Positions 1 through 64,000 of a DNA stretch of 64,000 bases are shown in pieces. The stretch is from the NCBI RefSeq assembly GCF_002788215.1, contig NZ_CP024845.1:2480001-2544000 (forward strand), given 5' to 3'. Below the pieces are notes generated by a model. That model ran no database searches. It saw only the letters and a list, made by a program, of their open reading frames with translations, and had not been told where the DNA came from. This stretch comes from Halohasta litchfieldiae (GTDB lineage: Archaea; Halobacteriota; Halobacteria; Halobacteriales; Haloferacaceae). The translations under genes and the position numbers were made by a program. The number at the start of each line of letters is the position of its first letter. The first letter of the stretch is position 1.

Positions 1-55
1 GAGGTTTTTATGTCACTATTACAATACTATTCGGTAGTAATCTGGGAACTGCATT

Positions 56-1186
56 ATGACAACAGATGGATCAGACGATGCTGGAATCTACCGTCGAACA
101 TATGTCAAGGGCGTTACTACCGCTGGTGCGGTCGCTGGACTCGGTGGATTCGCGGCGAAATCGACCAGTGCACAACAAGAATCGCCCCAAGATGTCAACG
201 ACGAGGCGACTGTCGCCGAATTTTGTGGGTTCTTCAATCCGGGGCCACAAGATCAACAATGTATTGCGTGCGTTGAGGCCGAATGTGACGAGGAGGTAAA
301 CCCACTCAATCCGCTTTTTACCGGACTAACCGGCCAGTGTTTCACGCCGGATGAGATCCCGGACGGTGCCGATTACATCACCCTCAAAGCAGGGTTGAAC
401 TGCTATTTAGCATCGGTTGATGACAACACGACGTTCTGTCTTCCACCGGGGTCGCCCGACATCAGTAACGCGACGTTTTATTCGTGTGGTGGCGATCCGA
501 CGCCCGCACTGGTCGACTTCGAGGTGACCTGCGAGGAACTCACTGTCGAAACCGAAAACATCGATGACGACGAGACACTGACAGCGACGGTCACGTTCCT
601 CGATCAGGATAGCGTGGAGTCAGAGGAAACCTTCGAGGCGACGGTTGAAGACGATACAGCCACATTCGACCTCCCCGGTGATCTCAATCCGACCTTCTTC
701 GTACTCTCGTTCGGGGATAGCGTGCTCGGTGAGCAAGATATCGTCGCCGAAGATGCCCCCTGTACCGACGAGCCGCCCGAGCCACCTGAGCCCGAAGACC
801 CCCTCATCGATGCCATCGACGTGACTTGTGAAGAGATCACGATTACGACCGACAACATCGAAACTGGTGAGACACTCTTTGTCACCGTTGAGTTTGTCGG
901 TGATATTTCAACGACTTACGATGTGATAGTCGACGCTGACGGTGTGGGTGTAATCGCACTTCCTGGTGATTTCGATCCATCGAGTATCGAGATCGTGTTC
1001 GAGGATGAAACCCTCTTCGCTGGAAACATTCAGGCGACTGACGCCCCCTGTGCGGAGGTACCGCCAGAACCACCCGAGCCGCCGGAACCGCCAGAGCCAG
1101 ACAATAAAAAGGAACTCAAAAAACGGATGAAAGAACACAAGGCGAAATACGAGGAGTACAAAAAGAAGTACGAAAAACACGACTAA
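56..1186 (+). CDS. Tat-exported tandem-repeat surface protein, function unknown
   Basis: The 376-residue product begins with a twin-arginine signal (RRTYVKG followed by an Ala/Gly-rich hydrophobic stretch to about residue 40), so it is probably exported folded. A Cys-rich segment (about 55-150) precedes two similar units of roughly 85-90 residues (about 153-240 and 250-335). Each unit has VTCEE near its start, an LPGD motif and a DAPC end, and is followed by a PPEPPEP-type spacer. The last 25 or so residues are Lys/Glu-rich and net basic, unusual for a haloarchaeal surface protein, and could be a coiled coil or an anchor to acidic polymers. No enzyme motif is seen. An A/T-rich element about 28 nt before the ATG fits a leaderless transcript. 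No named family was recognised. Confidence 0.8.
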   Translation: MTTDGSDDAGIYRRTYVKGVTTAGAVAGLGGFAAKSTSAQQESPQDVNDEATVAEFCGFFNPGPQDQQCIACVEAECDEEVNPLNPLFTGLTGQCFTPDEIPDGADYITLKAGLNCYLASVDDNTTFCLPPGSPDISNATFYSCGGDPTPALVDFEVTCEELTVETENIDDDETLTATVTFLDQDSVESEETFEATVEDDTATFDLPGDLNPTFFVLSFGDSVLGEQDIVAEDAPCTDEPPEPPEPEDPLIDAIDVTCEEITITTDNIETGETLFVTVEFVGDISTTYDVIVDADGVGVIALPGDFDPSSIEIVFEDETLFAGNIQATDAPCAEVPPEPPEPPEPPEPDNKKELKKRMKEHKAKYEEYKKKYEKHD

Positions 1187-1285
1187 CGTAGTCGGAACCG
1201 ACGACGGGTGAGGCCTCTACTCACAGCTTTTCATACCGTTTCGGCCCAGTTGGATCGCAGATCCTCGCGTGCCGCCGCTCTCAGG

Positions 1286-1672
1286 TTACGCGTCGACTGC
1301 AGCGACCGATTCACGGAACAGCGTAATTTCGGAGGCTGGCTCCGGGTGGGTGATACGGAACCCGGTTCGGGTTTCGCTGACGCCGCGAGTGCTCACTTCG
1401 GGGTCGTCGCTTGGCTGGTACGGGCTGTCGGCCGACTGGTATGGGCTGTCGGACTGATACGGACTATCGCGGCTCTGGTAGGGACTGTCGCGTTCGTCTT
1501 TCGATTTGTTCGACATCTCTTCCGGCGGGAAATAGATACGCTCGCCGCTGTCAGACTGAATGACGAACGCGACATCGTGGTTTCCGGTCACGTCGATGAC
1601 AGTGAGACCATCTTCGATGCGAGTCGTGTACTCGAACTCCGGCTCCTCGTCGACCGTCTCGGAATCGCTCAT
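1286..1672 (-). CDS. Small acidic protein with DSPYQS repeats, unknown function
   Basis: The 128-residue product is counted from MSDSET. The upstream in-frame ATG at 1696 adds eight residues, but a TATA-like element near 1700 lies about 28 nt before 1672, which favours the shorter start. The N-terminal 55 residues look like a small beta-rich fold (EFEYTTRIEDGLTVIDVTGN). The middle holds four or five copies of a DSPYQS-type hexapeptide separated by one or two residues, and a short conserved-looking C-terminus follows. There is no signal or membrane segment. It lies between the exported repeat protein and the rpa1 operon, transcribed away from the latter. The repeat region could be a flexible linker or a tyrosine-rich interaction tail; the function is unknown. 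Confidence 0.65.
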   Translation of the reverse strand: MSDSETVDEEPEFEYTTRIEDGLTVIDVTGNHDVAFVIQSDSGERIYFPPEEMSNKSKDERDSPYQSRDSPYQSDSPYQSADSPYQPSDDPEVSTRGVSETRTGFRITHPEPASEITLFRESVAAVDA

Positions 1673-1746
1673 ACCCAATGTGGGTGAGCAACCCACTTAT
1701 CAGTTCCCCGAGTTCGCCCGTCCAGACCCCCGCTCGGCGCAAACAG

Positions 1747-1754
1747 TTTTTATT
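1747..1754 (+). promoter_or_regulatory. TATA element of the rpa1 operon
   Basis: TTTTTATT is centred 25-28 nt before the two adjacent ATG codons at 1775 and 1778, the spacing expected for a leaderless haloarchaeal transcript. The distance slightly favours the second ATG. Confidence 0.5.
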
Positions 1755-1774
1755 GTCGGCTGACCAACGGAGAG

Positions 1775-3049
1775 ATGATGGACGTAGATAACAAAGCCGA
1801 GGAGCTTGCCTCCGCTCTCGGTGTCACCAAACAGGAGGTCAAAGCGGATCTGGAATCGTTGCTGGAGTTCGACGTGCCACTGGAGGAGGCCGCCCAGAGC
1901 GTCCGCCGGAAACACGGCGGAGCCAGCGGTGGGTCGTCGACACCTGAAACCCTCGATATCGAGTCAATATCGACGACACAGGATTCGGTGAACGTCACCG
2001 TCAGAGTCCTCACACAGGGAACGCGGACGATCCGGTATCAGGGTGAGGACGTCACGATCCGAGAGGGGAAACTCGCCGACTCGTCGGGGACGATTTCCTA
2101 CACCGCGTGGCAGGATTTCGGCTTCGAGGCGGGCGATTCGCTCGTCATCGGCAACGCCGGCGTCCGCGAGTGGGACGGTCATCCCGAACTCAACCTCGGC
2201 CAGTCGACGTCAGTGTCGATGGCCGACGAAGAGGTCGCGGTCGACCAGCCCATCGGTGGCGACAGCGATCTGATCGATCTCAAACCGGGCGACCGGGGGC
2301 GAAACGTCGAGGTCCGAGTCCAAGAGGTCGAATCCCGAACGATTGACGGGAGAGACGGTGAGACGACTATTCTCTCAGGTGTCGTCGCCGACGAAACCGC
2401 CCGACTCCCGTTCACCGACTGGGACCCGCATCCGGATCTCGAAGCAGGAGCGAATCTCCGAATCGAGGACGTGTACGTCCGGGAGTTCCGCGGCTCGCCG
2501 TCGGTGAATCTCTCGGAGTTCTCGACTGTCGAGCCGCTCTCGGAGCCGGTGACGGTCTCCGACTCCGCTCCACGGCTCTCGCTGGCCGAGACGGTCGACA
2601 GCGGCGGGCTGTTCGACGTCGAGGTCGTCGGAAATGTCCTCGAAGTCCGGGATGGCTCCGGGCTAATCGAACGCTGTCCCGAGTGTGGCCGCGTCATCCA
2701 GAACGACCAGTGTCGGACTCACGGAACGGTCGACGGTGAGGACGACCTGCGAATCAAGGCCATTCTCGACGACGGCACCGACACCGTCACGGCGATTATC
2801 GGCTCGGAGCTGACCGAGGAGATCTACGGCGGCGACGTCGACGACGCCAAGGAGGCCGCCCGTGAGGCGATGGACAAGGAGGTCGTCGCCGAGACGATTC
2901 GGAGCCAACTGGTGGGTCGGGCCTATCGAGTTCGCGGCTCGTTGTCAGTCGACGAGTACGGGGCGAATCTTAACGTCGAGGAGTTCGAGGTGGCCGGCGA
3001 GGATCCGGCCGCGCTTGCGACGGCCGCGCTCGCGGAGGTGCGCCAATGA
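1775..3049 (+). CDS. rpa1: Replication protein A (single-stranded DNA-binding protein), Rpa1 type
   Basis: The 424-residue protein has a helical N-terminus (about 1-50), two OB-fold segments (about 60-160 and 165-275) and a zinc-finger module with C301, C304, C313 and H316 in the pattern CPECGR...CRTH, followed by a C-terminal OB-like segment. This is the architecture of haloarchaeal Rpa1. It should coat single-stranded DNA in replication and repair. The next gene overlaps it by 4 nt (ATGA), and a phosphoesterase follows, matching the rpa1-rpap1-rpe operon described in Haloferax volcanii. Two ATGs lie in tandem, so the true start may be one codon later. Confidence 0.92.
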   Translation: MMDVDNKAEELASALGVTKQEVKADLESLLEFDVPLEEAAQSVRRKHGGASGGSSTPETLDIESISTTQDSVNVTVRVLTQGTRTIRYQGEDVTIREGKLADSSGTISYTAWQDFGFEAGDSLVIGNAGVREWDGHPELNLGQSTSVSMADEEVAVDQPIGGDSDLIDLKPGDRGRNVEVRVQEVESRTIDGRDGETTILSGVVADETARLPFTDWDPHPDLEAGANLRIEDVYVREFRGSPSVNLSEFSTVEPLSEPVTVSDSAPRLSLAETVDSGGLFDVEVVGNVLEVRDGSGLIERCPECGRVIQNDQCRTHGTVDGEDDLRIKAILDDGTDTVTAIIGSELTEEIYGGDVDDAKEAAREAMDKEVVAETIRSQLVGRAYRVRGSLSVDEYGANLNVEEFEVAGEDPAALATAALAEVRQ

Positions 3050-4779
3050 GCGCCGAGGGAGATTCCGGACCGGGGCGACGCGAGGTCGCCTACCGACTAT
3101 TTGCTGCGGAGTTCGACGACGCCTCGCTGTCGTACTCCGAGAGCGACGAGGAGCGCGCGCCGAACTTCGTTGTTACGCCGACCGGCCTTCGGGTCAACCG
3201 ACTGTTCGCAGTCGGGGTGCTGACCGAGGTCGAATCGATCAACGAGGACACGCTTCGGGGGCGGATTGTCGACCCAACCGGCGCGTTCGTCACCTACGCT
3301 GGCCAGTATCAACCCCCAGCACAGGCGTTCCTCGACCAGACCACCCCACCAGCGTTCGTGGCGATCACTGGCAAAGCTCGAACCTTCGAGCCGGAGGACT
3401 CCGACCGGGTGTTCACCTCGGTTCGGCCGGAGAGCCTCAGCGAGGTCGACAGCGACACCCGCGACCGATGGGTGGTCTCGGCGGCCGAAGCGACGCTCCA
3501 CCGAATTGCGGTCTGTGCGGCCGCGCTTGACTCCTCGCTGCGGGGCGACAAGCTACAGGCCGCCCTCAGCGAGGCCGGTGTCGACGACTCGCTAGCGGTG
3601 GGCATTCCGCGCGCACTCGACCATTACGGGACGACGACGGCATATCTCGATGCACTGCGGCAGGTCGCTATCGACGCGCTCGAACTCGTTGCCGACGAGC
3701 GCGAGGAGGTACGCGCGCTGGATATCGCACCCAACGAGGGCGGCGAGACGGGTCTCGGCGCGGTCCCAGACGTCGACATCGATCTCGCTGCCGAGCCAGC
3801 TTCGGAGCCAGGGCTAGAGCCGGAGCCTGCCTCCGAGTCAGCGGCGGAATCTGCTTCAGAGTCAGCCTCAACAGAGGAGCCAGCCGACGCGGAACCGACG
3901 ACAGCCTCGGAGTCAGCCGACACAGCGACTGCAGATACATCCGAGACATCGACTACCGAAGCGGCAGCCGAATCGTCGGATACGTCGGCTACTGATCCAG
4001 CCGACCACGAGACGTCGACCGAGTCGACTGAGACGGGAGACAGCATCGAGGCAGCAGAGCCGGATACGGAAGCCGCAAACGGGGCGTCAGATCCAGATGC
4101 GGACGCCGGGACAGTGGCTCCGGCCGGTGACGATGCCATTGAACCGGCCGCCGAGGAGTCTGCTGACGAGGGTGCTTCCGAGGAGACCGGAATGTACCAA
4201 CTCGACGAGCAAGAACGCGAGGAACTCGAATCAGATTTCGACACCGGGTTCTCCAGCGGTAACGACGTCGACCCGGCTGGCGAGGCCGACATCGACGTGC
4301 CGGATGTCGACGAACTCGCTGAGCAGGCCGAGCAGGCCGAGCAGTCTCAGGCTGAAGAGTCAGCCACCGCAGAGACAGAGACAACTGACGACGAAGAGAC
4401 GCTTGGGGAGTTCGACGACGGGTTGGACGAGTTCGATAACGACGAGTCCACGACTACCGAACCCGTCACTGATGACGCGCCTGCAGTGGAGCCAAACACA
4501 GAAGCGGCTGCTGAATCACCGGCGGTCGACGCCTCGGACGACAGTTCGGCGGACGCCGAAGCCGACGAGCCACCAGCTGAGGAGATTGACCTCGAAGAGA
4601 CAGTCGTCGAGACGATGGCCGATTTGGACGACGGCGACGGCGTCGACCGTGCAGACCTCGTGACCGAGATCGTCGACACCTACGGCGTCGACGAGGAAGC
4701 CGTCGAGGGGGCCATCGCCGACGCGCTGATGGGCGGCCGGTGTTACGAGCCGGGTGACGGAGTCCTGAAGGCGATCTGA
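3046..4779 (+). CDS. rpap1: RPA-associated protein Rpap1 with long acidic linker
   Basis: The 577-residue product has an N-terminal RPA-associated domain (about 1-225, with an OB-like core around VDPTGAFVTYAGQY). A very long low-complexity Glu/Asp/Ala/Ser/Thr linker follows (about 235-500), then a C-terminal winged-helix-like module (about 515-577, ending GGRCYEPGDGVLKAI). It overlaps rpa1 by 4 nt and rpe by 1 nt (TGATG), so the three are very probably co-translated. In Haloferax the homologue copurifies with Rpa1, and a helper role in ssDNA binding is expected here. The linker, nearly half the protein, is the odd feature and is probably disordered. Confidence 0.88.
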   Translation: MSAEGDSGPGRREVAYRLFAAEFDDASLSYSESDEERAPNFVVTPTGLRVNRLFAVGVLTEVESINEDTLRGRIVDPTGAFVTYAGQYQPPAQAFLDQTTPPAFVAITGKARTFEPEDSDRVFTSVRPESLSEVDSDTRDRWVVSAAEATLHRIAVCAAALDSSLRGDKLQAALSEAGVDDSLAVGIPRALDHYGTTTAYLDALRQVAIDALELVADEREEVRALDIAPNEGGETGLGAVPDVDIDLAAEPASEPGLEPEPASESAAESASESASTEEPADAEPTTASESADTATADTSETSTTEAAAESSDTSATDPADHETSTESTETGDSIEAAEPDTEAANGASDPDADAGTVAPAGDDAIEPAAEESADEGASEETGMYQLDEQEREELESDFDTGFSSGNDVDPAGEADIDVPDVDELAEQAEQAEQSQAEESATAETETTDDEETLGEFDDGLDEFDNDESTTTEPVTDDAPAVEPNTEAAAESPAVDASDDSSADAEADEPPAEEIDLEETVVETMADLDDGDGVDRADLVTEIVDTYGVDEEAVEGAIADALMGGRCYEPGDGVLKAI

Positions 4780-5585
4780 TGGGCCTCGGCTCCCGACCCC
4801 GTGTCGAGCCGGTTCCCAACGCCCCGGCCGCGACGGTCGACCTCGGAGACGAGCAGGCACTAGTAGTCGGTGACTACCACGCCGGAATCGAGGCTGGACT
4901 TCGCTACGAACGTGGTGTCGAACTCCCGAGCAACGGCGCGGAGCGTCGACAGCGTCTGCAGACTCTGGTCAACGAGACCGGCGTCGACCGACTGGTGATT
5001 CTCGGTGATCTCGGCCACCGAATCGGTACTGTCGAGCAGGTCGAGCGCGAGGAACTCGACGCGCTGTACTCGGTGGTCGTCGAGGATTTGGGGGTACCGA
5101 TTACCGTCGCCCCCGGCAACCACGACGGAGGGCTTGATCAGGTATGGGGCGACCGCGATGGCGTCGACATCCTATCGCCGTCGGGTGGACTGCTCGCCAC
5201 CGAGGAAACAGGGTTGGTGGGCGTGTTCCATGGCCATACGTGGCCGGACCAATCGCTGCTGTCGGCCGACGTGATCTGTATGGCCCACGAACATCCAACC
5301 GTCAAACTCCAAGATAGCGTGGGTGGCTACCGAACCGAGAAGGCGTGGCTCCGCGGTCGACTCGACCGGTCGGTGCTTGCCAAGGGGGTCGGCTGTGACC
5401 CCGAGGCGCTGGAGTGGGCAGATCCCGAACTCATCGTCATGCCAGCGTTCAACGACCGGTCGGGAGGGACATGGATCAATGTCGACGAAGCGGGATTCTT
5501 GGCTCCGTTTCTCCCTGACGCGCTTCGCAGTGGAGAGCTATATCTACTCGATGGGACGCGATTGGGTGCCTACCAGCAGGTCTGA
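4779..5585 (+). CDS. rpe: Metallophosphoesterase of the rpa1 operon
   Basis: The 268-residue product shows the calcineurin-like phosphoesterase motifs in order: GDYHAGIEAG (metal-binding D-x-H), GDLGHR, GNHDGG and VFHGHTWP. It belongs to the small archaeal COG1407-type family. Its start overlaps the rpap1 stop, completing the rpa1-rpap1-rpe arrangement. Its operon position suggests a role linked to DNA metabolism, but the natural substrate is not known from sequence. All metal-ligand motifs are intact, so it is probably active. Confidence 0.88.
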   Translation: MGLGSRPRVEPVPNAPAATVDLGDEQALVVGDYHAGIEAGLRYERGVELPSNGAERRQRLQTLVNETGVDRLVILGDLGHRIGTVEQVEREELDALYSVVVEDLGVPITVAPGNHDGGLDQVWGDRDGVDILSPSGGLLATEETGLVGVFHGHTWPDQSLLSADVICMAHEHPTVKLQDSVGGYRTEKAWLRGRLDRSVLAKGVGCDPEALEWADPELIVMPAFNDRSGGTWINVDEAGFLAPFLPDALRSGELYLLDGTRLGAYQQV

Positions 5586-5666
5586 GCCGGACGCAAATGT
5601 GGTCATCTATACTCTCCCAGCCACGAGGGCGATGTGCTTAATCCGCTCGCGCTGCTTGGTTGAACA

Positions 5667-8558
5667 ATGAGTTCTGCGGACGCAGAGTCGGGCGTCGATG
5701 CCTTTTCTCATCTCGGTGAGACGGTGCGAGCCGCGCTTTCTGACCGCGGTTTTTCAACCCCCACCGAGCCACAGCGGCGAGCCATTCCGCCGCTTGCTTC
5801 GGGTCGCAACACACTGGTCATCGCCCCAACCGGCACCGGGAAAACCGAGACCGCGATGCTGCCCGTCTTCGATGCTATCGTCCAACACCGCGAGCGCGAA
5901 GGGTCGACAGAGGGGTTTTGTGCCCTGTATATCACCCCGCTTCGCGCACTGAACCGGGATATGCGCCAGCGGCTGGAGTGGTGGGGCCAGCGACTCGGTA
6001 TCGAGATCGATGTCCGCCACGGAGACACCACCCAGTACCAGCGACAGAAACAGGCCAACAATCCTCCCGACGTGCTGGTGACGACGCCCGAAACACTGCA
6101 GGCAATGTTGAGCGGCTCGAAGTTGCGAGTCGCGCTCTCAGACGTGCGGCACGTGGTCGTCGACGAGGTCCACGAACTCGCGGCCTCGAAGCGCGGTGCC
6201 CAACTGACCGTCGGCCTCGAACGCCTACGGCTGCTTTCGGGGTCGTTCCAGCGAATCGGCTTGTCTGCGACCGTCGGCGACCCCGAGGCGGTGGCGGCGT
6301 TTCTGACTGGCTCCCGTGTCGACGAGTTGCCGGAAAGCGAGACCGACGCCGACCGCGATTTCTCCATCGTCGAGGTCGACGTCGGCAGCCGAATAGAGTT
6401 CACCGTCACCCAGCCCGAGATCACCACCGCAGACGACCGGCTGGCGGGGAAACTCGCAACCACCGAGGAAATCGCCAGCCACGTCCGAGTGATCCGTGAG
6501 ATCGTAGAGACCCACGAGTCGACGCTCGTCTTCGTCAACACTCGACAGACCGCCGAAGCACTCGGCTCCCGATTCAAAAAGCTCGGCGACCCAATCGAAG
6601 TCCACCACGGCTCACTCTCGCGTGACGTTCGGGTCGACGTCGAGGACCGATTCAAAACAGGGGATCTCGATGCGCTGGTCTGTACGTCCTCGATGGAACT
6701 CGGGATCGACGTGGGCCGAGTCGACCACGTCGTCCAGTACGGCAGTCCCCGCGAGGTCGCCCGCCTGCTTCAGCGGGTCGGCCGCGCTGGCCACCGCCAC
6801 GATCAGGTCTCCCACGGAACGATCATCACGAGCTATCCCGACGACACGCTCGAATCGCTCGCCATCGCCCGCCGCGCAGGCGAGGGACTGGTCGAACCAG
6901 CCGGAATCCACACCGGGAGTCTCGACGTCGTCGCCAACCAGATCGTCGGCCTCGTGATGGATTTTGGTGAAGTAAGTGCCCGGCGAGCCTACCAGACAGT
7001 CACGCGAGCCAAACCGTTCCACGACCTCACCGAAGACCAGTTCCGGGCCGTCGTGCGAGAGCTTCACAGCAATCGGCTCTGCTGGCTCAACGAGGACGCC
7101 GACCAACTCGAAAAGTCGGGCGGGACGTGGCAGTACTACTACGCCAACCTCTCGATGATTCCCGATGAGGAGAGCTACGAGGTCCACGATATGTCCTCCC
7201 GAACACAGGTCGGCACCCTCGACGAGCGGTTTGTCATCAACTTCGCCGCGCCGGGCGAGGTGTTCATCCAACGCGGCGAGATGTGGCGAATCAATGACAC
7301 CGACGAGGAGGGAAGCCGGGTCAACGTCGCCCCCATCGAGGACCCCGCAGGCGAGGTGCCCTCGTGGGTCGGCCAAGAGATCCCAGTCCCCGCCGCAGTC
7401 GCCCAAGAGGTGGGTAAAATTCGGGGGATTGCTGGATCGCAGTTCGAGCATGGGGCCACAGCGTCGACAGTCGCGGCCGATCTCTGCGGGCGGTATCCAA
7501 CCAACCAGTCGACCCTTGAGACTGCGCTTGATCCCATCGAACGCCACGTCGAGGCGGGATTTCCGATGCCAACCGACCAGCGACTCTGTATCGAGGCTCG
7601 TGGGCGGACAGTCAGAGTCACCGCGGCGTTCGGCCACGAAATTAACGAGACGCTGGGTCGACTGCTCTCGGCCTTAGTCGGCCAGCAAACCGGCTCCTCG
7701 ATTGGGATGAGTGTCGACCCCTACCGAATCAGTTTCGAGGTCCCACAGGGCGTCAACGGCGGCGTGTTCCGAGATATTCTGCAGTCGACCGATCCCGACC
7801 ATCTCGAAAGCTATCTCGAACTCGCACTCAAGAACTCGGAAACACTCAAATTCACGCTTGCGCAGGTGGCCGCCAAGTTCGGCTCGCTGAAGCGGTATCA
7901 GGGCCGGAACCGATTCGGCGGCGACCGACTGCTGGATGCGCTGGAGGGCACTCCGATGTACGACGAAGCATTGCGGGAGATTTTTCACCGTGATCTGGCA
8001 GTCGACGCGACGGCCGACGTGCTCAGTCGACTGCAGTCGGGCGAACTGGATCTCGTTCTCATTGGCGATGAGACACCGATAGGGACGAGTTCGCGGCCGA
8101 GTGGCCAGGAGCTACTTGTCCCTGAAAAGGCCGACGCGAGCGTGATCGAGGCGATCAAAACCCGGATTCAGAACGACCGCGTCCTGCTGTGTTGTTGCCA
8201 CTGCAAAGACTGGAATCATACAACAAAGGTTCGGCGAATCCGCGAGCAGCCGGAGTGCCCCGACTGTGGGTCGACACGCGTCGCCGCGCTCAATCCGTGG
8301 GCCGACGAGGTCGTCTCGGCAGTCCGAGCGGATGACAAGGACGGCGACCAGAAGAAACAGACGAGACGTGCTTATAAAGCTGCGAACCTCGTCCAGAGCC
8401 ACGGCAAACAGGCCGTGATCGCGCTGGCGGCCCGCGGTGTCGGCCCCCACAACGCCGCCCGGATTATCAGCAAGTTCCGCGAAGACGAAATGGAGTTTTA
8501 TCGGGATCTACTTAAACAGGAACGCGAGTACGCCCGAACGCAGTCGTTTTGGGACTAA
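5667..8558 (+). CDS. Lhr-type superfamily 2 DEAD/DEAH-box helicase
   Basis: The 963-residue protein has a Q-like motif (FSTPTEPQRRAIPP), Walker A (APTGTGKTETA, about residue 54), DEVH (about 165) and SAT (LSATVG), then the second RecA lobe with QRVGRAGH, then a large C-terminal extension. The extension includes a winged-helix region and a zinc-ribbon-like segment (CCCHCKD ... CPDCGS, about 840-875). The order matches the large helicase-related (Lhr) family, 3'-5' DNA/RNA unwinding enzymes tied to repair. A TATA-like CTTAAT about 28 nt upstream suggests leaderless expression. A degenerate relative of its last 50 residues lies near 10.3 kb. Confidence 0.9.
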   Translation: MSSADAESGVDAFSHLGETVRAALSDRGFSTPTEPQRRAIPPLASGRNTLVIAPTGTGKTETAMLPVFDAIVQHREREGSTEGFCALYITPLRALNRDMRQRLEWWGQRLGIEIDVRHGDTTQYQRQKQANNPPDVLVTTPETLQAMLSGSKLRVALSDVRHVVVDEVHELAASKRGAQLTVGLERLRLLSGSFQRIGLSATVGDPEAVAAFLTGSRVDELPESETDADRDFSIVEVDVGSRIEFTVTQPEITTADDRLAGKLATTEEIASHVRVIREIVETHESTLVFVNTRQTAEALGSRFKKLGDPIEVHHGSLSRDVRVDVEDRFKTGDLDALVCTSSMELGIDVGRVDHVVQYGSPREVARLLQRVGRAGHRHDQVSHGTIITSYPDDTLESLAIARRAGEGLVEPAGIHTGSLDVVANQIVGLVMDFGEVSARRAYQTVTRAKPFHDLTEDQFRAVVRELHSNRLCWLNEDADQLEKSGGTWQYYYANLSMIPDEESYEVHDMSSRTQVGTLDERFVINFAAPGEVFIQRGEMWRINDTDEEGSRVNVAPIEDPAGEVPSWVGQEIPVPAAVAQEVGKIRGIAGSQFEHGATASTVAADLCGRYPTNQSTLETALDPIERHVEAGFPMPTDQRLCIEARGRTVRVTAAFGHEINETLGRLLSALVGQQTGSSIGMSVDPYRISFEVPQGVNGGVFRDILQSTDPDHLESYLELALKNSETLKFTLAQVAAKFGSLKRYQGRNRFGGDRLLDALEGTPMYDEALREIFHRDLAVDATADVLSRLQSGELDLVLIGDETPIGTSSRPSGQELLVPEKADASVIEAIKTRIQNDRVLLCCCHCKDWNHTTKVRRIREQPECPDCGSTRVAALNPWADEVVSAVRADDKDGDQKKQTRRAYKAANLVQSHGKQAVIALAARGVGPHNAARIISKFREDEMEFYRDLLKQEREYARTQSFWD

Positions 8559-8663
8559 CTCTGGTGGTGGGTTGCGTATTCAGTGATTCGGCAATCGCGG
8601 TCACAACTGCGGTGGCCCAAACGTAGTGTGGAGAGTCATTCATCAGCGTTGTGTCTGGTGGGA

Positions 8664-9068
8664 CTAGCTATTCGAATACAAGTAGAGAGAACAGACGGCG
8701 AGGATCGACTCCGCGGTCTTTGTTATTACTGCCCAGTGAGCGAGGGAGCCGCCTCTGTAGAATGCTTCTATCCCCCATCCGTGTACCATAAACATTGCTA
8801 GAATCGAGAGTACCGCATAGATCGCTGCCACAAGGAACAGTCCCTTCCGCCAGTATTTCGAGAGATACAGCACCGTCCCGCCGATGAATCCTGTCCCGTT
8901 GAGTGCAAACAACACGCCCCCAGTAGTACCTGCAGTCGCGGTTGCCCCCGGAATGAGGTACAGATGCAAGATGCCAGTCGTGAGTGCAGTCAGGACGGCA
9001 AGATACCCAGCGGGATTCTCCGGTGTACTGAATGTCTGTACGCCTGTCGCTGTGGTCGTTTCAGCCAT
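8664..9068 (-). CDS. Small four-helix membrane protein, unknown function
   Basis: The 134-residue product has four predicted transmembrane segments (around 22-40, 45-65, 75-95 and 105-130) separated by short charged turns such as SKYWRKG. The N-terminus MAETTTATGVQTF is short and polar. The spacing resembles a family of small haloarchaeal membrane proteins without assigned function. It is an isolated gene between the helicase and a transcriptional regulator, preceded by an unusually A/T-rich stretch (9110-9180) that probably holds its promoter. Confidence 0.75.
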   Translation of the reverse strand: MAETTTATGVQTFSTPENPAGYLAVLTALTTGILHLYLIPGATATAGTTGGVLFALNGTGFIGGTVLYLSKYWRKGLFLVAAIYAVLSILAMFMVHGWGIEAFYRGGSLAHWAVITKTAESILAVCSLYLYSNS

Positions 9069-9255
9069 ATCCCAGAGTGTATGGTTCAGGTAATAAAACC
9101 CAAAGAATCTTGGAGAAAAAATTTTTTGTTCTGCCGGATTGTTTCATTGTGGCAAAAATATTTTTATCCATATGAAATCTGATATTGTTCGGTTGGTTCT
9201 GGTGCCGTGGGCAACGACACCCCAAAAGCAGTTAGTAGCACACTCACGAAACTGA

Positions 9256-10038
9256 TTATCCCCGACTCAGATACGAATCCAAGCGTTCGGCATCCTGCCA
9301 GAGCGATTCGTAGAGGTCCGAGGCCCAGCGGATAGCGGACTCTGCCTCGGAGATTAGCACCGACTCAACCGGCGACTGGGTCATCGGTCGGAGCGCCATC
9401 ATCATATACGAATCAGCAACAGTGAATCCAAACTGAATATCTGTCACTCTGTACTGGGCTGTGTCGATCTCACGAATCCGGTCGCGGGTTCCCGCCTCGA
9501 CGTCCGCCTGTAACTGGTCGACAACACTCGGTGGCAAAATAAGCCGAGAGTCAGGATCATCCGGGAACGCATCACTATACTCTGGAGCGTGGATTGGCAC
9601 GGCAGTACGGCAGCTATCTGCTTGCTCAAGCAGGTCGACAACTGCGCTGGCATGTGCTCGAACAGTGGGTGGTTCGGAACGAACGACTTCGTACTGCCCC
9701 AGTTCAGGAAGTCGACGGCGAAACTCTCGGGGAAGATGATCGGTTCGGTGGGTCTCCCAGTATTCCTGATCATAGTTGATTGTCTGAACGGTGGATTTTT
9801 TTCGTTCGATGAGATCTACCACCAGACGGCCTTGTCCCGTGAGTGTCCAGCCAGCGTCTCCATCAAAAACCACTCCCCGACGCTCCAAATCCGCGAGTGC
9901 GGTATACACCGTCGACGTGCTCGCATCCAGGTGGTCGATGAGCTGATCCGTCGGCTGCGTAGTTGCGGCTAGTCGCTGCAAAATATCAACCCGAACCGAC
10001 GAAGAGATAACGAAATCATACACCGAATTCCCTGGCAT
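9256..10038 (-). CDS. Winged-helix transcriptional regulator
   Basis: The 260-residue product begins with a winged helix-turn-helix (about 5-85): VRVDILQRLA, STSTVYTALADLERRGVV, and a wing ending WTLTGQGRLVVDLI. This is ArsR/IclR-like and typical of haloarchaeal regulators. The C-terminal part (about 110-250) resembles the sensor-like domain of FilR1-type archaeal regulators. No metal- or ligand-binding residues can be assigned with confidence. It has no obvious partner gene; the neighbours are a small membrane protein and a pseudogene fragment. The ATG at 10038 is the first in frame after an A/T-rich stretch. Confidence 0.82.
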   Translation of the reverse strand: MPGNSVYDFVISSSVRVDILQRLAATTQPTDQLIDHLDASTSTVYTALADLERRGVVFDGDAGWTLTGQGRLVVDLIERKKSTVQTINYDQEYWETHRTDHLPREFRRRLPELGQYEVVRSEPPTVRAHASAVVDLLEQADSCRTAVPIHAPEYSDAFPDDPDSRLILPPSVVDQLQADVEAGTRDRIREIDTAQYRVTDIQFGFTVADSYMMMALRPMTQSPVESVLISEAESAIRWASDLYESLWQDAERLDSYLSRG

Positions 10039-10272
10039 TTGCGTCTAATCGTTCAGTTTGCGGTCTCATAATAACCTCGGTCGTTGGTTCAGTCGTACGC
10101 TGAACGGTTGGTGTCGGCTGCCAACCGCAGCACGATACTGTTGCAGACACGCTATTCACGCTGGACGCAATTGAGATGTAATCATAACACCTGCACGGCC
10201 CCTTTGCCACAGGTCTACTCAGGCATCGTAGCGAGCAGTTGCAACCCACTCAATGTCCCAATTCGCTCCGCA

Positions 10273-10425
10273 GCAGCCGCAATCATCGCCATAGCGGCCC
10301 GCGGCGTCGCCCCCGAGACAGCCGTCCGCATCATCACCAACGTCCGCGAGGATGAGGCGGAGTTCGACCGGGATATTCTGGCCGCCGAGCAACAGTACGC
10401 CCGAACCCAATCAGTCTGGGAGTGA
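10273..10425 (+). pseudogene. C-terminal remnant of an Lhr-type helicase gene
   Basis: This reading frame encodes about 50 residues aligning without gaps to the last 50 residues of the helicase encoded at 5667-8558: ARGV.P..A.RII..REDE and YARTQS.W are shared, 30 identical positions by eye. The stop codon is at the equivalent place. No helicase core precedes it. The open frame reaches back to 10084, but that part (10084-10272) does not look related. It overlaps the 3' end of the convergent rhomboid gene by 15 nt. It is best read as the relic of a second lhr copy; translation as a small protein is possible but unsupported. Confidence 0.75.
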
Positions 10426-11307
10426 GTTTGTCACTACTGGCCAGATTACGAAGCCCAGATACGGGACCGTAAAGCCGACGAGATACCCGGCCAGATGGCC
10501 CCAGACATTGGTTCCGGGTCGGACGAACAGCAGTGCGCCGGCGACCCCGAAGACGAACACCGTCGACCCGATCAGGAAGGCGAGTCGACGGTCCGGATCG
10601 AGGTGACGGTTGTACGCGCCAAGCTTGTGGGGTGGGTCGATCCACCAGAGTGCGCCAGCCGCCGACACACCACAGACCGTCAATCCGAGCGCAAGGACTG
10701 GCTGGACCGGGAAGTACGAAACCGACGGAACCGCAAACACAATCGCCAGCGAGAGCAGAAACGGGACTGCCGCCCATGCGGTGTCGAGTTCACCATCAGT
10801 TGTTTCGCAGACGGCTGCCGCCAATACGACCGGGAGAAAGCCGAGAAACGCGGCTGTGATTCCGGAGAACCCCATCGATGGCTGGTTCGTGATCGAACCC
10901 AGCGTAGCCAACGTTAGCCACGCAATACCAAAGGGAGCAATCAGGAGGTAGACCGCCATCGAGATGCGGAACTCCTGCCGCCAGCCAGCAATTGCGACCA
11001 GCGGGTAGATGCCGAACAGCGTCACCCAGAAGTTGAGCAGGTTATCAGCAAGGTGTCGACCACCAGCGTGGACGTAGTTGGCCGTAAAGGCGGTCGACAG
11101 CGTCCGTGAGCTCTCAAATACCGAATCAGCCGCCAAACTAAACGCGAGCCCATCGGTTGGCGAGAGGAGCCACAGTATCCCCAGTACGGCTGGCAGCCCA
11201 GCTAAGACGAGCCAGTGTTCGGCCGGACTGGTGGCTGTCGTTCGTCGCCACCAGCCGACCGCGGTCGCGGGAAGGTCACAGAGTTCCTGAAGCCACCGGG
11301 ATGACAC
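10411..11307 (-). CDS. Rhomboid-family intramembrane serine protease
   Basis: The 298-residue integral membrane protein has about seven hydrophobic segments. The rhomboid signature is present: an N-terminal HAGGRHLADNLLNFW element (H and N of the oxyanion region), the catalytic Ser in SMGFSGITAA (GxSG) and the catalytic His in WGHLAGYLVG. The spacing is compatible with a GlpG-like Ser-His dyad. It should cleave single-pass membrane proteins within the bilayer; the substrate is unknown. It stands alone, convergent with the helicase relic. Annotation as active rests on both catalytic residues being visible. Confidence 0.85.
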   Translation of the reverse strand: MSSRWLQELCDLPATAVGWWRRTTATSPAEHWLVLAGLPAVLGILWLLSPTDGLAFSLAADSVFESSRTLSTAFTANYVHAGGRHLADNLLNFWVTLFGIYPLVAIAGWRQEFRISMAVYLLIAPFGIAWLTLATLGSITNQPSMGFSGITAAFLGFLPVVLAAAVCETTDGELDTAWAAVPFLLSLAIVFAVPSVSYFPVQPVLALGLTVCGVSAAGALWWIDPPHKLGAYNRHLDPDRRLAFLIGSTVFVFGVAGALLFVRPGTNVWGHLAGYLVGFTVPYLGFVIWPVVTNSLPD

Positions 11308-11372
11308 GTTAGCAGACCGAACGGTACACAGTAACTTACGTGTGACGAGAGTCGTTCATTCTTGATCTCAGT

Positions 11373-11774
11373 TCAGTCCCAGCTTTCGAGGAGTTCAGTG
11401 ATTGTGGCGACGAGTGAGTCGAAATCTTTCAGCTTCAGCCCGTCAGTCGTCACGAAGACGCCGCTGTCGCCGACACCGACCCGGACCAGAAACCCGTTTT
11501 CGAAGTTTCGGATCGTGTACTCGTAGTTGCCAAGCTCCGAGCCAGCGTAGGCATCGGTCGTCGTCTTGTAGTCGTGCCATTCGTGGCCGATAAACGACAT
11601 CAGATCCGCATCCTGTTCGAGATCGCCGCGGAGATACACTTGCATATAGTTGGTCGCATCGAAGTAGGTAACTGACCGACAGTTGTCGCCGACCGCACTC
11701 CGGCAGGCGGTTTTAAGCTGGTCGGCGCGTTTTTCGGTCAGTGGCTTCTCGCTCATTGGTTCTTCATCGCTCAT
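11373..11774 (-). CDS. Conserved haloarchaeal protein, unknown function
   Basis: The 133-residue, acidic, soluble product has an N-terminal helix (LTEKRADQLKTACRSAVG), a beta-rich centre (YMQVYLRGDLEQDADLM, NYEYTIRNFENGFLVRVGVG) and a C-terminal helix (FDSLVATITELLESWD). The pattern is that of a compact alpha/beta domain. There is no catalytic signature, signal or membrane segment. It lies directly downstream of cdc48 on the opposite side of a 59 nt gap, same strand, but with its own A/T-rich start region, so operon membership is uncertain. The alternative start MSEKPL (codon 7) cannot be excluded. Confidence 0.7.
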   Translation of the reverse strand: MSDEEPMSEKPLTEKRADQLKTACRSAVGDNCRSVTYFDATNYMQVYLRGDLEQDADLMSFIGHEWHDYKTTTDAYAGSELGNYEYTIRNFENGFLVRVGVGDSGVFVTTDGLKLKDFDSLVATITELLESWD

Positions 11775-11833
11775 ATAAACCCGTACGGATGCGGGCGATT
11801 TGAAACCACGGGTCGTGGGGCTGACCTGCCGGC

Positions 11834-14023
11834 TTACCGACTCGCGGCAATCGACTGGAGTGCGGTCTCGAACTGATCGTCCGTAATCACCAGCTCGTCG
11901 ACGTGGTCGTTTGCGGTCTCACCCTCGTACCGACCCGCGACATCGGTAATTGCCAACAGTGCGGCTTCCCGGCAGATCGAGGTGAGTTCGGCCCCCGAGT
12001 AGCCCTCGGTGTCGTCGGCAACCGAATCGAGGTCGACGTCTTCGGCCAGTGGTTTGTCTCGGGTGTGAACCGCCAAAATTGCCCGCCGGGCCTCGCGGTC
12101 GGGTTCGGGCACGTTGATATGGCGTTCGAGTCGACCGGCCCGGAGCAGGGCTGGATCGAGACTGCCGCGGCGGTTTGTCGCCGCCAGAACGACCAAATTC
12201 GGGTTGTCGCTAAGGCGGTCGAGTTCAGTCAGGAGTTGAGAGACGACGCGATCACCGACCCCGGAGTCGCTACCGAGGCTGTCTCGGTCGCCGGCGATGG
12301 CGTCGATCTCGTCGAAAAAGACGATGGCGGGGGCGGCCTGTCGGGCGCGCTCGAAGACCTCCCGAACCGCTCGCTCGGATTCGCCAACATAGCGGTCCAG
12401 CAGTTCAGGCCCCTGCACTTGAATGAAGTTAACCTCGCTTTCGCCCGCAATCGCGCGTGCGAGAAGTGTCTTTCCGGTTCCGGGTGGCCCGTGGAGGAGG
12501 ACGCCGGCCGACGGGGCGGTGTCGGCGGCATCGAACAGCGGCCCGTACATCAGCGGCCACGTCACTGCCTGTTCGAGTTGTGATTTCGCCTCGTCGAGCC
12601 CGCCCACGTCGTCGAAATCAGTCGACGGCGTTTCGGCGACGTACTCCCGCATCGCGCTGGGTTCGAGGGCGGCCATCGCGCTCTCGAAGTCGGCCCGCGA
12701 GATGGTGATGTTCCCCAGCGGCTCGCCAGCGCGTCTGGTCCGGCGAAGCGCGGTCATCGCGGCCTCCTTGGTCAGCGATTCGAGATCAGCCCCCACGAAG
12801 CCGTGGGTCCGTGAGGCGAGTTTGTCGACATCTACGTCATCGGCAAGCGGCATTCGCCGTGTGTGGACGTCGAGGACCTCGCGGCGACCTGCCTCGCCGG
12901 GAACGCCGATCTCGATCTCGCGGTCGAACCGCCCACCGCGCCGCAGGGCGGGGTCGAGCGAGTCGACGCGGTTCGTTGCCCCGATCACGATTACATCACC
13001 GCGGGCGTTGAGACCATCCATCAGGCTCAGCAGTTGGCCGACAACCCGGCTTTCGACATCGCCGCCGTCCTCGCGTTTGCCCGCGATGGAGTCGATCTCG
13101 TCGAAAAAGACGATGGCGGGGGCGTTGTCGGCGGCCTCTTGGAACTTCTCGCGGAGTTTCTCCTCGGATTCGCCCTTGTACTTCGACATGATCTCCGGCC
13201 CCGAGACGGTGAGGAAGGTGGCGTCGACCTCGTTGGCGACCGCCTTCGCAATGAGCGTCTTCCCCGTGCCGGGAGGGCCATGCAGCAAGACGCCCTTCGG
13301 TGGGTCGACGCCGAGTCGGGTGAACACCTCCGGCTCGGACAACGGGAGTTCGATCATCTCCCGAACGAGTTCCAGTTCGTCGTCGAGGCCACCGATATCC
13401 TCGTAGGTGACACCGGTCGGGGATTGGGGGTCACTGTCGACCTTGTTGGCCCTCCCGTCGATCGCTTTGTCGATCGGCTCCGTCGGGTTGCTCGTCTGAT
13501 TCGACGACCGTGATTGCGCGACGGGGTCGACAGTGACACGCGTTGAGTCGGTGACGCGCACCGTCCCCTCGGGGTCGGTTGACGCCACGGTGAACCGCGT
13601 TCCGGCGAGGCGTTCGATGCGAACGCCCTCACCCTCGCGGATTGGTCGGTCCCGAATATCGCGTTCGACCGCGGTTTCGATGGTCTCGTGTGAGATGTCG
13701 GCTGCGGCCAACTCCTTTGGCGGGATGAGTCGGACGCGGCGGGCATCCGATACCGGCTCTTTTTTCACTCGGACGGTCTCGCCGACTTTGACACTCGCGT
13801 TGGTGCGTGTGTCGGCGTCGATGAGGACGGAGCCAGCGGCCACGCTATGGCCACCGGGCCACACTTTGGCGACCGTCGAGGCTGCGCCCTCGATAACGAC
13901 TGTATCCCCACTGAGAACGCCGAGTTCCCGCATCGCTCGGTCGGGAAGCCGGGCGATTCCGCGTCCGGCATCCCGCTTTTCGGCACTGCGAACGGTGAGT
14001 TCAACACCGGGATCGTCACTCAT
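11834..14023 (-). CDS. cdc48: Cdc48/p97-type AAA+ ATPase
   Basis: The 729-residue protein has the full Cdc48 order: N-terminal double-psi barrel (about 1-180), then two AAA+ modules, each with GPPGTGKT (near residues 249 and 514), Walker B VFFDEID and arginine-finger regions (RRGGRFDREI, LRAGRLERHI). It unfolds ubiquitin-like-tagged or otherwise marked proteins, probably feeding the proteasome. A Q/T/S-rich linker (around 170-190) separates the N domain and is longer than in many relatives. A TATA element at 14046-14056 lies 28 nt upstream, so the message is likely leaderless. Haloarchaea usually carry several Cdc48 paralogues, so which one this is cannot be decided. Confidence 0.93.
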   Translation of the reverse strand: MSDDPGVELTVRSAEKRDAGRGIARLPDRAMRELGVLSGDTVVIEGAASTVAKVWPGGHSVAAGSVLIDADTRTNASVKVGETVRVKKEPVSDARRVRLIPPKELAAADISHETIETAVERDIRDRPIREGEGVRIERLAGTRFTVASTDPEGTVRVTDSTRVTVDPVAQSRSSNQTSNPTEPIDKAIDGRANKVDSDPQSPTGVTYEDIGGLDDELELVREMIELPLSEPEVFTRLGVDPPKGVLLHGPPGTGKTLIAKAVANEVDATFLTVSGPEIMSKYKGESEEKLREKFQEAADNAPAIVFFDEIDSIAGKREDGGDVESRVVGQLLSLMDGLNARGDVIVIGATNRVDSLDPALRRGGRFDREIEIGVPGEAGRREVLDVHTRRMPLADDVDVDKLASRTHGFVGADLESLTKEAAMTALRRTRRAGEPLGNITISRADFESAMAALEPSAMREYVAETPSTDFDDVGGLDEAKSQLEQAVTWPLMYGPLFDAADTAPSAGVLLHGPPGTGKTLLARAIAGESEVNFIQVQGPELLDRYVGESERAVREVFERARQAAPAIVFFDEIDAIAGDRDSLGSDSGVGDRVVSQLLTELDRLSDNPNLVVLAATNRRGSLDPALLRAGRLERHINVPEPDREARRAILAVHTRDKPLAEDVDLDSVADDTEGYSGAELTSICREAALLAITDVAGRYEGETANDHVDELVITDDQFETALQSIAASR

Positions 14024-14045
14024 GAGAGGGGGTTAGGCCGCTACC

Positions 14046-14056
14046 GGTTTATTATG
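14046..14056 (-). promoter_or_regulatory. TATA element of cdc48
   Basis: On the minus strand the sequence reads CATAATAAACC, centred 28 nt before the cdc48 ATG. This fits a leaderless transcript. Confidence 0.5.
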
Positions 14057-14076
14057 CACGGACAACAGGAATTGGG

Positions 14077-14397
14077 CTACCGATGCTCTTCGAGCAGCCG
14101 CTCGGCGTGGGCTTTCGATGTGGCGGTCTCCCAGCGAACCTGTGTTGGCTTGCCAGTCGACTCGCCGTTTGCCCCACCCGCTTCGGTCGACTCGCCGGTT
14201 GTCCCACCCGCTTCGGTCGACTCGAAGCCCGACGGTCTCCCGTAGGATAGCGCCTCCTTGAGTTCGTCCCGAAGCACGCCGATGCCGACGCCGAGACTGG
14301 TGCCCTCTTGGTCGCCCAACTCGTAGAGACCGTAGCGCTCGGGGGCGCTGGCAACGGTCGACCGATCCAAGGCTTGCCACTGTTTTCTGAGACTCAT
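14077..14397 (-). CDS. Small conserved protein with ESTEAGG repeat, unknown function
   Basis: The 106-residue product has a conserved-looking N-terminal 55 residues (ending VGIGVLRDELKEALSYG). A linker contains two near-identical ESTEAGG units (direct DNA repeats at about 14155-14225, each CCCACCCGCTTCGGTCGACT), and the C-terminal segment is VRWETATSKAHAERLLEEHR. The ends look like halves of one small domain interrupted by the repeat linker, whose number may vary between strains. It is transcribed with the DUF5796-like gene upstream (18 nt gap). No enzymatic motif was recognised. Confidence 0.65.
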   Translation of the reverse strand: MSLRKQWQALDRSTVASAPERYGLYELGDQEGTSLGVGIGVLRDELKEALSYGRPSGFESTEAGGTTGESTEAGGANGESTGKPTQVRWETATSKAHAERLLEEHR

Positions 14398-14415
14398 GTA
14401 TCAGTTAGGGAGCGA

Positions 14416-14856
14416 CTAATCGAGTCGAGACTCGTCGACGAACTCGTAGCTGGCTTCGCCCCAGTCGTCCTCGACGAAGACAAAGACGCGGCCCCGAGCC
14501 TCCTCGGGGTCGGCCTCGACAGTCGTTCGATGACCGCCAGTTCGGGAGACTGTCACGCCGGGGAACACGTCCTCACGGTCGTTTTCCGAGAGGAGGATTC
14601 GGCCGACACCGGTGTCTTCGAGGATTTCGTCGGCGGTTTTGAGGTCGTTGACGTACAGCAGGACGCCCTCGGTTTCGGTCGGATCTGTGACGAGAACGTG
14701 TGTCTCCTTGCCGGGAGCGGTTTTGAGTGAGCCACTGACCTTTTTGGGAACGCCGCGGTAGATGGTCGTCCGTCCGTCGGCGTAGGTGACGACGACACCC
14801 TCCTCACGGAGTTCGACGCCGAGTGTTCGCGGGGGAACGTCGTTATGAACTGCCAT
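14416..14856 (-). CDS. DUF5796-like conserved haloarchaeal protein
   Basis: The 146-residue product is counted from MAVHND. The longer frame from 14913 adds 19 unconserved-looking residues. The sequence is beta-rich and acidic with characteristic segments TLGVELREEGVVVTYADGR, VLVTDPTETEGVLLYVNDLK and GRVFVFVEDDWGE. This pattern matches, from memory, the haloarchaea-restricted DUF5796 family of unknown function; the family number should be treated as a recollection. It is cytoplasmic, and the small gene at 14077-14397 follows 18 nt downstream. Confidence 0.7.
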   Translation of the reverse strand: MAVHNDVPPRTLGVELREEGVVVTYADGRTTIYRGVPKKVSGSLKTAPGKETHVLVTDPTETEGVLLYVNDLKTADEILEDTGVGRILLSENDREDVFPGVTVSRTGGHRTTVEADPEEARGRVFVFVEDDWGEASYEFVDESRLD

Positions 14857-14954
14857 ACTGTCGCTATGGGAGTGGCCCGAAAAAGTCCGCCGTTTGTCCG
14901 GCCACACCCCCACCGAGCGTTGGGTTTATTATCCACTAACGACCAATCAGGATT

Positions 14955-16160
14955 ATGCAACCAACACGCCGTCGGTGCCTTGCGATTGCAGGTGTCGGTA
15001 TCGGCGCTGGGGTTGCTGGCTGTCTGTCATCGGGATCGAACATCACCTATCCGGAACGGACCGATGGGTCCGACGGACAACCGGACGCCTCCGGGAATGG
15101 CGATGAAAGTCCGGGAGAATCCGAAGAGCCGTCCGGAGATCCGATTAACTCCCGGATTGCCGAGGAGACGGCTTCGATCTACGACGAACTCCGGTGGTTC
15201 GAAACCGAGTACGACAGGACGATGCGAACGTATCGGGGTCGACTTCGGGATGTCTACACCGAGGTAGAATCCTTACTGGAGACGCTTACCACCGACGGGC
15301 GGCTCGATGCACAACCGCTCGAAGACGTCGAGGCGTTCGCAAACGATGTGGCTAGTACGGTCATCGAGATTCCGAAACCACAGTTCACGGGTCATATCAA
15401 CTTCTCGGCAGTCAACGACGATCGGTTTCCCGTGGCCAAACAGTTCAGGAATCGCAAAGACTGGGACCGAGTCGAACGCGAACTCGAATACGTCGCTCGG
15501 ATCTACGGCGAGGCGTCCACGGTCAAAGCGACCGAAGAGCGTTACTCGCCCAATCCGGTCGACAACCGACTTCACGAGTGGCTTGCCGGAGACGAACCCG
15601 GAACGATGTTCGAGATTCGACACCGCAGCGATGATCCCGATCAGCACGACGATGCCGATCAGCGGCTTCCCGGACACGGCGTCTATGTCGTCAATGATTC
15701 GAGCCGTGAGATCGAGTATCTTGACCGGCCGATGGGCGGCAGGCGATACGAGTTGTTGTCGTCGATAGACAATAGATTCGAACCGTTCGCGGAGTCGACC
15801 GACCGGCGCTATCAACTCTACGTTCGGTTCCACGATGTGGGAACCAGCGGTCGTATCGATCCTACCCAAACCGATCCACTAGCAGTCTACGGCCAGCAGT
15901 ACGCTGATCTCGCGGCCGCCGAGGCGGCGTTCGAAACGGTCGTTGCTTCCGAGGCGTTCGACCTCGAAATCGAATCCCAAGTCGACTGGGGCGATGAGAC
16001 GTGGAATCAGGTGCTCTACACCAAGGACGGACAGCGGTTCTACGCCTATTTCTGTAGAGCAGACTCCTACCTGTTTGCGGTCGACCCCTCACCGACCCCG
16101 TGGGAAGAACGGAGCGATGAGTGGACTGAACTCCTCAGCGGCACGTGGCTGAACCCATAA
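14955..16160 (+). CDS. Exported lipoprotein, unknown function
   Basis: The 401-residue product has a short Tat-like signal (RRRCLAIAGVGIGAGVAGC) with a lipobox AGC, so Cys22 is the likely lipid attachment site. A Ser/Gly/Asp-rich linker follows, then a long helical region (about 55-130, EETASIYDELRWFETEYDR) and a mixed domain to the C-terminus. No known catalytic motif was seen. A TATA element (GTTTATTATCC, about 14925-14935) sits 25 nt upstream, so expression is probably leaderless. The four-TM protein gene 15 nt downstream may be in the same transcript, suggesting a membrane-associated pair. Confidence 0.78.
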   Translation: MQPTRRRCLAIAGVGIGAGVAGCLSSGSNITYPERTDGSDGQPDASGNGDESPGESEEPSGDPINSRIAEETASIYDELRWFETEYDRTMRTYRGRLRDVYTEVESLLETLTTDGRLDAQPLEDVEAFANDVASTVIEIPKPQFTGHINFSAVNDDRFPVAKQFRNRKDWDRVERELEYVARIYGEASTVKATEERYSPNPVDNRLHEWLAGDEPGTMFEIRHRSDDPDQHDDADQRLPGHGVYVVNDSSREIEYLDRPMGGRRYELLSSIDNRFEPFAESTDRRYQLYVRFHDVGTSGRIDPTQTDPLAVYGQQYADLAAAEAAFETVVASEAFDLEIESQVDWGDETWNQVLYTKDGQRFYAYFCRADSYLFAVDPSPTPWEERSDEWTELLSGTWLNP

Positions 16161-16175
16161 CATCCGACTACACCT

Positions 16176-16640
16176 ATGAAAAAGACACTGCAAGCAGTTG
16201 GTTTCATGATATCGCTCTTCACCCTTTTCGGTATTGCTCTCGGGGTGTTGGCTTTTGTCTCCGGTTCGTGGGCACAGTCACAGCTCGTCACCGACGCTGG
16301 TGGAGCCACCGACTTCGGGCCGATCTTCATCGCCATCGCCTATCTCCAGACCGCTGTCATCATCTTCTTCCTCGGCCCAGTGATCGCCGCACTCGTCGGC
16401 GGCCTCCTCGGCTCGGTGTTTTCGAGTCCGAAAACCGCACTTATCACCGGCGGCGGCGGGAGCCTCGTCGGGTTCTACATCATGAGTGTGATCGCACTCG
16501 GTGTGCTCGTCCTCTCGAAAGGCGATGGGGCGACACAGGCGTTTTCCTTCGGTCAGGCACTGGTCCCCATGCTCGTCGCAGGGATTCCGACTGCGATTAT
16601 GGGGAGCCTCGTCTCGGCGCTGAGTTCGGCACTCAACTAA
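16176..16640 (+). CDS. Four-helix membrane protein, unknown function
   Basis: The 154-residue protein has four hydrophobic helices (about 5-28, 45-75, 88-115 and 125-150) and Gly-rich turns (ITGGGGSLVGFY). The first helix might act as an uncleaved signal anchor. It lies 15 nt after the lipoprotein gene on the same strand and just before the shikimate kinase promoter. No residues point to an enzyme or channel family. Confidence 0.75.
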   Translation: MKKTLQAVGFMISLFTLFGIALGVLAFVSGSWAQSQLVTDAGGATDFGPIFIAIAYLQTAVIIFFLGPVIAALVGGLLGSVFSSPKTALITGGGGSLVGFYIMSVIALGVLVLSKGDGATQAFSFGQALVPMLVAGIPTAIMGSLVSALSSALN

Positions 16641-16692
16641 CTCCTACAGTGCGAACCGTCACCTCTTTTATCACCCCTGACACCGTTCCGGT

Positions 16693-17604
16693 ATGAAGGG
16701 AGTCGCGTCGGCACCGGGTGCCGGCACCGTTCTTAACGCGTTGGCGACACACACAGGGTCGGCCTTCGCCATCGATGTCGACACCACCGCCACCGTCGAC
16801 CTCGATAGCGGCGACACCGTCACCGGCGAAATCGATGGCGAACCGGATGGCGACACCCGACTGATCGAACGCTGTGTCGACCTCGTCACCGAGCGATTCG
16901 GTGACGGCGAGGGTGGCACCGTCCGCACCGAAAGCGAGGTACCGATGGCTGCCGGACTCAAGAGTTCGAGCGCGGCGGCCAACGCCTCGATTCTGGCCAC
17001 GCTCGATGCCCTCGGCGTCGACGTCGTCGACCCCACTGGTGAAAGTGAACTCGATGGCGATGGAGGGGTCGACCCCGCAGCCGACGAAATCACCTCTCTC
17101 GATGCCTGTCGACTCGGCGTCGAAGCCGCCCGTGACGTGGGTGTCACGATCACCGGCGCGTTCGACGATGCCGCCGCGAGCATGGTCGGCGGCGTTGTTG
17201 TGACTGACAACGACACCGACGAGTTGTTGGCCCGCGAAACCCGCGACTGGGAGGTGCTGGTCTGGACGCCGCCGGAGCGGGCCTACAGCGCGGACGCCGA
17301 CGTCGACCGCTGTGGAAAGATCACCGAGATGGCCGACCTCGTCGAGGAGTTGGCACTCGACGGTCGCTACGGCAAGGCGATGACCGTCAATGGACTGGCC
17401 TACTCGGCGGCGCTCGGCTTTTCGACCGATCCAGCTATCGAGGCGATGGACCACGCCGAGGGTGTCTCGCTGTCGGGCACCGGCCCCAGTGTCGTGGCGG
17501 TTGGCACTGGTGAGTCGCTGGCGGCGGTCCGCGAGCAGTGGGCCGCGCGCGATGGGAGCCTTCTTGAGACGTCGACACAAACCACCGGAGCACGAATCCA
17601 ATGA
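16693..17604 (+). CDS. aroK: Shikimate kinase, archaeal GHMP type
   Basis: The 303-residue GHMP-superfamily kinase has the N-terminal SAPGAGTVLNAL, the ATP-loop motif PMAAGLKSSSAAANA and a C-terminal SGTGPSVVAV. This is the archaeal shikimate kinase family, unrelated to bacterial AroK. It phosphorylates shikimate in chorismate synthesis. The chorismate mutase gene overlaps its stop by 4 nt (ATGA), so two aromatic-pathway steps are translationally coupled. CTTTTATCAC about 20 nt upstream is a plausible promoter element. Motifs are intact and length is as expected. Confidence 0.93.
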   Translation: MKGVASAPGAGTVLNALATHTGSAFAIDVDTTATVDLDSGDTVTGEIDGEPDGDTRLIERCVDLVTERFGDGEGGTVRTESEVPMAAGLKSSSAAANASILATLDALGVDVVDPTGESELDGDGGVDPAADEITSLDACRLGVEAARDVGVTITGAFDDAAASMVGGVVVTDNDTDELLARETRDWEVLVWTPPERAYSADADVDRCGKITEMADLVEELALDGRYGKAMTVNGLAYSAALGFSTDPAIEAMDHAEGVSLSGTGPSVVAVGTGESLAAVREQWAARDGSLLETSTQTTGARIQ

Positions 17605-17882
17605 GCACTGAAGAAAAGAGTCTGGACGAGCTGCGTACCGAAATCGAAGACATCGACCGGGAGATCGTCGAGTTGATCGCCCGCCGAACCTATGTTGCCG
17701 ACACGATTGCGGAGGTCAAATCCGAGCGAGATCTGCCAACGACTGATGAAGGCCAAGAGGACAAGGTCATGGATCGCGCTGGGGAGAACGCCGACAAGTT
17801 CGACGTCGACTCGAACCTCGTCAAGGCCGTATTCCGACTGCTGATCGAGTTGAACAAGGTCGAACAGCGACAGAACCGGTAG
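17601..17882 (+). CDS. Chorismate mutase, AroQ type
   Basis: The 93-residue all-helical protein has the AroQ signature: an N-terminal LDELRTEIEDIDREIVELIARR, then a middle VADTIAEVKSERDLP and a C-terminal helix LVKAVFRLLIELNKVEQRQ. It converts chorismate to prephenate for Phe/Tyr synthesis. It is a stand-alone mutase without a fused prephenate dehydratase or dehydrogenase, and starts inside the shikimate kinase stop codon region. A T-run follows at 17899. Confidence 0.92.
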   Translation: MSTEEKSLDELRTEIEDIDREIVELIARRTYVADTIAEVKSERDLPTTDEGQEDKVMDRAGENADKFDVDSNLVKAVFRLLIELNKVEQRQNR

Positions 17883-17898
17883 TCGACCGCTATACGCG

Positions 17899-17907
17899 TT
17901 TGTTTTT
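17899..17907 (+). terminator. Oligo-T terminator after the aroK-chorismate mutase pair
   Basis: TTTGTTTTT begins 17 nt after the chorismate mutase stop. Archaeal RNA polymerase terminates at such T-runs; no stable hairpin precedes it. Confidence 0.35.
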
Positions 17908-17963
17908 CTCCGAATCGTGCAGGACCACCAAACTGATTTAGTATTCGCTCCGGTATGGTACGT

Positions 17964-18161
17964 ATGGGAAGTCGCGTAACGTCGCCAAACGGGCCGATAT
18001 CAACCGACGAGAACGACGAGAACGACGAATCGACGGCCAACATCAGTGATTTCAACAAAGACGACGAGTCGACAGCCAAACTCGGTGACGTACTGTCTGG
18101 ACGACTGGCAGCTGTCGACATCGACTCTGTTGAAGCAGTGCGCGACACGCGAGAGCGTTGA
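17964..18161 (+). CDS. Putative antitoxin partner of the PIN toxin
   Basis: The 65-residue product is counted from MGSRVTSPNG. A TATA-like GATTTAGTAT centred near 17937 is 27 nt upstream of this ATG, versus 18 nt for the alternative at 17955. The protein is extremely acidic, with two DESTA(N/K) elements and a C-terminal helix (LSGRLAAVDIDSVEAVRDTRER). It has no recognisable AbrB, RHH or Phd DNA-binding fold. Its stop overlaps the toxin start (TGATG), the arrangement expected of a toxin-antitoxin pair. The antitoxin role is inferred from position alone. Confidence 0.6.
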   Translation: MGSRVTSPNGPISTDENDENDESTANISDFNKDDESTAKLGDVLSGRLAAVDIDSVEAVRDTRER

Positions 18162-18553
18162 TGAAGGTATTCGTCGATACAAACGTATTCATTGCCAGCA
18201 TAACCGAGGAACCAGCACGTGGTGAGATAGCGACCGAACTGCTGAACGAGAACTATGAGTTCTGCACGTCGATTCTCAACCTGATGGAAATTCGGTCGGT
18301 ATTGACGAAAAAGAAGCGTGTGGAACAAGAGCAAGTTGAAAATATACTGACTGACATCTACGGACGCGTCGACATCTACGCGCCGGAAATCAGTGATCAG
18401 ATTTCGGCATACAGTCTCCAAGAAGACACGCTACTGTACACGCTTGACTGCGTCCTCCTTGCTCTCGCCGAGGATGTCGACGCCACGATGGTCACCTTCG
18501 ATGGCGAACTACTGGAGCACGGTGCCATCGAGCCAGCCGAGTTGATCGAGTAA
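18161..18553 (+). CDS. PIN-domain ribonuclease, VapC-like toxin
   Basis: The 130-residue PIN domain has the acidic active-site residues in the expected order: MKVFVDTNVF (Asp), NLMEIRSVL (Glu), TLDCVLLALA (Asp) and VTFDGELL (Asp). ATG at 18161 is preferred over the TTG one codon earlier. It probably cleaves a structured RNA when freed from its partner. The upstream acidic protein is coupled through TGATG. All four acidic positions are intact. Confidence 0.82.
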   Translation: MKVFVDTNVFIASITEEPARGEIATELLNENYEFCTSILNLMEIRSVLTKKKRVEQEQVENILTDIYGRVDIYAPEISDQISAYSLQEDTLLYTLDCVLLALAEDVDATMVTFDGELLEHGAIEPAELIE

Positions 18554-18564
18554 CGACGCTTTGC

Positions 18565-19470
18565 TCACAGCCAGTCGACTTTCTCACCGAGCGCCCCGCG
18601 CTTCAGCAGGACGAAGCCACCAAATATCATGGCGAAGCCGACAGCCGACAGTACGTCGACCGACTCGCTCAACACGAGCCAGCCCGACAGCGCCGCAAAG
18701 ATCGGCACGGTATACGAGACGAGATTGATCTCGATGGCTCCCAGTCGGTCAAGTAGGTCGAAGTAGATGACGTAGCCCACAGCGCTTGCAAACACCGCGA
18801 GATAGACCAGTGTCACGACGGCTTCGGTTGTCACTGTTATATCGGCCATCGATTCCGACGGGAGGGCGAGGCTCATCGCGTGCAGCAGGATCGCCCCGAA
18901 CGCGGTCGACCACGCCACCATCCCCTCTGCCGGAAGTCCGCCGTCGACGCGCTGGATCAACACGCTGCCGAGGGCGACACAAACCGCCGCCAGCAGGACG
19001 AACCCCGGTGCCAGAAGATCCGCCGCCAGCACCCCCGAAGAGGTCGGCCGAGCGACCAGTCCGACGCCGAGAAAGCCGACGAAAAGTCCCACCGACTCCA
19101 CGGCTCCCAACTGCTCGCTCGGGAGCAGGAGCCGTGAAAAGCCGGTCGCCAGAATCGGGTTCATCGCAATCAGGATCGCGGCGACCCCGCTTGTGACGCC
19201 CTGCTGGCCGACGAACAGGAACGTATTATAAAAGGCGATAATGAGGATCGCACTGATTCCGACGACCGTCCAGTCGGCCTGACTGCGCGGTCGCCAGTAG
19301 TCGGTCGCGTATGCCGCATAGCCAAGCATTCCGACGGCGGCGAGGTCGTAGCGAAACGCTGCAAACAGGACCGGCGGCATGAACTCCAGGCCCGCTTTGA
19401 TCGCCATAAACGACGTTCCCCACAGAAACGATAACAGGAGAAACAGTCCGGCGTTTCGGAAACTACTCAC
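18565..19470 (-). CDS. EamA/DMT-superfamily transporter
   Basis: The 301-residue protein has ten predicted transmembrane helices in two EamA repeats, with LLSFLWGTSFMAIKAGLEF at the N-terminus and the duplicate half starting around residue 150. It is a drug/metabolite exporter of unknown substrate. The start codon is GTG at 19470: an ATG two bases upstream is out of frame and hits a stop at once, and a TATA box TTATATAT (19493-19500) lies about 26 nt upstream, so the transcript is probably leaderless. Confidence 0.85.
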   Translation of the reverse strand: MSSFRNAGLFLLLSFLWGTSFMAIKAGLEFMPPVLFAAFRYDLAAVGMLGYAAYATDYWRPRSQADWTVVGISAILIIAFYNTFLFVGQQGVTSGVAAILIAMNPILATGFSRLLLPSEQLGAVESVGLFVGFLGVGLVARPTSSGVLAADLLAPGFVLLAAVCVALGSVLIQRVDGGLPAEGMVAWSTAFGAILLHAMSLALPSESMADITVTTEAVVTLVYLAVFASAVGYVIYFDLLDRLGAIEINLVSYTVPIFAALSGWLVLSESVDVLSAVGFAMIFGGFVLLKRGALGEKVDWL

Positions 19471-19492
19471 ATTCGCATTTTCGCTACCGGCC

Positions 19493-19523
19493 TTATATAT
19501 TTACGAGAACCGTACGTGGTTCT
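19493..19523 (-). promoter_or_regulatory. Promoter of the EamA gene with adjoining inverted repeat
   Basis: TTATATAT (19493-19500) is the TATA element. Directly behind it lies AGAACC-6 nt-GGTTCT (19506-19523), a 6-bp perfect inverted repeat overlapping the expected BRE position. It could be an operator; this is inferred from location only. Confidence 0.4.
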
Positions 19524-19607
19524 GTTCTGCTATTTTTTCTGTCGCCAGAAGAGATCCGAATACGGGCTCAACATCCCCTTCCGTTGCCCTCGACCGTCGG
19601 TCGCAAC

Positions 19608-21482
19608 TCAGTCGTGGGGGTGGAGTCGTTCGATGGCTTCGTGGACGGCATCGGTTCGACCGAGCACGGTGAGGTGATCACCGTAGTGAATCTCTTGATT
19701 GGTGTCTGGCACCGTGTTCTCGTCATCCCGACTCACGAGTGCGATCATACATCCGCCGGGGAGCATCTCGGAGACGTCACCGACCGTTTTACCGACCAGC
19801 GATTCGTCGGTGACTTCGATCTCTTGGACGTCGCCACTCCGGCCGAGTTCGGTCATCCACCGGGAGAGCGCGGGGCGTTCGATGAGGTTGTCGATCCCCC
19901 ATGCTGTGGCTGATGACGCCGAGACGGTCTCGACGCCGAGTTCGTTGAACGCGTCGACGTTGTCGGGTTCGTTGACCCGAGAGATCACTTTGTGCGTATC
20001 GAACTTGGAGCTTGCGAGCTGTGCCACAAGCAGGTTCGTATCGTCGTCGCCTGTGGCGGCAACGACGATTTTCGACCGTTCTGCCCCGGCCTTACGGAGC
20101 GTCTCGATGTTGGTTCCATCGCCGTCACGGACGGTAAAGCCCTGATTCCGAAGTTCCTCTGCGGTGTCACCTCGATCTTCGATGATGACGACGTTTTCGC
20201 CCCGCTCTTCGAGTCGTTCAACGATTTCTTTTCCTACACGGCCGCCGCCGATAACGAGTACACGCATTGGTATGACCTGTAATTTCTCAGCTATCTGTCT
20301 GGCAAATCCACCTTCGAAGACGACAGTCAGCAAAATGACGAGAAACACCGTTCCCGCAAGAATGCTCGCACCCTCGGGGTTCGACGGTGCCTCGGGCGTC
20401 TGGAGTTGGATCGCAAACAACGTGGCGACGCTGGCTGGAATGATACCGCGAGGTCCCACGAAACTCATAAACAGTTTCTCGTTCCGCTTGAACCGGTCGC
20501 CAGTTGTTGAAATGAACACCAACAACGGGCGGACCAGCAGTGCTATCGCCGCCACGACAAGCAGGCCGCCGACACCGAGTGCAAGCAAGGTATCGAACTC
20601 AATCAGTGCTGCCAGCGCGATGAAGACGAACGAAAGCACGATGATCGTCACATCCCCTTTGAACTCCTCGATGGTCTCCTCGTAGGGGAGGTCGGCGTTG
20701 CCAAGCAGTATCCCGGCGGTCGCCACCGCGGCAACGCCGGATTCCGAGGCGATTGTATCTGCGAGGGCGAACGCTAAGATCGCTCCAGAAAGCGTCATCA
20801 GGCGGGCATTCTGTGGGGTCCAGCCCGTCGACAGCTCCATCCGAACGAAGAGGAACCAGAGTACACCTGCGGTGACCAGTCCGAAAAACACCCCAATACT
20901 CAACCGTTGGATAAACTCGACCAGATACTGCGTGGGTGCGACTTCCTGTGCGGTCAGGAGTTTGAAAATGACGACGGCAAGAATCGCCGCGGTGACGTCG
21001 TTGACGATCCCCTCGGTTTCGAGCGCCGCGGCAACACGATCCCGAACCGGAACCACGGCCAAAATAGGGGTGATCACTGTCGGCCCGGTCGCGATCAGGA
21101 GCGCGCCAATGAGGGCTGCAATCCCCCACTCGGCACCGAGGAAGTACCTAGCTGCGACCGTTGTCCCGACAAACGAGATCACCGCACCGATGGTCACAAG
21201 ACGCAGTGCCGCAGAGGGGGCTTCACGCAGTTTGTCTACTTTGAGGTGGAACGAGCCCTCGAAGACGATAATCGCGACGCTGATTCCCACAATCGTCGTC
21301 AGCGAATCACCGAAGACGTCGACCGTCACAATCGACAACCCCTTTGGCCCGACAGCCACCCCCGCCAAAATCAAAAACAGCACGCTCGGGACGCGAAATC
21401 TGTCGGCGAGAACCTGTGCGGCCACGCCGAGAGCGAGGATGAGCGCGACGATGATGAGTGTATCTGGTCCTTCTCCAACCAC
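19608..21482 (-). CDS. CPA1/NhaP-like cation:proton antiporter with C-terminal TrkA domains
   Basis: The 624-residue product has about 12 transmembrane helices (to about residue 395). The conserved transport core reads ATGPTVITPIL and ALETEGIVNDVTAA. A Rossmann TrkA-N domain follows (VLVIGGGRVGKEIVERLEERG, about 410), then a TrkA-C-like end (EIEVTDESLVGKTVGDVSE). It probably exchanges Na+ or K+ for H+ under nucleotide control, relevant to salt balance. Four more N-terminal codons are possible (GTG at 21494), but a TATA-like CTTTATGAG near 21508 is 26 nt from the GTG at 21482, which I prefer. Confidence 0.87.
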   Translation of the reverse strand: MVGEGPDTLIIVALILALGVAAQVLADRFRVPSVLFLILAGVAVGPKGLSIVTVDVFGDSLTTIVGISVAIIVFEGSFHLKVDKLREAPSAALRLVTIGAVISFVGTTVAARYFLGAEWGIAALIGALLIATGPTVITPILAVVPVRDRVAAALETEGIVNDVTAAILAVVIFKLLTAQEVAPTQYLVEFIQRLSIGVFFGLVTAGVLWFLFVRMELSTGWTPQNARLMTLSGAILAFALADTIASESGVAAVATAGILLGNADLPYEETIEEFKGDVTIIVLSFVFIALAALIEFDTLLALGVGGLLVVAAIALLVRPLLVFISTTGDRFKRNEKLFMSFVGPRGIIPASVATLFAIQLQTPEAPSNPEGASILAGTVFLVILLTVVFEGGFARQIAEKLQVIPMRVLVIGGGRVGKEIVERLEERGENVVIIEDRGDTAEELRNQGFTVRDGDGTNIETLRKAGAERSKIVVAATGDDDTNLLVAQLASSKFDTHKVISRVNEPDNVDAFNELGVETVSASSATAWGIDNLIERPALSRWMTELGRSGDVQEIEVTDESLVGKTVGDVSEMLPGGCMIALVSRDDENTVPDTNQEIHYGDHLTVLGRTDAVHEAIERLHPHD

Positions 21483-21637
21483 ACAGACAAACACACAGTC
21501 GACTCATAAAGAGATGGCGAGATGCGTGGCGATACCGCCCTCACACAGAACAGGCTGGTGACTGTCGGTGAGTTCCGTATCCGGTCGTCGCTGTCGACAC
21601 AGCCAACGTACATACCGTACGCGGTACTAAGGCCAGT

Positions 21638-22678
21638 ATGTCACCGCCGAATTCGACCGAGACGGTCCCCGCGGCCGTCGACGTCGAGGGTCTCGAACTC
21701 GTATATGGCGATGGAACAGCCGCCGTCGACGGGGTGGATATGACCGTCCCCGAAGGCGAGTTCTTCGGCTTCCTCGGCCCCAACGGAGCCGGAAAAACGA
21801 CGACCATCAAAGTGTTGTCAACGCTGCTCGGACCCACCAGTGGGACGGTCCACGTCAATGGATTCGACGTGCGCACCGAGCCGCGAAAGATTCGGGAGAC
21901 CATCGGCTACATGGCCCAGGAGACGAGCATCGATCCGGAACTCACCGCCGAGGAGAATATTCGCTTCGCTTGTGAGGCCTACGGCGTCCCGCGAGGCGAC
22001 CGCGACCAGCGAGTCGACGAACTGCTGGATCTCGTCGACCTCGCCGACGTCGCCGACAAGCGAGCCGAGGAGTTCTCCGGTGGCATGAAAAAGCGACTCG
22101 ATGCGGCGACCGCGTTGGTCCACCGGCCACCACTAGTCTTTCTCGACGAGCCGACGACCGGATTAGACCCAAAAGCTCGAAACCGGCTCTGGGACTACTT
22201 CCGGCGGATCAACGACCGCGGGACGACGATTTTTCTGACCACCCAGTATCTCGAAGAGGCCGACCAACTCTGTGACCGGCTGGCGGTCATCCTCGACGGA
22301 CAAATAGTCGCCGACGGGAGTCCATCCAACCTAAAAAGACGAGTCGGTGGAGACGTCCTCGATCTCGAACTGGACGGTGGGGTCGACGTTCGCGCCCGTG
22401 CCGCAACGATTGCTCGTGAGTTCGAAGCGTTCCCCGATGCGACGGTCGACGAAACCGACGAGGGAATCACTGTCACCGCCGAGTCGGTCCGCCAACACGG
22501 GACGGATCTACTTGTCGCCCTCCGCGATGCCGGGCTGACTGTCGTTGGCTTCAATATTCGAGCGCCGACGCTTGACGATGTGTTCCTCGCCATCACCGGC
22601 GATACGGTCGACGCCGAGTCGACTGATGCTGTGGAAGACGAGACGCCAGCGTCGACCGCCTCGGAGGTCTCACAATGA
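21638..22678 (+). CDS. ABC-2 type exporter, ATP-binding subunit
   Basis: The 346-residue protein has Walker A (GPNGAGKTTT), Q-loop (MAQETS), the signature EFSGGMKKRL, Walker B (PLVFLDEPTTGLDP) and an H-loop variant (FLTTQYLEEAD). The extended C-terminal region is typical of DrrA/CcmA-like drug or polymer exporters. It overlaps the permease gene by 4 nt. An inverted repeat TACCG-4 nt-CGGTA (21613-21626) lies 11 nt before the ATG. The substrate is not evident. Confidence 0.9.
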   Translation: MSPPNSTETVPAAVDVEGLELVYGDGTAAVDGVDMTVPEGEFFGFLGPNGAGKTTTIKVLSTLLGPTSGTVHVNGFDVRTEPRKIRETIGYMAQETSIDPELTAEENIRFACEAYGVPRGDRDQRVDELLDLVDLADVADKRAEEFSGGMKKRLDAATALVHRPPLVFLDEPTTGLDPKARNRLWDYFRRINDRGTTIFLTTQYLEEADQLCDRLAVILDGQIVADGSPSNLKRRVGGDVLDLELDGGVDVRARAATIAREFEAFPDATVDETDEGITVTAESVRQHGTDLLVALRDAGLTVVGFNIRAPTLDDVFLAITGDTVDAESTDAVEDETPASTASEVSQ

Positions 22679-23568
22679 GTACCGACGTCGAGGAGTCGAC
22701 TGAGACAGCCACCCCTGCAGGCCACGGCCTCGACCGCTCCGGCAACAGCTTCCTCGGCGATGTCTGGGTGAATTTCAAACGCTGGAACCTCAAGGCCGTC
22801 CGGAATCCGTTTGTGCTGGTCGTCTCGCTGGTCCAGCCGATCATCTTTCTGGTCCTGTTTACCGAAGTATTCGGTACCGTCGCTGGCTCGGCGGTCAATC
22901 AGGGGATTCCCGGCATCTCCTACGAGACGTATCTCGTGCCCGCGATTACCATTCAGGTTGCCCTCGCGGCGGCGATCACCTCCGGTATCGGGCTGGTCAA
23001 CGACATCGAGAACGGGATGTTCGAGAAGGTGCTCGTGACGCCGATGAACCGCACTGCGGTCTTCGTCGGCAAAACCGCCGCCGAAGTGTTTCGCATCGCG
23101 GTTCAGATCTCGATCATCCTCGGGCTCGGCCTCGTCCTCGGCGCGGAGATCATCACCGGCGTCGTCGGTGCGCTCGGGATTATCGCGGTCGGCATCCTGT
23201 TTTCGCTGTGGTTCGTCGCGTTTTCGAACACGCTGGCGATTCTCACTCGGGACCAAGAGTCGACGATCATCGGCGCGAATCTCCTGCAGTTCCCACTCCT
23301 CTTTCTGTCGAGTGCATTTCTCCCGCTGTCGGCGCTCCCGGGATGGATTCAAACGTTCGCCCGGCTCAATCCAGTTACGTATGGGGTCGACGCCGCGCGC
23401 TCGCTGATGCTCGATCAGGACGTGATGACTGTGATCGAGGTGACGTGGTTCGGCGGCACCCTCGACGGTGTCGTTCCGGCCGTGGTCGTGTTGCTCGGCT
23501 TGGATCTCGCGTTCGGTGCTCTTGCCGTCTCGCTGCTCTCTCGGGCATCGAGTTCTGACGTGCAATAA
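22675..23568 (+). CDS. ABC-2 type exporter, permease subunit
   Basis: The 297-residue membrane protein has about six helices, with the ABC-2 pattern including FEKVLVTPMNRTAVFVGK and a late FLPLSALPGWIQTFARLNP motif preceding the last helices. It starts inside the ATPase stop codon and forms with it a DrrAB-like exporter. The soluble N-terminus of about 45 residues precedes the first helix (FVLVVSLVQPIIFLVLF). Confidence 0.88.
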   Translation: MSTDVEESTETATPAGHGLDRSGNSFLGDVWVNFKRWNLKAVRNPFVLVVSLVQPIIFLVLFTEVFGTVAGSAVNQGIPGISYETYLVPAITIQVALAAAITSGIGLVNDIENGMFEKVLVTPMNRTAVFVGKTAAEVFRIAVQISIILGLGLVLGAEIITGVVGALGIIAVGILFSLWFVAFSNTLAILTRDQESTIIGANLLQFPLLFLSSAFLPLSALPGWIQTFARLNPVTYGVDAARSLMLDQDVMTVIEVTWFGGTLDGVVPAVVVLLGLDLAFGALAVSLLSRASSSDVQ

Positions 23569-23637
23569 CGGCGAGACGCCTAACAGGTGTGGTACTCGAC
23601 GGGTGTATTTTTAGGGAAGAAACGAATAAGGGACCCA

Positions 23638-25026
23638 ATGACCACTCTCGCCCTTTCGGCTGGTCGAGTCGTTGCGGCCATCTTCCTCGTATTTTTAAAT
23701 GGCTTTTTCGTGGCCGCGGAGTTCGCCTACGTCCGAATTCGGTCGACAGCTGTCGAGACACTCGTTGAGGAGGGGAAACCCGGTTCGGATCTCTTGGATG
23801 AGGCCCTCGACAACCTCGACGACTACCTCGCGGTCACCCAACTCGGGATTACGATTTCCTCGCTTGGATTGGGTTGGATCGGGGAGCCAGCGGTGGCGGC
23901 GCTTATCGAGCCCCTCATGGAGCCGTTTCTCTCACCGGAAGCGATCAGCATCGCTGCCTTCGCCATCGGGTTCAGCGTGATTACGTTCCTCCACGTCGTC
24001 TTCGGCGAACTTGCCCCGAAGACAATCGCTATCGCACAGGCCGAACGTGTGTCGCTGTTCGTCGCCGCGCCGATGAAGTTCTTCTACGTTATTTTTCGAC
24101 CGGGTATTTACGTGTTCAACGGGACCGCGAACTTCTTCACACGGCTCATCGGTGTTCCGCCAGCCTCCGAGACCGATGAGACGCTGACTGAGAAAGAAAT
24201 TCTGACTGTGTTGACCCGGTCAGGGACCGAAGGTCATATCGACGCCGAAGAAGTCGAGATGATCGAACGCGTCTTCGATCTCGACGATATTTCGGTCCGA
24301 GAGATCATGATCCCGCGTCCGGACGTGGTGAGCGTGTCGGCGGATCTGTCGCTGTCGGAGCTCCGGTCGACCATCATCGAGGAGGGCCACACCCGATACC
24401 CGGTCGTCGAGGGGTCCGAGTCCGACCAGATGGTCGGCTTCGTCGACGTCAAAGACGTGCTCCGAGCAAGCGAGTTCGACGCCGAGCGAGCCGACAAGAT
24501 CACGGCGAGAGATCTCGCCCGTGAGATGCCGATCATTCCAGAAACCGGACAGGTCACCGACCTTTTAAACCAGTTCCAGACCGAACAGCGGCAGATGGCC
24601 GCCGTGATCGACGAATGGGGCGCGTTTGAAGGAATCGTCACGGTTGAGGACATTATCGAAGTCGTCCTTGGCGATCTGCGGGACGATTTCGACGTTCCGG
24701 AGAGCGAGCCATCGATCAGCAAGCGCGAAAACGGCACCTACGTCGCCGACGGCAGCCTCACGATTTCGATGGTCAACGAGACGCTCGACACCGAGTTCGA
24801 AACCAACGAGTTCGGCACGGTCGGTGGACTCGTGTTGGATCGGTTGGGTCGGGCCCCCGCAGTTGGCAACCGAATCGAGGTCGACGGCTACCGCTTCACT
24901 GTCGAGAGCGTCGACGGCGCGCGAATCACCTCGGTCGCTATCGACGAGACTGACACGTCGACCGAAGAGGGCGAGGCGAGCGAGGAAAGTCGCTCCGACG
25001 ACGAAAACGATGAGGCCAGCGACTGA
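23638..25026 (+). CDS. CNNM/CorC-like membrane protein with CBS pair
   Basis: The 462-residue product starts at MTTLALSAG. TATTTTTAGG is centred 27 nt upstream, and the longer frame from 23587 would start inside the promoter. An N-terminal CNNM (DUF21) membrane domain with about four helices spans 1-175, with GFFVAAEFAYVRIR near the start and VVFGELAPKTIAIAQAER. A CBS pair (about 205-330) and a C-terminal CorC_HlyC domain (about 350-430) follow. The family is linked to Mg2+/Co2+ efflux, and the older name haemolysin-like has no functional meaning. The last 30 residues are an acidic tail. Confidence 0.88.
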   Translation: MTTLALSAGRVVAAIFLVFLNGFFVAAEFAYVRIRSTAVETLVEEGKPGSDLLDEALDNLDDYLAVTQLGITISSLGLGWIGEPAVAALIEPLMEPFLSPEAISIAAFAIGFSVITFLHVVFGELAPKTIAIAQAERVSLFVAAPMKFFYVIFRPGIYVFNGTANFFTRLIGVPPASETDETLTEKEILTVLTRSGTEGHIDAEEVEMIERVFDLDDISVREIMIPRPDVVSVSADLSLSELRSTIIEEGHTRYPVVEGSESDQMVGFVDVKDVLRASEFDAERADKITARDLAREMPIIPETGQVTDLLNQFQTEQRQMAAVIDEWGAFEGIVTVEDIIEVVLGDLRDDFDVPESEPSISKRENGTYVADGSLTISMVNETLDTEFETNEFGTVGGLVLDRLGRAPAVGNRIEVDGYRFTVESVDGARITSVAIDETDTSTEEGEASEESRSDDENDEASD

Positions 25027-25092
25027 TCGGCTCGTCACCGGTTAAAAAGGACCTGCCACACGTGTAAGTCAGTCGCCGCCAAACTACTATTC

Positions 25093-25959
25093 ATGTATGA
25101 CCAGATTCTCGTCCCCGTCGACGGCAGCGACCCGGCGACCGCGGCACTCGACCACGCCCTCGATATCGCTGCGGACCACGAGGCGACACTCCATCTCATC
25201 AACGTGGCCGACACCAACGTTCCCAGTCTGACCCGGATCGGCGTCGACGTGGTCGACGCGCTGGTCCAAGAGGGCGCAGACATCGTCGCCGAAGCCCGCG
25301 AGCGTGGCGAGAAACGCGACGTCTCGATGGTGACAGAGGTGATTCAGGGCGAACCAGCAGCAGCCATCCTTGAGTACGACGAGAGCTACGAGATCGATTG
25401 CATCGTGATGGGGACCCGCGGCCAGCGCGACCTCGGGGAGTACGTCCTCGGAAACGTCACCGATCAGGTCGTTACCACAACTGAAACTCCGGTCGTGACG
25501 GTCAGAGCGGCCGCCGAGGCCGCACCCTATCCATACGAAACCGTCCTCGTCCCGACTGACGGCAGCGACCACGCGTCGGCGGCCGTCGAACGCGGTGCGG
25601 AGATCGCCGCCTACCATGGGGCAACACTCCATCTTCTGTTTGTCGTCGACGAACAGCCACTGGGAATCGATGCACGCTCGGCGGCGGCCACCGAGCGGCT
25701 CGAAGCCGACGGTCAGACCCTCCTCGATGAGGCTGCCGAGATCACAGCCGAGCGAGGATGTACCGACGTTACCACCGCTGTGCAGCAAGGTTCAGTTCGA
25801 AGCGAAATCAGATCTTATGCAGACACGAAGAATGTCGACCTCATCGTGATGGGAACCCACGGCCGGACCAGTCTCAATCAGCGCCTTCTGGGGAGTATCA
25901 CCGAACGAGTGCTCCGAACGGCCCCCGTGCCGGTGTTGACCGTCGGCAGCCACGAATAG
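25093..25959 (+). CDS. Tandem universal stress protein
   Basis: The 288-residue protein contains two Usp domains (about 1-140 and 148-288). Both keep the ATP-binding signature: GTRGQRDLGEYVLGNVT in the first and GTHGRTSLNQRLLGSIT in the second, the G-x2-G-x9-G-(S/N) pattern. It is therefore likely ATP-binding in both halves. It is monocistronic, 66 nt after the CNNM gene. The specific stress role cannot be inferred. Confidence 0.9.
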   Translation: MYDQILVPVDGSDPATAALDHALDIAADHEATLHLINVADTNVPSLTRIGVDVVDALVQEGADIVAEARERGEKRDVSMVTEVIQGEPAAAILEYDESYEIDCIVMGTRGQRDLGEYVLGNVTDQVVTTTETPVVTVRAAAEAAPYPYETVLVPTDGSDHASAAVERGAEIAAYHGATLHLLFVVDEQPLGIDARSAAATERLEADGQTLLDEAAEITAERGCTDVTTAVQQGSVRSEIRSYADTKNVDLIVMGTHGRTSLNQRLLGSITERVLRTAPVPVLTVGSHE

Positions 25960-25986
25960 CTACGCTTGATGGGTAGCCAACGGCGC

Positions 25987-26667
25987 TCAGTACTCCCAGA
26001 GCCGCTCGATCCGTGCCTCGAGCTCCGGATGGGCTGCTTGGAGCGTCTCGACGTTGGTTTCACCGTCGACGTTGATCACGTGGACCTCGCCGCGCTCGCC
26101 ATCATAGACGTCCTGAAAGTCGTAGACGACACCAATACAGTCGACATCGTCGAGCACGTCCTCGCTCTCTAAGAGCATCTGGATCTGTCGGTCGACATTG
26201 TACTCGACGAGCCGATTTATTGTACCAGCCCGGCTCACATCGTCGGGAAGCATATCAAGCGCGGGTTCGAGAGGTGGTTTTAAAAGGTCGAGACAGTGAC
26301 TAATCCCGGCTGGCTCGTCGAGGCCCTCGGTCAGATCGTCGTAGGTCGCAGTGACGGCTCCACAGCCGGTGTGGCCCATCACGATGGCGGTTTTCGTCCC
26401 GGTGTGGGCAATCGGGTACAGCACGTCGCCGGAGACGACATCGCCCTCGTCAGTTCGCTGGATGACGCGGTTGCCGATGTTGCCACAGGAAAACAGCTGT
26501 CCGGGCTCGTCGTTGCCCCAGATGTGGTCTTGAAGCACCCGTGAGTCCGAACAACAGACCGTGACCGCACCCGGATACTGGGCGTCTTGAACGTCGTCAA
26601 ACCGAGTTTTGAATTCGTGGGCGTGGTCGACGTTCCGCGCTAATAAGTCGACGACAGTCTGATTCAT
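25987..26667 (-). CDS. Beta-class carbonic anhydrase
   Basis: The 226-residue protein has zinc-ligand motifs CCSDSR (Cys-x-Asp-x-Arg) and MGHTGCGAV (His-x2-Cys), plus the CGNIGNRV segment between them, all diagnostic of beta-carbonic anhydrases. It interconverts CO2 and bicarbonate in the cytoplasm. A C-terminal extension of about 50 residues follows the core. GAATTTTATTC on the minus strand near 26694 is 27 nt upstream, fitting a leaderless message. Confidence 0.92.
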   Translation of the reverse strand: MNQTVVDLLARNVDHAHEFKTRFDDVQDAQYPGAVTVCCSDSRVLQDHIWGNDEPGQLFSCGNIGNRVIQRTDEGDVVSGDVLYPIAHTGTKTAIVMGHTGCGAVTATYDDLTEGLDEPAGISHCLDLLKPPLEPALDMLPDDVSRAGTINRLVEYNVDRQIQMLLESEDVLDDVDCIGVVYDFQDVYDGERGEVHVINVDGETNVETLQAAHPELEARIERLWEY

Positions 26668-26746
26668 ATACTACGGTCTCCCGCAGTGAATAAAATTCTT
26701 CACTCTCGACGGCTCAACCGTTCGTCTGCTGTCGGTTGACTCTCAG

Positions 26747-26922
26747 TCACGGGATGAAAACTATTGATTGCTCCTCGCAGGCGTCGCTGGCCAGTTTGAG
26801 CAGTTCAGAACCCGCATCGATCTCCAGCGAGAGCCGTTCACACAGTGTGAGGGGCTTCCAACTCGTCTGGTACAGTCCTCCTCGACAAACCGACAAAATG
26901 CCGCCGCAAGATCCTCGGTCAT
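26747..26922 (-). pseudogene. Frameshifted small gene, unknown function
   Basis: Two overlapping frames each look coding over part of their length. From ATG 26922 one frame reads MTEDLAAAFCRFVEEDC. The next frame continues with SWKPLTLCERLSLEIDAGSE and on to ...SIVFIP and a stop at 26747. Joined by one frameshift near 26870 they give about 60 acidic, haloarchaeal-looking residues. A TATA-like TTATTAT near 26953 is about 30 nt before the ATG. The gene sits between carbonic anhydrase and the AddA-like gene. It may be a decayed gene or a sequence error; no family was recognised. Confidence 0.4.
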
Positions 26923-26968
26923 ACCGATAAATCACCGGTGTAGATAATAACTATTTGGTGATAGTATG

Positions 26969-29900
26969 CTACTCGGAGTCCGCGTCAGTCGCGTGATAGT
27001 CGTCAGTACACGGTCCACCCACGCTCGCTGCGTAGGGACAACTGCCACAGGTCTCGGGGTCCGGACGAGTTTCGAGACCATCCGCGGAGGGAATCGGGAG
27101 CGCGTCGCTCGCGTCGACGACTGTTCGGTCGACCCACTCAGTATCGAGATTGTCTGTCACAGCAACCGGTGTGAGGACTGGCTCCGCGGCGGGATCGATG
27201 TAGCCGAGAGTCGCGGTCTCGACCGTGATTCCGAACTGCCGTTCGAGGAGCCATGCGTACACGGAGAGTTGCTGGCTGTGTGCCGAGTCCGCTGGGTCTG
27301 CTGGCCGCTGGCCGGTTTTCCAGTCGACTAAGTGCCACGCCCCCTCGCTTCGATACAGCAGGTCGACGGTTCCGGTCAGACGGAGCTCGCGTCCCTCGGT
27401 CGAGACGAGATCTGAGAGATCGTACTCAGTGACCCATTCGCCAGCCGTCGACTGACACTGCTCGAAGAGTGTGGACGACTCGACCGCCGTGAGGACTGTT
27501 CGCAGTTGGCTCTCGACTGCCTCCGGCTGGTCTCGAATATACTGCCCTGCGCGCTCGGGGTCGCTCAGCCGTAGCTCAATCGCCCGGTGGACGATGTCGC
27601 CCCACTCGTTGGGGGCGAGGGAACCCGGCGGTTGTGTCGACGCGGTCGACGCGACCGGTTGATCCAACCGACCCGACCGAGACGGCTGGCGGACGGCTTC
27701 GATTGCTTGGACGTGACGGTACTGGAAGGCACGCGGACAGGACGCAAGCGTGGCGAGCGATGACGCTGAGACGGTTCGTGGCCGGTATGTCTGGGTGTCG
27801 ATCTCGTCGCCACTGCCCGGCAGTCGACCCAACTCGTCGAGGAGATCGAGTTCGGGTGTCGGTTTGGGGGACTGCGGTGGTATCTCGTCGACGCCAATCG
27901 AAACGGTCTCCGAGATTTCTTGGTCCGCGTCGACGCGCCACGAGAGATCTTGCGAAATTGTTCGATCCGCAGGGTCGCGGTCGGTGATCGAATCCCAGCC
28001 AGCGTCGGGGGCTAGCGTCTCGTTGAACGCCGCGAGCCATGTCGTCCACTGCGCTTGGTCATAGTAGTCGGAGTTCGTATCCAGATCACCCACTCCAAGA
28101 AAGACGTGGTCCTCGGCGCGGGTGAACGCCACGTAGGCCAGCCGCCAAAACTCCGCCTCGTGGGCTTTTAAATGGCTATTCAGTGGGTTGGGGTACCGGA
28201 ACGCGCCAGTCTCGGTCCGGGCATCCGAAAGCCAGATCGGTCCCGTCGCATCGGGGTAGTCGGTGTCCAAATCGTCGTTGAACCAGACGGGCCGACTGCG
28301 ATCCGAATCTGGCGTTGGGAACTCGACACCCTCCGGACTCGGGGGCGTGCCGGGGCGTGGCCGGAGCCCGAAACCATCCCGTCGACTCATCACCAGTCGG
28401 TCGTGTTGGAGTCGGGGGTAGTTCGAGGGTTTCGGCAGATCACAGAGGAACACGATGGGGTACTCTTGGCCCTTGGCCTGATGGACCGTCGTCAGCGTGA
28501 CCGCATCGCCACGCTCGCTATCGCGGTCGGCGACCGAAAACTGCGGGTCGCTGCTGTCGGTTCCGCCTCGAAGCGCTCGGAGTCGACTGCGGAACTCCCG
28601 GTAAGAAAGCAGTTCGTCGACTTCCCAGTCGTCGACGAGTTCGGTCAACAGCCAGACGTTGCCGTAGCGCCGAAGCCCGTCGCTGTCGCTCAGCAGCACC
28701 GCGTCCAGTCCGGAGTGCTGTAGCAAGCGGTGGATAAGCGCCGTCTTCGAGGTTTCGCGCACCCAGTTGAGATCCTCACGGAGCGACACCAGCCCGGCGA
28801 GTCGCTGGCGGTCGTCGGCCGGAAGCGATTCCGGCCACGCGTCGACGAGCGTCTCCAACTCGGAGTCTGTGGCGACAACCGTTCGGATCGTCTCGTCGGA
28901 GAGGGCGACCAGCGGCGACCGGAGCAGTCGACGGAGATCGATGTCATATGGTCGGGCGATCCACGACAGCAGATCGATCAGTAGTTGGATTTCGGGCTGC
29001 TCGAAGAGGTCGCCGGTCGCAACCGCCTCGGCAGCGATGTCGTATTCCTCGCGGAGGACGGTTGCGTAGCGCTCCATCTGGCGTGTCGACCGAAACAGCA
29101 AGGTGATGTCGCCCGGTGTGGGCTGTCGGCTAGGCTCGTCGTCAGTATCTTCCTCGCCCCCGGCGGTTTGGATAGTCACTGGTGGCTCCTCCGTATCGGG
29201 GTCGGTGATCGCTGCAATCGTCTCGGCAACGCGCGTCGACTCGGCAGCCGCCCAGTCGGCGGCCGCAATATACTCACTCAGATCCTCGCTGGTCGCACCC
29301 ACATTGAGGACATGGATGTGAGAGTCGTCATCATTGTTATCGCTCTCAGTGGTCTCAGCAGTCTCTGTATTGGCTTCCCACGGCGAGCCGTAGGGGTCGA
29401 CGGGGACATACGACGGTCCCGACCCGTCGACTGCGCCGCGGCCCTCGTCCCCAAGCAGCCGCTGAAAGACGTGGTTCGCGGCCGCGGCGATGTCGGGATG
29501 ATGCCGAAACACCGTCGTCAGCGCGTGGTAGCGCACACCACTGACGTTGAGATGCGGTATCGTCGCCGGGTCGGGGGCCACAGCCTGTGTCGTTTCGATG
29601 ATCTCGGCGAACAGCGCGGGGTCGGCCGACCGCCATTCGTAGATGGCCTGCTTGCTGTCGCCGATCAGAAACAGGTTCGATCCATCCTCGTCGGTACCAC
29701 CACTCTCGTCCTCAGGCTCGACAAGTCGACGAAGCACGGCACACTGGACCGTACTCGTGTCCTGAAACTCGTCGACGAAGACGTGGTCGAACCGCTGGCC
29801 CAGTGTCTGCCGGAACGGAGCGGTCGGCTCGCAGTCGTCGAGATAGCTGTTGAGCAGGTGTGCGACATCGGTAAAAGTGAACTGCCCGGCCCGCCGCGTT

Positions 29901-30856
29901 CGGCTGTCGTACGCCCGCTCGTAAGCCGTCAATAGGGTGGCAAACGCATCGATGGCGGCCTCGGTCTCGAAGTAGGTCGCTCTGACGTGTGCCAGTAGCT
30001 GCTGGGCGTCGGCCTCGGAGTCGACCGAGAGCTCCGCATCCTCGCTGACGACCGCCCTGAGAATTGCAGTGATGTCGTCGACCGTCTCCGGTGGAACCGA
30101 GTTTGGTCTGGTCTCCGTGTCAGTCTCACCGAGCCAGTGGCCGCCGTCACCGCCATAACCCACAATGAGGCTCTCCCGAAGCGATTCGGCAGCCTCGGCC
30201 GTCGAGATACCGAACTCACGGCAGTTCTGTTGGGCCGAAGCCAGCATCTCTTCGACGGTATCCGGAGGATACGTGCGCCACTCCTCGGCCGGATACGCCT
30301 CTTCGAGCGTCCGGAACTCGCTGCGGTACTCCCGGCGGAGATCCGCGAAAATCTCCTCACGGAGTCGCTGGAGTTCGAGTCGGTCGTCGACGTTGAAATC
30401 CGGCGGTACAGTCGCCTCGATGGCAATCTCCCGGAGCAGATCCGCGAACAGCGCATCCAGCGTCTGGATGTTGCTCTCGGTTTCGATCCACCGGAACACG
30501 TCCTGCGGAAGCCCACCCCCGTTGTCGACGTGATGCCGAAGCAGTCCTTTGAGTCGGGTTTTGAGTTCGGCAGTCGCATCCCGACCGAACGTCGTCACGA
30601 GAATATCCGACAGCGGATTGTCGGTCTCGCTGGCGGTTCGGACGATGGTTTCGGCCAGCGTCACCACGAGCGTGGTTGTCTTCCCAGTGCCTGCGGAAGC
30701 GTCGACCACCACCCGACCAGTGCCTTCAAAGTAGCTCGCCAACACCGCTCGCTGGTCGTCGACCGGCGGATGGGGCGGTCCCTCACCATCTTCAAGAGAC
30801 AACTGAAGGTCGATGTCGCTGGACTCGCCAGCAGTCGACCGAGTGTCTTGGCTCAT
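26969..30856 (-). CDS. AddA/RecB-like UvrD-family helicase with C-terminal nuclease
   Basis: The 1295-residue protein has Walker A (DASAGTGKTTTL, about residue 57), helicase motif II (HVFVDEFQDTS), later superfamily-1 motifs including TTVHQAKGQEYPIVFL, and a PD-(D/E)XK nuclease at the C-terminus (GTVDLL ... HLVDWKTGQ, about 1170-1190). Four cysteines flank the nuclease (ATLASCPRAF near 1037 and CGSCPYAASVGGPC at the end), the spacing of an AddB-type Fe-S nuclease. The enzyme should process double-strand DNA ends. The partner gene upstream overlaps by 4 nt. The nuclease motif is complete here, unlike in the partner. Confidence 0.88.
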   Translation of the reverse strand: MSQDTRSTAGESSDIDLQLSLEDGEGPPHPPVDDQRAVLASYFEGTGRVVVDASAGTGKTTTLVVTLAETIVRTASETDNPLSDILVTTFGRDATAELKTRLKGLLRHHVDNGGGLPQDVFRWIETESNIQTLDALFADLLREIAIEATVPPDFNVDDRLELQRLREEIFADLRREYRSEFRTLEEAYPAEEWRTYPPDTVEEMLASAQQNCREFGISTAEAAESLRESLIVGYGGDGGHWLGETDTETRPNSVPPETVDDITAILRAVVSEDAELSVDSEADAQQLLAHVRATYFETEAAIDAFATLLTAYERAYDSRTRRAGQFTFTDVAHLLNSYLDDCEPTAPFRQTLGQRFDHVFVDEFQDTSTVQCAVLRRLVEPEDESGGTDEDGSNLFLIGDSKQAIYEWRSADPALFAEIIETTQAVAPDPATIPHLNVSGVRYHALTTVFRHHPDIAAAANHVFQRLLGDEGRGAVDGSGPSYVPVDPYGSPWEANTETAETTESDNNDDDSHIHVLNVGATSEDLSEYIAAADWAAAESTRVAETIAAITDPDTEEPPVTIQTAGGEEDTDDEPSRQPTPGDITLLFRSTRQMERYATVLREEYDIAAEAVATGDLFEQPEIQLLIDLLSWIARPYDIDLRRLLRSPLVALSDETIRTVVATDSELETLVDAWPESLPADDRQRLAGLVSLREDLNWVRETSKTALIHRLLQHSGLDAVLLSDSDGLRRYGNVWLLTELVDDWEVDELLSYREFRSRLRALRGGTDSSDPQFSVADRDSERGDAVTLTTVHQAKGQEYPIVFLCDLPKPSNYPRLQHDRLVMSRRDGFGLRPRPGTPPSPEGVEFPTPDSDRSRPVWFNDDLDTDYPDATGPIWLSDARTETGAFRYPNPLNSHLKAHEAEFWRLAYVAFTRAEDHVFLGVGDLDTNSDYYDQAQWTTWLAAFNETLAPDAGWDSITDRDPADRTISQDLSWRVDADQEISETVSIGVDEIPPQSPKPTPELDLLDELGRLPGSGDEIDTQTYRPRTVSASSLATLASCPRAFQYRHVQAIEAVRQPSRSGRLDQPVASTASTQPPGSLAPNEWGDIVHRAIELRLSDPERAGQYIRDQPEAVESQLRTVLTAVESSTLFEQCQSTAGEWVTEYDLSDLVSTEGRELRLTGTVDLLYRSEGAWHLVDWKTGQRPADPADSAHSQQLSVYAWLLERQFGITVETATLGYIDPAAEPVLTPVAVTDNLDTEWVDRTVVDASDALPIPSADGLETRPDPETCGSCPYAASVGGPCTDDYHATDADSE

Positions 30857-33800
30857 TTGCCACCCCGCTGTCGACTGGCTGGTACCTGACAGAGATCACG
30901 GTAACCACAGCCGACGCAGCCGCCGTTGTCCACGAACGAGTCGGAGACGTCGTAGGTGATCGGTTCGTCGACGGCAGTCATCGGTTCGAGAGAGCCAGCA
31001 GCTGAATCGCGCCACTCGTCCCACTCCGAGCGGCTGATTCGCGTGAGATTCGACGTGTCCGGAATCGCCGCAGGGATCGGGTTGAGATCGCCGCCGATGA
31101 GAAGTCCCCGCGGTGCGGAGGCGGCCGCACTGGTAGGATCATAGACGAGCGTACCACCGAATGTGTCGGCCATCTCGGCACCACCCAGAAGTCGGTGGTC
31201 GCGTTCGGTAACCGCGCTCTGTGACGGGAGGGACTGACTTACGAGCTGTTTGGCGGTCCCTTCGGCACCGGTGTACCAGACTGGGATCAAAAATCCGGAC
31301 TCCGGAAGCACGTCGACACGGTGGCCGGGCACCCGAACCGCATGCCCATCGATCTGAACGGTCGTTGCTGGTTCCCACCGCCACTCCCTGTTGATGTCTG
31401 CATTGAGTTCCTGCTGGACGGCCTGATACTCACCGAGCATCGGTTGCATCAGACTCGAATCGAGTGCCGGATCGGTCTCGATCCACGAGGCCAACTGATC
31501 ACGGAACGCCCCCAGCGAGTCGTACCGGCTGAGGGCAGCCTGTCGATCCGCGAGCCGGCCGGTCGACGAGATCAGTCGACGGAGTCCGTCAGTGAACGCT
31601 GGATCGGGATACTGCTTGCCGAGCCGTGTCGCCCGGTCAGCAACCCGGTCTCTGTCGATGCCGCCTGTGTTTACATACTGATAAAAGTAGAACTTGAGTT
31701 GGCAGTTGGTATATAAATCGAGCTCGTGGGGTCGGATCGGTGGACCCGTAATCTCTGCCAGCGACTGTTTTGGAGTTGCTGTCTCGCTGTCCGCCGAAAA
31801 CAGCGGTTCGTCAGGACTGACAGTGATCGACCGAATATCCTCGCCCAGATATCGCCGTCGACGTGGGTCGATCTCCCGGCTGTAGGCGTCGCCATCGACC
31901 CGCGACAGCAGGTCGACAATGGCGTCTCGGTCGGTGAGCGAACCTGTCGACCGACCGGCGGGCCCATTGATCCCATCGGGAAACGTCGCCGAAAGCAGTC
32001 GAAGCCGGTCCCGTGGCGTTGCAGTCCGGATTGTGGTCTCCCAATCGCTCTCGCGGTCGGCTGTTGGGAGCCACTCATCCATGGCGATACGGTGGATTTC
32101 CTCGTCGGCCCCCGAGGTGTAGGCGTCGACAAATCCCGACCACGGGACAGTCTCACCCTCTTTGGTTCTGAACTGTCGACAGAGCCAGACGCTCTCGGTG
32201 GCCGCATCGACTGCTGCGCGGTATTCGTCGATATCGCCCTCGAACTGGCTCTGATTGGTCGGCGCGTGGAGATACGCAGTCGGGGTTCCATCGTCTGCTG
32301 CCGCCGAAATCTCGCGGATCGTCCCGTAAAACGTCTCGTGGAAGATATTTGGTTGGCTACGGTCGGCAGGGAACTCCTCGGCGGCCAGACCAATGACGAA
32401 CACGTGGTCGGCCTCGATGTAGTGTGCGTTGGCGGCGTTGATGATCCGCACCGCATTACCGTCGGCGTTCTGCGGCCAGTAGGAGCCACTGCCACAGACC
32501 TGTCTCACGGCTTCGGCGGCCACCTCCCAGCCGGGAGCTGCGAGGTCGGTCTCGATGGCTCGGTCGACGTAGCTGCCAACGCGGTCGGACTGTGCCCGAA
32601 GTCGGGCGACGACATGAGAGTCGTGTTTGGTGGTGAGTGCGGTTCGTGTTCCATCAATACCGGGACCTGAGGGTCGACGAACGCCGCGGCTGGTCAGTGG
32701 CCTGAGATGTGCATCGAGCACCGATTCGATCAGGTCGACGACCGCCTCGTCCGACTCAGGGGCCGAGTCGGCAGTCTCGTCGACCCACTCGATGAACGCG
32801 GTCATTACTGGCAGTTCGGTCGGCGAGAGTTCGGTCTGAATCGTCTCGATCCAGTCTGCCAATGGTTGGCCCTCCTCGTCGACTGCCGTGGCAACTGTTT
32901 CAAGACGAGCCTCAATTTCGGCAGCTGTTTGGCCATCCACTGGCCACTCCACCTCCGAGGCTGTCGCTGTGTCGGGGGGACAAAAGCCCAGTCGAAGCGG
33001 GTCGACAAGCTCTTGTGTGGTAATCGGTGTTCCGTTTTCGATGGCCGCCAGCAGGTCGACGACGGCCCGCAGATACCGATACGGAACCGTCTGCATCAGG
33101 GGCTGGCGGGCCTCGATATGCGTCGGGATTTCGTGGCTGGTGAACACGTCGGCAATCCGGTTCCGGTAGGGAATCACGTCCTTGGCGGCGATGACGATAT
33201 CTCCACAGGTCGTCTCGGTCGACTCATCGCTGTCGACGTCCATCGCCGTCAGTTCTCGGATCGCTCCGGCGACATATTCGAGTTCCCGTCGACCATCGGG
33301 GGCCTCCACAAATTCGACGTTCGGGAGCGAGTCGGGAGGATCTCCTCGGACCGTCTCCATCAGTCCCGCAACGTGTGGGGTTTCGGGGTCGTCGGTCTCA
33401 CCCGGCGTGAGATCCGGATCGAGACTCGTTGCGTTGAGTCGGTCGTAGAGCGTCGCCCCCGCGCCCGTCTCGGTTCCGAACAGATACAGATCCGGCCCGT
33501 CGTCGAGGTGGGCGAGTGTTTCGAAAAAGCGGAGCGTGGGGTTGTCGAGGACCGAGATTGTGTCGACGGCGACCCACTCGACGTCGGGATAGCAGTCGAC
33601 CCACTCGGCGGCCAGCGCCTCGCGGGCGGCACTGACGAGATGGCTTCGTGAGATATACGCAGCCTCCGGCAGGTCTTCGGTTCGTTGCTGGAGGGCAGTA
33701 TGGAGTTCCTGAAACGCATCGAGAGCCTGCTGGGAGCGACTCCCGGCATAGGGGTCGCGTGCAGCGAGATCGGTGGCGACGTCGACTGCTGCGGCGTGGT

Positions 33801-34242
33801 CCTCACCGGCATCGGTCATCCGAAAGTAGCGGTCGAGTTCTCGCCAGAGCGTGTCTCGAAGCGTGGGTCGACCGGCCCAGTCGAACCCCGACAGCAGGCT
33901 GTCGACGGTCTCGACCGAGCCGGAGTCAGAGGCGGTGGTGATCGTATCGACCAGCAGGGCTTCGCAGAGCTGTTGGTCGAGGATGTCGACCGACGCGGGG
34001 TCGTCAGTGTGACGGCTGTGATGGGAGTCGAGCAGGCGGCTCGCAGTGTCCTCGATTGTCGAAATGTCGAGGGCCGCTGTTGGAATTCCCTGCCGGGCGA
34101 GTGCCTCTTCGAGGTTGTCACCAACGATGCCGCCAGCGACCAGACAGAGGCCCGTCGTCTCTGTGGTGGGTACTGGGTCTTCTCGGTCGACCCGTGTGTC
34201 GAGAAACGAAACCAGCGATCCATATGACACCGTTACTGACAC
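30853..34242 (-). CDS. AddB/RecC-like partner with Fe-S motif and degenerate nuclease
   Basis: The 1129-residue protein pairs with the AddA-like helicase. Its N-terminus lacks a Walker A (GGIVGDNLEEAL instead of a P-loop). The C-terminal domain keeps the AddB cysteine arrangement, YTNCQLKFYFYQY and then CVGCGYRDLC, expected to hold a 4Fe-4S cluster, and a GHRVDV strand with the first catalytic Asp. Where D/E-x-K should follow, the sequence is LIPVWYTGAEG, so the nuclease lysine is missing. The start is GTG at 34242, with TATAAATT about 31 nt upstream. It probably acts as a structural or recognition subunit. Confidence 0.8.
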   Translation of the reverse strand: MSVTVSYGSLVSFLDTRVDREDPVPTTETTGLCLVAGGIVGDNLEEALARQGIPTAALDISTIEDTASRLLDSHHSRHTDDPASVDILDQQLCEALLVDTITTASDSGSVETVDSLLSGFDWAGRPTLRDTLWRELDRYFRMTDAGEDHAAAVDVATDLAARDPYAGSRSQQALDAFQELHTALQQRTEDLPEAAYISRSHLVSAAREALAAEWVDCYPDVEWVAVDTISVLDNPTLRFFETLAHLDDGPDLYLFGTETGAGATLYDRLNATSLDPDLTPGETDDPETPHVAGLMETVRGDPPDSLPNVEFVEAPDGRRELEYVAGAIRELTAMDVDSDESTETTCGDIVIAAKDVIPYRNRIADVFTSHEIPTHIEARQPLMQTVPYRYLRAVVDLLAAIENGTPITTQELVDPLRLGFCPPDTATASEVEWPVDGQTAAEIEARLETVATAVDEEGQPLADWIETIQTELSPTELPVMTAFIEWVDETADSAPESDEAVVDLIESVLDAHLRPLTSRGVRRPSGPGIDGTRTALTTKHDSHVVARLRAQSDRVGSYVDRAIETDLAAPGWEVAAEAVRQVCGSGSYWPQNADGNAVRIINAANAHYIEADHVFVIGLAAEEFPADRSQPNIFHETFYGTIREISAAADDGTPTAYLHAPTNQSQFEGDIDEYRAAVDAATESVWLCRQFRTKEGETVPWSGFVDAYTSGADEEIHRIAMDEWLPTADRESDWETTIRTATPRDRLRLLSATFPDGINGPAGRSTGSLTDRDAIVDLLSRVDGDAYSREIDPRRRRYLGEDIRSITVSPDEPLFSADSETATPKQSLAEITGPPIRPHELDLYTNCQLKFYFYQYVNTGGIDRDRVADRATRLGKQYPDPAFTDGLRRLISSTGRLADRQAALSRYDSLGAFRDQLASWIETDPALDSSLMQPMLGEYQAVQQELNADINREWRWEPATTVQIDGHAVRVPGHRVDVLPESGFLIPVWYTGAEGTAKQLVSQSLPSQSAVTERDHRLLGGAEMADTFGGTLVYDPTSAAASAPRGLLIGGDLNPIPAAIPDTSNLTRISRSEWDEWRDSAAGSLEPMTAVDEPITYDVSDSFVDNGGCVGCGYRDLCQVPASRQRGGK

Positions 34243-34269
34243 GATACGCTACGCGATGGGCGGTGGCCG

Positions 34270-34277
34270 TATAAATT
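34270..34277 (-). promoter_or_regulatory. TATA element of the AddAB-like operon
   Basis: The minus strand reads AATTTATA about 31 nt before the GTG start of the AddB-like gene. This supports that GTG and a near-leaderless transcript for both genes. Confidence 0.45.
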
Positions 34278-34419
34278 ATCCGTGACTGCAAGTGACCGGA
34301 CACGCAGGACGACCATGGCTCGGACTCGTTTTATAAACCCGACTGACTCTCTCGATGGCAACGAACGGGTTTGATTGACCGGTGGGACGACTAGTAGGTA
34401 GCGAATCCCGCGATACCAT

Positions 34420-36360
34420 ATGTCACAGTACGATCACCCAACCAATCGCGATCCATCAAATAAGACGTTCGAACCGATCGAACACTACGGAGTTGTCGGT
34501 AACCTCGAAACCTGCGCCCTCGTGAGCCGCCGGGGATCGGTCGACTGGTTTCCGATCCCACATCTCGAATCATCGAGCGCCTTCAGCAGACTGCTCGACG
34601 GCGGTGGCGGCTGTTTTGCCATCCAGCCGGTCGACCCCTTCGAGTCGACCCACCGCTATCGCGAGCGAACGAACGTCCTCGAAACAACGTTTCAAACCGA
34701 GGGCGGGACGCTCCGGCTCACGGATTTCATGGCACCGATGACTGACGGCGAGTCGGAGATCTCCGAGCGAACGCTCTTCCGAAAACTCGACTGTCTGGAG
34801 GGGAATGTCGACCTCCGTATCGTCTTTGAGCCACGATTCGATTTCGCCCGCACGGAGCCCACGCTCTCGGCCACGACCGAGGGAGTTCACGCAACCGGTG
34901 ATGAAACACCGCTGTGCTGTTGGACCACGTTCGCCGCCCAGCCGTTCGAGATCGACACTGCGGCCAGCCACGCGACGGCCACAGCCACGCTCACAGCGGG
35001 CCAGCAGGAGTGGGTCGGTGTGAGCTACGGCGAGGCTGTGGCTCCCACAACGGAGACCTGCGAGCAGGCGCTCGTCGAGACAGTCGACTACTGGCGCGAG
35101 TGGAGCCACTCCTGTGGGAACCAAGCCGAGTGTGTCTTCGGCGGGCCGTGGCACGACCTGGCCGTCCGGTCGGGGCTGGTGCTCAAACTGCTGACCCACG
35201 ACGAAACTGGCGCGATTGCCGCCGCGCCGACGACCTCACTGCCCGAGGAGATCGGCGGCGTTCGCAACTGGGATTACCGATTCAACTGGATTCGAGATGC
35301 CGCCTTCACGGTCCAGGCACTCTCGAATCTCGGCCATACCGCCGAGGCCCGCGAGTATCTCTCGTGGTTTCTCGATCTGTGTCGGACCACCACTCCGGCG
35401 GATCTTCAACCCCTGTATAGCCTCCACGGCGAGTCAGGACTTGCCGAACAGACCTTGGGCCATCTCTCGGGCTACCGGGACTCCCAGCCGGTCCGGATCG
35501 GCAACGAGGCCGCCGACCAGCGCCAACTCGACATCTACGGCGAGCTCCTGTTGGCCGTCTTCGAAGCAACACGCTCGGGAATCACACTGGCCGAGACCGA
35601 CTGGCAGGCGATCTGTGAGATCGTCGACTACGTTACCGAAATCTGGCAGGAACCGGATTCGGGGATCTGGGAGGTCCGAAGCGAGCCCCTCAACTTCGTT
35701 TTCTCGAAGCTGATGTGTTGGGTCGCGCTCGACCGGGCGGTCGACCTCGCCGAACAGCAGGGATTTTCGGCCCCGCTCGACCGCTGGCGTCGACACCGCG
35801 AGGAGATCCGTACCGAGATCCTCGACGAGGGGCTCGATCCGACGGGCTCGTATTTCGTCCGCTCCTTCGAGGAAGACGACGTGCTCGATGCGGCAACCCT
35901 TATGATACCTTTCGTCGGCTTTCTTCCGTTCGACGACCCACGGGTCCGGGCGACAATCGAGGCGGTCGACGACCGCCTGACCTCCGAGACCGGGCTCGTC
36001 TACCGCTACGACGGCCCCGATGGGCTGCCGGGCGGCGAGGGGACGTTTCTGCTCTGTTCGTTTTGGCTGGTCGACGCACTCGCGCTAACCGGGCGAGTCG
36101 AAGCGGCCGAAACCCGCCTCGAAGAACTCATTGGCTACGTCAATCCGGTCGGCCTTTTGGCCGAGGAGGTCGCCGAGTCGACGGGCCAACAGCTCGGCAA
36201 CTTCCCGCAGGCGTTCAGCCACATTGGCTTGATCAACTCGGCCCTCCACGTGAGCCGCGCCAAGGGGATGGCCGTCCCCGGTACGGAACTCATCGGCATC
36301 GAACTCGGGACGGGCGCGACCGTCGAAGCGGTTCGTGATCACAATCATTCAGACACCTAA
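34420..36360 (+). CDS. Glycoside hydrolase family 15 (glucoamylase/trehalase-like)
   Basis: The 646-residue protein has an N-terminal beta-sandwich with IEHYGVVGNLETCALVSRRG and SVDWFPIPHLES, then the (alpha/alpha)6 barrel with RNWDYRFNWIRDAAF, a GIWEVRSEPLNFVFSKLMCW segment that holds the first catalytic Glu, and a later GGEGTFLLCSFW segment. This is the layout of archaeal/bacterial GH15 enzymes, which release glucose from alpha-glucans or split trehalose. There is no signal peptide, so it is cytoplasmic and probably acts on internal glycogen or trehalose. It ends 12 nt inside the convergent HAD gene. A TATAAA at 34330-34337 would give a leader of about 60 nt. Confidence 0.9.
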   Translation: MSQYDHPTNRDPSNKTFEPIEHYGVVGNLETCALVSRRGSVDWFPIPHLESSSAFSRLLDGGGGCFAIQPVDPFESTHRYRERTNVLETTFQTEGGTLRLTDFMAPMTDGESEISERTLFRKLDCLEGNVDLRIVFEPRFDFARTEPTLSATTEGVHATGDETPLCCWTTFAAQPFEIDTAASHATATATLTAGQQEWVGVSYGEAVAPTTETCEQALVETVDYWREWSHSCGNQAECVFGGPWHDLAVRSGLVLKLLTHDETGAIAAAPTTSLPEEIGGVRNWDYRFNWIRDAAFTVQALSNLGHTAEAREYLSWFLDLCRTTTPADLQPLYSLHGESGLAEQTLGHLSGYRDSQPVRIGNEAADQRQLDIYGELLLAVFEATRSGITLAETDWQAICEIVDYVTEIWQEPDSGIWEVRSEPLNFVFSKLMCWVALDRAVDLAEQQGFSAPLDRWRRHREEIRTEILDEGLDPTGSYFVRSFEEDDVLDAATLMIPFVGFLPFDDPRVRATIEAVDDRLTSETGLVYRYDGPDGLPGGEGTFLLCSFWLVDALALTGRVEAAETRLEELIGYVNPVGLLAEEVAESTGQQLGNFPQAFSHIGLINSALHVSRAKGMAVPGTELIGIELGTGATVEAVRDHNHSDT

Positions 36361-37032
36361 CGTCTCGGCCAGCTCGTAGAACGTCTCGATTGTGAGGTCT
36401 GGATCGGTGCCGAATGTCTCCCACGGCGATCCCTTTCGGTCGACCCACACGCCCTGCATCCCGGCGTGGGTCGCACCCATCACGTCGAACCAGCCCGCCG
36501 TGACGTGGGCAATCTCTTCGATTGGCGTGTCGGTTCGTCCGGCGGCGTGGCGATAGAGGTCGGCGTTCGGTTTGAACGTCCGAATTTCGTTAGCGCTGAT
36601 CGTGTCTTCGATGAGATCGCCGATGTCGGCGTGGTCGACCATCGAATCGAGCATTTCTGGATTGCCATTCGAGACGACATAGCAGTCGTATCCACCCTCC
36701 TGGAGGCGTTTGATCCCTTCTCGTACGTCGTCGAAGACGTCCAGTTCATGGTAGACGGCCAATATCTCGTCGCGCTCGTCGGTCGTGATGTCGACGCCGT
36801 GGGCATCCAGCGCGTACTGGAGGGCGTCGCGGTTGATCTCGTAAAACGGCTGGTAGGCGTCGAGCTGATTTGCGACGAACGTGTAGGCCAGCGAGCGAGA
36901 CCGCCAGAGCTTCGAGACTGGCTCCGGGTCGGCCACGCGGGCGGCAAGGGCCGCTTCGGCGGCCTCAACGTCGACCAGCGTGCTGTAGGAATCAAAGGTC
37001 ACTGTCGAAACGCGGTCGGAGTCGAATGACAT
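36349..37032 (-). CDS. HAD-superfamily hydrolase, haloacid dehalogenase type II-like
   Basis: The 227-residue protein has HAD motif I VTFDSYSTLVD (nucleophile Asp), motif II VVSNGNPEML, a Lys in TFKPNADLYRHA and motif IV VTAGWFDVMGA. The order and the Ser/Asn of motif II resemble the L-2-haloacid dehalogenase branch, although many relatives are phosphatases. The usual Gly of motif I (DxYGT) is Ser here. It is monocistronic and convergent with GH15. The substrate cannot be assigned. Confidence 0.85.
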   Translation of the reverse strand: MSFDSDRVSTVTFDSYSTLVDVEAAEAALAARVADPEPVSKLWRSRSLAYTFVANQLDAYQPFYEINRDALQYALDAHGVDITTDERDEILAVYHELDVFDDVREGIKRLQEGGYDCYVVSNGNPEMLDSMVDHADIGDLIEDTISANEIRTFKPNADLYRHAAGRTDTPIEEIAHVTAGWFDVMGATHAGMQGVWVDRKGSPWETFGTDPDLTIETFYELAETLGV

Positions 37033-37191
37033 AGCTCACCGGAGGCTCGCGGTGGTCCTAACGGTTGTGTCCGACGAGGTGGTCGGTCGGCTCTGGTAAC
37101 GACGGCGTACCCCACTCAGGCAGACGATTCATATCTGTGGTATTCGGGACAGTCATCGACGGCTGCGGCCGAGTCGCGATCCCTAACTGTA

Positions 37192-37479
37192 CTAACTGTA
37201 GTACCAGCGGGCGACGAGCGCAACGCTGACGACTGTCAGCGCGGTCACCAGCCCGCTGATGATCGACCCGCGGGTACTGGCGGCCCCGATGGCGACGGTC
37301 GTCCCGCTCAGCCCGCCAGCGAGGGCGGCGGTTCCGACGACGGTGCCGAGGCCGATACAGCAGAAGCTGATCGCGCCGATGATCGACAGTGCGCCGAGAA
37401 ACGATTCGTCGTCCCCATCGTTCTGATCGCCTCCATCGCGTTCGTCGACCTGTTCGTTCGCTGTCCCGTCAGTACTCAC
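37192..37479 (-). CDS. Small two-helix membrane protein
   Basis: The 95-residue product has an acidic N-terminus (about 1-25), a first hydrophobic helix (ALSIIGAISFCCIGLGTVVG) and a second at the C-terminus (GLVTALTVVSVALVARW). Between them is a Gly/Ala/Thr-rich hydrophobic stretch that may be a third segment. Start is GTG at 37479. No family was recognised. The 159-nt stretch between this gene and the HAD gene shows no feature I can name. Confidence 0.6.
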   Translation of the reverse strand: MSTDGTANEQVDERDGGDQNDGDDESFLGALSIIGAISFCCIGLGTVVGTAALAGGLSGTTVAIGAASTRGSIISGLVTALTVVSVALVARWYYS

Positions 37480-37542
37480 GGGTGTCCCTCCAGCGTCGAC
37501 GACTGACTCGGATCGTATTCATTGGTCGTTGTTAACTCCGTA

Positions 37543-38064
37543 TTAGTCGTCGACCGAAGCCGCTGGCGTCTCGGAAACCTGCGACCGCACGCTCTCTAAG
37601 AGGTCGTCAATCGACGGCCGATCCGCAGGCATCGACCCCTTATGAGTGAAGATCGCCGTCGGCTCGCCGTCCCGGACATCGAGGACCATCGCAAACGGCA
37701 TCCGGCCGATCATGTCGTGGAGGCCACCCAGCGCGCCGAACCGCGTCGGCTGGTCGAACTCGTCGCCGACGGCTTTCGATTCGTCGGCCAGCAGTGGGTA
37801 GGGGAGATCGTAGGCTGCTTGCCATTCGGCGGCATTCTCGACGGACTCCGGAAGGATCGAGACGACAAGCGTGTCGAGGGCTTCGAACTCGTCGTAGCGT
37901 GCGGCGATATCCTGAACCTGCTGTCGACATTTCGGGCAGTGGTGGTCCCGCTGGAACAGCAGGACGATGGCGTCGGTCGACGCGTCGGTTGCAGCGGCTG
38001 CCAGATCGAATGGATCGGGACCTGCGCCGACGTTCGGCAACTCGAAGTTGGGAATCGCGGTCAT
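37543..38064 (-). CDS. Peroxiredoxin/thioredoxin-fold redoxin
   Basis: The 173-residue product is counted from MTAIPNFELPNVG. The longer frame to 38220 has a non-acidic, shadow-like N-terminus. The AhpC/TSA-like fold shows DAIVLLFQRDHHCPKCRQQV, with a CxxC redox site in place of the usual single peroxidatic Cys context. It then has SILPESVENAAEWQAAYDLP and a conserved PFAMVLDVRDGEP strand. It is likely a cytoplasmic thiol peroxidase or disulfide reductase. Adjacent genes on the other strand are eroded, so it may mark the edge of a rearranged block. Confidence 0.85.
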   Translation of the reverse strand: MTAIPNFELPNVGAGPDPFDLAAAATDASTDAIVLLFQRDHHCPKCRQQVQDIAARYDEFEALDTLVVSILPESVENAAEWQAAYDLPYPLLADESKAVGDEFDQPTRFGALGGLHDMIGRMPFAMVLDVRDGEPTAIFTHKGSMPADRPSIDDLLESVRSQVSETPAASVDD

Positions 38065-38165
38065 ACAGACAGGGAGGCCCACAGCATGGCTAAGGGTTCG
38101 GGGATTGTGCGGCGCGGCGGCCAAACCAGCCAAGGGTTCTGTACACTGGGCTCGGATCCACTCCT

Positions 38166-38630
38166 GTGGCGAGTCTACCTGTCGCCGTGTTCGGGGCCGA
38201 TTTTTGCTTGTTTTGGCCACTGCTGTCGACCCTCTCGGCGGTGGTCCTCACCGTGGGTCTCTGGGCAGCCATGCGGCTCCGACTCTCCGATGTCACCGAG
38301 CAGACGGGGTGGGTTGGCGGGCTCGTGATCTTCGGGCAGGTGCTCGATGCGATCACGACACTGGTCGGGATCGACCGGCTCGGCTTCACCGAGGAGGTGT
38401 TTCTCTCGCGGCTCATCATCGAGTCGACGGCCCGACTCCCACTGACCGACCTGCTGGGCACGACGTGGCTGTTCGTCCTCGTCAAATGCGGCTTGGCAGT
38501 CGGAATCGTGACGCTGCTCGCCCGGACCGACGACGCCAGCCGCGCCGAACGGTGGCTGCTGTTCGGAATCACGTTCGGTGCCGGGTTCGGTCCGGCACTG
38601 AACAATCTCAGCCTTCAAGTGGCGATATAA
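38166..38630 (+). pseudogene. C-terminal half of a DUF63 membrane protein
   Basis: The frame opens with GTG at 38166 and encodes 154 residues. It carries the DUF63 core: VIFGQVLDAITTLVGIDRLG, FLSRLIIE, GTTWLFVLVKCGLA and a C-terminal FGAGFGPALNN. DUF63 proteins I recall are about 270-300 residues with another set of helices before this part; only 100 nt separate this start from the divergent redoxin gene. The N-terminal half appears lost. It may still be expressed as a four-helix protein, but truncation is the simpler reading. Confidence 0.65.
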
Positions 38631-38679
38631 AATAGTCGTGCGGATTAGGCGAGCACTTCGAGGCCGTCGACTTCCACAC

Positions 38680-39216
38680 CTACGGCGAGTAGTCCGATCC
38701 GCGCTCGGTGAGGAACTCCTTTGCCTGTGTCACGCCAAGTCGCTGTAAATCTGTAATAAACGCCGCACTCCGGTCGACCTTGGTCGAGCAGTGGAACCGC
38801 TGGCCCATCTGGATCCGATGGATCTCGGTTTTGGTGAACTCGTCGGCCGGGAGTTTGCCGGTCTCGATCCACTCGTTGACCGTCTCGATGAACCGCAGTT
38901 CCTGATTCAGCGAGATGTTGCCCGCCAGTTCGTTGCGACGGTCGGCGATAACCTCGCTCGTCGTCGGCTCGCCATCGAACTCCTGGGGATTGATCTGGAT
39001 CACCCACAGCTCCTCTGGTTTCCGCTCGGGGAGATCCATGAGGTCGTCGACGGGCGGGTTCTGTGAGAACAGACCGTCCCAGTGGAGGTGGCCGTGGATC
39101 TCGACGGCTCGGAACAGCTCCGGGACGGCCGCCGAGGCCAATACAGCGTCGACGGCCAGTCGGCCGACGCCACCGAGCTGCCGCTGGATCGCGTGGTCGC
39201 GTTCGACGCGATGCAT
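38680..39216 (-). pseudogene. C-terminal fragment of a patatin-like phospholipase
   Basis: From MHRVERDHAIQRQLGG the frame encodes 178 residues with the second half of a patatin: VDAVLASAAVPELF, the catalytic Asp motif HWDGLFSQNPPVDDLM and a helical C-terminus (ADRRNELAGNISLNQELRF). The N-terminal half with the oxyanion loop and GxSxG nucleophile is absent, and upstream DNA holds another gene fragment on the opposite strand. It cannot be an active lipase. The frame stays open to 39441, but those codons do not resemble patatin. Confidence 0.7.
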
Positions 39217-39250
39217 TTCGCGTGGTGCGGGTTCTACCCGGGGATGAGCT

Positions 39251-39733
39251 ATGTCGACTGAAAACAGTCTCAAAGGGCGGCTCGGTCGGCCAGCGCGCCG
39301 GGTGAGCCGGGGGGTGGGTGGTGTGCTCTCCCGCCGGGACGGCCAAACCGTGTTCGTGGGGACGGTCCTCGGTTCTCTCCTACTGTACTCGGTTGCGGTG
39401 GGTGATCTCGCGCAGTCGGTGACGCCGGGATCGGTCGGCATCTCGGTCGTCGACCAGCCTTTCTCGCGGCTCTTCGAGTCGATGGGACCGTTCCAGTACG
39501 AGCCGATTGTGCTGCTTGAACTCGGCGTGGTCGACTACCTGTTTGCGCCCCTTAATGCCGCCATCGGCCTCGGGCTGGCAGTGCTCGTCGGGCTGAACCT
39601 CGCGGTCGCCTACGGTGCCTGGCGACCGCCAGCGGCCTGTGGGCTCCCGCAGTCTGGTGGTGCCGAAGGGGCGACCACTGCTCGGGAAGCAACATTTCCT
39701 GAGTGGCATGATCGCTTATCTGCCCATTTATAA
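39251..39733 (+). pseudogene. Truncated membrane protein, N-terminal part
   Basis: The 160-residue frame has a positively charged N-terminus, a helix around 35-50 (VFVGTVLGSLLLYSVAVG), a loop, and a second helix (LNAAIGLGLAVLVGLNLAVAYG) followed by WRPPAACG. From memory, related haloarchaeal proteins continue after this AACG with further helices and a Cys pair. Here the frame drops into a non-membrane tail (REATFPEWHD) and stops. It may therefore be truncated. It abuts the patatin fragment head to head. Confidence 0.5.
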
Positions 39734-39828
39734 CCTAACGTGTGTGTTCGTGATTATCACGGATCGGATTGGTGAAGAAAACACACAACAGCCGTCGATA
39801 TAAGATGGTTCGGAGGGTAGAGGGATGT

Positions 39829-40185
39829 GTGGCAAAAGCAGCAATCTTCATCCTAACGGGTAACGAATCGCACGCCGATTACGGTCGACTGGCAAACGGG
39901 CTCGAAGCCGCCAAGGAGTTCGTCGAAACCGACGGCGACGAGGTCACGGTCGTCTTCGATGGCGGCGGCACGCAATGGATTCCGGAGCTTATCGACGCCG
40001 AGAGCGACTACCACGAGCTGTATCTGGCGATCCGTGACGAGGCCGTTGTCTGCGACTACTGCGCCAGCGCCTTCGGCGTCGAGGAGGCCGTCGACGAGGC
40101 CGGGCTGACCCTCGTCAACGAGTACGAAGGCCACCCCAGTATCCGAGAGTTCGTCGCCGACGGCTACGAAGTCATCACGTTCTAA
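39829..40185 (+). CDS. DsrE-family-like protein
   Basis: The 118-residue product starts at the GTG of VAKAAIFILTGNES; the preceding in-frame codons from 39769 are basic and unconserved-looking. It has a DsrE/DsrF-like alpha/beta fold: AAIFILTGNESHADYGR, a helical EAAKEFVETDGDEVTVVFDG, then VCDYCASAFGVEEAV containing CxxC, and a C-terminal EFVADGYEVITF. Members act in sulfur relay or as small-molecule binding proteins; CDYC might be redox-active. GAGGGATGT upstream could serve as a ribosome-binding site. Confidence 0.75.
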   Translation: MAKAAIFILTGNESHADYGRLANGLEAAKEFVETDGDEVTVVFDGGGTQWIPELIDAESDYHELYLAIRDEAVVCDYCASAFGVEEAVDEAGLTLVNEYEGHPSIREFVADGYEVITF

Positions 40186-40544
40186 CCTGACTCGCCTCAG
40201 AGGCACCCACCACACACCCTCCCATTTTCCTTCTGTTCAGAATACTATCGGAGAGCGTGAGTGCTCTCGGTCGACGTGTGGCACCGATTGGACAGCAGGG
40301 TGGTCGGCGATGACCGACGGCTTCGAGATAACTGATGACGCCGAGGCTGTCGATGACCCCGTCGCTCCCGAGAACGGTGAGCGGTTGGCGGCCCCGTCTC
40401 GGTCGGATCAACTCAACTGCTCAAGAGAGCATCGAAGCTCTCGAAGACTAACCCACAGACAGAGAAATGTAATCCTATTGAGTTATGTGATCAAGTACGA
40501 AATTCGCCGACTCCTTATGGTTCCAACCACAATACGAAACTACG
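40186..40544 (+). other. 359-nt intergenic stretch before the old-yellow-enzyme gene
   Basis: No convincing gene is present. A short inverted repeat GAGAGC-6 nt-GCTCTC lies at 40251-40268. TTATGG near 40512-40520, about 28 nt before the ATG at 40545, is a plausible TATA element for leaderless expression of the next gene. An 80-codon open frame here (40310-40552) has poor haloarchaeal composition and was not accepted. Confidence 0.5.
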
Positions 40545-41651
40545 ATGACTGATGACCTACTCTTCGACGAATTTGAACTAAATAATCATATTCTTGACAA
40601 CCGTATCGGGCTCGCGCCGATGACGCGTACAAGTGCAACCGACGACGGCCATGCAACCGACCGGATGGCCCGCTACTATGCTTCCTTCGCCCGCGGTGGT
40701 TTCTCGTTCCTCATTACTGAGGGCGTCCACCCGGACGCAACTCACAGCCAAGGCTACCCCAACCAACCCGGCCTCGCTACCGACGAGCAGGCGGCGGCTT
40801 GGGAGCGCGTGGTCGACGCCGTCCACGAGGAGGGGAGCCCCATCTTCGCACAACTCATGCACGCCGGCGCACAAGCACAGGGCAATCGCTATGGCTATGA
40901 TTCGATCGCCCCCTCAGTCTACCGCCCGCCGGGCGAGATGTCCGAGCTCTACGGCGGCTCCGGTGAGTTCCCGGAAGCTGACACGCTCGATACTGACGGC
41001 CTCGCAGAGGTGAAAGAGGGATTCGTTGCGTCCGCCAAACGCGCGGTTGATGCTGGCTTCGATGGTATCGAGGTCCACGCGGCCAACGGCTATCTCCTCC
41101 ATGAGTTCGTCGACCCGCTGGTCAACGACCGTGACGACGAGTATGGTGGCTCTCCGGCGAACCGCGCGCGATTCCCCGCCGAGGTGACAGCCGCAATCGA
41201 CGAGGCGACGCCCGATGCGTTCGTCGTCGGCGTGCGTACCTCTCAGGCGGCAGTTACCGACGAGGAACGGGTTTGGCCTGACGGCGAGGAAACTGCCGCT
41301 GTGCTGTTCGAGGCGCTCTCGGAGGCCGGTGCCGACTACGTCCACGTCACTGGCGGCGACGCGACCGCCCCGGAGGTGCCGGATACCGACCGAACGCTCG
41401 CCGAACTGGCGATCGAGTATGTCGACGACGATGTCGCCGTGATCGCCAACGGAAGCCTTGGGGACCCGGAGAACGCACGGGAGGCGCTGGCAGACGGCTC
41501 CGACCTGATCACACTTGGAACCGGGGCGCTCGCCAATCACGACTGGCCCAATCGGGTTCGGGCAGGCGAACCGCTCGATGATCTGGACCCGAGTATTGTC
41601 TTCCAGCCCGACGCCTCGCTTAGCGATGCCGAGATCCCCAGCGACGATTGA
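40545..41651 (+). CDS. NADH:flavin oxidoreductase, old yellow enzyme family
   Basis: The 368-residue TIM-barrel flavoprotein has RIGLAPMTRTSATDDG (FMN phosphate/active-site strand), FAQLMHAGAQ and GFDGIEVHAANGYLLHEF (conserved His-Ala-Ala-Asn active-site pair). It also has NDRDDEYGGSPANRARFP and the late VIANGSLGDPENAREALADG phosphate-binding region. It would reduce activated alkenes or related substrates using NAD(P)H. The stand-alone size without a C-terminal 2,4-dienoyl-reductase module indicates the classical short type. The acidic C-terminal tail follows the barrel. Confidence 0.9.
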   Translation: MTDDLLFDEFELNNHILDNRIGLAPMTRTSATDDGHATDRMARYYASFARGGFSFLITEGVHPDATHSQGYPNQPGLATDEQAAAWERVVDAVHEEGSPIFAQLMHAGAQAQGNRYGYDSIAPSVYRPPGEMSELYGGSGEFPEADTLDTDGLAEVKEGFVASAKRAVDAGFDGIEVHAANGYLLHEFVDPLVNDRDDEYGGSPANRARFPAEVTAAIDEATPDAFVVGVRTSQAAVTDEERVWPDGEETAAVLFEALSEAGADYVHVTGGDATAPEVPDTDRTLAELAIEYVDDDVAVIANGSLGDPENAREALADGSDLITLGTGALANHDWPNRVRAGEPLDDLDPSIVFQPDASLSDAEIPSDD

Positions 41652-41794
41652 CGGTCCCGGATGACATCATTCCACGGCCAAGCCATGGGTACCATCCAAA
41701 TTCGATGTTCACTCGGATTCGTTCCAGACATCGCCATACAACGGACCGCATGGCTTTCGCCGTAGGAGGCTATCAGTTGTTCCCACCGGTTCGT

Positions 41795-43360
41795 TTAGTA
41801 GGCAAAGAGATCCCACGTCCACTCGCCAACCGAACGTGACCCAAGCACGTCCGGTCGGTGGACATCTACGGATCGTCCGGTTTTGACGGTATAGTTGTAC
41901 GCCCGAGAAACTCGATTGTCATTATACTCATTATATGTCCCGTTGATGACTGCACGACCGCCGAGGACGACACCGCGCTCTCGGTCGACACGCATCCGTA
42001 TCCACGCCGTCTCCGCGCTCATAGTCTCGCTGTCGACCGGTAGTACGGCGTCGAACACCGCTTGGTCATCGGTGAGTTCGAGCGTCAGTATCCCGTTTTC
42101 TTCATGGATTGTCTCCCAGTTTCCAGTCTGTGGATCCGGGAGATCAAAACCGACCGCGTCCGTGATGTCGTACCCACTGTTCAACTCCCAATATCCCGGC
42201 AGAGAACGAACGCTATCGTCGTTTATCCGGCGTTCGCCAAGCGAAAAGAGGCCGAAGGAATCGGCATGCAATCGATACACGACGCCGCTGTCGGCATAGC
42301 CGGTAAACGATCGATCCCTGGACTGCTGTGAGACCAAGATCTGTCGTGAAGACCGCTCAACGACGGCTGAATATATGATTCGCTCATCATCTCGTGCTTG
42401 ATCGACGATTAGTCGGTGGTCGACGGCTGCTGTCCGTCCGATGGCCGTTGCGTAGGCAGCTGTCCCGTCAGCAGGCAGGGGCGTTGATGCTGTGGTAGCT
42501 GGCATGGGACGACTCTCTGTCACGCGAATCGCACTCGCACCGATGACCAATCCGGAGACAAGGAGGCAAGCGATCGCGATCCGACCGACTGGGATTGTCC
42601 GGGGTCGGTCCGTGGCTGTAGCCGCGAAGGCGACGTGAATCGGATAGGCGAACACACCGAGGACGAGCAGGACTGCGACACCAACCCCAATCAGAGTTAC
42701 AAACGCAACGAATGCCGCCTCCTGGGTCGCATACTGTTCGTTCGCAAGGAGCAAACAGATGCCGACGGTCGCAGCAACAATGAAGACGATCCCGCCGTGC
42801 AAAGACAGCGCGTACGCAGTCCGTCGACGATCAGCGAGGGCCCGGAGTGACCCATCGGCAGCATCACGGAGACTGCGGCCGGTGGCCAGTTGTGCGACCG
42901 TCGGCACGAGCAGTCCCCATGCGAGGAGCGTTCCAGCCGCAACTCCCGGAAGCGGCAGGAAAAACACGAGGCCTGCGGGAACGGACCATCCGATGGCATA
43001 CATCAGGATCCGGACTGCAGTGTCGACTATCAGGAACGCCGAAGTCCCGAGTACAATCGCACAGAGGTGGCCCACGACGGCACCCACGATGAGTCGCGGG
43101 CCGATCTCCCGAAGTGTCGAACCGAGGGCCCACTGCGGTGTCGACGCCGGATCGTCCGCGAGTCGCCTGACTGTCGGTGCCCCCGCGCCAAGTAGGGGGA
43201 GTGCGACGACTGGTGGCCAGAGGACGGCCAGTACGGGATGGACAGTCCCGGCAAGGACGAGTCGAGTGAGGATGTCGAGCAGAATCGAACTACCCGCAAG
43301 GCCAAAGACACGCGGCTCGTTCAACGCGATCCGGAGGCCGTTGCGGAGGGCAGTCGACAT
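41795..43360 (-). CDS. Large membrane protein with extracellular C-terminal domain
   Basis: The 521-residue protein has an N-terminal half with about six hydrophobic helices (to about residue 285), including a final IACLLVSGLVIGASAIRV. A C-terminal domain of about 230 residues follows that is likely outside the cell: DRSFTGYADSGVVYRLHAD, YWELNSGYDITDAVGFDLPD, and ending GSRSVGEWTWDLFAY. The domain resembles lipid- or ligand-binding beta-sheet regions seen in haloarchaeal lipoproteins, but no named family was recognised. It is monocistronic and its role is unknown. Confidence 0.75.
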   Translation of the reverse strand: MSTALRNGLRIALNEPRVFGLAGSSILLDILTRLVLAGTVHPVLAVLWPPVVALPLLGAGAPTVRRLADDPASTPQWALGSTLREIGPRLIVGAVVGHLCAIVLGTSAFLIVDTAVRILMYAIGWSVPAGLVFFLPLPGVAAGTLLAWGLLVPTVAQLATGRSLRDAADGSLRALADRRRTAYALSLHGGIVFIVAATVGICLLLANEQYATQEAAFVAFVTLIGVGVAVLLVLGVFAYPIHVAFAATATDRPRTIPVGRIAIACLLVSGLVIGASAIRVTESRPMPATTASTPLPADGTAAYATAIGRTAAVDHRLIVDQARDDERIIYSAVVERSSRQILVSQQSRDRSFTGYADSGVVYRLHADSFGLFSLGERRINDDSVRSLPGYWELNSGYDITDAVGFDLPDPQTGNWETIHEENGILTLELTDDQAVFDAVLPVDSETMSAETAWIRMRVDRERGVVLGGRAVINGTYNEYNDNRVSRAYNYTVKTGRSVDVHRPDVLGSRSVGEWTWDLFAY

Positions 43361-43529
43361 CGTCTACCGATGTCGGTCGTGAAACAATAAATGTACGGTT
43401 CGTCGTTATGATTCGCTCAAGGTAGACATCATCGGCCTGTGTGGTAACGATCACGACGCCGTTCGTGACTGTCGTCTCGCTGTCGGTCTTGAACTGTAAA
43501 CGTGTATAGCTTCCACAGTCGTCTACCGT

Positions 43530-43985
43530 TCACTTTTGTGCACCACTGCCAGCGAACATCCCAGTGAACCACCCGGCCAGCACAAGCAGTATCACCCCTG
43601 AAATACCCGTAATGACAAGCGGTTCTGTATCGGTATGGGTCGTACCGAAGAATTGAATTGCCCATTTAATCCAGTGGACACTGAGTATACTGAGGGCCCC
43701 AGCCACGCCGAGATACCAACCGCCATGGTGGGTGTCGGTTGCCCATCTATGAACGAGGTGAGCAGCAGTCGTACCGACCAAACCGAGTAGAAATATTTCC
43801 ATGATAAAAATCACAGCATCGAACGACTCCGGGTAATTTAGCCCCAGTATTGTAGTAATACGCACTGGATTGAACGCAAGTAAAAGGGTGCCAAGTGGGG
43901 CTGCGGCTCGAAGACCGTACAACACCACAAGGATTCCTGTAGATAGGATGATATTTCGGACAAATGAGTTCCACCGCGTGTCCAT
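43530..43985 (-). CDS. Four-helix membrane protein, unknown function
   Basis: The 151-residue product starts at MDTRWNSFVRNIIL; the longer frame from 44156 begins with an uncharacteristic Cys- and Arg-rich segment. Hydrophobic helices lie at about 8-28, 45-68, 85-105 and 120-142. The composition is less acidic and the DNA more A/T-rich than neighbours, as in much of the 43.4-46.8 kb stretch, hinting at acquisition. No family was recognised. Confidence 0.65.
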   Translation of the reverse strand: MDTRWNSFVRNIILSTGILVVLYGLRAAAPLGTLLLAFNPVRITTILGLNYPESFDAVIFIMEIFLLGLVGTTAAHLVHRWATDTHHGGWYLGVAGALSILSVHWIKWAIQFFGTTHTDTEPLVITGISGVILLVLAGWFTGMFAGSGAQK

Positions 43986-44195
43986 GCGTATCAGTCTCCC
44001 TACAATATAATAACTATATTGTCTGTACTGGCCTCTCGTCCCACCGCAAGGAGTGTCTGTGGGTGTCCAAGGATCGCTGCTGCAATCACTTCTCAACCCC
44101 TCAAGGGTTGAATACTGACATCGAAACGCATACACTCTACGACGGAGCATCCCCATTTCGACCTATCGCCCACCAAATCTTACAACCGATATTGA

Positions 44196-44525
44196 CTCAC
44201 CCCCTCTCGATGCAGTCGACCCGTTGATCTCTATCCCACGCCAGACGTCGACGGGTGTCTCCCTGTTAGGGAGTACCCCTTTCGGAAGATCGACCCCACC
44301 GCCGCAGCCGAGGAGTACCGCTAGGAGACTATCGAGCCGATGCGCGAACTCCTCGACGACGAGCAGATAAAGGCTGGCGAAGAACTCGATGAGGAACTCC
44401 AAACCGTCCAACAGGAGTCGACAGAGTTCGAGTTCGACCTGCTGCTGATACGGTGTAACAACGCTATCACCGAGGAGATCGGCGTCGATTATCGCAACGT
44501 CTGTGAGACGAGCGACTCTCGTTAG
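44196..44525 (+). pseudogene. Degenerate coding remnant, unknown family
   Basis: One forward frame looks coding on both sides of an in-frame TAG at 44322: EYPFRKIDPTAAAEEYR before it and ETIEPMRELLDDEQIKAGEE and onward after it, to a stop at 44523-44525. The segment is Glu/Asp-rich and helical, as in genuine haloarchaeal proteins, and unlike the antisense frame. It adjoins the IS6-family element and was probably broken with it. No family was recognised. The remaining sequence between 43986 and the IS (44157-44707) shows no other feature. Confidence 0.4.
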
Positions 44526-44762
44526 GTAGTTGTACAACCGGTTTTCGTCGACCTCCCGGCTTTCGGAAACCACATCGGATGGAGTGGTACGAACCGAATC
44601 AGAATCTCTCTGTTTGTTTGTAATCAACACGTTAGGCCTTTGAATACCTCTACAAAAATCCCGAAAACCGGTTGATGTCGCTATTCGATACCCTATCCTC
44701 CGAAACAGCACTGTCTAGTTAAGCCAGTTTAAGAAGTGAGCAGTTCGTGGTTAGAGTTGTCT

Positions 44763-45499
44763 ATGCTGTCGCCAGAACTGCTCAGAGAGACGTTGGACAT
44801 GGCAAATCTTGAATGTTGGGAGCGAGAACGGACGGCGACGTTAACGAGACGCTACACGCCTCGTTCGCACACCAGAAATCTTCGATTTCTGGGGACGCCC
44901 GTCAGGGCGTTCGCCGTCCGGCTCCACGCGACTGGCTGTTCACTTAGAGAGACACAAGCAGTTCTCCGACTATTCGGCGTACAACGGTCTCATCAGGCAA
45001 TCTTTCAGTGGGTACATCGAGTAGCTGACAGCGTTCTCGACCCGCCTGAGGCGCAGCCGAAGCGGGTCGCTGTAGACGAGACCGCTGTCAAAATCAATGG
45101 CGAGTGGTCTTGGTTATATGCTGCAATAAACCTCGGCACCAAGTTGATTTTGGGTGTCGATCTCTTCGGAACTCACGGCACCGATCCAGCTGCTGCGTTT
45201 TTGCATGGACTCTCCGAGAAACACGACCTCTCCGAGGCCGTGTTTCTCGTTGATGGCTTCGGCTATCAGACTGTCCTTGCTCGATTAGAACTCAGCATCG
45301 GCGTGATTATACAGACCGGAACCTGATCGAAAAGTGTTTTCAGACACTCAAAATGAGGATCGACCGCTTCCATAATTCGTGGGTGGGCAGTCGGTCGAGC
45401 GTTCGTCGCTGGTGTTCGCAGTTTGTACATTATTATAACCGCCAGCGACCGCATTAATCACTAGATAATCGGACGCCAGCTGAGGAGATCGCTAACTAT
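44763..45499 (+). pseudogene. IS6-family DDE transposase, frameshifted
   Basis: The frame begins MLSPELLRETLDMANLECWE and carries the DDE residues: VAVDETAVKINGEWSW (Asp), AVFLVDGFG (Asp) and, in another frame, DRNLIEKCFQTLKMRIDRF (Glu). A one-base shift lies around 45295-45310. The downstream frame then meets TAA at 45455 where related enzymes have CAA (RPHQSLD becomes RPH-stop-SLD). The final stop inside the right repeat has mutated to TAT. About 19 extra residues encoded by palindromic DNA interrupt the N-terminal region. The enzyme cannot be functional. Confidence 0.85.
44844..44910 (+). repeat. Cluster of three palindromes inside the transposase
   Basis: Three consecutive inverted repeats occur in 67 nt: ACGAG/CTCGT (44844-44848 and 44860-44864), CCAGAAATC-TTC-GATTTCTGG (44872-44892) and ACGCCC-4 nt-GGGCGT (44895-44910). 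They correspond to the segment RRYTPRSHTRNLRFLGTPV that interrupts the transposase frame without shifting it. Such hairpins resemble the subterminal structures of IS200/IS605-type elements. The insertion interpretation depends on remembered lengths of related transposases. Confidence 0.55.
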
Positions 45500-45752
45500 A
45501 CAGTGCATTTCAGAAGAATCTATCAGGTAAGATGTGATTTGTAGCTATCCACATCCCGAAAACGTGTAACTCGACCCTCGAAAATTTGTATAGTCGTATT
45601 TGAATCACCACGATCCTCGCTTAATACATTTAACAGACTGTCGACCGAGACTGATGTTTGACAGTTCTACCTTCGAAGATTGCTCTGCTCAATGTATACG
45701 GAATGAACTTGTTGGTACAGACTACCAATTCAATGCTATACTCTGAGATCAC

Positions 45753-46700
45753 CTACAGTACGGTACCGGACTGGAGCAGCAAGATCAGCCCAGTCAACGT
45801 TACTGTACTAGCTAGTGTACTAACAAGAATCGTCGTGCTGACGTAGTCGGCAGCTGACAGACCCACACTTTTGTCACCGAACTCAATTGTGAGTATCAGT
45901 GGTGTGATAGCTGCGGGCATTGCACACTCTAGGATAAACACACGACCGACAGTCCCAGTGAGACCGAGCGCTAACGCAACTCCGATAGCAATAATCGGGG
46001 CGACTAGCAATTTTAGCGTCGTCGCCGGAAGTACTCGCTGTACAGTCCCCTTCCCGGTTGAGCCTGCAAGCTGAATACCGAGCAACAACAACATCACAGG
46101 AATCGCCGCGTCACCGGTGAGTTTGATTGTCTGCATGAGCGCGGTATCGGTCGGTGGTGCGATCTCAAATACACGGATGATTCCGGCGGCGACGACGGCA
46201 TACACAAGCGGGAGACGAAACACTGCGCCGACAGCACTTCGTATTGACCCGGTCTGCCCACGAGAGGCGATGTAGACTCCGAGTGTGTACATCAAAATCG
46301 ACTGGACAGCGATATAGAGGACAGCCGTGCTTCGACCGACCGCACCAAAGGCAAACGCCGAGAGTGGAATCCCGTAGTTGCCCGCATTGGCGAAGCTGGT
46401 CGATAGCACGAACGCACCAAGAATTGGCTCTTTCTCGCCGATCAAATGACCGGTTCCTACTGCGAGCACAACAACAACGACAGTGAAGATCACGACACCA
46501 GTGAACAATCGGGCAACAGTCGATCCCTTGATTGGTGTTGTTACTAGGCTATGGAAAACCAGCGCTGGAGTCAGCACGTAGATGGTAATCGTTGAAAGAG
46601 GGTCGACTTCGATATCACGAGTATAGCCGAGAATCATACCAATACCCGCAACCGAAACGACAGGGAGAATGGCCGAAGTTAACACTGAAAGCAGTGACAC
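45753..46700 (-). CDS. AEC-family transporter (auxin efflux carrier-like)
   Basis: The 315-residue membrane protein has about ten helices in two halves. It shows the AEC pattern: GIGMILGYTRDIEVDPLS at the N-terminus, STSFANAGNYGIPLSAFAFG in the middle and ECAMPAAITPLILTIEFG in the second half. AEC carriers move organic anions such as malate or other metabolites. The start is GTG at 46700, with no upstream ATG in frame after the TATA element at 46771-46780, leaving a leader of about 45 nt. It lies at the end of the urate gene block and might serve it, but the substrate is unknown. Confidence 0.85.
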   Translation of the reverse strand: MSLLSVLTSAILPVVSVAGIGMILGYTRDIEVDPLSTITIYVLTPALVFHSLVTTPIKGSTVARLFTGVVIFTVVVVVLAVGTGHLIGEKEPILGAFVLSTSFANAGNYGIPLSAFAFGAVGRSTAVLYIAVQSILMYTLGVYIASRGQTGSIRSAVGAVFRLPLVYAVVAAGIIRVFEIAPPTDTALMQTIKLTGDAAIPVMLLLLGIQLAGSTGKGTVQRVLPATTLKLLVAPIIAIGVALALGLTGTVGRVFILECAMPAAITPLILTIEFGDKSVGLSAADYVSTTILVSTLASTVTLTGLILLLQSGTVL

Positions 46701-46844
46701 AATTAAAACGAGCAGTGGATTGGAGTCAATAGTTTCGGTCCTGCTCTTCTGTTTCCTGTAACTATGTGCGGTATATATGCTTGCAGTCTTGTCCGTTTGT
46801 TTTGGAATTGCCGTGACAATCTCATTGACACAAAACTGAATCCG

Positions 46845-47264
46845 TTAGTCGACCACTCGGAGCGTCACATCAAGCACACCCTCCTGCAGTGTTCGCTCTT
46901 CGATTGCAGCGAGCGCGTCACGTGGTGTTTCGAGTGTTGCAAAATGATTGCCAGCGAGTTCACCGGCCGGGCTTTTGAAACAGGTCGGTCCACACGGGAC
47001 GAGAATTTCCTGTTCGTTCCGGTACCCCGGGTACAACAGCAGGTCCCCATAGGACGGATAGACCGTATGGTTCTCACGTGGGATCTCCGGAAGATCGATC
47101 TCGTCGATGTTGATCCATGTTGCGTGACCACTCCACCGAACATGCATCAGTTCGGTATGTAGGGGAGCCAGTTCCCGCACAGCCTCGACCGATTCCGGAG
47201 CGGCCTCGGGCAGGAACGTCGATGATAACACGTCTCCGTCGACAACTAGTTCGAGATCACTCAC
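46845..47264 (-). CDS. DUF3830-family protein
   Basis: The 139-residue beta-rich protein matches DUF3830 (cyclophilin-like fold): HTELMHVRWSGHATWINID, NHTVYPSYGDLLLYPGYRN, EILVPCGPTCFKSPAGELAGN and a helical end. The family's biochemical role is unknown; members are often encoded beside amidohydrolases and M20 peptidases. Here it is the last gene of the urate operon. The start is GTG at 47264 with GGAGAG a few bases upstream, and a 39-codon ORF ends within this start (GTGA overlap). Confidence 0.85.
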   Translation of the reverse strand: MSDLELVVDGDVLSSTFLPEAAPESVEAVRELAPLHTELMHVRWSGHATWINIDEIDLPEIPRENHTVYPSYGDLLLYPGYRNEQEILVPCGPTCFKSPAGELAGNHFATLETPRDALAAIEERTLQEGVLDVTLRVVD

Positions 47265-47380
47265 TGTCCGACTCTCCTGTCCATTGTGGGGCCAGTCGAG
47301 GAGTAGTCGATAACAGTGCTGTCTCCGCTATGGTTCGAATGTGGCTGTGGTATCGTCTCATTGGTTGTGTTTCGTAACAT
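47261..47380 (-). CDS. Possible 39-residue protein coupled to the DUF3830 gene
   Basis: ATG at 47380 lies 1 nt after the stop of the M20 hydrolase gene (TGATATG), and the stop overlaps the GTG start of the DUF3830 gene (GTGA). It therefore fills the gap completely. The peptide starts MLRNTTNETIPQPHSNHSGD; it is polar, with no hydrophobic segment and few acidic residues. Tight spacing on both sides is the only evidence, and chance is possible in GC-rich DNA. Confidence 0.35.
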   Translation of the reverse strand: MLRNTTNETIPQPHSNHSGDSTVIDYSSTGPTMDRRVGQ

Positions 47381-47381
47381 A

Positions 47382-48653
47382 TCATGTGTCAGCACCGTTG
47401 GTAGCGAGTGAGTAGAGTGCTTCTGTGAGTACTTCGGTCGCAGCAGCACAGTCCCACCAGTCGGTCCATTCGAGGGGGTTGTGTGAATGTCCACCCCGAG
47501 ATGGAGCAAACAACAAGCCTGCGTCGGTCGCGGTGGCGATCTGCATTGTATCATGTCCTGCCCCCGAATGAACGTCGACAGTTTCGATACCCAAAGCATC
47601 CCCTGCGTCGTGTAACGCAGCACGACAACTTGGTGCCATATCGGCGGGCGACACGTCGTACGAGCAGTCGAGCGTTGTCTCGACGCCGCGGTCGGCTTCG
47701 AGAGCTTCGAGTTTCGACTCGGCACGGTCGACGAGTCGATCGATCACTGATTGATTGACAGCACGGATGTCGACGCTGAATTCGACTTGGCCCGGGACGA
47801 CGTTGACCGCACCCGGATCAACGGAGAGTTCGCCGACAGTTGCGACGGCCGTTGGGTCCGTTTCAGCGGCAGCCTGTGCCGCCTGTTCGACCGCGAGAAC
47901 AAACTCACTGGCGGCCGCAAGCGCGTCCGTTCGATCCGCCATCGACGTTGATCCGGTGTGTTCTGGCGTCCCTTCGATGGTCCCGTGGAGCCTCGTAGTC
48001 CCGTTAATTGTCGTCACGACCCCAGCCGAAACGTCCAACTGTTCGAGCCGCTGGCTCTGTTCGACGTGGAGTTCCAGCCATGCGTGCCAGTCGGTCGCGT
48101 CGAGACGTCCCTCGCCGTGGAAGCCGATATCCTCCAACGCCTCACGAAGCGTCTCCGTGCCGTCCGACAGTTCGAGCGCCGTGGCGATGTCAAGCAGGCC
48201 AGCGGCAACCGACGATCCGAGCACCCCGTCAGCGAATCGTGTCCCCTCCTCACCAGTAAAACAGACGACTTGGATCGGTCTTGTCGTGGATACGTCGGCG
48301 TCTTGGAGCGCCCGGACGGCTTCGAGAGCCGCGTAGACTCCGAGTGGGCCGTCGAAGATGCCACCGTTCGGAACGGAGTCGAGGTGACTCCCAACAGCAA
48401 CCGGTGGAGCCTCGGGATCGCACCCCTCGGGCAGCCACGTTCCGGTGATATTGCCGACAGCATCGGTGTCGACGGTCAGATCCGCAAAGATCAATCGCTC
48501 GACGAGGCTTTCACGGGCCTGCTGGTTCGGCGTGGTCCCCGGCAGCACCGTTCGGCCGCGCCCGTTTTCGGTCGCGATAGTGCCGAACTGTGCGTTGCGC
48601 TCGATATCTTGCTGGAGTCGGTCACCATCAACCGGAAACCGAGATTCGGTCAT
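47382..48653 (-). CDS. M20-family amidohydrolase, allantoate amidohydrolase-like
   Basis: The 423-residue zinc-dependent hydrolase has AVGSHLDSVPNGGIFDGPLG (His-x-Asp and second Asp ligands), VVCFTGEEGTRFADGVLGS (Glu-Glu), LELHVEQSQRLEQLDV (His) and HSGAGHDTMQIA (His). This is the allantoate amidohydrolase / N-carbamoyl-amino-acid hydrolase branch. Alongside uricase, HIU hydrolase and OHCU decarboxylase genes, hydrolysis of allantoate to ureidoglycine or ureidoglycolate with ammonia release is the likely reaction. All metal ligands are present. It is the third enzyme gene of the operon and follows the HIU hydrolase gene by 108 nt. Confidence 0.87.
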   Translation of the reverse strand: MTESRFPVDGDRLQQDIERNAQFGTIATENGRGRTVLPGTTPNQQARESLVERLIFADLTVDTDAVGNITGTWLPEGCDPEAPPVAVGSHLDSVPNGGIFDGPLGVYAALEAVRALQDADVSTTRPIQVVCFTGEEGTRFADGVLGSSVAAGLLDIATALELSDGTETLREALEDIGFHGEGRLDATDWHAWLELHVEQSQRLEQLDVSAGVVTTINGTTRLHGTIEGTPEHTGSTSMADRTDALAAASEFVLAVEQAAQAAAETDPTAVATVGELSVDPGAVNVVPGQVEFSVDIRAVNQSVIDRLVDRAESKLEALEADRGVETTLDCSYDVSPADMAPSCRAALHDAGDALGIETVDVHSGAGHDTMQIATATDAGLLFAPSRGGHSHNPLEWTDWWDCAAATEVLTEALYSLATNGADT

Positions 48654-48748
48654 CAGTCGACGTCCTCGTCTGCGGCGGCTATCGCCTGCCGATTGGTTAG
48701 GTATCTGTTAATATTTACACACCAGACACGGAGTCTGAAAGGTATCAT
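48653..48748 (-). CDS. Possible 31-residue ORF coupled to the M20 hydrolase gene
   Basis: ATG at 48748 is 13 nt after the HIU hydrolase stop, and the stop overlaps the M20 hydrolase ATG as TGATG. The peptide starts MIPFRLRVWCVNINRYLTNR and ends in an Asp-rich stretch. A TATA-like AAATATTA lies inside it (around 48712), so the segment could instead be a promoter region. Support is positional only. Confidence 0.25.
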   Translation of the reverse strand: MIPFRLRVWCVNINRYLTNRQAIAAADEDVD

Positions 48749-48761
48749 AGGAGCCAACGGT

Positions 48762-49112
48762 TCAGCTTCCTCGATAGGTTGTGTACCCGCCGGGAGACAA
48801 CAACAGCGGGACGTGATAGTGGTCGTTGGCATCGTCGATAACAAATCGGACCGGGACTGTCTCCAAGAACGTCGACCCCGAGGGCCCCTGTCGATAGTAG
48901 GCTCCAACATCGAAGAGCAGTTGATATGTGCCGGCCTCCATTTGGGATTCGGTCAACAGCGGCTCATTGAGTCGACCATCATCGTTGGTAGTTCCCTGAG
49001 CGATCGTCTCGGCTGGTCCGTCGCCGTCCAGTCGCTGTAGTGTCACCTCGACACCTTCAGCAGGGCCCTCTCGGCCCGTGTCGAGGACGTGTGTTGTTAG
49101 TTCGGCACTCAT
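48762..49112 (-). CDS. uraH: 5-Hydroxyisourate hydrolase (transthyretin-related)
   Basis: The 116-residue protein begins with LTTHVLDTGREGPAEG (active-site His), has the conserved core EPLLTESQMEAGTYQLLFD and HYHVPLLLSPGGY, and ends with the diagnostic YRGS. It hydrolyses 5-hydroxyisourate to OHCU. It overlaps the urate oxidase stop by 4 nt, directly coupling production and removal of the unstable intermediate. Length and motifs are normal. Confidence 0.95.
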   Translation of the reverse strand: MSAELTTHVLDTGREGPAEGVEVTLQRLDGDGPAETIAQGTTNDDGRLNEPLLTESQMEAGTYQLLFDVGAYYRQGPSGSTFLETVPVRFVIDDANDHYHVPLLLSPGGYTTYRGS

Positions 49113-50077
49113 GCTGTGTCCTCCTCGTCGAGGTCGCTACGGTCCATCGAGAACTGCTGGAAGCCGGTCGGTCGCGGCGGTTCTCGCAGCACCTTCCCGT
49201 CCCCGTCCAGATCGTCGCGCTCTTTGATCCATGTTCGATTGTTCGCCTCAAAGCTGACCGATTCGAGTTGAGGGTAGCGTTCGAGAATCCGAAGCCCGGT
49301 CTGATAGATCAGCTCTTGAATCGAGTTTACGTCGAGTTCGTGGAAGACGGTCTGTACAATATCGCGTACCTGCTCGGCAGGAACGTAGCGCTGTGGGTCG
49401 TCTCCGAGCGCGTCGACCGAATCGGCGTATGTCCAGAAGATATCCATCGCGACGTAGAGCGTTCGATTCTCTCGTTCTGGAAGGGTCGTATACTCGTCGT
49501 CGACGTAGCCGACGAACGAATTATCTTTGACTTTGACGAGTTCGATTCCGGTGACACCGCTTCGATGGTTCTCGATGGCTGATCCGTCATCGCCCCGAGT
49601 CAGATAGAGTTCTCCGAACGCCGACTCGCCATGGGAGACACCGAAGACGAGATCACTGGCCTCGAACGCATCGTTTTCAGGAACGGGTTGCTCGTCGAAG
49701 GGGAGTTCGTCGGCAGACATCTGTACAGCATCCACCTGCGAGTAGGTCTCCAGAAACAGCGACCCCACGAAGTGGAGGAAGCCCTCGACTGTCGCACCGT
49801 CGTACTCTCCCGCGTGGTGGAGTACAAAGTTCTTCATCGAGTCCGTTGCAACGACCATACTGTTGTCGCCATCGCTGAACGACGGCAGGAACTCCTCGCC
49901 TTCGACCTGCATACGGAGTTCTAATCCGAACAGTATGTTGTTTCGGCCATCGAAATCAGACTCCGGAATCGTCCGAACGTCCTCCAATGGGGTCCCGTAC
50001 GTCCGATAGACGGCGACTTTCTCTTTGCCGTAGTTCATCGTCCGCTCGTCAGCGTTTGACAGTTCACTTTCGCTCAT
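49109..50077 (-). CDS. Urate oxidase (uricase)
   Basis: The 322-residue protein starts with MNYGKEKVAVYRTYG-type strand (catalytic Lys region) and has MVVATDSMKNFVLHHAGEY (Thr-Asp and Asn of the active site). The C-terminal part includes YPQLESVSFEANNRTWIKE and a substrate-binding VNSIQELIYQTGLRILERYP. It is the cofactor-free tunnelling-fold uricase that oxidises urate to 5-hydroxyisourate with H2O2 release. GGAGGA lies 12 nt before the ATG, an unusually clear ribosome-binding site for a haloarchaeon. A 29-codon ORF overlaps the start by 4 nt. Confidence 0.95.
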   Translation of the reverse strand: MSESELSNADERTMNYGKEKVAVYRTYGTPLEDVRTIPESDFDGRNNILFGLELRMQVEGEEFLPSFSDGDNSMVVATDSMKNFVLHHAGEYDGATVEGFLHFVGSLFLETYSQVDAVQMSADELPFDEQPVPENDAFEASDLVFGVSHGESAFGELYLTRGDDGSAIENHRSGVTGIELVKVKDNSFVGYVDDEYTTLPERENRTLYVAMDIFWTYADSVDALGDDPQRYVPAEQVRDIVQTVFHELDVNSIQELIYQTGLRILERYPQLESVSFEANNRTWIKERDDLDGDGKVLREPPRPTGFQQFSMDRSDLDEEDTA

Positions 50078-50163
50078 TGGGTTGCCGTTCCTCCTGACAC
50101 AACGTTAGAAGCCTCTCGTTCTTGATCCCACAGTCCGTCTACCCGATTTCCTAACTCTCGCAT
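50074..50163 (-). CDS. Leaderless 29-residue ORF coupled to urate oxidase
   Basis: ATG at 50163 is 28 nt downstream of a strong TATA element (50188-50195), exactly where a leaderless transcript would begin. The stop overlaps the uricase start as ATGA, and the uricase GGAGGA site lies inside it. The peptide begins MRELGNRVDGLWDQEREASN and has haloarchaeal-like acidic composition. Ribosomes entering on the leaderless ATG would be delivered to uricase by termination-reinitiation. Whether the peptide itself has a function is unknown. Confidence 0.55.
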   Translation of the reverse strand: MRELGNRVDGLWDQEREASNVVSGGTATQ

Positions 50164-50187
50164 CGTTCACCTCTCACTGCCACTGGC

Positions 50188-50195
50188 TATATAAA
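50188..50195 (-). promoter_or_regulatory. TATA element of the urate oxidase operon
   Basis: TTTATATA (minus strand) is centred 28 nt before the 29-codon ORF and about 115 nt before the uricase ATG. It is the best TATA match in the region and implies transcription starting at 50163. Confidence 0.6.
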
Positions 50196-50240
50196 GTATC
50201 TTTTCACTGGCAAAATATCAACAATCGTCCGATGATTGGT

Positions 50241-50385
50241 GACACAACATACAGAAAACTAAAATATGTGTTCGGCTTTGGCCGCTTGTCCTCAGTTCCG
50301 AAACCCGTTGGTTCCGGTTTTACGACCTCTAATTTCGAATATCAGAGAACGAGCCGTTGGACGTGCCTGCAGACGTGTGCCACAC
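50241..50385. promoter_or_regulatory. Candidate operators upstream of the urate operon
   Basis: GACACAAC occurs at 50241-50248 and a perfect palindrome GTGTG-C-CACAC at 50375-50385, between the urate operon promoter and the end of the OHCU decarboxylase gene. The GACACAAC octamer recurs in three other intergenic or leader positions of the locus. Regulatory function is inferred. Confidence 0.35.
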
Positions 50386-50404
50386 ACCACACATCCGGAG
50401 GCCG

Positions 50405-50908
50405 TTACGATGTCAGTAGTTCGTCGAGCCGCAACCGTGCGATCTCGTGTACTTCGTCTAAGGCTGTCTGGAACTCTTTGGACTCCGAATTGTCGACTCG
50501 GTCCTCCATTGTCGCTTGAATCACATCCGGAGACGCACCTTTCACCGCCATGATGAACGGGAAGCCGAAGGTGTCACGGTATGTTTCGTTCAGCCGCTGA
50601 AACGCCTCGTACTGCTCTCGGGAGAGTTGGTCAAGGCCAGCCGAGGCCTGCTCCTCGCGCGAGGCGTCGGTCATTTCGGTTTGCTCTCCGAGGTCAGGGT
50701 GGGCCTGTAACAGTTCGAGCTGGTTGTCGTGTGAGGCGTTCTGTACAGCCTGTCTCATGCTCTCGTGGACGGCCTCGATAGAGTCGAACGGTCGGTCCGA
50801 AGCGGCTCGCTCGGCTACCCAAGGAGATGTTTCATATACACTTTCTAGGGTATCGACGAATGATGTCTTGTCCATCCCATTGAGGGCTTGGACTGTGAGT
50901 TCAGCCAT
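50405..50908 (-). CDS. uraD: OHCU decarboxylase
   Basis: The 167-residue all-helical protein has the family motifs LLQAHPDLG (catalytic His), a helical LDQLSREQYEAFQRLNETY and FGFPFIMAVKGAS, and a C-terminal EVHEIARLRLDELL. It converts 2-oxo-4-hydroxy-4-carboxy-5-ureidoimidazoline to S-allantoin. It has its own A/T-rich promoter about 29 nt upstream and is separated from the uricase promoter by 241 nt, so it forms a second transcription unit divergent from the nucleobase permease gene. Confidence 0.94.
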   Translation of the reverse strand: MAELTVQALNGMDKTSFVDTLESVYETSPWVAERAASDRPFDSIEAVHESMRQAVQNASHDNQLELLQAHPDLGEQTEMTDASREEQASAGLDQLSREQYEAFQRLNETYRDTFGFPFIMAVKGASPDVIQATMEDRVDNSESKEFQTALDEVHEIARLRLDELLTS

Positions 50909-51151
50909 CCTCTCGGCATTCTATCCGGCCGTTAGTTAAATTACTCCTCCCTATTACCGACACACAATTCACACAGGTAGTTCGGTTCTGTTGATCACTG
51001 TTGTTCAGGCCGATACCGACACAACATATTCTAATTGAACTAATCCCAACTGCTGTTACTACCCTCTGTCGTAGATTTTGGAACTATATTTGGCATATAT
51101 CTTGTCGAGAAAAAATTTTAAGTTTAGTCACCTCTCTTTCACTTACGAATC
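50909..51151. promoter_or_regulatory. Divergent promoter region between uraD and the NCS2 permease gene
   Basis: This 243-nt, A/T-rich spacer carries TATA-like elements for both genes (AATTTAACTA on the minus strand near 50937; TTTAAGTT at 51117-51124 on the plus strand). A direct repeat TACCGACACA-like occurs twice about 55 nt apart, and the second copy continues as GACACAAC (51018-51025). It is a likely site for pathway control; no regulator gene is visible next to it. Confidence 0.45.
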
Positions 51152-52522
51152 ATGTCCAATAATAGCGGTGATGAGATTAGAATCAACTACGGTATTGAAG
51201 AAAAGCCTCCGCTTCCGAAATCAATACTCCTTGGATTACAACATGTGTCAGTTATGATTGTCCCCTCAACTGCGGTCGCATTCATTGTTGCGGGGGCTGC
51301 TGGGCTAGGGGCTAGCGATACAACGTTTTTGGTACAGATGGCCATCCTCTTTGCAGGAGTTGCAACCCTCGTTCAGGCCTATACCGTCGGACCTATTGGT
51401 GCCAAGCTACCGATCGTAATGGGAACGAGTTTTGCCTTCGTCGGTGCGATGAGCTCGATTGGCGCAAGTTCCGGCCTGGACGTCGTCTTCGGTTCAATTC
51501 TGATTGCAGCCTTTGTGGTTCCCTTCCTCCTCGGTTGGCAGTTTAACCGACTCGAATCGTTTTTCCCTCCACTCGTCACCGGCCTGATTGTGATTATCAT
51601 CGGTCTGTATCTCATTCCGGTCGGCATGGAGTACTCTGCAGGTGGCGTTGGAGCTGCAGACTTCGGCTCAATGCAAAACCTCGGACTTGCCTCGTTAGTT
51701 CTCGCCATTGCGGTCCTTTTTAATCTGTTTTTAACTGGTATCTGGCGCATACTAAGTATCATTGTCGGAATCAGTGTTGGTTACATTACTGCAGTCGCTT
51801 TCGGCGTCGTTGACTTCACACCGGTGTACGAGGCTGCATGGGTCGCCGTGCCGACGCCAGGACGGTTTGGATTTAGCTTTGAGGCAATCCCACTCCTTAC
51901 GTTCATGTTTCTTTTCTTAGTGTCAGGGATGGAAACAATCGGAGATATGTCCGGTATTACCGCCGCAGAAGGCCGGAATCCAACCAAAACAGAATTCCGT
52001 GGTGGCATCTTCGCGGACGGATTCATCAGTGCTATCGGGGCCATCTTCGGATCGTTCCCACAGACTTCGTTCTCACAGAACGTTGGCATTATCAACTTTA
52101 CTGGCGTGATGAGTCGACACATTGTCGGTATCGGAGGCTTCATTCTCGTTGGGCTCGGACTCATTCCTAAATTCGGGGCCATTGTGACGACAATCCCTGC
52201 GTCGGTGTTTGGTGGAGCCGTATTAGTAATGGTCGGGATGGTTGCTGCAAGCGGTATGCGCCTGCTCTTTTTAAATATCGAGATGAACCGGCGCAACATG
52301 GTTATTATTGCGACCTCACTCGGTCTCGGGCTGGGTATCGCAACTGTTCCTGATGCACTTTCGGGGCTACCTGCTGGGGCACAGACGCTCTTCGGGGAGC
52401 CGGTTATTATGACGGGTCTCGGAGCATTACTACTGAATACGTTTGTTCCCGGCAGTTCCAGTCCGTTGTTTGATTCTGCTGACCCCGTTTCGTCGACTCT
52501 GAAACCAACAGACGACGACTGA
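51152..52522 (+). CDS. NCS2-family nucleobase (urate/xanthine/uracil) permease
   Basis: The 456-residue membrane protein has about 14 segments and follows the NCS2 pattern: GIEEKPPLPKSILLGLQHV near the N-terminus, a QxH-type QH in the first helix, GSFPQTSFSQNVGIINFTGV (the conserved NQ/N signature region) and a late LNTFVPGSSSP. The genomic setting beside urate catabolic genes argues for urate or xanthine uptake rather than uracil. Key motifs are intact. It is expressed from the divergent promoter shared with uraD. Confidence 0.9.
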   Translation: MSNNSGDEIRINYGIEEKPPLPKSILLGLQHVSVMIVPSTAVAFIVAGAAGLGASDTTFLVQMAILFAGVATLVQAYTVGPIGAKLPIVMGTSFAFVGAMSSIGASSGLDVVFGSILIAAFVVPFLLGWQFNRLESFFPPLVTGLIVIIIGLYLIPVGMEYSAGGVGAADFGSMQNLGLASLVLAIAVLFNLFLTGIWRILSIIVGISVGYITAVAFGVVDFTPVYEAAWVAVPTPGRFGFSFEAIPLLTFMFLFLVSGMETIGDMSGITAAEGRNPTKTEFRGGIFADGFISAIGAIFGSFPQTSFSQNVGIINFTGVMSRHIVGIGGFILVGLGLIPKFGAIVTTIPASVFGGAVLVMVGMVAASGMRLLFLNIEMNRRNMVIIATSLGLGLGIATVPDALSGLPAGAQTLFGEPVIMTGLGALLLNTFVPGSSSPLFDSADPVSSTLKPTDDD

Positions 52523-52652
52523 TCCAGCACATCAACCGACCACTGAGAGTACAGTAATTTGTTGCGTGGTCCGGCAGTCGACCCGCGGTCGGATCAGTCG
52601 GACACATCAGACGGCATGTGCAGACGTTCGGTGTCTGTGTGGCAATTTCAGG

Positions 52653-52660
52653 TTATAAAT
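52653..52660 (+). promoter_or_regulatory. TATA element before the allantoinase-like gene
   Basis: TTATAAAT is centred about 28 nt before an ATG at 52685 that opens a 60-codon ORF leading into the amidohydrolase gene. TGTGTGGCAA, a motif seen elsewhere in the locus, lies just upstream (52637-52645). Confidence 0.5.
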
Positions 52661-52684
52661 ACACGTAGCATGGGATATCTCACA

Positions 52685-52867
52685 ATGAACGCTAATCACC
52701 AAAACAGCCTCATAGATTGGCAGTTCGATTCTATCGGCTATACACAACCGAAGAGGCTTGATCGCACTATACCCGCATCAACTACTCGTCTGGACACAAC
52801 TAAGAGATTGTCCCGACTCAAAATTCGGATGAACGATTTCCCCAGCCTATGCGAGAACGATCGGTAA
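52685..52867 (+). CDS. Possible 60-residue leader ORF coupled to the allantoinase-like gene
   Basis: A leaderless ATG is positioned about 28 nt after a TATA box, and the stop overlaps the next start as TAATG. The peptide begins MNANHQNSLIDWQFDSIG and its second half is Arg/Lys-rich, unlike typical haloarchaeal proteins, so it may be a fortuitous frame in a long leader. GACACAAC (52793-52800) lies within it. The tiling with promoter and downstream start is the evidence. Confidence 0.35.
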   Translation: MNANHQNSLIDWQFDSIGYTQPKRLDRTIPASTTRLDTTKRLSRLKIRMNDFPSLCENDR

Positions 52868-54243
52868 TGGCACCGATAGAGACGCTCATCACCAGCGGCA
52901 CAGTTGTAACTGCAGACTCGATGTTTGATGCAACTGTCGGTATCGACGACGGAACGATCGTCGGCGTCGGCGACGAACGGGCGCTGCCGACGGCTGACCG
53001 ACGAATCGACGTTGGCGGTAACCTCGTACTCCCGGGAGTAGTCGACCCCCACACTCACCTCGCGGGGTATAACTCGATCGACTCCTACGAAACAGGGACC
53101 GCAGCGGCCGCCGTGGGTGGCGTCACCAGCCTCCTAACGTTCGCATGGCAGGGATGGGATGACGGCGAGTGGGACGAAGACGGGACCCTCTGGGGAGCTG
53201 TCGAACGCCACAAAGACGGCGCATTCCCGCTGATCGACTGTGGGCAACACCCCGTGATTACTCAGGAGACGCCCGAAGTACTCGACGAATTCCCAGCGCT
53301 CGTTGAGGCGGGGGTCACCTCGTTTAAGATGTTCACGACTGACGACATCCGGCTCTCCAACGGGTTCATCGGCGAGGTGTTCGACCGACTCGCCGAACTC
53401 GGTGCGGTCGGCATGGTTCACACCGAAGACTACTCCGTGTGCACCGAGCGGACGAAGGCGGTAAAATCGGACCCTTCGGGCGAGTCGACATCGGCCTACC
53501 CCCAGTCGCGGCCGGACTACGCCGAGGCGATGGCGGCTGGAGCGGCTGCTCGACTCGCCGTCGCGGCCGACGCGAAGTATTACGGCGTCCACACGACCTC
53601 AAAGGCAGCAGCCGATGCTATCGCCTCGGTCCGAACTGACGGTTCGAACGTCAGGGCCGAAACGTGTACACACTATACCGCGCTCGACGACTCCACCTAC
53701 GGCCGCCTTGGAAACCGCGCGATCATGGCACCGCCGCTGCGGACGCAGGACGATATCAACGCATTGTTCGACCGATTCCGCGACGGGACGCTTTCGGTTG
53801 TCTCGACCGACCACGTCGCACTCCCCACCAGCCGAAAAGAGGGCGGCCCTTGGTGGGAGAGCGCCTTCGGCGTCAACAGCCTCCAGACAAGCCTGCCGGT
53901 CTTCCACGACGAAGCCGTGAATCGGCGCGGCCTCTCGTATCCCTCGCTTGTCCGGCTCATGTGTACTACGCCAGCCCGCACGTTCGGACTCCCCTCAAAG
54001 GGGCGGATCGAACCGGGTGCCGACGCCGATCTCGTGGTGTTCGATCCCGGCGAGACCTATACGATCAACGCAGCCCAGAACCACTCGAATGCGGACTATT
54101 CGATCTACGATGGCCGTGAAGTGACTGGACGAGTGAAAAAAACGTTCGTCCGCGGTACACTGGTCGCCGACAGCGGTGAGATCGTTGCCGAACCGGGACA
54201 CGGACAGTTCCTCAGTCGTGTCGTTCCTGATTGGGATCAGTAA
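52867..54243 (+). CDS. Cyclic amidohydrolase, allantoinase/dihydropyrimidinase-like
   Basis: The 458-residue product is counted from MAPIETLITSG. The alternative ATG at 52849 adds six basic residues. The binuclear metal ligands are all visible: VVDPHTHLAG (two His), TSFKMFTTDD (carboxylated Lys), MVHTEDYSV (His), GVHTTSKAA (His) and VVSTDHVAL (Asp). This is the hydantoinase/allantoinase family. In this locus hydrolysis of allantoin to allantoate is the expected reaction and fills the step between OHCU decarboxylase and the M20 enzyme. Sequence alone does not exclude dihydropyrimidinase or hydantoinase activity. Confidence 0.87.
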   Translation: MAPIETLITSGTVVTADSMFDATVGIDDGTIVGVGDERALPTADRRIDVGGNLVLPGVVDPHTHLAGYNSIDSYETGTAAAAVGGVTSLLTFAWQGWDDGEWDEDGTLWGAVERHKDGAFPLIDCGQHPVITQETPEVLDEFPALVEAGVTSFKMFTTDDIRLSNGFIGEVFDRLAELGAVGMVHTEDYSVCTERTKAVKSDPSGESTSAYPQSRPDYAEAMAAGAAARLAVAADAKYYGVHTTSKAAADAIASVRTDGSNVRAETCTHYTALDDSTYGRLGNRAIMAPPLRTQDDINALFDRFRDGTLSVVSTDHVALPTSRKEGGPWWESAFGVNSLQTSLPVFHDEAVNRRGLSYPSLVRLMCTTPARTFGLPSKGRIEPGADADLVVFDPGETYTINAAQNHSNADYSIYDGREVTGRVKKTFVRGTLVADSGEIVAEPGHGQFLSRVVPDWDQ

Positions 54244-54275
54244 GCAAAGCCAAAACCGCGGCGAAATCCCCCGGT

Positions 54276-54470
54276 CTAGACCTGTTGGGACCGGCTCTGT
54301 TGTTGTCTGGTAATGTAGCCTGCAATCCGGTTCCGGACCCGCCGCGACTCGACGTCAGTCAGGGTCGACACGCGATGACGGTTCGTCTCGAAGCTGTCGG
54401 TGAAGCCATCCGGATGCCGCTGGAGAAGGGTATCACCGATGTTAATGATCTCTTCGGCGTTCAGTGTCAT
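54276..54470 (-). CDS. Stand-alone ribosomal protein S17e-like paralogue
   Basis: The 64-residue product is counted from MTLNAEEIINIGDTLLQRHP; an ATG at 54515 would add 15 residues. A TATA-like AACTATTC about 29 nt upstream favours 54470. The body matches archaeal S17e: GDTLLQRHPDGFTDSFETN, a V..LT.VES segment and VRNRIAGYITR, but the usual AIKP-type N-terminus is replaced. It is encoded antisense between two amidohydrolase genes, away from any ribosomal cluster, so it is probably a second copy. Whether it enters ribosomes is unknown. Confidence 0.72.
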   Translation of the reverse strand: MTLNAEEIINIGDTLLQRHPDGFTDSFETNRHRVSTLTDVESRRVRNRIAGYITRQQQSRSQQV

Positions 54471-54609
54471 GCCACCCAATCGACCGACCTGACGAATAGT
54501 TCTTTCGCGGACCATTCGAACTACGGACGATGACAGACACCCAGTATGTGTGAGTGGCGTGTGTGGCCGACCTGTGGCACTGTTGCAGGGGTGACACTTT
54601 TCAGCCCGT

Positions 54610-54623
54610 CCCCGGTATCCGGG
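54610..54623 (+). promoter_or_regulatory. Hairpin next to the ribosome-binding region of the deaminase gene
   Basis: CCCGG-TAT-CCGGG is a 5-bp perfect stem placed just upstream of GGGAGCGGA and the ATG at 54630. It could modulate translation; this is inferred from position alone. Confidence 0.3.
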
Positions 54624-54629
54624 AGCGGA

Positions 54630-55964
54630 ATGATACTAACCGGGACCGTCGTCGTGGATTCGACGACCGTGATCGAGGATGGCGCTGTCGTCGTCGACGG
54701 CTCACAGATCGAAGCTGTCGGCCATCGAGCGGAACTCGTCGACCAGTATACGGACAGAGAGCGACACGCCTACGATCTGTTGCTCCCCGGCTTTGTCGGC
54801 GGACATATCCACTCGGTCCAGAGTTTGGGCCGCGGCATCGCCGACGATACCGAACTACTGGACTGGTTGTTCGATTACGTACTCCCGATGGAGGCATCGC
54901 TGTCGGCCGACGAGATGGAGGTCGCCGCCAAACTCGGCTATCTCGAACTGATCGAGAACGGCACGACGACATGTATCGATCACCTCTCGGTCGCACACGC
55001 CGATCGTGCCTTCGAGGCCGCAGGCGAGTTGGGTATCCGCGGCGTCCTTGGGAAGGTGCTAATGGACCAACGGTCGCCCGACGCCCTCGAAGAGGACACC
55101 GACCGGGCGCTTGCGGAGTCTGAACGGCTGATCGAGGCCTACCATGGGGCGTTCGACGACCGAATTCGGTACGCAGTGACCCCACGGTTTGCGGTCTCCT
55201 GTAGTGAACAGTGTCTCCGTGGTGCCCGCGAGTTAGCCGACACCTACGACGGCGTCCGGATTCACACCCACGCCAGCGAGAACCGAAGCGAGATCGAAAC
55301 GGTCGAATCCGACACCGGACTGCGGAACATCCACTGGCTCGACGAGGTCGGCCTCACCGGCGAAGACGTCGTCTTGGCACACTGCGTGTGGACCGACGAC
55401 AGCGAACGTGAGGTTCTCGCGGAGACTGGTACCCACGTTACTCACTGTCCGTCGTCGAATATGAAACTCGCAAGCGGTGTCGCACCCATCGAGGACTACC
55501 TCGACCGCGGCATCAACGTCGCGCTGGGCAACGACGGCGCGCCGTGTAACAACACGCTCGATCCGCTGACCGAGATGCGACAGGCAAGCCTCTTACAGAA
55601 AGTCGACCAGCTGGAGCCGACTGCTACCCCGGCACGGACGATCTTCGAGATGGCGACTCGAAACGGTGCAAAGGCCGCCGGGTTCGATGACCTCGGAGAA
55701 CTCCGGGAGGGATGGCGAGCCGATATCATCGGTCTCACCACGGACCAGACTCGGTCGGTCCCGATGCACGACATCTTTTCGCACCTCGTTTTCGCCGCCC
55801 ATGGCGACGACGTCCAGTTTACTATGGTCGACGGGAATGTCCTCATGGAAGACGGCGAGGTGACCGTCGTCGACGCCGACGAAATCCGTCGACGCGGTAG
55901 CGAGATCGGCCTCGGGATGGATCTCGAAACCGAGCGGAAAGCCGCACACGAACAGAGGCCCTAA
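54630..55964 (+). CDS. Amidohydrolase, guanine/adenosine deaminase-like (AtzA family)
   Basis: The 444-residue product starts at MILTGTVVVDST with GGGAGCGGA just upstream. The longer frame to 54546 lacks family character. Metal ligands and motifs of the mononuclear deaminase branch are present: LPGFVGGHIHSVQSLGRG (two His), RIHTHASENRSE (His), VLAHCVWTDD (His) and LGNDGAPCNNT (Asp). The layout resembles guanine deaminase and SAH/MTA deaminases. In a purine-degradation locus, guanine to xanthine is the obvious candidate, but substrate residues were not resolved. It is a single transcription unit. Confidence 0.84.
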   Translation: MILTGTVVVDSTTVIEDGAVVVDGSQIEAVGHRAELVDQYTDRERHAYDLLLPGFVGGHIHSVQSLGRGIADDTELLDWLFDYVLPMEASLSADEMEVAAKLGYLELIENGTTTCIDHLSVAHADRAFEAAGELGIRGVLGKVLMDQRSPDALEEDTDRALAESERLIEAYHGAFDDRIRYAVTPRFAVSCSEQCLRGARELADTYDGVRIHTHASENRSEIETVESDTGLRNIHWLDEVGLTGEDVVLAHCVWTDDSEREVLAETGTHVTHCPSSNMKLASGVAPIEDYLDRGINVALGNDGAPCNNTLDPLTEMRQASLLQKVDQLEPTATPARTIFEMATRNGAKAAGFDDLGELREGWRADIIGLTTDQTRSVPMHDIFSHLVFAAHGDDVQFTMVDGNVLMEDGEVTVVDADEIRRRGSEIGLGMDLETERKAAHEQRP

Positions 55965-56038
55965 TTCTCCTGTTCGAGGGTTTGAATCGGGCGCTGACTG
56001 GGCTACGATCTCGTTATTGTTCGACTCGGTCCCAAAGG

Positions 56039-57454
56039 TCACTTGTAGCCGGTTCGGTCGGCGATATCTGTCGCCGCCTCCGAGGCGCGAGAGAGGATAC
56101 TATCGAGGGGTTCGTCGAACGTCTGTATCTCGCGGTTCTCCATGATGACATCGCCAGCACAGACCACGGTGTCGACCTCGAAGCCCTGAGCAGCGTGGAC
56201 GAGTGTAAACACCGGGTCCTTGCTGGGGGTTAGATGCGGGTGGTCAAGGTCGACGATTGCGAGGTCCGCCTGTGTTCCCGCTTCGAGCGAGCCGAGGCTC
56301 TCGGCGCGCCCGATAGCGGTAGCGGCATCCCGCGTGATCATATCGAAGGCCGTCTGTGCGTCGACAACGCCAGCATCGCGGTGGTACCCCTTGTGGCCAC
56401 CAGCCATAGCGCGAACGTCGCTGAGGGGATTGACCGTATCGCTCAAAATCGAGTTGTCGGTTCCGAGACCGACGGTGACACCCGTATCGAGCATCTTCAC
56501 AACCGGGGCAAACCCGGTTGCAAGCCGCATATTCGCCATGAAGTTGTGCGCGACCGCCGTCCCGGTTTCCGCAAGAGTACGAATGTCGCTCGCGTCGATC
56601 TGGACGCAGTGACCCAACAGTGTGCGCTCACCGAGGTAGCCGACGTTGCGGAGGTACTCGATGCTGGAGAGATCGCGCTGCTCTTGGGCCTCGGCTTCGG
56701 CGACATGAGCCGTCGTCATCACGTCGTGTTTCTCTGCGAGTGCGTAGGCCTCCCGAAAACAGCGGTTCGTCGTGGTCTCGACGACGACCGGCGCTGGCCA
56801 GATCGACTGTCGACCGTTGGCGGTCCCGTCGTAGGTTTCGATCAGTGAGTCGACTTCGGCGATGACGTCATCAGTCTCCTCGACAAACGTCTCTAGCGGT
56901 GGGTGGTCGACGTCGTCTTCCCGAGCTTGAATATCGGTGACGAGCTCCTGAAACACCGCGTCGGCACCGCGGTCGACCATACCCGCGCCGTAGACGTTGC
57001 GGATGCCTGCTTCGTCGTAGACACCGAGTTTTGCCTCGATGGTCGACCAGTCGTCCCAGAGAACCTCGGTGTCGTTTTCGACGAACGCCGTCACGCCCGA
57101 CTGGATCGCCTCGATGCAATACAACGTCGCTGCGAGCGCGTGCTCGTCGGGGTCCATTGCGAGTGTCCCCGGGCGTTTGACGTTGTAGAGCCAATCCAGC
57201 AGGCCGCGGTCCTCGGCAAACGAGCCGCGAAGCAAAATGTCCGAGACGTGGGTGTGAGGATTGACTAGCCCAGGGATGACAGCGCCCCCTTCGGCGTCGA
57301 TAACACGATCGGCGGCGTGAACGCTGCCAAGTTCGTCGGTGGTTCCGACTGCGGTGATTTCATCGCCCTCGATAGCCACGGCACCGCCCTCAATTACGGT
57401 CCGATTAGTATCTTGAGTAATGACACGTCCGTTTGTCACGAGTAAGTCCGTCAT
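56039..57454 (-). CDS. Amidohydrolase, second purine-deaminase-like enzyme
   Basis: The 471-residue product starts at MTDLLVTNGRVI, 4 nt after the stop of a small upstream ORF. Ligand motifs are GLVNPHTHVSDILLRG (two His), MTTAHVAEAEAQE (His), TLLGHCVQID (His) and GLGTDNSILSDTV (Asp), so it is probably an active deaminase of the AtzA/MtaD superfamily. It is distinct from the neighbour at 54630-55964 and convergent with it. Adenine- or aminopurine-type substrates are possible, and assignment is open. A long loop around 165-215 is unlike the neighbour. Confidence 0.82.
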   Translation of the reverse strand: MTDLLVTNGRVITQDTNRTVIEGGAVAIEGDEITAVGTTDELGSVHAADRVIDAEGGAVIPGLVNPHTHVSDILLRGSFAEDRGLLDWLYNVKRPGTLAMDPDEHALAATLYCIEAIQSGVTAFVENDTEVLWDDWSTIEAKLGVYDEAGIRNVYGAGMVDRGADAVFQELVTDIQAREDDVDHPPLETFVEETDDVIAEVDSLIETYDGTANGRQSIWPAPVVVETTTNRCFREAYALAEKHDVMTTAHVAEAEAQEQRDLSSIEYLRNVGYLGERTLLGHCVQIDASDIRTLAETGTAVAHNFMANMRLATGFAPVVKMLDTGVTVGLGTDNSILSDTVNPLSDVRAMAGGHKGYHRDAGVVDAQTAFDMITRDAATAIGRAESLGSLEAGTQADLAIVDLDHPHLTPSKDPVFTLVHAAQGFEVDTVVCAGDVIMENREIQTFDEPLDSILSRASEAATDIADRTGYK

Positions 57455-57458
57455 CGGG

Positions 57459-57542
57459 TTACTCCACACCACGCAGGGCCCGCACAATCGACTCGATCGG
57501 CCGTACCGAATACTGGCTCAGGTAGTCAGTTGCTGCAGTCAT
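57459..57542 (-). CDS. Leaderless 27-residue ORF before the second deaminase gene
   Basis: ATG at 57542 opens 27 codons ending in TAA 4 nt before the deaminase ATG. The peptide begins MTAATDYLSQYSVRPIESIV and looks like one amphipathic helix. A TATA-like ATCATTAAGT (minus strand, 57568-57577) is about 30 nt upstream, so the transcript would start at this ATG. It parallels the small ORF ahead of urate oxidase. Independent function is unproven. Confidence 0.45.
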   Translation of the reverse strand: MTAATDYLSQYSVRPIESIVRALRGVE

Positions 57543-57732
57543 TGAAGCGGACATCTTCGAACCGACACTTAATGATTCGTATCGGCTCATTCGTGTGGCA
57601 AGTCCGGCTCACGCTGTCGACCGTCACAAGATCCCTATCCAACCGGTTTATCACCACTTATCTTTTGACAATCGTTTCGTTATATTGTGTGTTAGTACAA
57701 AATCATACAATAAAAGGCCCAATAAAGTAGGC

Positions 57733-57740
57733 TTTATATG
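57733..57740 (+). promoter_or_regulatory. TATA element of the nucleoside ABC importer operon
   Basis: TTTATATG lies 38 nt before the ATG of the ATPase gene, predicting a short leader of about 10 nt; GGAGGGTG follows at 57746-57753. Confidence 0.45.
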
Positions 57741-57774
57741 CTGTTGGAGGGTGTGTATCTGACGATCAAAGAAT

Positions 57775-59433
57775 ATGAGCGGAGACCCTTTCGTCCGGAT
57801 GGATAACATCACGAAGACGTTTCCAGGCGTAATCGCGAACGACGACGTCTCGATAACTGTCCGTGAAGGAGAGATTCACGGCCTCCTCGGAGAGAACGGT
57901 GCTGGAAAGAGCACACTAATGAAGGTGTTGTACGGGCTGTATTCGGCAGACAGTGGGGAGGTCTATTTAAATAACGAGCGGCTCGAACTATCGTCCCCGC
58001 AGGATGCTATCGACGCTGGCATCGGGATGGTTCACCAGCATTTCAAACTCATCCCGCGGCTGTCTGTCGCAAAGAACATTATTCTCGGTAGGCGTGAACC
58101 GGCAGCCGCGTTCCGCAACGGCAGTGGAGCAGACGACAGCGGCCCGGTCTCATCGGTGGCCTCCAGCAACGTTCTGCAGTGGCTCGCAGCCAGATTCACG
58201 CTCGGACTCGACGAACCGGTGAAAAAAATCCAGTCGCTGGCAGACGATTACGGGTTCGATATCGATGTCTCGGCACCGGTCTGGGAGCTCGATGTTGGCG
58301 AGCGTCAGCGGGTCGAGATTCTCAAGGCCCTGTACCGGGATGTCGACCTGTTAATTCTCGACGAGCCGACGGCGGTCCTCTCGCCGACGGAGGCCGAGCG
58401 GCTCTTCGAGACGCTGCGGAAACTCACCGATCAGGGCCTGTCGATCATCATCATCACGCACAAGCTCAAGGAGGTCCAGTCGATCACAGACCGCGTGACC
58501 GTCCTTCGGGACGGCGAAAACGTCGGAACGGTCGAGACGGCCGACGTCAGTCGAGAGGAACTGGCCAAGATGATGGTTGGCCGCGACGTGCTGTTCGAAA
58601 TCGAAAAGGAGTCCGTCTCAATCGGTACCCCCGTGCTCGAAGCCTCAAACCTGCGTGCAGACGACGAGAGAGGGATCGAGGCGCTCTCCGGAGTCGACAT
58701 GACGCTCCACGAAGGCGAGATCATCGGTATCGCGGGCGTCAGCGGGAACGGACAGATGGAACTGGCCGAAACACTGGTTGGTGTCCGTGAGGCCACTGGC
58801 GGATCGGTTTCGATCAACGGTGAGGAGCTTACGAATAAACCGCCCCGCTCGTTCATCGATAACGGCGTGTCGTTCGTCCCCGAGGACCGCCATCGGGACG
58901 GCTGTGCGGAGCCCCTGTCGGTCATGCACAACGCAATTATGAAGGGGTACACGAGCAACGAGTTCGGAGCTGGGTTGCGGCTCGACTACGAGTCGACGGC
59001 GTCGTACACGGGCTCACTCGTCGACGAGTTCGACATCCGTGGCATCACGGATGTCTCGGAGATCACAGCTGGGGAACTGTCGGGTGGGAACCTACAGAAA
59101 CTCATCCTCGCACGAGAGATCGACCGCAATCCGGACCTTCTCGTCGCAAACCAGCCGACACGCGGCGTCGACGTCGGCGCGATCGAATTCATCCGCGAGC
59201 GACTCCTCGAACAGCGCGACAGTGGCACCGGTATCCTGCTGCTCTCGGAGGACCTCGACGAGATACTCGATCTCAGCGATCGGATTCTCGTCATCTACGA
59301 AGGGGAGTTCGTTTACGAAACAACACCCGACGCAGCGGACCGGCGGCGGATCGGACTCGAAATGAACGGCGGCGATGTCGGCCAGCAGTCACAGCCAGTC
59401 GCTGCCGCCGACGGCGGTCGGAGTGAGTCCTGA
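57775..59433 (+). CDS. BMP-type nucleoside ABC importer, double ATP-binding subunit
   Basis: The 552-residue protein has two nucleotide-binding domains. The first has Walker A GENGAGKST, signature ELDVGERQRVEIL and Walker B LLILDEPTAVLSP. The second has a degenerate P-loop GVSGNGQMELAE, signature ELSGGNLQKLI and LLVANQPTRGVDV. This matches the RbsA/YufO-like subunits of nucleoside importers. About 45 residues (Ala/Ser/Gly-rich, around 105-150) are inserted in the first domain between NIILGRREP and LADDYG, longer than in most relatives. It overlaps the permease start by 1 nt. Confidence 0.9.
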   Translation: MSGDPFVRMDNITKTFPGVIANDDVSITVREGEIHGLLGENGAGKSTLMKVLYGLYSADSGEVYLNNERLELSSPQDAIDAGIGMVHQHFKLIPRLSVAKNIILGRREPAAAFRNGSGADDSGPVSSVASSNVLQWLAARFTLGLDEPVKKIQSLADDYGFDIDVSAPVWELDVGERQRVEILKALYRDVDLLILDEPTAVLSPTEAERLFETLRKLTDQGLSIIIITHKLKEVQSITDRVTVLRDGENVGTVETADVSREELAKMMVGRDVLFEIEKESVSIGTPVLEASNLRADDERGIEALSGVDMTLHEGEIIGIAGVSGNGQMELAETLVGVREATGGSVSINGEELTNKPPRSFIDNGVSFVPEDRHRDGCAEPLSVMHNAIMKGYTSNEFGAGLRLDYESTASYTGSLVDEFDIRGITDVSEITAGELSGGNLQKLILAREIDRNPDLLVANQPTRGVDVGAIEFIRERLLEQRDSGTGILLLSEDLDEILDLSDRILVIYEGEFVYETTPDAADRRRIGLEMNGGDVGQQSQPVAAADGGRSES

Positions 59434-60536
59434 TGGAATTCAACGTCGAGTTGGACGCACGTGAAGACGTGCCGCAGTGGATGGAGTACGGGACGCCGGT
59501 GTTCACGATTCTAGCAGCACTCGCAGTAAGCGGTATTGCGCTGTTCGCATTGGGGGTGAATCCAATTGTCGCATACGAGGTCATGTTCTTCCAGACGCTC
59601 ACGACGGAGTTCGGGCTCACGGAGACGGTGGCCAAGGCCGTGCCGTTGATATTCGCTGGGCTGGCCGTGTACGTGCCATTAAAAGCGCAGCTTTGGAACA
59701 TCGGTGCGGAAGGTCAACTGTTCATCGGTGCAATAGCTGGCACGTGGATTGGGCTAAACGTGTCGCTGCCGATGATCGCGCTCCTCCCGCTGATGTTCGT
59801 CGGGGCGGGTATCGCGGGTGCTCTCTGGGTAGCGATCCCCGCAGTACTCCGAGCTAAGTGGGGGATCAACGAGATCATCACTACGCTGCTGTTTACGTTC
59901 ATTGCTGCGGATGTCAAAAACTACGTTGTCCGTGGCCCGATGCAAGCTCCCGGCGCGAACTTCCCACAGACCGCACAGCTCCCGCTGGCAGCCCAACTGC
60001 CGGATATTCCTGGACTCGGGTTTCCGATTGGGATTCTCCTCGCGATTGTGTTCGTCGCGCTGACTTACATACTCGTGAATCACACGCGACTGGGCTTTGA
60101 GATCACATTCATCGGTGCGAACGACCGGGCAGCCGAACAGGCCGGGATGAGCAAGTACAAGATCTACCTGTTCGTCCTCATGGCTGGTGGTGCTTTCGCT
60201 GGCTTCGCTGGCATCAGCGAGATCTCCGGCGTCCAAACGCGTTTGCGTGCGTTTTTCGCTCCAGGATACGGCTTCACGGCGATCCCCATCGCGTTGCTCG
60301 GCCGCAACGGTGCGTTCCAAGTCATGCTTGCCGCACTGTTTTTCGCCGTGATTTTCGTCGGTGGGTCAAGCATCGAGACGCTACTGAGTGTGCCCGCTGC
60401 GATCGTCGACATCATCCAAGCGCTGATTATCCTGTTTTTGCTCACCGCAGAGTTCTTCAAACAGTACAGTGTCGACCTCTCGTTGAACCGGGATCGGGAG
60501 TCACGTGGTGTCACGCAGCCGGATGGTGAGATCTGA
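59433..60536 (+). CDS. BMP-type nucleoside ABC importer, permease subunit 1
   Basis: The 367-residue membrane protein has about nine or ten helices of the BPD_transp_2 family: VPLIFAGLAVYVPLKAQLWN, IGAEGQLFIGAIAGTWIGL, GINEIITTLLFTFIAADV and GYGFTAIPIALLGRNGAFQV. It begins within the ATPase stop (TGATG) and ends within the next permease start. Together with the second permease it should form a heterodimeric channel for nucleosides or related purine compounds. Confidence 0.9.
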   Translation: MEFNVELDAREDVPQWMEYGTPVFTILAALAVSGIALFALGVNPIVAYEVMFFQTLTTEFGLTETVAKAVPLIFAGLAVYVPLKAQLWNIGAEGQLFIGAIAGTWIGLNVSLPMIALLPLMFVGAGIAGALWVAIPAVLRAKWGINEIITTLLFTFIAADVKNYVVRGPMQAPGANFPQTAQLPLAAQLPDIPGLGFPIGILLAIVFVALTYILVNHTRLGFEITFIGANDRAAEQAGMSKYKIYLFVLMAGGAFAGFAGISEISGVQTRLRAFFAPGYGFTAIPIALLGRNGAFQVMLAALFFAVIFVGGSSIETLLSVPAAIVDIIQALIILFLLTAEFFKQYSVDLSLNRDRESRGVTQPDGEI

Positions 60537-61528
60537 TGACTGGACTGCTTGCGGGGCTGGCAAACGCGACGGTCAACGCCAGTACGGTCCTCATCCTCGC
60601 TGGACTCGGTGAACTCATTAGTGAACGGGCCGGAGTGCTCAACCTCGGTGTCGAGGGGATGATGTTAGTCGGTGCCCTGACTGGGTTCGTGACGACCGTA
60701 GTAACTGGGAGCTACTGGCTCGGTCTCGGCGTTGCCGTCTTTGCTGGCGGTCTCATGGCACTGATCCACGGCTTCCTCTGTATCTCGCTCAACTCCGATC
60801 AGGCGGTCAGCGGGATTATGCTGACGCTTCTCGGAACCGGGCTGACGACGTACTTCGGGAACAGCTACACCGGAAACTCGATCTCGGGGTTCCCCGAACG
60901 GACGATTCCAATCATCGGCGATTTCCTCGTCGAGATCCCGATTATCGGACCCGCCGTCTTCCAGAGCACGGCCACAGATTATATCGCGCTCCTCCTCGTT
61001 CCGCTGGTCTGGCTGTTCCTCTACCGGACGAACATAGGACTGGAACTCATCTCTGTCGGTGAGGATCCGGAGACGGCCGATACGATGGGCGTCGACGTTT
61101 ACAAGATGCGGTACCTCGCCGTGGTAATCGGCGGAGTACTGGCCGGTGCTGCAGGTGCGCACCTATCACTGTCGTTCAACCAGATATGGTCGACAGGGAT
61201 GACCGCTGGCCGCGGGTGGGTTGCAGTGGCCCTTGTCATTTTCGCCCGCTGGCGTCCCGGGCGGATTCTTTTGGGTGCTTACCTGTTTGGGCTGTTCAAC
61301 GCACTTCAGTTGTACTCCCAAGCGTTCGACCTCACACTGGGTCCCGGATCGCCCGTCGCTGGCATCGCTAACCCCATTATCGATTTCGTCATGAATCCGA
61401 CGATCATGTCGACATACCCGTATATCGTGACGCTGCTCGTCTTGGTCATCACTGTTGTTCGAGCCGAGAACAGTGAACTCGCCCAGCCGTCGGCGCTGGT
61501 CCAGTCGTACACCCGTGAAGCCGACTGA
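60536..61528 (+). CDS. BMP-type nucleoside ABC importer, permease subunit 2
   Basis: The 330-residue protein has about nine helices with VLILAGLGELISERAGVLNL, GVEGMMLVGALTGFV, NSDQAVSGIMLTLLGTGLTT and GRGWVAVALVIFARWRPG, the second-subunit pattern of the NupQ/YufQ type. It starts in the stop of permease 1 (TGATG). The substrate-binding protein gene follows after a 251-nt gap with its own leader, so it may be separately expressed. Confidence 0.9.
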   Translation: MTGLLAGLANATVNASTVLILAGLGELISERAGVLNLGVEGMMLVGALTGFVTTVVTGSYWLGLGVAVFAGGLMALIHGFLCISLNSDQAVSGIMLTLLGTGLTTYFGNSYTGNSISGFPERTIPIIGDFLVEIPIIGPAVFQSTATDYIALLLVPLVWLFLYRTNIGLELISVGEDPETADTMGVDVYKMRYLAVVIGGVLAGAAGAHLSLSFNQIWSTGMTAGRGWVAVALVIFARWRPGRILLGAYLFGLFNALQLYSQAFDLTLGPGSPVAGIANPIIDFVMNPTIMSTYPYIVTLLVLVITVVRAENSELAQPSALVQSYTREAD

Positions 61529-61779
61529 GCGGTCTACACTCATCTGAGTGAGCCACACACGTATTGGAGATGTGGCACACTACCACTGACCGAGACTGGT
61601 CGACGACTATAATCACCCAAGCACCGGTAATTCCGGCAAATTCACTAGGTAGCTACCGCAAATAGATATTTATTACCAAACTTTATCATTACATGGGATT
61701 ACGTGAGTATGTACCACCCAAAATGAGAAAAAAGTGGACACTAGTTGAGAGACTACGCATATAATATTCGAGACATACA
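61529..61779 (+). promoter_or_regulatory. Spacer before the substrate-binding protein gene, with inverted repeat and small ORF
   Basis: GCCACA (61552-61557) and TGTGGC (61571-61576) form an inverted repeat after the permease gene. An ATATTTATTA stretch (61666-61675) is a likely TATA element. It lies about 23 nt before an ATG that opens a 23-codon ORF (61693-61764, MGLREYVPPKMRKKWTLVER and on), ending 15 nt before the binding-protein ATG. The peptide is basic and may be fortuitous. Confidence 0.35.
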
Positions 61780-62856
61780 ATGACAAGAACTCATATATCA
61801 CGACGAGATGCACTGAAAACAGCCGCCGGGACGGCCGGACTTATCGGACTAGCTGGGTGTTCAGGTAGTTCGGAACCATCAGGCGGAGATGGCGTGAACG
61901 CCGCGTTCATTTACCAAGCCGAAGTCGGCGATGTTGGCTGGGACCGAGCACACGAGGACGCCCGGCAGGAAGTCACCGAACGCTTCGACTGGCTCGAAAC
62001 GGAGTTTTCCGAGGCGGTTGCCCCCGGCGATGTCCAGCGAGTGGCCGAACAGTACGTTTCCAGCGGGATGGACGCAATCTTCGGAACTACGTTCGGCTAC
62101 ATGGATCCGCTGCACAGTATGGCACCGGACTACCCGGAGACGACCTTCGAACACTGTTCGGGCTTCAAGACCCAAGACAACATGGGGCGGTACTACGGGC
62201 GGCTCTACCAAGCCCGGTTCCTGTGTGGCGTCGCTGCGGGCCTCCTCACCGAGACGAATCAAATCGGATACGTCGCGGCGTTTCCGATTCCGGAGCTGAT
62301 CCGCCAGATCAACGCGTTCGTGCAAGGAGCACGGACTGTCAATCCCGACGTTACAGCCGATGTCAGGTGGACCAATGCATGGGTCGACCCGCCAGCGGTG
62401 ACTCAGGCAGTCAATGCCTTAACCGACAGTGGAGCCGACGTAATCAACAACCACCAGACGACCACTGCAGCCACCCAGACCGCTGCCAGCAACGAAGCGT
62501 GGGCCTTCACCTACACGACCTCGATGGCCGAGGCGGGCGGCGACTACTACGGTAACTCAGCCGTATTCAATTGGGAGGAGTTCTACGCGCCGACGCTTCA
62601 GGCGATTAACGACGACAACTGGGAGTCGGACGCCTACTGGGAGGGGCTCGATGCTGGCGTCGTCGGCCTCGGAGACTGGGGGCCGCAGGTGCCCGATAGC
62701 GTCGTGAGCGAAGTCGAAACGAAACAGGACGAACTCATCAACGGCGACCGGACGGTCTGGCAAGACACACAGTTCGCTGGCGAGTCCGACTCGTTCCTCT
62801 TCGGCGAGATGGGAAGCTACGTCGAAGGCATCAACGGAAGCGTCCCCAGCTCGTAG
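61780..62856 (+). CDS. BMP-family substrate-binding lipoprotein
   Basis: The 358-residue protein has a Tat signal (SRRDALKTAAGTAGLIGLAG) and lipobox LAGC, then a BMP/PnrA fold: AFIYQAEVGDVGWDRAHEDA, DAIFGTTFGYMDPL, QARFLCGVAAGLLTETNQIG and NALTDSGADVINNHQ. It should sit on the outer face of the membrane and deliver nucleosides or purines to the adjacent double permease. Family members bind purine nucleosides; the actual ligand is not known. Confidence 0.92.
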   Translation: MTRTHISRRDALKTAAGTAGLIGLAGCSGSSEPSGGDGVNAAFIYQAEVGDVGWDRAHEDARQEVTERFDWLETEFSEAVAPGDVQRVAEQYVSSGMDAIFGTTFGYMDPLHSMAPDYPETTFEHCSGFKTQDNMGRYYGRLYQARFLCGVAAGLLTETNQIGYVAAFPIPELIRQINAFVQGARTVNPDVTADVRWTNAWVDPPAVTQAVNALTDSGADVINNHQTTTAATQTAASNEAWAFTYTTSMAEAGGDYYGNSAVFNWEEFYAPTLQAINDDNWESDAYWEGLDAGVVGLGDWGPQVPDSVVSEVETKQDELINGDRTVWQDTQFAGESDSFLFGEMGSYVEGINGSVPSS

Positions 62857-62893
62857 CGCCGCTGACCGGCGTGGTGTGTCAACAGCTGAAACC

Positions 62894-62915
62894 ACCGCCC
62901 ACCACACACGGCGGT
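62894..62915 (+). terminator. Hairpin after the binding-protein gene
   Basis: ACCGCC-10 nt-GGCGGT forms a 6-bp stem 38 nt after the stop and is followed by an A/T-rich stretch that is also the promoter of the next gene. It is a plausible terminator or boundary element. Confidence 0.35.
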
Positions 62916-62927
62916 TGTCGCAGCGAG

Positions 62928-62937
62928 ACTTTATTTT
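62928..62937 (+). promoter_or_regulatory. TATA element of the RidA gene
   Basis: ACTTTATTTT is centred 26 nt before the ATG at 62959, typical of a leaderless haloarchaeal promoter. Confidence 0.5.
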
Positions 62938-62958
62938 GTACTCCGTGTTGGCATCCGT

Positions 62959-63339
62959 ATGAAGCGAGTTGTCGACGTCCCAGAGAACGCGGACGTACTT
63001 GGCCCCTACAGCCACGGCACGACGAACGGAGACCTGCTGTTTACAGCCGGACAGATCCCGATAACGCCGACGGGAGAGGTGCTTGACGACGAGCCGATCA
63101 CTGTCCAGACCGAGCAAGCACTCTCGAACATCGAGCAGATTCTCGTCGCCGCGGATCTAACGATGGCTCACGTCCTCAAGACGACAGTGTATATGACCGA
63201 TATCGGTGACTTCAACCGGATGAACGAGGTTTACCGATCGTTTTTCGATTCGGAGCCGCCAGCACGGACGGCATTCGAAGTCCAACGTCTCGCTGACGGG
63301 GCTGCCATCGAGATCGAAGCAGTCGCCACACACGAGTAG
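62959..63339 (+). CDS. RidA-family protein (enamine/imine deaminase)
   Basis: The 126-residue protein has the RidA pattern: GPYSHGTTNGDLLFTAGQIP, TEQALSNIEQILVAADL, VLKTTVYMTDIGDFNRMNEVY and PARTAFEVQRLADGA with the conserved Arg. It would hydrolyse reactive enamine/imine or aminoacrylate-type intermediates, or act as a hydrolase for ureido products in purine/pyrimidine breakdown. It is monocistronic within the locus. A 7-bp hairpin CACACGA-5 nt-TCGTGTG overlaps its stop codon. Confidence 0.93.
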   Translation: MKRVVDVPENADVLGPYSHGTTNGDLLFTAGQIPITPTGEVLDDEPITVQTEQALSNIEQILVAADLTMAHVLKTTVYMTDIGDFNRMNEVYRSFFDSEPPARTAFEVQRLADGAAIEIEAVATHE

Positions 63340-63365
63340 TTCGTGTGCCACAGACACACTGTGTC
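63329..63365. promoter_or_regulatory. Hairpin and GACACA palindrome after the RidA gene
   Basis: CACACGA-GTAGT-TCGTGTG (63329-63347) could terminate the RidA transcript. GACACA-C-TGTGTC (63353-63365) is a perfect 6+1+6 palindrome whose half-site equals the GACACA core repeated elsewhere in the purine locus, so it may be the symmetric form of an operator. Confidence 0.4.
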
Positions 63366-63430
63366 GACACCGAACTCATCAGAGATCACACACCGGCGTT
63401 GGTCCACCTCCGAGCTGGCTGACTGCAAGA

Positions 63431-63438
63431 ATTATTTT
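63431..63438 (+). promoter_or_regulatory. TATA element and GACACAAC motif before the Rieske oxygenase
   Basis: ATTATTTT is centred about 27 nt before the ATG at 63461, and GACACAAC (63441-63448) lies between it and the start, where a bound protein would block transcription. Confidence 0.45.
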
Positions 63439-63460
63439 TGGACACAACCATTATTATGAG

Positions 63461-64000
63461 ATGGTGATGAACTCAGAATCAATGAATAGATCGAGTTCAG
63501 ACAATAAACACGGCAGAATAAACGAGATTATTGAAAAAACTGGTTCAGCAATAAACGGTGGACGGTATCCGCTAGAAATCATGAACAACTCGGATCTCTA
63601 CCCGCTGGAACTGCGGCGTATCTTCGGTCAAGCGTGGGTCTACATGGGGCATGTCTCCGAGTTTGAGGAGCCAGGGGACTATGCTCGACGATACATCGGC
63701 GAAGATCCGTTTATTCTGACACGGGACGAAAACGGAGAACTACATGCGTTCCTGGACAGTTGTATGCATCGCGGCGCGCAGTTCTGTACTGCTGAAAACG
63801 GGAACACCTCTCACTTCCGGTGTCCGTACCACGGGTGGACCTACAAGAACGACGGCACGCTCCAAGGAATGCCACATATGAGCGAAGCCTATCAAGATCT
63901 CGATGACGAGGAGATCACGCTCGAAGAAGCCTGTCTGGAAACCTATCGGGGGTTGATATTCGGTCGGATCGCCGAGGAGGGACCCTCGCTCGAAGCGTAT
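63461..64000 (+). CDS. Rieske [2Fe-2S] aromatic-ring oxygenase large subunit (partial)
   Basis: The frame is open from ATG 63461 (alternatives 63467 and 63482) to the window edge, about 180 residues. An A/T-rich, polar N-terminus of about 30 residues precedes YPLELRRIFGQAWVYMGHVS and the Rieske motif DSCMHRGAQFC ... FRCPYHGWTYKNDG (Cys-x-His, Cys-x2-His), then LETYRGLIFGRIAEEGPS. This is the N-terminal half of an oxygenase alpha subunit; the mononuclear iron domain lies beyond the window. Its place beside purine genes suggests a related substrate, but sequence alone does not tell. Confidence 0.9.
   Translation, partial: MVMNSESMNRSSSDNKHGRINEIIEKTGSAINGGRYPLEIMNNSDLYPLELRRIFGQAWVYMGHVSEFEEPGDYARRYIGEDPFILTRDENGELHAFLDSCMHRGAQFCTAENGNTSHFRCPYHGWTYKNDGTLQGMPHMSEAYQDLDDEEITLEEACLETYRGLIFGRIAEEGPSLEAY

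Follow-up and report, generated by a model that had tools for sequence, protein, structure and literature searches.

The 64-kb stretch of DNA analyzed here (the window) carries, at 54276–54470 on the reverse strand, a real open reading frame (ORF) of 64 aa whose product, MTLNAEEIINIGDTLLQRHPDGFTDSFETNRHRVSTLTDVESRRVRNRIAGYITRQQQSRSQQV, is a homolog of ribosomal protein S17e. The protein passed the cut-off of the Pfam family Ribosomal_S17e (27.8 bits, cut-off 22.8, E 2.6e-6) and fell narrowly under that of the NCBIfam S17e equivalog PRK01151 (71.0 bits, cut-off 72). A second in-frame ATG at 54515, 5' of the start at 54470, would give an ORF of 79 aa. We retained 54470 as the start codon because relatives align from it and because a conserved BRE/TATA-like promoter element, CGAAAGAACTA(T) at 54497–54507(-), lies between both candidate starts. 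The product keeps the S17e core VRNRIAGYITR and FETN and has a different N-terminus, as an earlier sequence-only reading of this DNA had claimed. Canonical S17e is also encoded in the window genome (single contig, 3.33 Mb, 99% complete) at G000:C1:693401 (L001:1495–1680), and the two proteins share 44% identity. The window gene is therefore the second, non-canonical S17e of its genome and lies far from ribosomal genes, as that reading had proposed; that it might be the only S17e gene is ruled out. The ORFs adjoining the canonical gene upstream were read from sequence as CitG-like and DUF447-like, and the annotation of Natrinema thermotolerans gives the identical CitG–DUF447–S17e order.

The S17e paralog lies antisense between two amidohydrolase genes. 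It is convergent with an allantoinase/hydantoinase-like gene at 52849–54243(+), assigned by family searches and locus clustering, and divergent from a 5'-deoxyadenosine-deaminase-like gene at 54546–55964(+) (NF005557, 689 bits), the true start of which is probably near 54630. Family searches placed further purine genes around them: an NCS2 xanthine permease (51152–52522, +), OHCU decarboxylase (50405–50908, -; TIGR03164), urate oxidase (49109–50077, -; TIGR03383), a 5-hydroxyisourate hydrolase (HIUase) of the transthyretin family (48762–49112, -), another amidohydrolase of the same island (56039–57487, -) and a RidA-family protein (62959–63339, +). An M20-family peptidase at 47382–48653(-) was read from its neighborhood as allantoate/ureidoglycolate amidohydrolase-like. 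Sequence reading and clustering identified a putative nucleoside/BMP-type ABC transporter at 57775–62856(+), with an ATPase, two permeases and a binding protein, and a candidate IS-type transposase at 44736–45326(+), which adjoins the island and would fit its mobility.

Just past the window, about 11–30 kb from the paralog, the locus L121 encodes a second 5'-deoxyadenosine deaminase, the large subunit of xanthine dehydrogenase (Xdh), RdfA, ASRP (NF045487, 457 bits), the proteins C9 and C18, a MobA-like protein (related to TIGR03310, below cut-off) and an XdhC-like protein. RdfA and ASRP lie 21–25 kb from the paralog. The genome has three RdfA-family genes (G000:C1:2555708, 2576188 and 26707), of which two lie no more than about 42 kb from the paralog. 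The window genome thus has the same module as the other paralog islands described below.

Scanning 84,980 genomes with a protein pattern returned four relatives, all in Halorientalis and with 70–75% identity. All four were in purine-degradation loci containing CoxS/Xdh, the S17e paralog, OHCU decarboxylase, uricase and HIUase, and in L033–L035 an allantoinase-like gene was again convergent with the paralog. Other haloarchaea, too, have this gene near amidohydrolases, a check that the sequence-only reading had named. Profile searches of the window genome's own family (170 genomes) and class (391 genomes) revealed further members in several other families. We annotated 18 loci by clustering, together with annotated plasmid regions. 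The paralogs sit in purine-catabolism islands with amidohydrolases, Xdh, molybdenum- and selenium-cofactor genes, RdfA and ASRP; 5'-deoxyadenosine deaminase, RidA, CofC/MobA-like proteins, MoeA, NCS2 permeases, TusA, YqeC, SelD, C9 and C18 also recur, in variable order. On plasmid pNG700 of Haloarcula marismortui the order is RdfA, ASRP, a hypothetical protein, NadE, S17e, 5'-deoxyadenosine deaminase, PhnE, an ABC ATPase, PhnD, Rid, a nucleotidyltransferase, YqeC, TusA, SelD and YqeB. The paralogs form two subclades, P1, which includes the window gene, and P2 (MTADPEDIISIGDRLLRQHPDSFS...), which is frequently about 0.6–2 kb from P1. A conserved protein of about 80 aa, C1 (HFDELSE.AK...YD.IKFVEYY), is commonly encoded between or beside the two (L095–L102 and L104–L106, e.g., L098:9945–10184(+)). 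It had no match in Pfam, NCBIfam or the PDB, and its AF2 model was moderate (pLDDT 76, models disagreeing). None of 50,697 phage records matched the S17e paralog, and an origin in a phage or virus was rejected on that basis.

The recurrence of RdfA and ASRP bears on one alternative, in which the paralog would act with these proteins, ASRP being SMC-like, to organize or silence the DNA of the island. Coalescin, also an ASRP, organizes or silences DNA in Sulfolobus. RdfA and ASRP adjoin the paralog in Halorientalis, Haloarcula and the L100–L105/L113/L117 group and lie at the distance given above in the window genome, which favors such a role. On the other side, neither was seen within 20-kb loci of the L095–L099/L106 group, the two proteins also form a separate pair in many haloarchaea (PMC10869688), RdfA occurs three times in the window genome, and in Haloferax the RdfA and ASRP that have been studied govern cell shape. 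We consider a chromosome-organizing role rather improbable.

An IQ-TREE tree of 62 sequences separated 34 paralogs from 28 canonical S17e proteins at one branch with support of 100/100, so that the window protein does not group with canonical orthologs. Within each side many forks were unresolved because the alignment has few columns. NG86 dN/dS among P1 genes was about 0.1–0.2 in most pairs and 0.39 in one, very close pairs being uninformative. These values show that the paralog is under purifying selection. Pseudogene features were not found: frames were intact, dN/dS was low and the promoter was conserved. The suggestion of a displaced copy under decay, one option of the sequence-only reading, is therefore contradicted by dN/dS, by conservation across several families and by the promoter, whereas its description of a second, non-canonical S17e far from ribosomal genes was right.

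The P1 promoter pattern occurs once in the 64-kb window, at the paralog, with about 0.4 occurrences expected by shuffling. Outside the Natrialbaceae-type group, P1 genes carry C(G/C)AAAGAACTAT or a near-identical form of it about 30–40 nt 5' of the start; the P1 promoter sequence is CGAAAGAACTAT and its Natrialbaceae counterpart GTTTGGCAAAC. In L100, L103 and L117 the P1 promoter contains the latter sequence, a putative operator that occurs nowhere else in these loci. Most P2 genes share another promoter element, CAAAGCACTTAA or a close variant. The motifs CNAAAGNACTW and GTTTGSCAAA were found at P1/P2 promoters only and not upstream of pathway genes, and for these motifs an operator common to the paralog and the pathway was set aside; the P1 promoter element is likewise confined to paralog promoters, so no regulon motif emerged, which counts against the regulator reading given below. 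The rare-codon fraction was 0.171 in paralogs versus 0.076 in canonical S17e, which suggests that the paralogs are expressed at a lower level than canonical S17e; base composition and plasmid location confound this difference, however, and GC3 is equal in the window pair.

Residues were compared in ungapped columns of 65 canonical, 21 P1 and 12 P2 sequences. The mean net charge of residues 1–13 was +2.9 in canonical S17e, -3.0 in P1 and -3.5 in P2. K4, Y7 and K9, which form the basic N-terminus of ribosomal S17e in Halobacteria and are 94–98% conserved in canonical proteins, were missing from every P1 and P2 sequence, where mainly D/N/E, E/D/N and I/M, respectively, took their places. Position 44, mostly G in canonical S17e, was always R in both subclades. 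The core N47-R-[IV]-[AS]-G-Y52-[IV]-T54 was retained, and VRNRIAGYITR was entire in almost every member of P1 and P2. A divergent paralog of H. marismortui pNG700 (L112:9001–9195) is without the VRNR-I-A-G of the core and is still in a selenium/molybdenum island. The paralog profile aligned with solved archaeal eS17 mainly over positions 11–57. The AF2 model of the window protein (pLDDT 93.3) had archaeal eS17 as its top PDB matches (TM 0.90), and the three-helix S17e fold is thus predicted to be kept. These residue patterns lead us to infer a remodeling of the N-terminal surface to suit another partner; in most members, helix 3 would still be able to bind nucleic acid.

The same comparison bears on the main rival reading, that the paralog displaces canonical S17e in the head of the 30S subunit during growth on purines. 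Nearly every P1 and P2 protein keeps the S17e fold and the entire VRNRIAGYITR core, and retention of that core would also be expected of a ribosome-bound protein. Ribosomal protein paralogs outside ribosomal operons are of a known kind, and haloarchaea have been proposed to change their ribosomal protein composition (PMC7394353). Against it, the most conserved N-terminal residues of the canonical protein are gone and the charge of residues 1–13 is reversed in both subclades, the Haloarcula paralog has lost the core as well yet is kept in its island, P1 and P2 are two different paralogs that often adjoin in one locus, and C18, described below, is not a ribosomal protein. We regard this specialized-ribosome reading as unlikely, and give it weight because the core is preserved. 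Between the ribosomal variant and the nucleic-acid-binding regulator that had both been put forward from the sequence, the evidence leans toward the non-ribosomal role.

We then consider the phylogenetic profile. Of 391 Halobacteria genomes, 36 had at least two S17e. YqeB, a marker of selenium-dependent molybdenum hydroxylases (SDMH), was present in 30 genomes from nine genera, and all 30 had a second S17e; this includes every Haloarcula genome with YqeB, where the assignment of most second copies to the paralog clade rests on a single sequenced representative (L112) and a single genome map (G054). Six genomes had two S17e and lacked YqeB: the window genome and two Halorientalis genomes, whose second copies are in the paralog clade, and three f17 genomes (G258, G357 and G388). 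The second S17e of the latter three was outside the paralog score range and appears canonical-type, a call that rests on the canonical-type tree rows of L114 and L115, with L114 linked to G357 by plasmid position, and that is indirect for G258 and G388. The plasmid-borne, canonical-type genes L114:9001–9204 and L115:9001–9192 (Halorussus halophilus and Halomicrococcus gelatinilyticus) represent a different duplication or relocation of S17e. Outside Halobacteria, only 2 of 101 sampled genomes (G468 and G483, both archaeal) had two S17e matches.

YqeB (TIGR03309) was absent from the window genome and the two Halorientalis genomes in the profile search, and these still have both the paralog and C18. 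Full-length C18 (E below 1e-90) was found in exactly 33 of the 391 genomes, which are the 33 with the paralog clade (the 30 with YqeB, the window genome and the two Halorientalis genomes), and was absent from the other 358. Counting genomes, Fisher's p is about 1e-48, an overestimate given the relatedness of the genomes and the many supplied by Haloarcula. In the 19 genomes measured, C18 and the paralog were on the same contig, 0.3 to 49 kb apart, or 399 kb in G387 (linear coordinates). Other candidate associates were rejected. Uricase occurred in 5/24 genomes with the paralog versus 6/31 without it, and 5'-deoxyadenosine deaminase was a loose associate (23/24 versus 19/31). C9 gave full-length-type matches in most paralog-bearing genomes and was absent in G061, G429, G039 and G390, so it is not a strict partner.

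This distribution also bears on the possibility that an ancestral mobile island captured the duplicate, which has since persisted through linkage and has little function or none. Its patchy occurrence, often on megaplasmids, would suit such a passenger, as would the finding that among the 170 genomes of its own family only the window genome scored at least 90 bits against the P1 profile. However, dN/dS is well below 1, and start, promoter and core are conserved. The gene was moreover retained in all 30 YqeB-bearing genomes despite changes in gene order, and in the Halorientalis and window genomes without YqeB. A mere passenger, already disfavored, is very improbable.

C18 is an uncharacterized protein of 267 aa, encoded in the window genome at G000:C1:2559467–2560267(+) (L121:15467–16270), 25 kb downstream of the paralog. 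It has an RHH-like N-terminus followed by a CPNC...CQRC zinc ribbon. The N-terminal segment weakly resembles VapB antitoxins and DUF7557 (RHH/VapB-like; E 0.03–0.24), and small haloarchaeal ORFs that stand alone match its first 38–72 residues. C18 lies 3' of P1 on the same strand, about 10–180 nt away, in L100, L102–L105, L113 and L117, an arrangement consistent with one P1–C18 operon at these loci. C9 (L121:14257–15372(+)), which adjoins RdfA–ASRP and C18, has a match to HTH_50 below cut-off (E 4.7e-5) and a second HTH-like segment.

The reading we prefer, at close to even confidence, is that the paralog is a neofunctionalized S17e that binds nucleic acid and serves the purine island as an accessory protein or regulator, most likely with C18. 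An ancient archaeal S17e duplicate would have been recruited in Halobacteria into a mobile purine-catabolism/molybdenum-hydroxylase island. It would have retained the three-helix fold, with R44-V-R-N-R-I-A-G-Y-I-T-R55 as its basic third helix, and swapped the basic N-terminus for an acidic/hydrophobic one (D/N4, E/D7, I9). Its primary work would no longer be that of a ribosomal subunit, rRNA binding presumably having been lost; helix 3 may contact DNA or RNA, and the new N-terminus may hold a protein partner, most likely C18 or else another. The regulatory or accessory role is suggested by anatomy and linkage. We put forward more tentatively that the duplicate is a dedicated non-ribosomal nucleic-acid-binding partner of C18 and that the pair is an obligate control module of purine/selenium–molybdenum hydroxylase islands; joint inheritance of one island could yield the same co-occurrence without physical partnership.

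If correct, the preferred reading would be a clear example of a ribosomal protein, universal in archaea, that has left the ribosome and joined a metabolic island, where it has a single specific partner and a role open to testing. It would also add the S17e paralog and C18 as two new components of haloarchaeal selenium-dependent purine hydroxylase loci. The label "30S ribosomal protein S17e" on haloarchaeal plasmids would probably misstate function. Should the paralog instead enter ribosomes, it would offer a genetically tractable archaeal test of specialized ribosomes. In the main texts of open-access papers, we found no report linking the S17e paralog to purines, selenium or C18, and no account of the regulation of haloarchaeal selenium-dependent purine hydroxylase loci.

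Compared with archaeal S17e/eS17 (PF00833, PRK01151), the paralog has the same three-helix fold (TM 0.90) and core (F..DFE.NK..V..LT.V.S..VRNRIAGYITR). It differs in having an acidic/hydrophobic N-terminus in place of the basic KPxYxK, in forming a separate clade just under the NCBIfam equivalog cut-off, and in lying in a metabolic island while the canonical gene is retained. Bacterial zinc-free ribosomal protein paralogs (C- forms), which substitute under zinc limitation, are likewise duplicates whose genes lie outside ribosomal operons, in a metabolic or regulatory locus. In the S17e paralog, by contrast, no metal-binding residues were gained or lost, the N-terminal charge is reversed, and the gene is linked one-to-one with the non-ribosomal C18. 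A 2012 survey listed S17e paralogs on plasmids of Haloterrigena turkmenica and H. marismortui (PMC3353972); these loci correspond to L111/L099 and L112 and belong to the same clade as the window gene, but in the relevant portion of that survey they are merely listed, without context, function or partner. H. marismortui pNG700 is the archaeal SDMH example in two papers of 2008, in which SDMH loci carry orphan SelD, YqeB and YqeC and the main texts of which do not contain the word "ribosomal" (PMC2276186, PMC2432076). The pNG700 paralog lies among selD, yqeC, yqeB and 5'-deoxyadenosine deaminase, whereas YqeB is missing from the window and Halorientalis islands, which have the uricase pathway instead. 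Finally, RdfA–Sph3 (ASRP) is a haloarchaeal cell-shape pair (PMC10869688), and paralogous RdfA and ASRP pairs occur in many S17e-paralog islands. The island pairs differ from it in sitting in purine islands beside the S17e paralog, C9 and C18.
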